From: a virus
Reading direction: 5' to 3' (one strand)
DNA length: 23,270 nucleotides
IMG/VR virus record: IMGVR_UViG_3300029259_000234
Coordinates: 1 to 23,270 of that record
Shown here: piece after piece, positions 1-23,270 of the stretch
How positions within the stretch are numbered: position 1 is the stretch's first letter
Layout: each line of letters starts with the position of its first letter
The notes under the pieces: model-generated
The model's database searches: none
What the model saw: only the letters and a program-made list of their open reading frames with translations
Told to the model about the DNA's origin: nothing
Position numbers and translations under genes: made by a program

Positions 1-365
1 ACGTTACACGGTTCGTTAATAACCTTGTCCCAGTCCGCAGTCTTACCAACCTCAGCGGCTGCATCAAAGACTTTATAAAGGGCAAACTCTTTACCACGTT
101 CAGTCATTGAGAAGTATACATTGAAAGGGCTAACCCAAAGTAACCGTGGTTGCTGCTCTCCGTCAATCTCTACTACCTCGCCTACAATCTCAATACCGAT
201 ACTAAGCTTTTGTACATCTGCTTTCACGTCACCCTTGTACTCGTTATGGTACATACCTAAGTCAATAACATAACGTAACCGACCTTCATGCTCACCCACT
301 GGTAGGTTAGGGATAGGGTCACTACGTTCACTTGTTTGAGCTTCACCGCGTCGTTTAATAGCCAT
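1..365 (-). CDS. Probable ssDNA-binding protein (partial, C-terminus outside window)
   Basis: This is the first gene after the DNA polymerase. About 121 residues are visible, starting MAIKRRGEAQ, and the reading frame runs off the window edge. The start follows a good ribosome site (AAGGAAG, about 8 bases upstream). After a basic, polar N-terminus comes a beta-rich stretch (LPVGEHEGRLRYVIDLGMY, then YKG, then IGIEIVGEVVE). This resembles the small OB-like or ssDNA-binding-type proteins that many phages encode beside the replisome genes. T7 gp2.5 plays that role next to the replication genes, so context supports it. I see no decisive catalytic motif, and the acidic C-terminal tail expected of such a protein would lie outside the window. 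A conserved phage protein of other function is possible. Confidence 0.5.
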   Translation of the reverse strand, partial: MAIKRRGEAQTSERSDPIPNLPVGEHEGRLRYVIDLGMYHNEYKGDVKADVQKLSIGIEIVGEVVEIDGEQQPRLLWVSPFNVYFSMTERGKEFALYKVFDAAAEVGKTADWDKVINEPCN

Positions 366-382
366 TGTTATGTCTTCCTTTG

Positions 383-2305
383 TTAATGAATGTTTGAATA
401 ATTTAAACCAAAATCTACATCTACATCTAAGTCTCTGTTTAACTCTAATGTATCATTTACTGTACCTACACACTCTTTAAGGTACTCAGTGACCCGTTTT
501 CTATACTTTGTTGGGCTTCTGAATACAATCTCATCGTGAAACTGCCCTACCAATTTAACGTCTTTCTTTAGTACTTCCTTTACCCACAAGTCAAAACAGT
601 ATGTTCCTGTACTCTGATTAAGTGTGCTGAATATATCTTTCTCAGCCCTTAATACATGCCATATCTTACTAACTGGGTTAAGTAACCACAGTATACCATT
701 AGTAGTCTTAGTTGTCTGGTCTTTAGCTATATCCTTTAAGCTCCAGTTCCTATCCCAATATGCTTGGTGAAGAGCCTTTCCCTCCGCTAATGAGCATTCT
801 GCTCCATCGGCTATGGTCTTAGCCCCTGCCCCATACGTGCTAGCGTAGTTTGTAGTCTTTCCCTTATGTCTTTGTTCTGCTAGCCGCTCCTTACTATCTT
901 TAGTAAAATCCCCGTTCTTATAAGCTGTTGACTGAGCTTCAGTTAAGAATCCCGCCTCTACAGCAATATCAAGGTGCGGGTCAAACCCATCCTTATTCAT
1001 TTCAGCTACGTAATCAGGGTCATGTGGCATCATATAATGTTGCTTTGTCCTGTCCTCTAAGCTACTCATGTCGCTACCACATAATTCGAGCCCGTTACTA
1101 CCTGTAAGCAACTCTCTAATAGCCTCTCCATACGGCATACGGGATGATGGTAGGTTAACACATACTGCATGTTTAAACCGTAACGTATTAGTTAAACCCT
1201 GTATTCCCGCTATAACATAGCCTTGCCCGTCTACTGCTTTAAGTAAACCAGTTACCAACCCCTTCCTGTGTCCTAATACACCTAAATTCTCAAGGTACTT
1301 TAATTCTGGATGTAGCCTAACTAGCTTTAGTACGCTAGGGCATAAGTCATCACCTTTCTTAACCTGCGGTATAGCCCTTTTCTTACTATAACCTCGTTCA
1401 TCCTCTCCATCTTCTACATATTTAAATGTCATTGGACTCCAGCCTAAATCAAATAACCAATCCTTAATCTGTTGTGGACTTGTAGCCTTTGGCTCATCAA
1501 AGTGGCTAGGTATCTGGTATACCTCTACACTTTTAAAGTCAAAACCGTATTCCTGACATATAGCTAACCACTTCTCCCCATGCTTTGATAATGTCTTATC
1601 CTCTTTAAAGCTCTTAGCAGGCCGTTTAACCTTCTTAAACTTCTGCACCTTAGGCATTACACCTTGGAGAGATTCTAACGCCTCTTGATGCCTCTCAGTA
1701 AGCTCAGAGAGTAGGTCGTAAGCCTTGTCTTCATCTAATTTCCACTTGTTCTGCTCTTGTAGCATTGCACAGTGCATTTTAAAGCTAAGATATTCTATCA
1801 AGTGCCAGTAACCATCGACACCATATAACTCAGTCAGGTACGCTTTCTGCTTCTCCCAAAGCATTGTGTTAATCTTAACATCTTCTTTACATCTGTGTAG
1901 CATTAGTTTGGCATGCTTTTCTTTCGCCTCTTCAAATCCGCCATCAGCATAGCAGTGAAAGTCTACTGGTATTCTCCACTCCCATTCTCTTACTACTGGT
2001 TTAGGTATTCCAAATGTTTCCCCCCAATCTGCTAACCCATGCTTGTTACGTTCTGGGAATAAGTACCAAGATAGGGCTAATGTGTCCACTAACTTAGCTT
2101 TAATCTTAATATCAAGGATACGCTCCAACACTGGGATATCGTATCTGATAATGTTGTGGCCTATTAGGTAGTCATCCTCAGTCACAAGACAAAAGAATGC
2201 CGCCTGTACCTTTGAAAGAGCAATGCCATCCCTCTTGGCAACCATACAATGAATCTTATCAGGGTTGAGGCCATTTGCTTCTATATCAAATACGTACTCA
2301 TTCAT
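383..2305 (-). CDS. Family A DNA polymerase with 3'-5' exonuclease domain (T7 gp5-like)
   Basis: This is the replicative DNA polymerase, 640 residues against 704 in T7 gp5. An N-terminal proofreading exonuclease carries FDIEANGL (residues 6-13, Exo I), IGHNIIRYD (Exo II) and a later C-K-E-D-V segment (Exo III). The polymerase domain carries motif A (GSDMSSLEDR, metal ligand D412), motif B (KTTNYASTYGAG, O helix) and motif C (HDE at 590-592). The O-helix aromatic is tyrosine, as in T7, which in that family goes with poor discrimination against dideoxynucleotides. I chose the ATG at 2305 because it lies just after the stop of the preceding gene and follows a purine-rich site (AAGGGCGGG). A longer frame from a GTG at 2368 would overlap that gene and adds a non-conserved leader. 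The next gene starts 17 bases downstream. Confidence 0.96.
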   Translation of the reverse strand: MNEYVFDIEANGLNPDKIHCMVAKRDGIALSKVQAAFFCLVTEDDYLIGHNIIRYDIPVLERILDIKIKAKLVDTLALSWYLFPERNKHGLADWGETFGIPKPVVREWEWRIPVDFHCYADGGFEEAKEKHAKLMLHRCKEDVKINTMLWEKQKAYLTELYGVDGYWHLIEYLSFKMHCAMLQEQNKWKLDEDKAYDLLSELTERHQEALESLQGVMPKVQKFKKVKRPAKSFKEDKTLSKHGEKWLAICQEYGFDFKSVEVYQIPSHFDEPKATSPQQIKDWLFDLGWSPMTFKYVEDGEDERGYSKKRAIPQVKKGDDLCPSVLKLVRLHPELKYLENLGVLGHRKGLVTGLLKAVDGQGYVIAGIQGLTNTLRFKHAVCVNLPSSRMPYGEAIRELLTGSNGLELCGSDMSSLEDRTKQHYMMPHDPDYVAEMNKDGFDPHLDIAVEAGFLTEAQSTAYKNGDFTKDSKERLAEQRHKGKTTNYASTYGAGAKTIADGAECSLAEGKALHQAYWDRNWSLKDIAKDQTTKTTNGILWLLNPVSKIWHVLRAEKDIFSTLNQSTGTYCFDLWVKEVLKKDVKLVGQFHDEIVFRSPTKYRKRVTEYLKECVGTVNDTLELNRDLDVDVDFGLNYSNIH

Positions 2306-2306
2306 A

Positions 2307-2597
2307 TTATAACCCGCCCTTATAGTAACCACTCTCCTGCACTTGGTAATGGGTATATTTATCCTCACCAGTCCAGTCCACCGTTTGTGACCAAGCCTTT
2401 CGACTAAATTCAGATACGCCTTGCTTCCAAAATAGCTTAATGGTTACACCATCAGGAACCGGCTGACCTTTACCATCGTAATGTGTTTTATCACCTTGAG
2501 TTAGGCGACAATGCTCACTAAGCATCCCTTCTATGTCCCCCATTACATGGTCATGCCGCTTGCCTGTTAGCTCTGCAATCTCTACGTACTCAATCAT
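2307..2597 (-). CDS. Small protein with Rha-like N-terminal motif
   Basis: The gene encodes 96 residues and lies between primase-helicase and DNA polymerase. It starts one base after the TGA of the helicase gene and has the strongest ribosome site in this region (AGGAGG, 7 bases upstream). Residues 5-24 (VEIAELTGKRHDHVMGDIEG) closely resemble the opening helices of the phage regulatory protein Rha family, whose typical start is a helix-turn-helix-like 'IA..TGK.H..V..DI'. The rest (KTHYDGKGQPVPDGVTIKLFWKQG, then a Trp-rich tail) does not match anything I recognise and is shorter than usual Rha proteins. A DNA-binding or regulatory role is inferred only from the N-terminal motif. Its fixed position inside the replication operon could also mean a replisome accessory. 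Confidence 0.85.
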   Translation of the reverse strand: MIEYVEIAELTGKRHDHVMGDIEGMLSEHCRLTQGDKTHYDGKGQPVPDGVTIKLFWKQGVSEFSRKAWSQTVDWTGEDKYTHYQVQESGYYKGGL

Positions 2598-2598
2598 A

Positions 2599-4272
2599 TC
2601 AAAACCTCCTAGGCTCTAAATAAGTAATAGTCTTCTCATCAAAGTATACATCACAACTGTAACTTTGTCCAAAGTCCCTGTCAAATAACATCCTAAACTC
2701 ACTCATATTCTTTCTATCATCGGGACAATCCTCTGTTCTATCCCTGCTAATACCGTGACCGTAGTGCGCCCATTTCTCCATAGCGCGACTACCTGTAAAC
2801 TCATGGCTATAAACCTTGCCACCAGCCTCGTGCGACTTGCTACCCTTTTGTTTAGGGTTAACGTGACTATAAAGAAATACAGATACAGGGTACTTCATAA
2901 CAAAATCACTCATGTCTGTCATAATCTCATTCAGCTTGTCATTAGCTTCGCTTGACGCATAACGACTAACTAAAGCTGTAAGAGGGTCAATGATAAAGAT
3001 GTTAATACCATCTAATAAGTGCATCTCCTCCATAGCAATCCGAATATCCTCCCAATCCCTGCTCGCGCTTCTGTCATAAAACCTAACCAACTCATTCATA
3101 GAAAGCAGGGTACTCTTCAAGTCCTCAGTATCATACTCAATGTCAGGTCTACTGTAATCTACCTTGTCATGCTTACCTGCTAACTTCTTAGCTGTCTTAG
3201 CTGGTGCGTTCTCTAAGTCAAACATCCCCACCTTAACCTTCTCTGTGTATACTAGATGCTCTACTAGCTGGTGCTGGTGGTCTGTCTTACCAATCTTCGG
3301 TGCAGCCCCCACAATATGAATCGTATTCGGTCTGATACCAAAGCAACCTTTGGTTACTGTAGGCCAAGGAAAGGTTAACCCCATCTTTGGTTGTTCTAAA
3401 GCTTTATCAATAAAATCTGTTATATCTAATACTTCACCTTGTCTTTCTACGACACTATCCCATACTGCTTTTTGGTATAACTCTTTCTGTCTACCTTCTA
3501 ACAGCATATCATTAGCGTCTTTCAAAGGTAATTTACATACTTTAAAGTTAGGAAATGATTTTAATATCTCTTTAGTTGATTTAATACCTGCTGTATCATT
3601 ATCTAGTACTAATATTACCTCTTTATACTTTTCAACAAACTCTCTGTTGTTAATAATATCTTTAACACCCCCCGTAGCCCCCCTCACAAGGCTAACTACA
3701 GAGGGCAGGTATGACTTAAACTTAGCTGGCGTATTGTCGGTTATAACTTGATACAGAGCCATAGCATCACAGCGCCCCTCAGTAATAAATAACCTCCTGC
3801 TGCCATGCTTACTAGCTAACTCTTTACCCCACAAGTCTACAGCACCTTTCCTATCCCCTACAGCACTGAATGACTTATCTGCTACGTTTCTTACTTCGTA
3901 CCCTGTAACCTTACCATCTTTTGTGTCTGGGTAGTAATGCTTAGTAACTGTCTTACCGTCACTCTCACTATACCCCAACCGTACATTGTATAAGTCTACC
4001 ACTTCTTTACGTAAACCTCTATCAGGTAACGCATCTACAGGTAAACTATCATAATCTGACGCTTTGTATGGCTTTACTTTTATCATCCCACCTTCATTTA
4101 CATACTTACTCTTATCCATACCACCTACCTTGTTTGCTGGGAAAAACGTGTTACAAGCGAAGCAGAAGCTATCATCTTCTTTGTCGTTATAACTGAATAC
4201 CTGATTTGCATCATGACTCCCGCAGTCTGGGCAAGGTATTTTGTAGACTGCTGTTCCGCTTGTGTGCTCCAT
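2599..4272 (-). CDS. Primase-helicase (T7 gp4-like)
   Basis: This bifunctional replication enzyme has 557 residues (T7 gp4: 566). An N-terminal zinc ribbon (C14, C17, C37, C40) reads the primer site. A Toprim primase core follows, with FITEGRCDAM near residue 165 and VLDNDTAG near 222. The C-terminal RecA-like hexameric helicase has a Walker A variant, GAAPKIGKT (about 321-329), and a Walker B, IFIIDPLTAL (about 427-436). The canonical glycine-rich P-loop is altered but keeps GKT. The start ATG at 4272 follows GGGGGAG. The 52-base gap upstream holds one of the two copies of the candidate phage promoter, so the replication operon probably has its own phage-RNA-polymerase-driven transcript starting here. 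The TGA stop lies one base before the ATG of the Rha-like gene. Confidence 0.95.
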   Translation of the reverse strand: MEHTSGTAVYKIPCPDCGSHDANQVFSYNDKEDDSFCFACNTFFPANKVGGMDKSKYVNEGGMIKVKPYKASDYDSLPVDALPDRGLRKEVVDLYNVRLGYSESDGKTVTKHYYPDTKDGKVTGYEVRNVADKSFSAVGDRKGAVDLWGKELASKHGSRRLFITEGRCDAMALYQVITDNTPAKFKSYLPSVVSLVRGATGGVKDIINNREFVEKYKEVILVLDNDTAGIKSTKEILKSFPNFKVCKLPLKDANDMLLEGRQKELYQKAVWDSVVERQGEVLDITDFIDKALEQPKMGLTFPWPTVTKGCFGIRPNTIHIVGAAPKIGKTDHQHQLVEHLVYTEKVKVGMFDLENAPAKTAKKLAGKHDKVDYSRPDIEYDTEDLKSTLLSMNELVRFYDRSASRDWEDIRIAMEEMHLLDGINIFIIDPLTALVSRYASSEANDKLNEIMTDMSDFVMKYPVSVFLYSHVNPKQKGSKSHEAGGKVYSHEFTGSRAMEKWAHYGHGISRDRTEDCPDDRKNMSEFRMLFDRDFGQSYSCDVYFDEKTITYLEPRRF

Positions 4273-4298
4273 TTCTCTCCCCCATCTCTTTGAGTTTA

Positions 4299-4315
4299 CC
4301 TAGTATGTCCGTTCT
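4299..4315 (-). promoter_or_regulatory. Candidate phage RNA polymerase promoter, copy 1
   Basis: The minus-strand 17-mer AGAACGGACATACTAGG occurs exactly twice in the window, here and at 11339-11355. Here it sits in the 52-base gap between the RNA polymerase and primase-helicase genes, upstream of the replication operon. Its 3' part (GACATACTAGG) resembles the melting and start region of T7, SP6 and K11 promoters (ACTATAGG). It is followed by purine-rich sequence leading to the gp4-like ribosome site. The promoter role is inferred from repetition, position and this resemblance. Confidence 0.6.
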
Positions 4316-4324
4316 ATTGAAGTT

Positions 4325-6856
4325 TTAGCTAAAAATGTAAGCACTATCAAGCACTTCGGACAGATTTAAGGTGTTTATCATTATGTCTTCTGGTCTACCC
4401 TCAAAATTAGGGTTTACCTGCTCTACCCATCTCTTGATAGGCTCCTTTTCAAATAACTCTACATAAGCCTCCCTTACCCTTTTATTTAAGTTTACAACTT
4501 GGTTAACTGGGACTCCATAACTATCGTGGATAAGGTGGAAGTTAGTACAGCCATCAGCTTTTAGTTTCAACACAGTAGACGTTAATAATACAGCGTCTAA
4601 ACTATGTATAAAGTTAGGGGCTATCCCACTAACCATCTTCTGGGGATGTAAGTCACTGGTAGTTGTTCTTATAGATAACTTACCAATTGGTGTTACAACC
4701 CTTTCCAATTTAGTTTTATGTAACTTCTGTAATACGGGGAAGTCTGTTATAGGCGTGGTATAGAATACCCACTTACCCTGCTTGACAATATCCCCTGTAA
4801 CCTCCTTCAAGTACTCCTGTCCCGTCCTAGCACCCTTAACGACATCAGCTATAGCTCTGTCATTTAAGTCCGTTAGAATCTTAGCCACGAGCCATAAGTC
4901 ACCCACCCAAAACCTCTTGTTATTCTTTTCTAACTCTTGTAGCTCTATCTTTAGTTGCTCATACATACCGTACTTAGTCACTGAGTAAGGCTGTGTCATC
5001 GTGTTACGCTTTGTAAGCTTCCTAGTTATGTTACCCTTAAGGCTATTGGCTATCGCTACTGTAGACTCCTCATGGTCTTTACCATCCGAAGTTTTATAAG
5101 TAACAGACTTTATATAGTCGCCCTCATTTAATAGCCCGTTAACTCTATCCGCTACCTTTTGGTAGATGTCATTCCGTGTATCTCCTATAACATTAACAGC
5201 TTCAGCACCCTCTTTGTCCAAAAGTAGGCCAGAGTAGATTTGTATACCGGAGCAAGTAGCGTCCAAGGCCACTGGAATGTAAGATAGAAAGTTGTCCGGG
5301 TCTCTCAAGTAGTCAGCGTATTCAAAACACCACGCTAAGTATAAGAAAGGCTCATCTGCATCTTTCCATAACAGTCTATTAGACAAAGGGTCATCAGCTA
5401 TTAGTTTTATGTCATCCTCTTGAGCCTTGATTAAGTTAATACGGTCAAGGTATAGCTCCTTATCATACCCATAACAGTTAGCCCCATGCACCAAAAACCA
5501 ATCTAACTCCTCTTTAGTAGTAATCTTACACCCATTCTTAAACTCTAGTAAGGATTTAACTTCACCCCTACCTTGTGGCTGTAAGTGTTGCTGTATAGGG
5601 TAAACCCTACCTCTAAAATCATATTGGTAACTAAAGAAAAACTCATCCTCGTCAACATACTCTTTAGCGTTATATAGTACTAGGTTAAGCATTATAGCCC
5701 TACCCGAATTACTGATTGTAATATCGCGCTGGTCTTCTAAGTCTTTAAAGTACTTGCGCATTAATTCCTTCTCTTTAGGAAGCCCTTTATACTTCCCACT
5801 ATCATTAATATCACCATAGTTATGTATGTTAATAAAATCTTCGGGCTCTAACTGACCATTATAGGGTAGCTTACCTACCAGAAAAGGATTGTTAGGTGCA
5901 CTGTCAGAGTCCAATACGTTATTCTCGAAGATGTAATCCATAACATCATAGACCCTCTTATTAACCCGCCAAGCTGTGGCCTGTAGTGTATTCAACAGGT
6001 CAAATATCTGACTTGTATCTTTCTCTTTAAAGTATGCCGCTAGAAGCTTCTTAGAGCCGATACGACACTTTATAATAGGTAACTTGTACAACTCCCCCTG
6101 TTGGTAGCCACCAGTGCCGCTAAAAGACACCCAAGGCTTTGGCTTAATAAGTAATATAGGAAACTTTCTATAGTCTGTTAGCAACCTTTCTCTTGATTGC
6201 ATGACCATCCTGAAGCATTCTTCTGTGTATACGATAAACTGGGTTCTTTTACCTTTGCTCATAACTATCTTAGTCTCGATAATATTAACCCCGCTTTTTA
6301 ACACTAGGTCTAACAGCGTACCTCCTAAGTAAGTAGTGATGTCAGTCAAGTCTTGGTCATTCAGTTTCATCTGTCTGCGCACAATCTTTAACTTCTCCCT
6401 CTCCCTAAACTTCTCACTCCTATTTTTAAATCGTTTGTCTACGAAAGAACCAAAGTTATTATCATCCCTGTCTAACCTGCGCACCAGTATGCTGTCATAC
6501 AATGCCTTAATCAACTGTTTAATTAAAGAAATAGTAGGCACGTGATTATCTTTACTGATGCTTCTAACGATTGTAGCTAATAAGATAAACGCTAAGTCTT
6601 TAGTCGTATCACTAAACTCAAGCCCTACTATATCCCTAGCAGCTTTCATCTTACCCCTGATATCCTTAGCGAAATACTCCTCTATCTTATCAGACACGGC
6701 CTCAATACCATGCACTAGTAACAGCTTTCCCTCCGCTAGTTCGTCAGCTTGCCCTGCTTTTGTTCTCGAATTAACCTCCTTCATTAATCGTATATAACTA
6801 TAATCATTTGCAGCTTGTTCGAGTTTTATTTGACGCTCTAACTTAGATAATTCCAT
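4325..6856 (-). CDS. DNA-directed RNA polymerase, single-subunit T7 type
   Basis: This phage RNA polymerase has 843 residues (T7: 883) and is expected to transcribe the replication and late genes from phage-specific promoters. Motif A is VALDATCSGIQ, with the metal-binding aspartate at D532. Motif B is ITRKLTKRNTMTQPYSVTKYG, around residues 609-629, with the conserved R..TK..M....Y pattern. Motif C is HLIHDSYG, with the second metal aspartate at D778. The frame is intact across the palm and finger motifs, and nothing essential appears missing. The start ATG at 6856 follows AAGGAAG. The gene follows a 39-codon membrane-peptide gene and thyX, and precedes the candidate phage promoter and the primase-helicase gene. 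It is probably expressed from host-type promoters in the early region. Confidence 0.97.
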   Translation of the reverse strand: MELSKLERQIKLEQAANDYSYIRLMKEVNSRTKAGQADELAEGKLLLVHGIEAVSDKIEEYFAKDIRGKMKAARDIVGLEFSDTTKDLAFILLATIVRSISKDNHVPTISLIKQLIKALYDSILVRRLDRDDNNFGSFVDKRFKNRSEKFREREKLKIVRRQMKLNDQDLTDITTYLGGTLLDLVLKSGVNIIETKIVMSKGKRTQFIVYTEECFRMVMQSRERLLTDYRKFPILLIKPKPWVSFSGTGGYQQGELYKLPIIKCRIGSKKLLAAYFKEKDTSQIFDLLNTLQATAWRVNKRVYDVMDYIFENNVLDSDSAPNNPFLVGKLPYNGQLEPEDFINIHNYGDINDSGKYKGLPKEKELMRKYFKDLEDQRDITISNSGRAIMLNLVLYNAKEYVDEDEFFFSYQYDFRGRVYPIQQHLQPQGRGEVKSLLEFKNGCKITTKEELDWFLVHGANCYGYDKELYLDRINLIKAQEDDIKLIADDPLSNRLLWKDADEPFLYLAWCFEYADYLRDPDNFLSYIPVALDATCSGIQIYSGLLLDKEGAEAVNVIGDTRNDIYQKVADRVNGLLNEGDYIKSVTYKTSDGKDHEESTVAIANSLKGNITRKLTKRNTMTQPYSVTKYGMYEQLKIELQELEKNNKRFWVGDLWLVAKILTDLNDRAIADVVKGARTGQEYLKEVTGDIVKQGKWVFYTTPITDFPVLQKLHKTKLERVVTPIGKLSIRTTTSDLHPQKMVSGIAPNFIHSLDAVLLTSTVLKLKADGCTNFHLIHDSYGVPVNQVVNLNKRVREAYVELFEKEPIKRWVEQVNPNFEGRPEDIMINTLNLSEVLDSAYIFS

Positions 6857-6873
6857 CGCCCCACTTCCTTATA

Positions 6874-6993
6874 TTACCAGTGATGATAACAATTAGCAAT
6901 GATCGCTATCATAGTTGTTAATTCTACCGCTAGCACAACCAATCTAAAAGTAGCTCTGCCAGTCCAATTTATTACCGTGTTTAATGTTATCAT
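6874..6993 (-). CDS. Small membrane peptide, 39 residues
   Basis: A short open frame begins two bases after the thyX stop codon and ends 17 bases before the RNA polymerase start. It fills the only gap between those genes. The peptide (MITLNTVINWTGRATFRLVV and onward) has one hydrophobic segment at about residues 15-33 (FRLVVLAVELTTMIAIIANC) and ends in HHW. No clear ribosome site precedes it, so translation would depend on coupling to thyX. The family is unrecognised. The snug spacing favours a real gene, possibly an early membrane-acting peptide, but a frame this short could be chance. Confidence 0.5.
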   Translation of the reverse strand: MITLNTVINWTGRATFRLVVLAVELTTMIAIIANCYHHW

Positions 6994-6995
6994 TT

Positions 6996-7823
6996 TTATA
7001 ACGTCTGTCTATACTGAATAAAGTCTCTAAAGTTACCGGACCACCGACTACCATCTCGCCCCCTGTGTGTTTCACCTCTTTGCCAAGCGTAACCAGTAGA
7101 AATAGGTGTCGCTACATGCTCAAACGGTGATAAGTGTCCCGACTCATATAGCATATCATATAAAGATAGGTCTTTAGTCACGCTAGGAGCTGACTGGTCA
7201 TGATTAAGGTAGCTTACCCTAGCACACCTAGCCACAGAACATTTGATGGCCTCTAACAGGCTTAGGTTTGTTACCTCACATAGACGCATGTAAGGAAGAT
7301 GGAAACTTTCTTTACTTAAAACCTCTGGCGTACTATCCATCATACTCTGTTTCATAACAATAGCAAGCTGTTTAATCTCTGGTTGTGCATCTTTATGGTC
7401 ACGTAAAATAAAGAAGTTTTCCCATTCTGTTGATGTTACCACTGTATGCATTGTCTGAAAAGGTTCAAGTATACGATTAATAACTTGCTTATGCAACCCA
7501 ATATTATTTAGCCTGTATGCATTATCCGCAGCGTCATAAGCAGCATTCACCCAAAAGGTTTCAGCACCACTAATATCTATAACCTCCTGCTCTGCACTCA
7601 TTCCCGGTTGATTGGCTCCCCAGTGAATAGGTATTTCCGGGTTATTTCCTGCTTGAGCTATCATCTTGACTACTGGCACCGCTCTGCTACTCATAGCGTT
7701 GCGACTGAACACCCTATGTGTCATGAACTCACCGTGTATAAAGCGAGGATAGGCGAGTTGCAGTGTAGTGATACGATGCCCACTATCTGAAACACTATCT
7801 GCTATTACTTTTGATGATATCAT
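6996..7823 (-). CDS. thyX: Flavin-dependent thymidylate synthase ThyX
   Basis: ThyX makes dTMP from dUMP using FAD, NADPH and methylene-tetrahydrofolate, feeding phage DNA synthesis. Residues 35-47 read THRVFSRNAMSSR, matching the family signature RHRxxSxNxxSxR at every fixed position but the first (T for R), a variant I recall from phage ThyX proteins. The C-terminal segment (SGNFRDFIQYRQ) also fits the family. At 275 residues it is somewhat longer than many bacterial ThyX proteins. The ATG overlaps the TGA of the preceding 57-codon gene (ATGA), which suggests translational coupling. The gene sits just upstream of the RNA polymerase, so it is expressed early, before DNA replication starts. 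Confidence 0.93.
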   Translation of the reverse strand: MISSKVIADSVSDSGHRITTLQLAYPRFIHGEFMTHRVFSRNAMSSRAVPVVKMIAQAGNNPEIPIHWGANQPGMSAEQEVIDISGAETFWVNAAYDAADNAYRLNNIGLHKQVINRILEPFQTMHTVVTSTEWENFFILRDHKDAQPEIKQLAIVMKQSMMDSTPEVLSKESFHLPYMRLCEVTNLSLLEAIKCSVARCARVSYLNHDQSAPSVTKDLSLYDMLYESGHLSPFEHVATPISTGYAWQRGETHRGRDGSRWSGNFRDFIQYRQTL

Positions 7824-7993
7824 AAATAAACCTCTGTTTGATACTTATTAGTTAGCCAGTCATCACGCATCATCATCTCAACCTCATTATTATTTGCTAG
7901 GCTATTTAGAAAATCTTCAAACTCTCTATCGAAAACTGATACTGTCTCGAACTCAGGCCAATTACTTTCGTGGTGTGGGTTTAGTTTAATCAT
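7820..7993 (-). CDS. Hypothetical early protein, 57 residues
   Basis: The frame runs from an ATG at 7993, 8 bases after AGGAG, to a TGA that overlaps the thyX start codon. The product begins MIKLNPHHESNWPEFETV and ends NKYQTEVYL. It is acidic in the middle (FDREFEDFLNSLANNNEVEM) and probably mostly helical, with no membrane segment or known motif. Its start also overlaps the end of the preceding 57-codon gene by 8 bases. The double overlap in a row of small genes argues that it is translated. Function unknown. Confidence 0.72.
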   Translation of the reverse strand: MIKLNPHHESNWPEFETVSVFDREFEDFLNSLANNNEVEMMMRDDWLTNKYQTEVYL

Positions 7994-8159
7994 TCTTCAT
8001 TTCTCCTAATGTATCAAGACGCTCTTCTATTAATAAACCGTTGTACTCGAACCGCATGCTATCTCGGTCTTTCTTATCCTGCATATCCCATCGGTCCTTC
8101 CTATCTAACTGATGTATTAGCTTTTGTAGTTTTGCAATCCGCTCATTTCTTATGCTCAT
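7986..8159 (-). CDS. Hypothetical charged helical early protein, 57 residues
   Basis: The ATG is at 8159 and the TAA lies inside the start of the next gene. The product (MSIRNERIAKLQKLIHQLDR through EERLDTLGEMKND) is almost entirely charged and polar, with a heptad-like spacing of I and L. That suggests one long alpha helix or a coiled coil, possibly dimeric. GGAG of the ribosome site lies in the upstream gene's last codons. No family is recognised. It is one of a row of similarly sized, overlapping early genes. Confidence 0.7.
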   Translation of the reverse strand: MSIRNERIAKLQKLIHQLDRKDRWDMQDKKDRDSMRFEYNGLLIEERLDTLGEMKND

Positions 8160-8160
8160 G

Positions 8161-8337
8161 TTAGCTTACTCCATAAAAATAATTCAACTCTTCTTCTTCT
8201 AGTGCAATCATGTACAACAGGTGGTCGATACTGAAAGCTTTAGATATCAAATAATTATAACCACTTTTGCCTTGTTTGCGTTGCAAGTCATCAAGTTTGT
8301 TTGCAAGTTTAAATTTTAGCTTATTAATGTTTTTCAT
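8161..8337 (-). CDS. Hypothetical early protein, 58 residues
   Basis: The frame from the ATG at 8337 follows AAGGTGG at a normal distance and ends one base before the next gene's start. The product has a lysine-rich N-terminal half (MKNINKLKFKLANKLDDLQR) and an acidic C-terminal half (ALEEEELNYFYGVS). The charge split suggests a small helical protein, perhaps a nucleic-acid or protein binder, but no family is recognised. A candidate host-type promoter lies 20-60 bases upstream, so this gene may open a transcription unit leading to thyX and the RNA polymerase. Confidence 0.72.
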   Translation of the reverse strand: MKNINKLKFKLANKLDDLQRKQGKSGYNYLISKAFSIDHLLYMIALEEEELNYFYGVS

Positions 8338-8354
8338 AATGTTACCACCTTGTT

Positions 8355-8366
8355 AGTTTACAGTAT
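8355..8366 (-). promoter_or_regulatory. Candidate extended -10 host-type promoter
   Basis: On the minus strand the sequence CTGATATACTGTAAAC contains TGATATACT, an extended -10 element (TGnTATAMT-like), in an AT-rich non-coding gap 8338-8446. It lies just upstream of the ribosome site of the 58-codon gene. There is no good -35 hexamer at 17-18 bases, as is tolerated for extended -10 promoters. It would supply host RNA polymerase transcription to the micro-genes, thyX and the phage RNA polymerase gene. Inference from sequence pattern only. Confidence 0.4.
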
Positions 8367-8409
8367 ATCAGAAATTTAAGGTTAACCCTACATATAAATA
8401 AGTTATTTG

Positions 8410-8440
8410 ATTATTAAATATGTAGTTTATTATTAAATAT
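8410..8440. repeat. 12-bp direct repeat, AT-rich
   Basis: The 12-mer ATTATTAAATAT occurs at 8410-8421 and again at 8429-8440, an offset of 19 bp, in the gap between the 50-codon and 58-codon genes. It lies upstream (minus sense) of the extended -10 candidate. It could be an UP-like AT-rich element or a regulator binding site, or chance in AT-rich DNA. Confidence 0.6.
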
Positions 8441-8446
8441 TCCATG

Positions 8447-8599
8447 CTATGGCATAAACTCCCGTAGCTTCTTTAATGGGATAGCCGTTAATAGTTCTAG
8501 GATAGCCTCGTGGTCGTCTTGTTCAATATCAGCTTCTATTTGTTCTAATACCTGAGCCACTAAAGCTAACTTTTCCACCTTTTTAGTTAAGTTTATCAT
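8447..8599 (-). CDS. Hypothetical early protein, 50 residues
   Basis: The frame runs from the ATG at 8599, one base after the stop of the 88-codon gene, to TAG. The product (MINLTKKVEKLALVAQVLEQ, then IEADIEQDDHEAILELLTAI) looks like two amphipathic helices rich in L, E and K. Coupled translation with the upstream gene is likely, helped by a GGGGG stretch before the start. No family recognised; a small helical protein-binding factor is a guess. Confidence 0.65.
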   Translation of the reverse strand: MINLTKKVEKLALVAQVLEQIEADIEQDDHEAILELLTAIPLKKLREFMP

Positions 8600-8600
8600 T

Positions 8601-8867
8601 TTATTTACCCCCGTTTGAAATAAAGGGTAGCTTACGTTGTGGCAAACTTAGTATTAGCCTTTGTGTACCATCAAGTTTAGCAAGACCTTGTTTTTCTACT
8701 ATCGCTATATCTATAATACTGACCGCTTTGTTGTAGTAGTTCGGGAACCTTAAGGCTTTAAAAAAATCATCCCGCTCATCTTTTGAGAAAGATGCGAACT
8801 CTACCTTCTGCGCACCTCTTCCATCCGAACCAGCGCTAACTACTGTATAGACTATTTTATCAGTCAT
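8601..8867 (-). CDS. Hypothetical early protein, 88 residues
   Basis: The ATG at 8867 follows GGAG at 6 bases. The product starts MTDKIVYTVVSAGSDGRGAQ and appears to be a mixed alpha/beta soluble domain. It has a charged central helix (FSKDERDDFFKALRF) and a hydrophobic beta stretch (AVSIIDIAIVEKQG). There are no cysteines, no membrane segment and no catalytic motif that I recognise. It belongs to the row of small early genes and is preceded by a possible 20-codon frame whose stop overlaps this region. Confidence 0.8.
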   Translation of the reverse strand: MTDKIVYTVVSAGSDGRGAQKVEFASFSKDERDDFFKALRFPNYYNKAVSIIDIAIVEKQGLAKLDGTQRLILSLPQRKLPFISNGGK

Positions 8868-8868
8868 G

Positions 8869-8931
8869 TTATTCTCCGAGTAATATCTTCAATTCTATTT
8901 TAAATACCAACATTAACTTTTTGTTTCTCAT
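8869..8931 (-). CDS. Possible 20-residue peptide
   Basis: A tiny frame (MRNKKLMLVFKIELKILLGE) starts 5 bases after the stop of the 57-codon gene, with AAAGGA about 10 bases upstream, and ends one base before the ATG of the 88-codon gene. It exactly fills the gap. It could be a leader peptide that keeps ribosomes running into the next gene, or a real amphipathic basic peptide, or simply chance. Confidence 0.3.
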   Translation of the reverse strand: MRNKKLMLVFKIELKILLGE

Positions 8932-8936
8932 TTTAA

Positions 8937-9110
8937 TTATTTTCCTTTGTTAAAGTTTCTAGCCGCTTCTTTTTCCCCGTTAAAATATAGCCAGTTAATA
9001 ACGGCATCCATGTTATCAAACTGCTGTAACCGTTTATTACCTTCATCAGAGAGTAAAACTCCTACTGTACCCTGCCAAACATGCCAGTTTTTATATTTTA
9101 ATGATTTCAT
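8937..9110 (-). CDS. Hypothetical early protein, 57 residues
   Basis: The frame starts at the ATG at 9110 after AAAAGGGG. The product (MKSLKYKNWHVWQGTVGVLL, then SDEGNKRLQQFDNMDAVINW) is basic and rich in tryptophan and tyrosine, with a lysine-rich tail (FNKGK). Its layout, a short beta region then a helix (DNMDAVINWLYFNGEKEAA), suggests a compact folded domain. No family is recognised. It follows the 96-codon gene by 13 bases. Confidence 0.75.
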   Translation of the reverse strand: MKSLKYKNWHVWQGTVGVLLSDEGNKRLQQFDNMDAVINWLYFNGEKEAARNFNKGK

Positions 9111-9123
9111 TATAAAACCCCTT

Positions 9124-9414
9124 TTAAAATTGAATGTTAGTTATAAGTGCGTTTTTACTTTTACTATACATCATGTTGCAGCCAATGACAAAGCCTAACA
9201 TCATTTCCTTACTATTAAAGTGCCGTTGCTGTGGCTGCCTGTGGTCGTGGTCTGCTAAAGCTATTGAGAAGCCGCCTCTAGTGTCTTGACGACCGAATGA
9301 TACAGTCTTGAATAGTTTGGGGTCTAAGTTGTTAGCAAATAGTTCAAGTTGGTTTTGCATGTATACTTTGTTGTCGCCTGTTAATCTCATGTTGCTGATA
9401 TGTACTGTTGTCAT
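9124..9414 (-). CDS. Hypothetical early protein, 96 residues
   Basis: The ATG at 9414 follows AGGAAA within a conserved leader also found before the 103-codon gene. The product starts MTTVHISNMRLTGDNKVYMQ and has a basic, histidine-rich centre (LADHDHRQPQQRHF) and a hydrophobic helix (EMMLGFVIGCNMMY) too short to be a sure membrane segment. I recognise no family. Its leader suggests it is regulated in common with the 103-codon gene. Confidence 0.8.
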   Translation of the reverse strand: MTTVHISNMRLTGDNKVYMQNQLELFANNLDPKLFKTVSFGRQDTRGGFSIALADHDHRQPQQRHFNSKEMMLGFVIGCNMMYSKSKNALITNIQF

Positions 9415-9422
9415 AATATTAT

Positions 9423-9449
9423 TTCCTGTTGTTAGTATGTAAGGTTGTT
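9423..9449 (-). repeat. Conserved 27-bp gene leader, copy 1
   Basis: In minus sense the element begins AACAACCTTACATAC and ends ACAACAGGAA. It matches 10082-10108 at 26 of 27 positions, and a looser version lies before the 54-codon gene (about 10326-10350). Each copy ends in the AGGA of the ribosome site of the following gene. The repeats probably share a function: a promoter, a translational operator or an mRNA-processing site. Confidence 0.75.
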
Positions 9450-9467
9450 AGCTACATTTAAGGTTAT

Positions 9468-9755
9468 TTAAGATTGTATTAACTCTATTGTATAAGTCTG
9501 ATTACCATGTATACCATCGACTTTATTGCCTATTGATAACGAGTTTAAACTATCGTCTAACCAGTAGAGAGTGTAAGTATCCAACTTATTACCACAGATC
9601 ACCCGCACGTTTTGTCTGATATGTGCAATAGCTAGCTCCCTGCTAACAAAGCTTTTTACAATGTGTAAATTGTCACTGTAAAAGCCATAGAGTTTACCAT
9701 CATAATATAGCTCAGCATCGTCGTCGGTATCCATAAACAAAGATATTGTAAACAT
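9468..9755 (-). CDS. Hypothetical acidic early protein, 95 residues
   Basis: I place the start at the ATG at 9755, which follows AAGGAT at 7 bases and lies just after the stop of the 103-codon gene. A longer frame from a TTG at 9794 would overlap that gene. The product (MFTISLFMDTDDDAELYYDG and onward) is acidic near its N-terminus and beta-rich, with a second half WLDDSLNSLSIGNKVDG. Net charge is clearly negative. No family recognised; function unknown. Confidence 0.78.
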   Translation of the reverse strand: MFTISLFMDTDDDAELYYDGKLYGFYSDNLHIVKSFVSRELAIAHIRQNVRVICGNKLDTYTLYWLDDSLNSLSIGNKVDGIHGNQTYTIELIQS

Positions 9756-9759
9756 GTTT

Positions 9760-10071
9760 TTATCCTTCTTTGTGATCAAATAATGAGCTGTCAAAAATAC
9801 TGTAGTATACGGCTTCGCTTAAAGCTTCCAATAAACTATCAAGTGTGTCACCTTTATAGGCCACCACTTTATCAGTGGCTATAAACTTGCTGTTTAATTC
9901 TGAGAGTGTGACACCGTACCTTTGAGCCACTATGGACTTGCCTTGGAAGGAGATATCACAAGTTATAAAGTCAGTTAGGCCCGTTTGGATGTCGATAACT
10001 TCAAATTCAAATATAGGCATCCGGTTAGTATTATCTAGCTCGTTTTGTAACTCTTGTATAAAGTTAATCAT
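9760..10071 (-). CDS. Hypothetical acidic early protein, 103 residues
   Basis: The ATG at 10071 follows AGGAAG at the end of the conserved leader element. The product starts MINFIQELQNELDNTNRMPI, has a beta-rich centre (FEFEVIDIQTGLTDFITCDI) and a helix near the C-terminus (SLLEALSEAVYY), and ends FDHKEG. It is acidic, with about 17 D/E against 7 K/R by my count. I recognise no family. Upstream lies a hairpin that separates it from the first two early genes. Confidence 0.8.
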   Translation of the reverse strand: MINFIQELQNELDNTNRMPIFEFEVIDIQTGLTDFITCDISFQGKSIVAQRYGVTLSELNSKFIATDKVVAYKGDTLDSLLEALSEAVYYSIFDSSLFDHKEG

Positions 10072-10081
10072 AATGTATCAC

Positions 10082-10108
10082 TTCCTGTTGTTAGTGTGTA
10101 AGGTTGTT
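10082..10108 (-). repeat. Conserved 27-bp gene leader, copy 2
   Basis: This copy matches 9423-9449 except for one base (G for A, plus strand). It lies between the hairpin at 10114-10141 and the start of the 103-codon gene and includes that gene's ribosome site. AACAAC occurs at both ends of the element. Confidence 0.75.
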
Positions 10109-10113
10109 TATTA

Positions 10114-10141
10114 AAAGGGGCTGAGTAATACAACCCCCTTT
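10114..10141 (-). terminator. Hairpin, possible terminator or mRNA-processing site
   Basis: AAAGGGG and CCCCTTT are exact inverted repeats of 7 bp around a 14-base loop, followed in minus sense by one more T and AAT. It lies 13 bases past the stop of the 54-codon gene. The T-run is short, so termination may be partial. In T7 the early message is cut by RNase III at hairpins between genes, an alternative reading here. Confidence 0.5.
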
Positions 10142-10153
10142 ATTTAAACTTCC

Positions 10154-10318
10154 TTACTTAACTGTAAAGCCGTCTTCTTTCATAGCTTTGATATATTGGT
10201 TAGACGTACGTGTTGACATGGCAGAACGGATGCCAAAGGTCATGGTCTTAATATAGGCTTCTTTGTTGCCACCTGATAAATGTTGTCTGGCTATTTGAAT
10301 ATGTCTTGCGTTAGTCAT
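10154..10318 (-). CDS. Hypothetical early protein, 54 residues
   Basis: The ATG at 10318 follows AGGAT in a loose version of the leader repeat. The product (MTNARHIQIARQHLSGGNKE, then AYIKTMTFGIRSAMSTRTSN) is basic and probably all-helical. Its pattern of short helices with R, K and Q could suit nucleic-acid binding. No family is recognised. It is the second gene of the early region and is followed by a hairpin. Confidence 0.75.
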   Translation of the reverse strand: MTNARHIQIARQHLSGGNKEAYIKTMTFGIRSAMSTRTSNQYIKAMKEDGFTVK

Positions 10319-10376
10319 GGTATTTAATCCTGTTGGTTAATGTAGGTTTATTGTAACACACCTGAATTTTAATATG

Positions 10377-10553
10377 TTAGTCTTTATTTAATTCGTAATC
10401 ATGGTCTAGCACACTATCACCCTGTTCTATTAAACCATATGCAATACCTTCATCTGTTGCAGACCTAATAAACGATTGATAGTGTTGCCCTTCAAAGCCT
10501 TCGTAATAAGCTTCGCCGTATTCTGTATCGTAAGAGATTGAGTATGTAGACAT
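10377..10553 (-). CDS. First early gene: very acidic 58-residue protein
   Basis: The ATG at 10553 has only a weak ribosome site upstream (GGGAAA about 6 bases away). The product (MSTYSISYDTEYGEAYYEGF through DHDYELNKD) has 13 acidic residues against one Arg and one Lys, and seven tyrosines. It is the first gene after the genome-end region. T7 places Ocr, an acidic DNA mimic that blocks restriction enzymes, at the same place, but Ocr is twice as long and I see no sequence match. A DNA-mimic or anti-defence role is inference from charge and position only. Confidence 0.75.
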   Translation of the reverse strand: MSTYSISYDTEYGEAYYEGFEGQHYQSFIRSATDEGIAYGLIEQGDSVLDHDYELNKD

Positions 10554-10607
10554 GGTGTGTTTCCCTTTGATTAGTTAATTAACTTAAGGTACATTCTACA
10601 GTGTTGA

Positions 10608-10637
10608 CTGAGCAACACTATACGTATTTATACTAGT
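10608..10637 (-). promoter_or_regulatory. Candidate host-type promoter for the early genes
   Basis: In minus sense TTTACC and TATAGT are separated by 18 bases, reading toward the first early gene. Four of six and five of six positions match the sigma-70 -35 and -10 consensus. It lies about 60 bases before the first early ATG, as expected for the host-transcribed early promoter of a T7-like phage. Weak evidence on its own. Confidence 0.35.
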
Positions 10638-10658
10638 TTAGGTAAATTAGTTTAATTA

Positions 10659-10857
10659 ACCTTTGTATATGGAGACGCGCACCCGTGAATAACACATATC
10701 AAAACATAATACAAGTGTTAAATGTAAGAATCGACGATCTATATTTTAATAGGCTAGTATAGTCCCAAGACATTTAAACAGCTTAGAACGGCACACAGGC
10801 CGAAATAGGCTACTGTATAGGTGCAAGAAAGACTTGACGGTATACCTTTGTATATGG
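10659..10857. repeat. 14-bp dispersed direct repeat pair
   Basis: ACCTTTGTATATGG occurs exactly at 10659-10672 and 10844-10857, 185 bp apart, within the gene-free region. The second copy partly overlaps the 8-bp palindrome GGTATACC. Repeats of this length are unlikely by chance in 800 bp and may mark binding sites or a past duplication. Confidence 0.75.
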
Positions 10858-10916
10858 TAGCAGCCAAGCCGGATAGTACTGTTCAATATATGCACAATAA
10901 TGTGCAAGAAAGACTT
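10821..10916. repeat. 15-bp dispersed direct repeat pair
   Basis: GTGCAAGAAAGACTT occurs exactly at 10821-10835 and 10902-10916, 81 bp apart. The second copy follows the inverted repeat TGCACA-ATAA-TGTGCA at 10891-10906 and shares bases with it. Both copies lie next to TATA-like sequences. Confidence 0.8.
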
Positions 10917-10948
10917 CCTATTTCCGTGGTATAAATACAACAAAGTGT

Positions 10949-10979
10949 ATCAATAATACTACAGTATATGTAGAAAGTC
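10949..10979 (-). promoter_or_regulatory. TATACTGTAG element within an inverted repeat
   Basis: CTACA-GTATA-TGTAG at 10959-10973 is a perfect 5-bp inverted repeat. In minus sense it contains TATACT, a near-consensus -10, with TTAGCA 18 bases upstream (4 of 6 to TTGACA) inside the tandem repeats. Related CTACTGTATA copies lie at 10810-10819 and 11083-11092. Early host-type promoter or operator is inferred. Confidence 0.3.
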
Positions 10980-10986
10980 ATGGTAA

Positions 10987-11022
10987 TGCTAAGGGTATTG
11001 CTAAGGGTATTGCTAAGGGTAG
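10987..11022. repeat. Tandem repeat, three 12-bp units
   Basis: The unit TGCTAAGGGTAT occurs at 10987-10998 and 10999-11010 exactly, and at 11011-11022 with the last base changed. Looser CTAAGGG copies appear around 11206-11213. T7 has arrays of a 7-bp CCTAAAG repeat beside its terminal repeats, so the place and core sequence (CTAARG) make this a possible counterpart. Confidence 0.85.
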
Positions 11023-11244
11023 TGGTAATACTAACGATAATAAGAATGATTCGCATTCAATATAGTTTAAAAGGTGAAGATTCTACTGTATAAATAGTGT
11101 ACAAAGAGACCCTATGGGGGGAAGTCGTGGGAATTTGTATATATGATACCCCCTGATATTTTTTAAATAATTTACTGAGGATATTTCTTATATAAGGTAA
11201 TACTAAGGGCTGGGAAACTGTTAAGGTAATGTCCTAAGTATTTC

Positions 11245-11288
11245 AGAGGGGGGGGAATTATATATTATATATTATCTCTTTCCCCTCT
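11245..11288. repeat. Hairpin with G8 run and AT-rich loop
   Basis: AGAGGGG at the left end (11245-11251, continuing to a run of eight G at 11248-11255) pairs with CCCCTCT at 11282-11288. The inner part is a TATATATTATATA-like stretch. No T-run follows on either strand, so it is not a standard terminator. It lies about 95 bp past the terminase stop, where a T7-like packaging or concatemer-junction signal could be. Confidence 0.6.
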
Positions 11289-11338
11289 AAGTCTCTTAGG
11301 CAATTTCTTATGTCTATATATCTCTCTGTTTCTCCAAC

Positions 11339-11355
11339 CCTAGTATGTCCGTTCT
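11339..11355 (-). promoter_or_regulatory. Candidate phage RNA polymerase promoter, copy 2
   Basis: This is the exact second copy of AGAACGGACATACTAGG. It lies 26 bases past the terminase stop and points away from the late genes, into the genome-end region. It is followed by a purine-rich stretch (GGTTGGAGAAACAGAGAG). T7 has a comparable promoter (phiOR) beyond gene 19 near its right end that helps replication and end processing. Confidence 0.6.
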
Positions 11356-11381
11356 TTAAAACCAGTTATAAAATCAATAAC

Positions 11382-13082
11382 TTATCTATTGTAAGATTTG
11401 AACCTATTTAAGCTAGGTTTTCCTCCCTTATTTCCTTGGTTCATTGCTTTAAATATACCTGCTCTTCTACGTAATTCATCCTTTACTTGTCTTCCTTTGA
11501 ATATAGCTAGGGCATCATTACTATCTTGTTTAAGTATACCGTAGTCATTCCAGTATTGTACTCCCATAGCTAATACATCTAGTCTATCATCATGGACTAA
11601 AGCTCCTCGTTCAGAGGTTATATGGGTTAGTTGATATAGGAGAGAGTAGTATAGGCTCTTAGGGTCTGTTAGACCACCTTCTATATCTCTCTTAATAGCT
11701 GTATAGTCTACTACTAGTCTGTGTTGATTCATTAAAGGTTCAAGGGTATCTATAATACGTTTCTCTTTCTGTGTATTATGTCTTACTTCTTCCATAGCTA
11801 CAGGATATATAGCATTAAGTACTGGCGATAGTAAACTACTAAACATACCGTCACCAAAGTTACTCTCTATTACTACTTTATTAACCTTATACTCTTTGGC
11901 TATTTCACTTAGTTTAACAAGGGTAGCTTCTTCGTACCCTCCTTGTAGTCCTCCGAAGGCTGGGATAAATACTTTACCTAATAGGTGATTAACTACACAC
12001 CAACCCATCTCATCTGTACCTCTACCACTAGGATCTATAGCTAATAAAGAACCCTCATAGTCTGCAAAGGCTTCTTGTGAAGCTGGTCTTTGTAATGTGT
12101 CTCCAGTAAACCCTATATTAGGTATATCATTTATACTCTCTTGACTATTAGAACTCCATAGTAATCTTGTAGGGGCTTGTAAGCTATCTAGGTCTGTTAC
12201 TATTAAGTCTTTACTCTTAAGGGGGTACTTCTCTGCGTCACTAAGTGTAGTATCTAACATGAACTGTAGTTTAAAACCACTACGTCCATAACTTAATTCT
12301 CTTTGGTATAAGTCTTCGTTATTAAATCGTTCATCTATAGACGTATCAACAAGGGAAGGGTCTCTAGCCATATCTTGTACGATATAATCAGCTAAACAAC
12401 CTTGGTAGCCCTCTACACTAGTTGGGTACTTAGCAGGATAGATTCTTGTTACGTAACCTTTGTCTCGTAATCTATTATATATAGACTCTGAAGTTTGAGG
12501 TGTACCTAGAACAAGTATCTGTGCGTTCTCTGTAGTCTGTAGTATAGCTTCATACTCAGCTACTTGATTAAGTAAGTCTTGTCTTCTTTTTTCGGTAGCA
12601 GAGTTATTCTGCCCCTCAACATCATCTGATATTAGAAGGGATGCACGATTACCCTGTAGCTGACTTGTAATACCTAAAGCTTTAACACTAGGCTGTACAG
12701 ATACTTCACAACCATCTACATCAAAGGAGACTACTGAACTACGCTGGTCTGGTCTAGGTTGTAGGTGTGCCAGTATAGGCATGGTGTCAATCAGTTTACG
12801 TATGAATATAGCAATGTTATCTGAGTGAGCCCCAGATTGAGATACGATTAATATCTTTTCGTTAGGCTCACGTAACAATCTCCACGCTACATACGCCCCT
12901 GTTATCCAAGTCTTACCTATACCACGTAACGCCTCTAGCTGAGAACGCTTATGGCCTTCTTGTAGGTAGTCAGCAATGTAGTATTGCATCCTAGTAGGAG
13001 CAGGTAATCTTAGGTGTGTCCATGTATGCTTAAGGAACACTTTGAAATCTTGTATACTCTTCTTTGTTTCGTCTTCTGTCAT
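11382..13082 (-). CDS. Large terminase subunit (T7 gp19-like)
   Basis: This is the DNA-packaging motor ATPase and nuclease, 566 residues (T7 gp19: 586). The Walker A-type motif is ALRGIGKTW at residues 51-59 (K57, T58), in the form R-x-x-G-K-T found in this terminase group. Walker B is ASLLISDDVEG near residue 150, with acidic DD. The C-terminal RNase H-like nuclease has LLAIDPSGRGTDE (about 342-354), VVIESNFGDG (about 403-412) and HDDRLDVLAMG (about 495-505), giving the expected acidic metal ligands. The ATG at 13082 follows AAAGGAA. It is the last late gene; after it comes the gene-free genome-end region. It would act with the small subunit to cut concatemers and fill proheads. Confidence 0.95.
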   Translation of the reverse strand: MTEDETKKSIQDFKVFLKHTWTHLRLPAPTRMQYYIADYLQEGHKRSQLEALRGIGKTWITGAYVAWRLLREPNEKILIVSQSGAHSDNIAIFIRKLIDTMPILAHLQPRPDQRSSVVSFDVDGCEVSVQPSVKALGITSQLQGNRASLLISDDVEGQNNSATEKRRQDLLNQVAEYEAILQTTENAQILVLGTPQTSESIYNRLRDKGYVTRIYPAKYPTSVEGYQGCLADYIVQDMARDPSLVDTSIDERFNNEDLYQRELSYGRSGFKLQFMLDTTLSDAEKYPLKSKDLIVTDLDSLQAPTRLLWSSNSQESINDIPNIGFTGDTLQRPASQEAFADYEGSLLAIDPSGRGTDEMGWCVVNHLLGKVFIPAFGGLQGGYEEATLVKLSEIAKEYKVNKVVIESNFGDGMFSSLLSPVLNAIYPVAMEEVRHNTQKEKRIIDTLEPLMNQHRLVVDYTAIKRDIEGGLTDPKSLYYSLLYQLTHITSERGALVHDDRLDVLAMGVQYWNDYGILKQDSNDALAIFKGRQVKDELRRRAGIFKAMNQGNKGGKPSLNRFKSYNR

Positions 13083-13173
13083 ATCGTTCCTTTGTATTTA
13101 AAGACTCTTTAGAGAGCCTACCAGCCCCTCAAACCTTGTTACAGGTATGGTAGGGTAGGTAGACTAGTAAAAA

Positions 13174-13187
13174 GCCCTTAGTGGGGC
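13174..13187 (-). terminator. Weak GC hairpin followed by T5
   Basis: GCCC-cactaa-GGGC in minus sense overlaps the small terminase stop and is followed by TTTTT. The stem is only 4 bp, so it is at best a partial attenuator between the two terminase genes. The 95-base gap that follows also contains a small CTCT/AGAG hairpin. Confidence 0.3.
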
Positions 13188-13441
13188 ACTGAGGAGGTCT
13201 CAATCATCTGTTCTACAGATAACCCACCATCAGATTCTATATCTTGAGCTATCTTCTGGATAGAAGCAGTTAAGCTCATCATCGTTTCAGACTCTATAAA
13301 GTCAGCAGTTATATCGTTATCCTTTAAGAACTTGATAGCCTGTGATAATACACGAGGGTCGTCAAGATTCTGGGATAGAGATAAAGCTACTAGACCATGT
13401 AGTCCATTTAGTTGGTCTAAAGATGCTTTGTTTTTAGCCAT
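13178..13441 (-). CDS. Small terminase subunit (T7 gp18-like)
   Basis: The 87-residue product (T7 gp18: 89) lies between the gp16-like gene and the large terminase, exactly the T7 gene 18 position. The sequence (MAKNKASLDQLNGLHGLVAL, then SLSQNLDDPRVLSQAIKFLK DN) is helical, with a pattern typical of phage small terminases: a basic N-terminus, LNGLHGLVA, then LSQAIKFLKDN. The start follows AAGGA inside the end of the upstream gene, one base from its stop, so translation is likely coupled. It would recognise the packaging site and stimulate the large subunit. Confidence 0.85.
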   Translation of the reverse strand: MAKNKASLDQLNGLHGLVALSLSQNLDDPRVLSQAIKFLKDNDITADFIESETMMSLTASIQKIAQDIESDGGLSVEQMIETSSVPH

Positions 13442-13442
13442 G

Positions 13443-16400
13443 TTAATCGTCCTTCATTGCTTCTTCTAAGTTAAACATCGAATTGAGGGCGCTACTTACG
13501 CCATCACCTATATTAAGGCGACCACCCGGAGTTGAGAAAGGGAGTTTACCAGAATGAATGCCTTTCAAGTCTGAACCAACAACACCAGCTAAGTTAGCCC
13601 TATAGTTGTTGGTTACGTTCTCACCAGTAAGTAAGCCAGACGCAGTGTCCGCCATAACTAAAGGTAAAGTAGTAAAAGAGTTATACTGGAAAGCACGTAC
13701 AGCGAGAGATGAGAAACCATCTTCATCTGAGAACTCTTGGTCTGCTGGGTCTTTAAGAGCATCCTTAGCTGCAAGGATAATAGACCACATAGCCACGTTA
13801 CCAGCAAAGCCTGCTGCTTGTTTAGCATCAGCCTCTTGTAAGCCTCGGCCTAACATACGCTCATAAGACTCAAAAGGGAATCTCATAAACTTCATCATTA
13901 CGCGTGGTACAAACTGCCCCGCATTTACATCAGTCATAAACTTAGGTAGGGTAGCTCCATTAGGATCTAATATAGTACGTTCCACCATAGTCATAACACC
14001 AGCAGTAATCTCTCGGTCTAATTCACCCCAAGTCTTTCTGTCTGGATTACCAATACGGCCATCCTTACCAACACGTAGTGTATTACGTATACGCTCTAAG
14101 TCATTCATATCAAAGCCCATATCATTAAGGCGCTTTAAGTCAGTCTTACTAACCTTGTTAGCTACAGACAAACCTGCCATAAAGTCTACAGACAACACCG
14201 CTGTAGTCATACGCAGCATATCTGTAATAGGCATTAAACCACTGTATACAGATTCTCTTCGCACAACGTCATCCAGAAACTCCTGAAATCTACCTGCCGA
14301 ATCAAAGTTCTCTGTTTCCATGCGGTTAGACCTAGCAGAGAAATGAGCATCCCCGTAGGATATCATCATCTCTACAGTATTCTTCTCGCTAGGAGTACCA
14401 AAGCGATACATACGATATATCTCAGCAGGGTTTTCAGACAATGCGTTCATAGTCTTGCCCCAACCAAACTCTTTGGCAATAGAAGCAACCTCAGTTATAG
14501 TGGGTACAGCAAATGCCATAGTGTGCATTATACTAGAGTAAGAGCCTAAAGCTTTAACAGCCCTTGTAAAAGGGTTCATAGGCTGGTCTGAAACCTCCCT
14601 AGAACTTTTGATAGTCTCTATAATAACATTAAAGTCATCTATCTGCTTCTGGGTAGCTCCGGTAGATTTAATCATCGTAGCTAGTTGAGTATCATTGTCA
14701 ACACCCAACCTTTCCTTAAGGGCTAACCTACCATGGACAGAGCGCCCATATAACTGGGTTACTCCACGTAAGTTATCGTCCATCAGTTCAGCGATATCAT
14801 CATCAAAAGCATCTATAGTACGTTGGTGGGTAGATGACGTAGAGGATTGTCTAGGGACACCAAGGTCTCTTGTTATCCTAGCCTTCCTATTCGTTTTATC
14901 TAAAGCACCGTCTATAGCTTTCTCAGCTTTCTTTGTAAACTCTTCCATAACCGCAGGGGTTAACTCTGAGTTAGTAGCTCTAGCAAAAGATTCCTGGGCA
15001 TCTACTAGTAACTTTATAGCCCCGTTCCTACCCATTTTCTCTATAGCCTTTGAGCTATAAACACGATTGATATAACCCTTACCCAAAGAACCTTTAAAAG
15101 CCTCCATACCAATTTTGTTGCCATGGGTGTGAACACCTTCGTAGTAATCTAAGACTTCATCAGTACTTTTAGTAACCCACTTGTTATCGTTAAAGTGTTT
15201 CCTAGCGACCCCTGCTACCCTAGACTGAACTATCTTATCTCTCTCTAAGCCTACGATAGCCCCATCAATAGCAGTATACAAGTCTCGCTTCATCTGCCCG
15301 TTAACTTTATGAGCATTGAGTAATACCTCTGCCTCAAACTCATCTAGCTTACCTACGTAACCGTCCTTTTTAGCCAATTGCCAATTGTTGGTTAGCGACT
15401 TGTGCATACGCTCTAGGGTATTATCTAACATACCTCTTAATACCCAAGCGGTCATAGTATTAACCTTGCCATGATGAAGTGTACCTGTATGAAGCATACT
15501 GGCTAAACCTGATACAAGGTCATTATCTACGTTAAGCAAACCCTCAATAGGAGAGACAGTCCACTTACGCATCTCAGGAGATAGCTTCTTAAACTCTGGA
15601 GTCTGTCTAAAATCCTCCATCTTCTCAAATAACACTAACTCTTCGTTAAGCTTATCTACAAAGTTTTGTTTCGTCCTCTTAATCCCACGCAGGGTGGACA
15701 CCTTGAAGTCATTGTTAGCCATCTTAGCTAAATCAGCAGTAAGGAGTCCCCGTTGATCTAATAGTTTCTTAAGTCCTTTAGGGGATAAAGTATCTTCAAC
15801 ACCACCCAACAAAGCTTTTATTTTATCGGTAAACGCACTTGGGCGTATACCCTCTTTAGCTTGAGTAGGTATCTTAAACGCAGACCTAGCCTCTTTAGCG
15901 ACTTTATGATTATTATTATGCCCTTCTTGAGTAAGCCTTTGCGCCTTTAGGGTAACACCAGCCTTGAACTGACTTTTCCTAGACTCTGTAGCCTCTTTAT
16001 GAAGAGACTTAATCAGCTCTGGGGTATTAGCAATATTATCTTCTTTTACCTTAGTTAGTTTAGCCAGCTTTTGTAAAAGACCACTAGTACCTTTCTTACT
16101 CTTCTTCTCTAGGCTATTTTGCAACCTAGTAAGTTTAGCTTTTAGTTCTATACGACTGGCATTAGCCTCTTTAGTCCTCTTATTCTTAAGAGCTTCTATT
16201 TGTTTAGAGACTTTAGTTATTTGACCACGTGTTGTAGAGACCAGCTTTGATATTTTCTTTATCTCAGCAACAGCTTCAGTAAGTTTAATAACCCCTTTCT
16301 CAACTTTAAGTATAGTTGACTCAGCACGACTAGCCTTTTTACCCAAGCCTTCTTCCGCTTCTTTCGTTGCTTTAACTAAAGGGGTATGGTCAGCCTTAAG

Positions 16401-17318
16401 CTTCTCTGTCCTAGCTACTTCCTCATCTAACTTAGCAGCATTCACCTCAGCTTGATTACGAGCGACAGCAGCATCCGTGGCTTCTCCAGCCCTCTCAGCA
16501 GTCTTTAGGTTAGTCCTATTAGACTGTGCAACCCCAACCTCCTCAAGAACCGCGTCAATATCATCCAACTCCTTTTGAGCAGCGTCCTTCTGAGCCTGTT
16601 TAGCTTCAGCAGCGTCTAAGAAGTTTTCATTACCGTCCATATCCTTATTTAGGGACTTCTGCGCTGCACCATTGTCCATAAAGAACTTAATACCACCGCC
16701 TAATAAAGCACCTACCATAGCAGAGTTAATAGAAGTGTCGTCCTCATACACGCCGGTAAAAGCTTCATAAGCATAGGTAGTGGTCAGCCCAATAGCAGCA
16801 CCTTCCCCAGCGCCCACAGCAACCCTAGCCAGTCTACTAGGGAGGTTAAGACTCTTCCTAACCATATTACCTGCTTTTAATACTGGAAATACAGCCAATG
16901 GGTCGGTTAAATCAATAATAGATAACGGTATGCCAAGAGCTAGCATCCCTGCTGTAGAATAATTCTCTTGGACTTGTTTATTGACTTCTTCTAAATGGGG
17001 TAAGTACCTACGTCTTGCCTCAAAGCTCTGCCAATCTGTAATATGAGAGGCAAAGAGTTGGTCTTGCACCTCAGGAGAGGTTTCACTATTTTGTATAGCC
17101 TCAACTAAGCTCTCTCTGTTAAAAGGAGTCCCATCATGCTCGGAAGTATTATAAGTTTCATTCTCATACCTCCCACGGGAAACAGCGGCAACAGTTGAAT
17201 TCATCACTTCCGCCAAAGCAGAAAAGTCGCTTTGGTTACTCTCTTCTTCAATTGGTGTAAGGTAAGTACTCTGATTCATAAGAGCCGTCTGTTCTTCATC
17301 AAATTCAATTAGTGCCAT
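13443..17318 (-). CDS. Internal virion protein, gp16-like ejection protein
   Basis: This 1291-residue core protein matches T7 gp16 (1318) in size and place, upstream of the small terminase. It should travel into the host envelope during DNA ejection. Near residues 120-200 are two hydrophobic, glycine-rich stretches (MLALGIPLSIIDLTDPLAVF and a later GAAIGLTTTYAYEAF segment) that could insert into membrane. Residues about 226-480 are a long, lysine- and alanine-rich coiled-coil region. A large C-terminal part (for example FVPRVMMKFMRFPFESYERM) looks conserved with phage core proteins. I do not see the N-terminal lytic transglycosylase of T7 gp16; a lysozyme-like domain sits in the neighbouring protein instead. 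Start ATG follows AAAGGAA. Confidence 0.88.
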   Translation of the reverse strand: MALIEFDEEQTALMNQSTYLTPIEEESNQSDFSALAEVMNSTVAAVSRGRYENETYNTSEHDGTPFNRESLVEAIQNSETSPEVQDQLFASHITDWQSFEARRRYLPHLEEVNKQVQENYSTAGMLALGIPLSIIDLTDPLAVFPVLKAGNMVRKSLNLPSRLARVAVGAGEGAAIGLTTTYAYEAFTGVYEDDTSINSAMVGALLGGGIKFFMDNGAAQKSLNKDMDGNENFLDAAEAKQAQKDAAQKELDDIDAVLEEVGVAQSNRTNLKTAERAGEATDAAVARNQAEVNAAKLDEEVARTEKLKADHTPLVKATKEAEEGLGKKASRAESTILKVEKGVIKLTEAVAEIKKISKLVSTTRGQITKVSKQIEALKNKRTKEANASRIELKAKLTRLQNSLEKKSKKGTSGLLQKLAKLTKVKEDNIANTPELIKSLHKEATESRKSQFKAGVTLKAQRLTQEGHNNNHKVAKEARSAFKIPTQAKEGIRPSAFTDKIKALLGGVEDTLSPKGLKKLLDQRGLLTADLAKMANNDFKVSTLRGIKRTKQNFVDKLNEELVLFEKMEDFRQTPEFKKLSPEMRKWTVSPIEGLLNVDNDLVSGLASMLHTGTLHHGKVNTMTAWVLRGMLDNTLERMHKSLTNNWQLAKKDGYVGKLDEFEAEVLLNAHKVNGQMKRDLYTAIDGAIVGLERDKIVQSRVAGVARKHFNDNKWVTKSTDEVLDYYEGVHTHGNKIGMEAFKGSLGKGYINRVYSSKAIEKMGRNGAIKLLVDAQESFARATNSELTPAVMEEFTKKAEKAIDGALDKTNRKARITRDLGVPRQSSTSSTHQRTIDAFDDDIAELMDDNLRGVTQLYGRSVHGRLALKERLGVDNDTQLATMIKSTGATQKQIDDFNVIIETIKSSREVSDQPMNPFTRAVKALGSYSSIMHTMAFAVPTITEVASIAKEFGWGKTMNALSENPAEIYRMYRFGTPSEKNTVEMMISYGDAHFSARSNRMETENFDSAGRFQEFLDDVVRRESVYSGLMPITDMLRMTTAVLSVDFMAGLSVANKVSKTDLKRLNDMGFDMNDLERIRNTLRVGKDGRIGNPDRKTWGELDREITAGVMTMVERTILDPNGATLPKFMTDVNAGQFVPRVMMKFMRFPFESYERMLGRGLQEADAKQAAGFAGNVAMWSIILAAKDALKDPADQEFSDEDGFSSLAVRAFQYNSFTTLPLVMADTASGLLTGENVTNNYRANLAGVVGSDLKGIHSGKLPFSTPGGRLNIGDGVSSALNSMFNLEEAMKDD

Positions 17319-17338
17319 ATATTTCCTTTATTTTATAG

Positions 17339-20300
17339 TTACTTATCTTGTGTAGGCTTTTCTAGTAAAGCCAAGGGATTTAATGCCCTTACCAATTTAT
17401 TAACAGCTTTACTATCTTGGTCGTTAGTTTTAGAGGATTTATTATACGCTGAAAACTTAACTACCTCGACCATAGCTTCGCTGTACTTACTACTATTAAT
17501 TAACCCCAGTGCTTTAGGGGAATTAGCTAAAACTTTGCGGGACAGTATAAGCCCAGTTTGCAACTCCTTACTAAAGGAATCGTAGCTAGGAACTAATGAT
17601 TTAATAGCTTTTATCGTCTTGGGTAGAGCCGTGTCCGCAGACTGATTATTAGTATCTACATCACCGCCGCTATTAAGTGTTACCTTAAAACCCCCAAGAA
17701 GGCCGCTGCCCTTGTGGCTTGCCTTCTGTTGTTTGTCAGAATACAATAAAGTCCCTTTGGAGCTATAGAAATCCACAGAGAATTTATTACCCTTAGAGTC
17801 AGTCTGTACAGTTTCAACGTAACCTACTTCACCCCAGCCTTTATGCACAGCAATGGAGTTATAGTCTGTAATAGATCTATTAACCACCCCAGCACTCTGT
17901 AGCCCTGCTGCTGTAGTAACATCTAAAATACTACCTGCGGATGCCTTACTGTCATTTAGGTCAAAGCTTGACCCAATAGAGCCAGTATTCCAAGCTATAG
18001 CTATTAAGGCGTTTACAACGTCAGTAGACTCATTCTCCAGCCCATCAACTCTCTGTAAAGAAGGAAGAACCCTCTTCTTGTAGTACCTAATAGCATGTTG
18101 CTTATCAGTCTCTCCTGCCTTCTTAATCATAGAAGCTCGCTTGCTTACCCCATTCTTATCCGTGTAATCGACAGCAACTACTCCATAAGCCGTAGTATTA
18201 GCTGTTTGAGACTCTTGACCAGTGTGCAGCACGCCTTCTGGAAAAACCTTACTGCCCGACTCCCTATCCTTAAGGTAGTCTGCAATGGCGCTAAAATCTT
18301 CATAATATGATAGAGTACCTGCCCCCACTGGGCTAACTAAGTAGTCACCAGCTTGTGATAGTATGTCTTCCATAACCTTACCCATAGCAGTGAAAGCGCC
18401 CCTTACAGCCGTTACTGAAGGATCGTTGCCAAGAGTTTCAGCATTCTTTTCTACCCCCTCTAGGTACTCTTGGATTAGTGCGTCTTTATCTAAGTTATAC
18501 GCGCGCGCTACTTCAGATATAACTGAAATATTATTTTCCTTAAGGTCTAGGTAAGCACTGTCAAAACCATCAGTCACTATATCTCCAGTAAACTTATTTA
18601 AATTAGCTGTTACACCAGTCACTATATCTATACCTGAGCTACCACCTAATCCATAGTCGTCAACCGCTAGGATAACAGCCTTTAAAAAAGGACTGAAAGC
18701 AGCTTGAATTACTTTACCTTCGGTATGAAGGAGCTTAGAGATATAACTGGCAGCCTTATCCATTGGGATGCTTATGCCGCTAATCTTATTATCAACAGAA
18801 GATTCGTCTGAAATAGTCTTAGCAATGATAGCCCACTGCGCATCTTTCATAGGTAGGGTTACAGAGTCCCCCTCATCATTTGTATAGTGCAAGTGACCAT
18901 TACGAGAGTTTGCACGTGGGTTAGTCCCGTCAAGTACCTGAGTTAGCTCTGCTGCTTTCTCGCCACTCAACATACCCTCTTGTAATAAGGTTGATTCTAC
19001 CTTGCTCATATTCTCGTGAGAGATACCAGCTCTCTTAATTAATGTCGCAGCAATCTGAGAGTACTCACCACGAGAGTCTTCTGGCTTAATATAGGTATAA
19101 GTTTCCTCCACAATATCAAAAGCCTCCTTACCATCCATTACAGTAGATAGCACAGATAAGGTGCGCGATGCCTCTCCAAAAGAGTCGGGAGATACAACCC
19201 GCTTCAAGTCTATAATTAACGGGCTGTTAGAGGGAAGCAGTTTTACCCCACCCACAGAATTAATAAGCCTAAGTGCTTCTGGTATATTTTTTACTTGCCC
19301 AGATAAAGCTAAGGTCTCAGTAACAGATATACGCAATAAGTCCTCTTTATTAGCTACACCGAAAGAAAGCGTTTTAACCCTATTCAAAGCGTCAGTAGCC
19401 TGCTGCACAGCCTCAGACTTATCTCCATCTTCTAACTTTGTATTAGAGGCGGCTGCTATTAAATTATTAGCTGCTGTGTTAAGGCTTACATCCCACTCAG
19501 GTTTGTAAATAGCGGGGTTGTTTTTAGAATGCCATTGTAATAAATCTACATTCACATTGTCAACACCAGGATTGTTAAACACACCTTTTATCGCATTTGT
19601 TATTTGTGTCTTAACTGCGTTCTTAGTCTCACCATCTTCCATAGCCTCAACGGTAATCTTAGACCCGGAATTAATCATAAGGGTTTCTGCACTACTGAGA
19701 GCTAAAGTCCCAGAGCTAGTGGCCTGTTTAATATACCTAGCTACATTTAGGTTAGAGCCCTCTTTAGAGAAAACACCGTTATCTAAACCAATCTGGTTAT
19801 TTCTATTAAAAGAAACTTGGTCGCCCACAGATATGGCTGTAGTAATATTAGAAGATAAGGCGGAGTCAACAGAGTTCTTAATAGTGTCAAGCTTATTCCG
19901 AGTATCATTTATAACTTTACTGTTTTTAGGGTCAAGAGACGATAGATTTTCTAGAGCAGTGTATGCATTAGTTAAAGACCCGTAATCGAAGTTATTAGCT
20001 AAAGCCTCTTTATCTAAACTACTTATAATAAAATTACTACTATTGGTTGCAAATAAAGTACCAAACTCAGATTTAGTCATACCCCTAGCGACAGCCACTT
20101 CTTGAAGATCAGAGTATACCTGCCCTTGTCCAGAAACAGACATATTTAAAATAGTTGGAAGTGCTGTTGATACACTCCCCTTGAAGCTATCTAAATCCGA
20201 CTTCTTAGCTATCGCAAGATAGTTGTTAACTGCTTTATTAGAGTTAGACTGATAAGCGGAGTTCATCCTAAGTTGCACTGCTGGATTCAAACTCTTAAAA

Positions 20301-20677
20301 GCCACATTGTTCTCAGCATTATAATCTGTTGTTAGTTTAAGGGCAGCTTCTTTATTAGTGCCTACACCCTGTAGGAGAATGTTATACTCCTGCTCCATTA
20401 CATTGAAGTCAGAAGATGCTTTTAAGAAAGTAGCGTTATCCTTTTCTTTTTGGATAGCCCCTTGCTCCGCATCGGCCAAAGATTGCAATCTCCTAGACTC
20501 TACCGCAGCAGCCTTTTCTTTCTGTTTTAATGTATTGTTAGCGTCTATGGCTGCACCAAATAAGTTAGATAAACTTTTAAAGGTGTCAGCAGCTTGTGTG
20601 TTAGGTACAGCGTTAACTGTAGGGGATTGTGGTCTTACCTGATTCTGAGAACCTGTAAAATTAAATAGTTCAGCCAT
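17339..20677 (-). CDS. Internal virion protein with lysozyme-like domain (gp15 position)
   Basis: The 1112-residue product occupies the gene 15 slot between gp14- and gp16-like genes and is much longer than T7 gp15 (747). The N-terminal two thirds is alpha-helical and rich in N, S and A, with MAELFNFTGSQNQVRPQSPT at the start. Residues about 797-955 resemble GH24 lysozymes: a candidate catalytic glutamate at E806 (KDRESG), TAYGVV, VNALIAIAWNTGS (like the family's ALVSFAYNVG helix) and AGVVNRSITDYNSI (like GLVNRR..E). It would open the peptidoglycan during DNA injection. I start at the ATG at 20677 because AAGGAAACC precedes it; an upstream GTG at 20728 gives a non-conserved hydrophobic leader. 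The gp16-like gene begins 20 bases downstream. Confidence 0.88.
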   Translation of the reverse strand: MAELFNFTGSQNQVRPQSPTVNAVPNTQAADTFKSLSNLFGAAIDANNTLKQKEKAAAVESRRLQSLADAEQGAIQKEKDNATFLKASSDFNVMEQEYNILLQGVGTNKEAALKLTTDYNAENNVAFKSLNPAVQLRMNSAYQSNSNKAVNNYLAIAKKSDLDSFKGSVSTALPTILNMSVSGQGQVYSDLQEVAVARGMTKSEFGTLFATNSSNFIISSLDKEALANNFDYGSLTNAYTALENLSSLDPKNSKVINDTRNKLDTIKNSVDSALSSNITTAISVGDQVSFNRNNQIGLDNGVFSKEGSNLNVARYIKQATSSGTLALSSAETLMINSGSKITVEAMEDGETKNAVKTQITNAIKGVFNNPGVDNVNVDLLQWHSKNNPAIYKPEWDVSLNTAANNLIAAASNTKLEDGDKSEAVQQATDALNRVKTLSFGVANKEDLLRISVTETLALSGQVKNIPEALRLINSVGGVKLLPSNSPLIIDLKRVVSPDSFGEASRTLSVLSTVMDGKEAFDIVEETYTYIKPEDSRGEYSQIAATLIKRAGISHENMSKVESTLLQEGMLSGEKAAELTQVLDGTNPRANSRNGHLHYTNDEGDSVTLPMKDAQWAIIAKTISDESSVDNKISGISIPMDKAASYISKLLHTEGKVIQAAFSPFLKAVILAVDDYGLGGSSGIDIVTGVTANLNKFTGDIVTDGFDSAYLDLKENNISVISEVARAYNLDKDALIQEYLEGVEKNAETLGNDPSVTAVRGAFTAMGKVMEDILSQAGDYLVSPVGAGTLSYYEDFSAIADYLKDRESGSKVFPEGVLHTGQESQTANTTAYGVVAVDYTDKNGVSKRASMIKKAGETDKQHAIRYYKKRVLPSLQRVDGLENESTDVVNALIAIAWNTGSIGSSFDLNDSKASAGSILDVTTAAGLQSAGVVNRSITDYNSIAVHKGWGEVGYVETVQTDSKGNKFSVDFYSSKGTLLYSDKQQKASHKGSGLLGGFKVTLNSGGDVDTNNQSADTALPKTIKAIKSLVPSYDSFSKELQTGLILSRKVLANSPKALGLINSSKYSEAMVEVVKFSAYNKSSKTNDQDSKAVNKLVRALNPLALLEKPTQDK

Positions 20678-20727
20678 TTGGTTTCCTTGTATTATTATGA
20701 GTAAGCATAGGCTTGTTAGTGTCAACA

Positions 20728-21288
20728 CTACGTCTTTGGTTTACCACCACCAAAGCTACTAGTAGCGGCATAAGTACTAATGCCAGTAGAGATTGCATCA
20801 GAAGCAATACCAAGCCCAGACTTCTTGCCAGCCAACGCATTACTACGTGCCTGTGCATTATTAAAGTTCTTAGTCTCTGTGCCATACTTAAGATTAGTAA
20901 ACTCAGTCTGTATATCCTGCATCTTACTGTCTGCGGCTTGTGCTAAAGAATCTTGAGTAAGAGCTTCTTGCATAGCTACTGCAATTTGATTACGTACAGC
21001 CGTATTACCATAAACATTAGACTCGGCTTGGTTAGCCGCTAGAGAACCCTCTTGTTGAGTAGTCTGATACACTAAGTTAGTTAAAGCCATACCTAGTTCA
21101 TTGTTTACTTGGTCTCCCATGTACTCTAACTGTTGGCTCTGTACTGCTTTATCCCTTGCTATAAAAGCTTGATTAGCTTCAAAGTTTTCCCTAGCAGACT
21201 TATCAAGGGCAGCGTTAGCCTCCATATTTGATGCAATTGACAATGTAGTCGTCGTCGCAGTAGCTGCCGCTGCAAACGCCCAAGTCAT
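20728..21288 (-). CDS. Internal virion protein, gp14-like
   Basis: The 186-residue product (T7 gp14: 196) has a short, alanine- and threonine-rich hydrophobic N-terminus (MTWAFAAAATATTTTLSIAS) followed by long helices rich in Q, N and A, and a Gly/Ser-rich C-terminus (SSFGGGKPKT). That composition and its place just before the two giant core proteins match T7 gp14, which forms the outer-membrane channel for DNA ejection. The start ATG overlaps the TGA of the cupin-like gene (ATGA). Assignment rests on position, size and composition more than on fixed motifs. Confidence 0.8.
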   Translation of the reverse strand: MTWAFAAAATATTTTLSIASNMEANAALDKSARENFEANQAFIARDKAVQSQQLEYMGDQVNNELGMALTNLVYQTTQQEGSLAANQAESNVYGNTAVRNQIAVAMQEALTQDSLAQAADSKMQDIQTEFTNLKYGTETKNFNNAQARSNALAGKKSGLGIASDAISTGISTYAATSSFGGGKPKT

Positions 21289-21761
21289 TTCTCTACACCT
21301 ATAGTAATACCAATCTCTTCAAAGGTCTTAGCGATTACTTCATCTTCTATCTTGTCCAAATTGTCTTCTCCTAGATTGCTTGTTAGGTGTACAGTAGTCC
21401 ATACGGTATCTTCCAGTATGTAGACTGCTCTCTGTATACCTGCTTGGGATATAAAGGTATAAGGGGCTTCAAAAAGCTCTCTACCAGACTCAGTAAGTAC
21501 TGCTACCTTACCTTGTGATATAACATTAACATGTGAATGTCTATGTATCTTACCTACGACTACAGTACCTTTAGGCATACGTAGCTCACGAGCATAAGTA
21601 CCACAACCGTATTCATCTACTATAGGGGCGAAGTAATGGGATAGCTTACAATCGTCTATAGCATCATTAACTTCTCCCTTCTCTATCCCCTCTTCAATTA
21701 AAGTACCTAAACGAGCTACCTTAACTCTATTTTCATTTCTAAGTACGGCTGTGCCACTCAT
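21285..21761 (-). CDS. Cupin-like protein between lysis and core genes
   Basis: The 158-residue product has a central beta-barrel-like region: PKGTVVVGKIHRHSHVNVIS, then QGKVAVLTESGRELFEAPYT and TVWTTVHLTSN. The HxHxxN...G spacing with a later histidine (TVH) resembles a cupin metal-binding barrel, though the usual glutamate is replaced. The N-terminal helical segment (RLGTLIEEGIEKGEVNDA) and C-terminal acidic helix flank it. T7 has no such gene here. It may be a metal-binding enzyme, or a structural barrel used in the virion. The start follows AAAGGGAA; an out-of-frame ATG lies in between. Its stop overlaps the gp14-like gene, so the two are probably co-translated. Confidence 0.78.
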   Translation of the reverse strand: MSGTAVLRNENRVKVARLGTLIEEGIEKGEVNDAIDDCKLSHYFAPIVDEYGCGTYARELRMPKGTVVVGKIHRHSHVNVISQGKVAVLTESGRELFEAPYTFISQAGIQRAVYILEDTVWTTVHLTSNLGEDNLDKIEDEVIAKTFEEIGITIGVEK

Positions 21762-21776
21762 AGTCCATTCCCTTTA

Positions 21777-22211
21777 TTATTTATTACCTGCTATGCTAGC
21801 ACCAAAGTATGCGCCTACTATAGCCTGAAAGCTAGGTACAACCACTGGAAGTATTACACTACCTTGAAGCTGAACCCACTCTTGTTGTATCTGTCTAGTA
21901 TCAATCAATCCAAATAAGAATTGACTACCAGTTTCTACTTCTTGCATTACATTTATTGGTTGCACTAATGGAGCAAGAGCAATAACAACTATAATAGCTG
22001 TAATAGATAAAGCAATGATTCTCCTTGTAAATGCAAAGCCTTTATTGTTGTTTGCGTGTGTATTAGCTGAGTCTATTGAAGCCTGTTGTGCTGAGAAAGC
22101 TTGGAACATATGTTTACGTTCATCTGCTTTATTCTGCATGCTCATGCCAATCAACTTAACTACAGCCCCAAATATTCCTCCTCCTATAAGAGGGAGTATG
22201 TCTGATACCAT
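21777..22211 (-). CDS. Putative holin, 144 residues, 2-3 membrane segments
   Basis: The product has an N-terminal amphipathic or membrane segment (ILPLIGGGIFGAVVKLIGM), then a polar stretch, a strong transmembrane helix (IIALSITAIIVVIALAPLV) and a C-terminal hydrophobic segment (VILPVVVPSFQAIVGAYFGA). This layout fits the GTA-type three-membrane-segment holin family. It would time lysis by making holes in the inner membrane. No separate endolysin or spanin gene is visible within the window, so its partner lies elsewhere. The start follows AAGGACA at 7 bases. Confidence 0.72.
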   Translation of the reverse strand: MVSDILPLIGGGIFGAVVKLIGMSMQNKADERKHMFQAFSAQQASIDSANTHANNNKGFAFTRRIIALSITAIIVVIALAPLVQPINVMQEVETGSQFLFGLIDTRQIQQEWVQLQGSVILPVVVPSFQAIVGAYFGASIAGNK

Positions 22212-22273
22212 ATAAATGTCCTTGTTAGAAATATAGCGAGGGGAACACTACGAACCCCCCATTACATCTATTA

Positions 22274-22507
22274 TTACTTATCTGCCTTGTTGTCTAGTTT
22301 ATCAGCTATACGAATTAGCATAGCTTTGATTTCCGATATATCTACTTGGTAATCATCCCTTCTAACGAAGGTGGTGGGTACGTATCGCTCAATCTCTCTT
22401 ACAGCCTCTTGAAGAGATGTAATAGCAGACCACACAATACGTAAGTACCAACCAGCGAAGACAAATAGCAGACCAAGTCCTGCATTAAATAAGTCTTGAA
22501 AGCCCAT
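22274..22507 (-). CDS. Single-membrane-helix lysis-region protein, 77 residues
   Basis: The product has one N-terminal transmembrane helix (FNAGLGLLFVFAGWYLRIVW) and a soluble charged helix ending RRDDYQVDISEIKAMLIRIA DKLDNKADK. This arrangement, an N-in membrane anchor followed by a coiled-coil tail with a conserved RRDDY motif, is common among small phage proteins next to holin genes, some annotated as holin or XhlA-like. A holin partner or lysis regulator is likely but not proven. The start follows AAAGGA. Confidence 0.78.
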   Translation of the reverse strand: MGFQDLFNAGLGLLFVFAGWYLRIVWSAITSLQEAVREIERYVPTTFVRRDDYQVDISEIKAMLIRIADKLDNKADK

Positions 22508-22538
22508 CTTAATCCTTTATTAAATTTATGAAGTGTGG

Positions 22539-22982
22539 TTATAAAAGGTCTCTAACACTCTGGGTGTAATCAGCCCAAACAACAGACGCTTGCCGCATCC
22601 CAAAGTTTAGTGCCTCTCTAAGCTCATGTATGCTTGTTAAGCGGGTTGTATCATTCTCCATAACCCAATACAAAGGCTGTCCCATTTCAATGGCTGAGGA
22701 TAGGGATTGCTGGTCTTGAGGTCTTGTTTGAATAACAGACCCATCTGCAAATGTGTGAACCAATCCAGATAGGTCTTCTTTACGTACCCTCTTAGCTGTC
22801 GCTTTCAGGGCTTCCTTTTCAACCTCTTGGTCTACAACTACAGCCCCCAGCTCATTATCCCACAGCAGCTTGCTGCCTTGAGGGATTGGACCATCGTGCT
22901 CAAACCAACTATCATCGCTAGGGTTAGGGTGAACCATCCCCGCAGTGGTTACTACATTGTTATCTACTCTTATGTATGACAT
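22539..22982 (-). CDS. DUF4376-like tail-fibre-associated protein
   Basis: The 147-residue product has an N-terminal beta stretch (MSYIRVDNNVVTTAGMVHPN, GPIPQGSKLLWDNE), a charged linker and a C-terminal region from about residue 70. That region carries the pattern of DUF4376: TFADGSVIQTRPQDQQSLSS, then YWVMENDTTRLT and a final helix (IHELREALNFGMRQASVVWA). Such domains occur in phage proteins encoded beside tail-fibre genes and are thought to act as fibre subunits or assembly helpers. Here the previous gene, cut by the window edge, could be the fibre. GAGG lies 8 bases before the ATG at 22982. Confidence 0.78.
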   Translation of the reverse strand: MSYIRVDNNVVTTAGMVHPNPSDDSWFEHDGPIPQGSKLLWDNELGAVVVDQEVEKEALKATAKRVRKEDLSGLVHTFADGSVIQTRPQDQQSLSSAIEMGQPLYWVMENDTTRLTSIHELREALNFGMRQASVVWADYTQSVRDLL

Positions 22983-23015
22983 ATTAATACCTCATGAGGG
23001 TTAGGACAGGCATTA

Positions 23016-23270
23016 TCATAACGCTTTCACTAATCGAATTACCGTAACTTTGTGTACTCCGTAAATTTCTATTAGCTTTATGTAATACTCCATAATATCA
23101 ATTTCGTCGCTTTCGTAAAGTTGTTCATCACGTATACAGAAAATAACATTGTCCGCAGGTGGCTTGTCTCTAACAGTTAAATATAAGTTTATGTCTGTTA
23201 TTGTTTTGCCTTGTGGAGCATCTCTAATAACAGCACCCGACTTCTCTTGTATATAGGCTGAGTTCTCACC
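23016..23270 (-). CDS. C-terminal part of an unrecognised late protein (partial)
   Basis: The last 84 residues of a frame that enters from beyond the window, ending in TGA 33 bases before the DUF4376-like gene. The visible part (ENSAYIQEKSGAVIRDAPQG, then KTITDINLYLTVRDKPPADN, and a tail VHKVTVIRLVKAL) has an alternating hydrophobic/polar pattern like a beta-rich fold. Position before a DUF4376-like gene suggests the tip of a tail fibre or spike, but I recognise no family. Confidence 0.7.
   Translation of the reverse strand, partial: GENSAYIQEKSGAVIRDAPQGKTITDINLYLTVRDKPPADNVIFCIRDEQLYESDEIDIMEYYIKLIEIYGVHKVTVIRLVKAL

Follow-up and report, generated by a model that had tools for sequence, protein, structure and literature searches.

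A predicted T7-type phage RNA polymerase promoter of distinct specificity in virus record IMGVR_UViG_3300029259_000234

Gene layout around the two copies of the element

The stretch of DNA analysed here, referred to as the window, comprises positions 1 to 23,270 of the IMG/VR record, and every gene confidently recognised in it is coded on the minus strand. In the order of transcription, the late and tail genes are followed by the small and large terminase genes, by one copy of a 17-bp element, AGAACGGACATACTAGG, and by about 0.8 kb with no confident gene; then come small early genes, the thymidylate synthase gene, the gene of a T7-like single-subunit RNA polymerase (RNAP), the other copy of the element, and the primase-helicase and DNA polymerase genes (Table 1). 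From the Autographiviridae gene set the window has RNAP and the large terminase subunit (terL), while it holds no head genes, which were found only in an unlinked contig, L123, and in relatives.

A previous interpretation made from the letters alone, called the sequence-only reading below, had reported two exact 17-bp copies in the sense of transcription and had placed one of them between the RNAP and primase-helicase genes. Both copies are indeed exact and on the coding strand, and the first lies within the 52 bp that separate the RNAP stop codon (4325) from the primase-helicase start (4272), 9 bp past the stop. The short leader running from its predicted +1 to the primase-helicase ATG contains GGGGGAG. 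The second copy begins 26 bp past the terL stop codon (11382).

The region that follows the second copy probably holds a concatemer junction or the genome end, judging from its sequence. Tandem repeats near this likely end, in the window and in the relatives G001 and G004, have units of 12, 15 and 33 bp. Relatives that share 56-82% identity with the window in RNAP and terL show only about 23-31% in the primase-helicase and DNA polymerase (383-4272), and among named phages the closest primases reach 33-35% identity to that of the window; the replication module of the window seems, from these values, to have been exchanged.

Table 1. Features of the window, of contig L123 and of relatives
Feature	Sequence record	Position	Strand	Remarks
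Predicted phage RNAP promoter (post-RNAP), -15 to +2	Window	4299..4315	-	AGAACGGACATACTA followed by GG; exact copy; about 20 relatives alike; predicted +1 = 4300
Second predicted phage RNAP promoter (post-terL)	Window	11339..11355	-	Exact copy; predicted +1 = 11340; initial transcribed sequence GGGTTG
T7-like single-subunit RNAP, putative cognate enzyme	Window	4325..6856	-	phrog_414, E 2e-174
Primase-helicase, first gene 3' of the post-RNAP promoter	Window	2599..4272	-	phrog_239, E 6e-141
DNA polymerase, downstream in the same direction	Window	383..2368	-	phrog_17, E 2e-96 (frame from 2314); start codon uncertain
terL, upstream of the second promoter	Window	11382..13082	-	phrog_38, E 3e-99
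No confident gene over about 0.8 kb, from the post-terL promoter to the first early genes	Window	10554..11338	-	From the ORF list and the sequence
12-bp tandem repeat near the likely genome end	Window	10982-11028		
Motif before the portal gene	L123	10743-10759		AGAACGGACATACTAGAGGATAG
Post-RNAP, pre-portal and post-terL sites	G001	5985, 16709, 39241		Transcription-sense coordinates; post-RNAP motif TGAATGGACATTATAGA
Post-RNAP motif	G002			AGAACGGACATTATAGA
Post-RNAP, pre-portal and post-terL sites	G004	8708, 18376, 39658		Transcription-sense coordinates
Post-RNAP, pre-portal and post-terL sites	G005	4036, 13532, 36956		Transcription-sense coordinates; post-RNAP motif TGAAAGCCCCCTATAGA
Post-RNAP, pre-portal and post-terL sites	G008	32962, 1691, 26763		Transcription-sense coordinates
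Post-RNAP, pre-portal and post-terL sites	G010	36645, 25254, 537	-	
Post-RNAP motif	L051			AGAAACGACATTCTAGT

Chance level of the repeat

No other separated exact direct repeat in the window is as long as the element, and a search of the whole window with up to 3 mismatches found no third copy, the chance expectation for such a 17-bp pattern being 0.06. The post-hoc choice of any 17-bp direct repeat is less striking than this figure: since a separated direct repeat of at least 17 bp was present in 13 of 300 dinucleotide shuffles of the window, the repeat taken by itself is only mildly unusual and is weak evidence, and the bare repeat was dropped as a sufficient proof. When a matrix derived from relatives (-15 to +2) was run over the window, the two sites ranked first and second with a score of 14.0, which is not above the best scores of shuffled sequences (mean 12.5, maximum 16.8). 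A matrix scan extended over +3 to +6 failed to detect the post-terL copy, because the initial sequences vary between sites. Weaker candidates within the window, among them 18359-18369 in a coding gene and further ones with 2 mismatches, occurred at the chance rate and were rejected.

The same element at conserved places in relatives

RNAP relatives, with 53-74% identity to the enzyme of the window, were drawn from IMG/VR. Some 20 distinct relatives have a related motif immediately past the RNAP gene, in most of them 7-9 bp from the stop codon. Five near-complete relatives (G001, G004, G005, G008 and G010) carry the element at three places, namely past the RNAP gene, ahead of the portal gene (by 1.0-1.7 kb) and past terL (by 15-65 bp). 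The fragment G003 covers two of these sites, both of which are present, and G014 has similar sequences past terL and before the portal gene, so that the post-terL site was observed in G001, G003, G004, G005, G008, G010 and G014. By this three-site plan, the two copies in the window are the post-RNAP and post-terL members of the set. The sequence of the motif, its positions and its conservation are direct observations.

Two further features were noticed in these genomes. Direct repeats of the CTTAAAGA type, possibly a replication origin by their sequence and placement, follow the post-RNAP promoter in G001, G002, G004, G005 and G006; they are absent from the window, where the primase-helicase gene comes directly after the promoter. 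The contig L122 (IMGVR_UViG_3300015246_000029) carries two full-length, co-directional T7-like RNAP genes (170-2683 and 5009-7525), whose products are 35% and 73% identical to the RNAP of the window and have specificity loops quite unlike each other.

A third copy ahead of the head genes

The sequence-only reading had proposed a search for further copies before the late genes. An unbiased scan for WAGAACGGACATACTAG across all 2.9 million IMG/VR viral contigs returned matches to AGAACGGACATACTAG in only two contigs, L003 and L123, both from metagenome 3300029264. The former is 99.4% identical to the window across 7.3 kb and carries the post-RNAP copy. The latter (11,558 bp) encodes portal, scaffold, capsid and tail proteins and has the motif 1.1 kb upstream of the portal gene, so that the check set by the sequence-only reading came out in favour of a promoter. 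The G+C content of L123 is 0.406 and that of the window 0.399; the tetranucleotide correlation to the window is 0.84 for L123 and 0.83 for L003, compared with 0.38-0.70 for other relatives. On the exact motif, the shared metagenome, the composition and the synteny, we infer that L123 and the window belong to the same phage population. The two share no overlap and are not physically joined; no relatives turned up when the viral contigs were queried with the two large late proteins of the window (1291 and 1111 aa), and L123 could therefore not be linked through overlapping genes.

Directly upstream of the L123 motif lies a strong terminator-like structure, a hairpin of 15 pairs (-22.5 kcal/mol) with a T-rich stretch. 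A comparable GC stem with TTTT stands ahead of the site in G013.

Register and sequence of the promoter

The post-terL site of G008, TGAACGGACACTATAGGGGGA, contains the CACTATAGGG core of T7 promoters and bridges the clade to the T7 consensus. Aligned to this site and to the other relatives, the site of the window reads GGACACTATA followed by GGG, that is, AGAACGGACATACTA followed by GGG when taken from -15. The box at -4 to -1 is ACTA in place of TATA, its length being kept and nothing deleted. The sequence-only reading had described the element as lacking the central TA of T7-group promoters; as the alignment to the G008 site places a substitution in the -4 to -1 box, this description has to be corrected. 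The A+T-rich box, where melting would occur, is followed directly by a purine (G) at the predicted start, as ACTA before GG, GGG or GA. Between -12 and -5 the site agrees with the T7 consensus only at -7 and -6. The initial sequences are mostly GGG or GAGGGG at post-terL sites and GAT or GGT at post-RNAP sites, G003 excepted, as if the right-end (post-terL) site were the stronger one.

The RNA polymerase and its specificity loop

The enzyme encoded in the same genome is T7-like by its phrog_414 match and also by sequence match to T7 RNAP structures. Its predicted fold (mean pLDDT 76.4) has T7 RNAP as the best fold match, with a Z of 43.6, and the catalytic residues D537, K631, Y639 and D812 of T7 are kept. 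The specificity loop comprises about residues 710-736; R719 corresponds to T7 R746 and is thus kept, V721 corresponds to T7 N748, and T7 R756 and Q758 are replaced by S and R, respectively. These equivalences rest on sequence alignment, because loop residues 719-730 were modelled below pLDDT 50.

A comparison of specificity loops had likewise been suggested by the sequence-only reading, and its outcome fits a promoter. Among 20 taxa, the distance between loops correlates with the distance between the bases at -11 to -7 (Mantel r 0.50, p 0.0007), also when the remainder of the aligned C-terminal region is controlled for (partial Mantel r 0.33, p 0.008), although this is a correlation and relatedness is controlled only in part; the bases at -6 to -1 did not track the loop in the same 20 taxa (r 0.08). 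The three enzymes with R at T7 position 748 (G004-G006) have AGCC-type sites. Among the confidently aligned sites, G006 alone combines E at 746 with G at -7, and nearly all others combine R746 with C at -7. The code is not strict, because L054 has K at 746 yet C at -7, and the three sites of G008 vary at -11/-10.

Interpretation and alternatives

The motif recurs in one orientation in intergenic gaps, including the one before late genes (two copies in the window and one in L123), and taken with the three-site plan of the relatives and the loop comparison this supports the claim of the sequence-only reading that it is a predicted phage RNAP promoter. We consider it highly probable that the T7-type RNAP encoded by the phage uses the 17-bp repeat as its promoter, from about -15 to +2, and our verdict is a predicted T7-type phage promoter of distinct specificity.

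A repeat that arose by chance and has no function would agree with the 13 of 300 shuffles mentioned above, but it would not recur at matching places in some 20 distinct relatives, nor would an unbiased scan of 2.9 million contigs find it ahead of the head genes; the comparative data effectively refute a chance origin, which is scarcely credible. Binding sites of some other regulator, from phage or host, and host sigma-factor promoters are also intergenic and oriented and also recur ahead of operons. No sigma-70-type -35/-10 pair centred on the motif was found in the scanned terL region, however, and the sequence of the motif tracks the RNAP loop and resembles T7-type promoters in relatives, which makes such a site very improbable.

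The element might instead be a replication or packaging signal, such as an origin element or a processing site of the concatemer junction, and one copy does lie directly past terL, close to the likely genome end, while the CTTAAAGA-type repeats of relatives are found just past the post-RNAP copy; in T7, too, the primary origin is located at the promoters after gene 1. Against such a signal, the motif co-varies with the RNAP specificity loop and contains the CACTATAGGG core in G008, and its third copy stands ahead of the head genes, past a terminator-like hairpin and distant from ends and origin. We regard it as very unlikely when put in place of a promoter; since T7 promoters themselves fill such roles, it is partly an addition to the promoter reading and not an alternative.

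Under the preferred reading, a phage RNAP promoter, the binding of the enzyme to the motif, the start site and the roles of the sites are what we infer from the pattern described. The host polymerase would be responsible for the early genes and for the RNAP gene, and the phage enzyme would be an early product. The specificity loop of this enzyme would recognise CGGAC, the bases at -11 to -7, in the major groove; strand opening would occur in the A+T-rich ATACTA, and the next G would serve as the first transcribed base. The post-RNAP copy would drive the replication genes, and the pre-portal copy, outside the window, the head and tail genes; as the terminator-like hairpin lies directly upstream of the motif in L123, this would be the point at which the middle transcript stops and the late one begins. 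From the post-terL copy, transcription would run towards the genome end or the concatemer junction, in the manner of phiOR of T7, and may serve early-gene read-through, packaging or replication. This promoter may instead have a left-end role, depending on whether the physical end lies before or after it.

It is about an even chance that the whole phage-RNAP transcription programme of this uncultivated clade is run from only three promoters per genome, and that its members form a natural RNAP-promoter series in which the loop and the bases at -11 to -7 change together, non-TATA boxes included. With such a series, the code by which loop residues recognise promoter bases could be tested directly. 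The clade offers about 20 likely T7-like RNAP/promoter pairs, with enzymes whose identity to the RNAPs of the named phages searched is at most about one third (about 32% at the highest), and the element of the window may be useful as a fresh polymerase-promoter pair. What chiefly limits the use of new phage RNAPs in RNA synthesis is, according to PMC11475235, the identification of their cognate promoters; reading them from their conserved position past the RNAP and terL genes would be a simple bypass.

Comparison with known systems

Like the T7 promoter TAATACGACTCACTATAGGGAGA, the site of the window occupies about 17 bp ahead of a G start and has C at -7, A at -6, T at -2 and A at -1; it differs in carrying AGAACGGA at -15 to -8 and ACTA instead of TATA at -4 to -1. 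The placement is alike as well: T7 has phi1.1A/phi1.1B past the RNAP gene, the former 26 bp past gene 1, class III promoters before the head genes and phiOR at the right end, which is the positional match of the post-terL site. The number of promoters per genome is apparently three in the clade of the window, whereas it is 17 in T7.

The nearest named phages are the Lauvirus lau218 and the roseophage CRP-143, which have the Autographiviridae gene set, of which RNAP and terL are present in the window. The identity to the window is 57% for terL and 32% for RNAP in lau218 and 32% for RNAP in CRP-143. In lau218 the RNAP gene is inverted, unlike that of the window, and a scan of this genome found no clear copy of the motif.

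The phage LUZ100 resembles the window in having a T7-like RNAP, 29% identical to that of the window, and its own 17-bp motif that is only partly T7-like; its eight phage-specific sites, mapped by transcript sequencing, include one upstream of the RNAP gene and a local promoter for the capsid gene (PMC10134795). EM1, a metagenome-derived T7-like RNAP, uses the divergent promoter TCAGAAGTCACACTATAA, validated in vitro (PMC9596486). The site of the window differs from it at -12 to -8, and EM1 retains CACTATA; the EM1 promoter is biochemically proven, whereas that of the window is predicted from sequence. With KpnP, Ro45Iw and CD23823 as other cases (PMC12272871), divergent promoters of T7-like RNAPs are already well known, and the element of the window is a further, new example.
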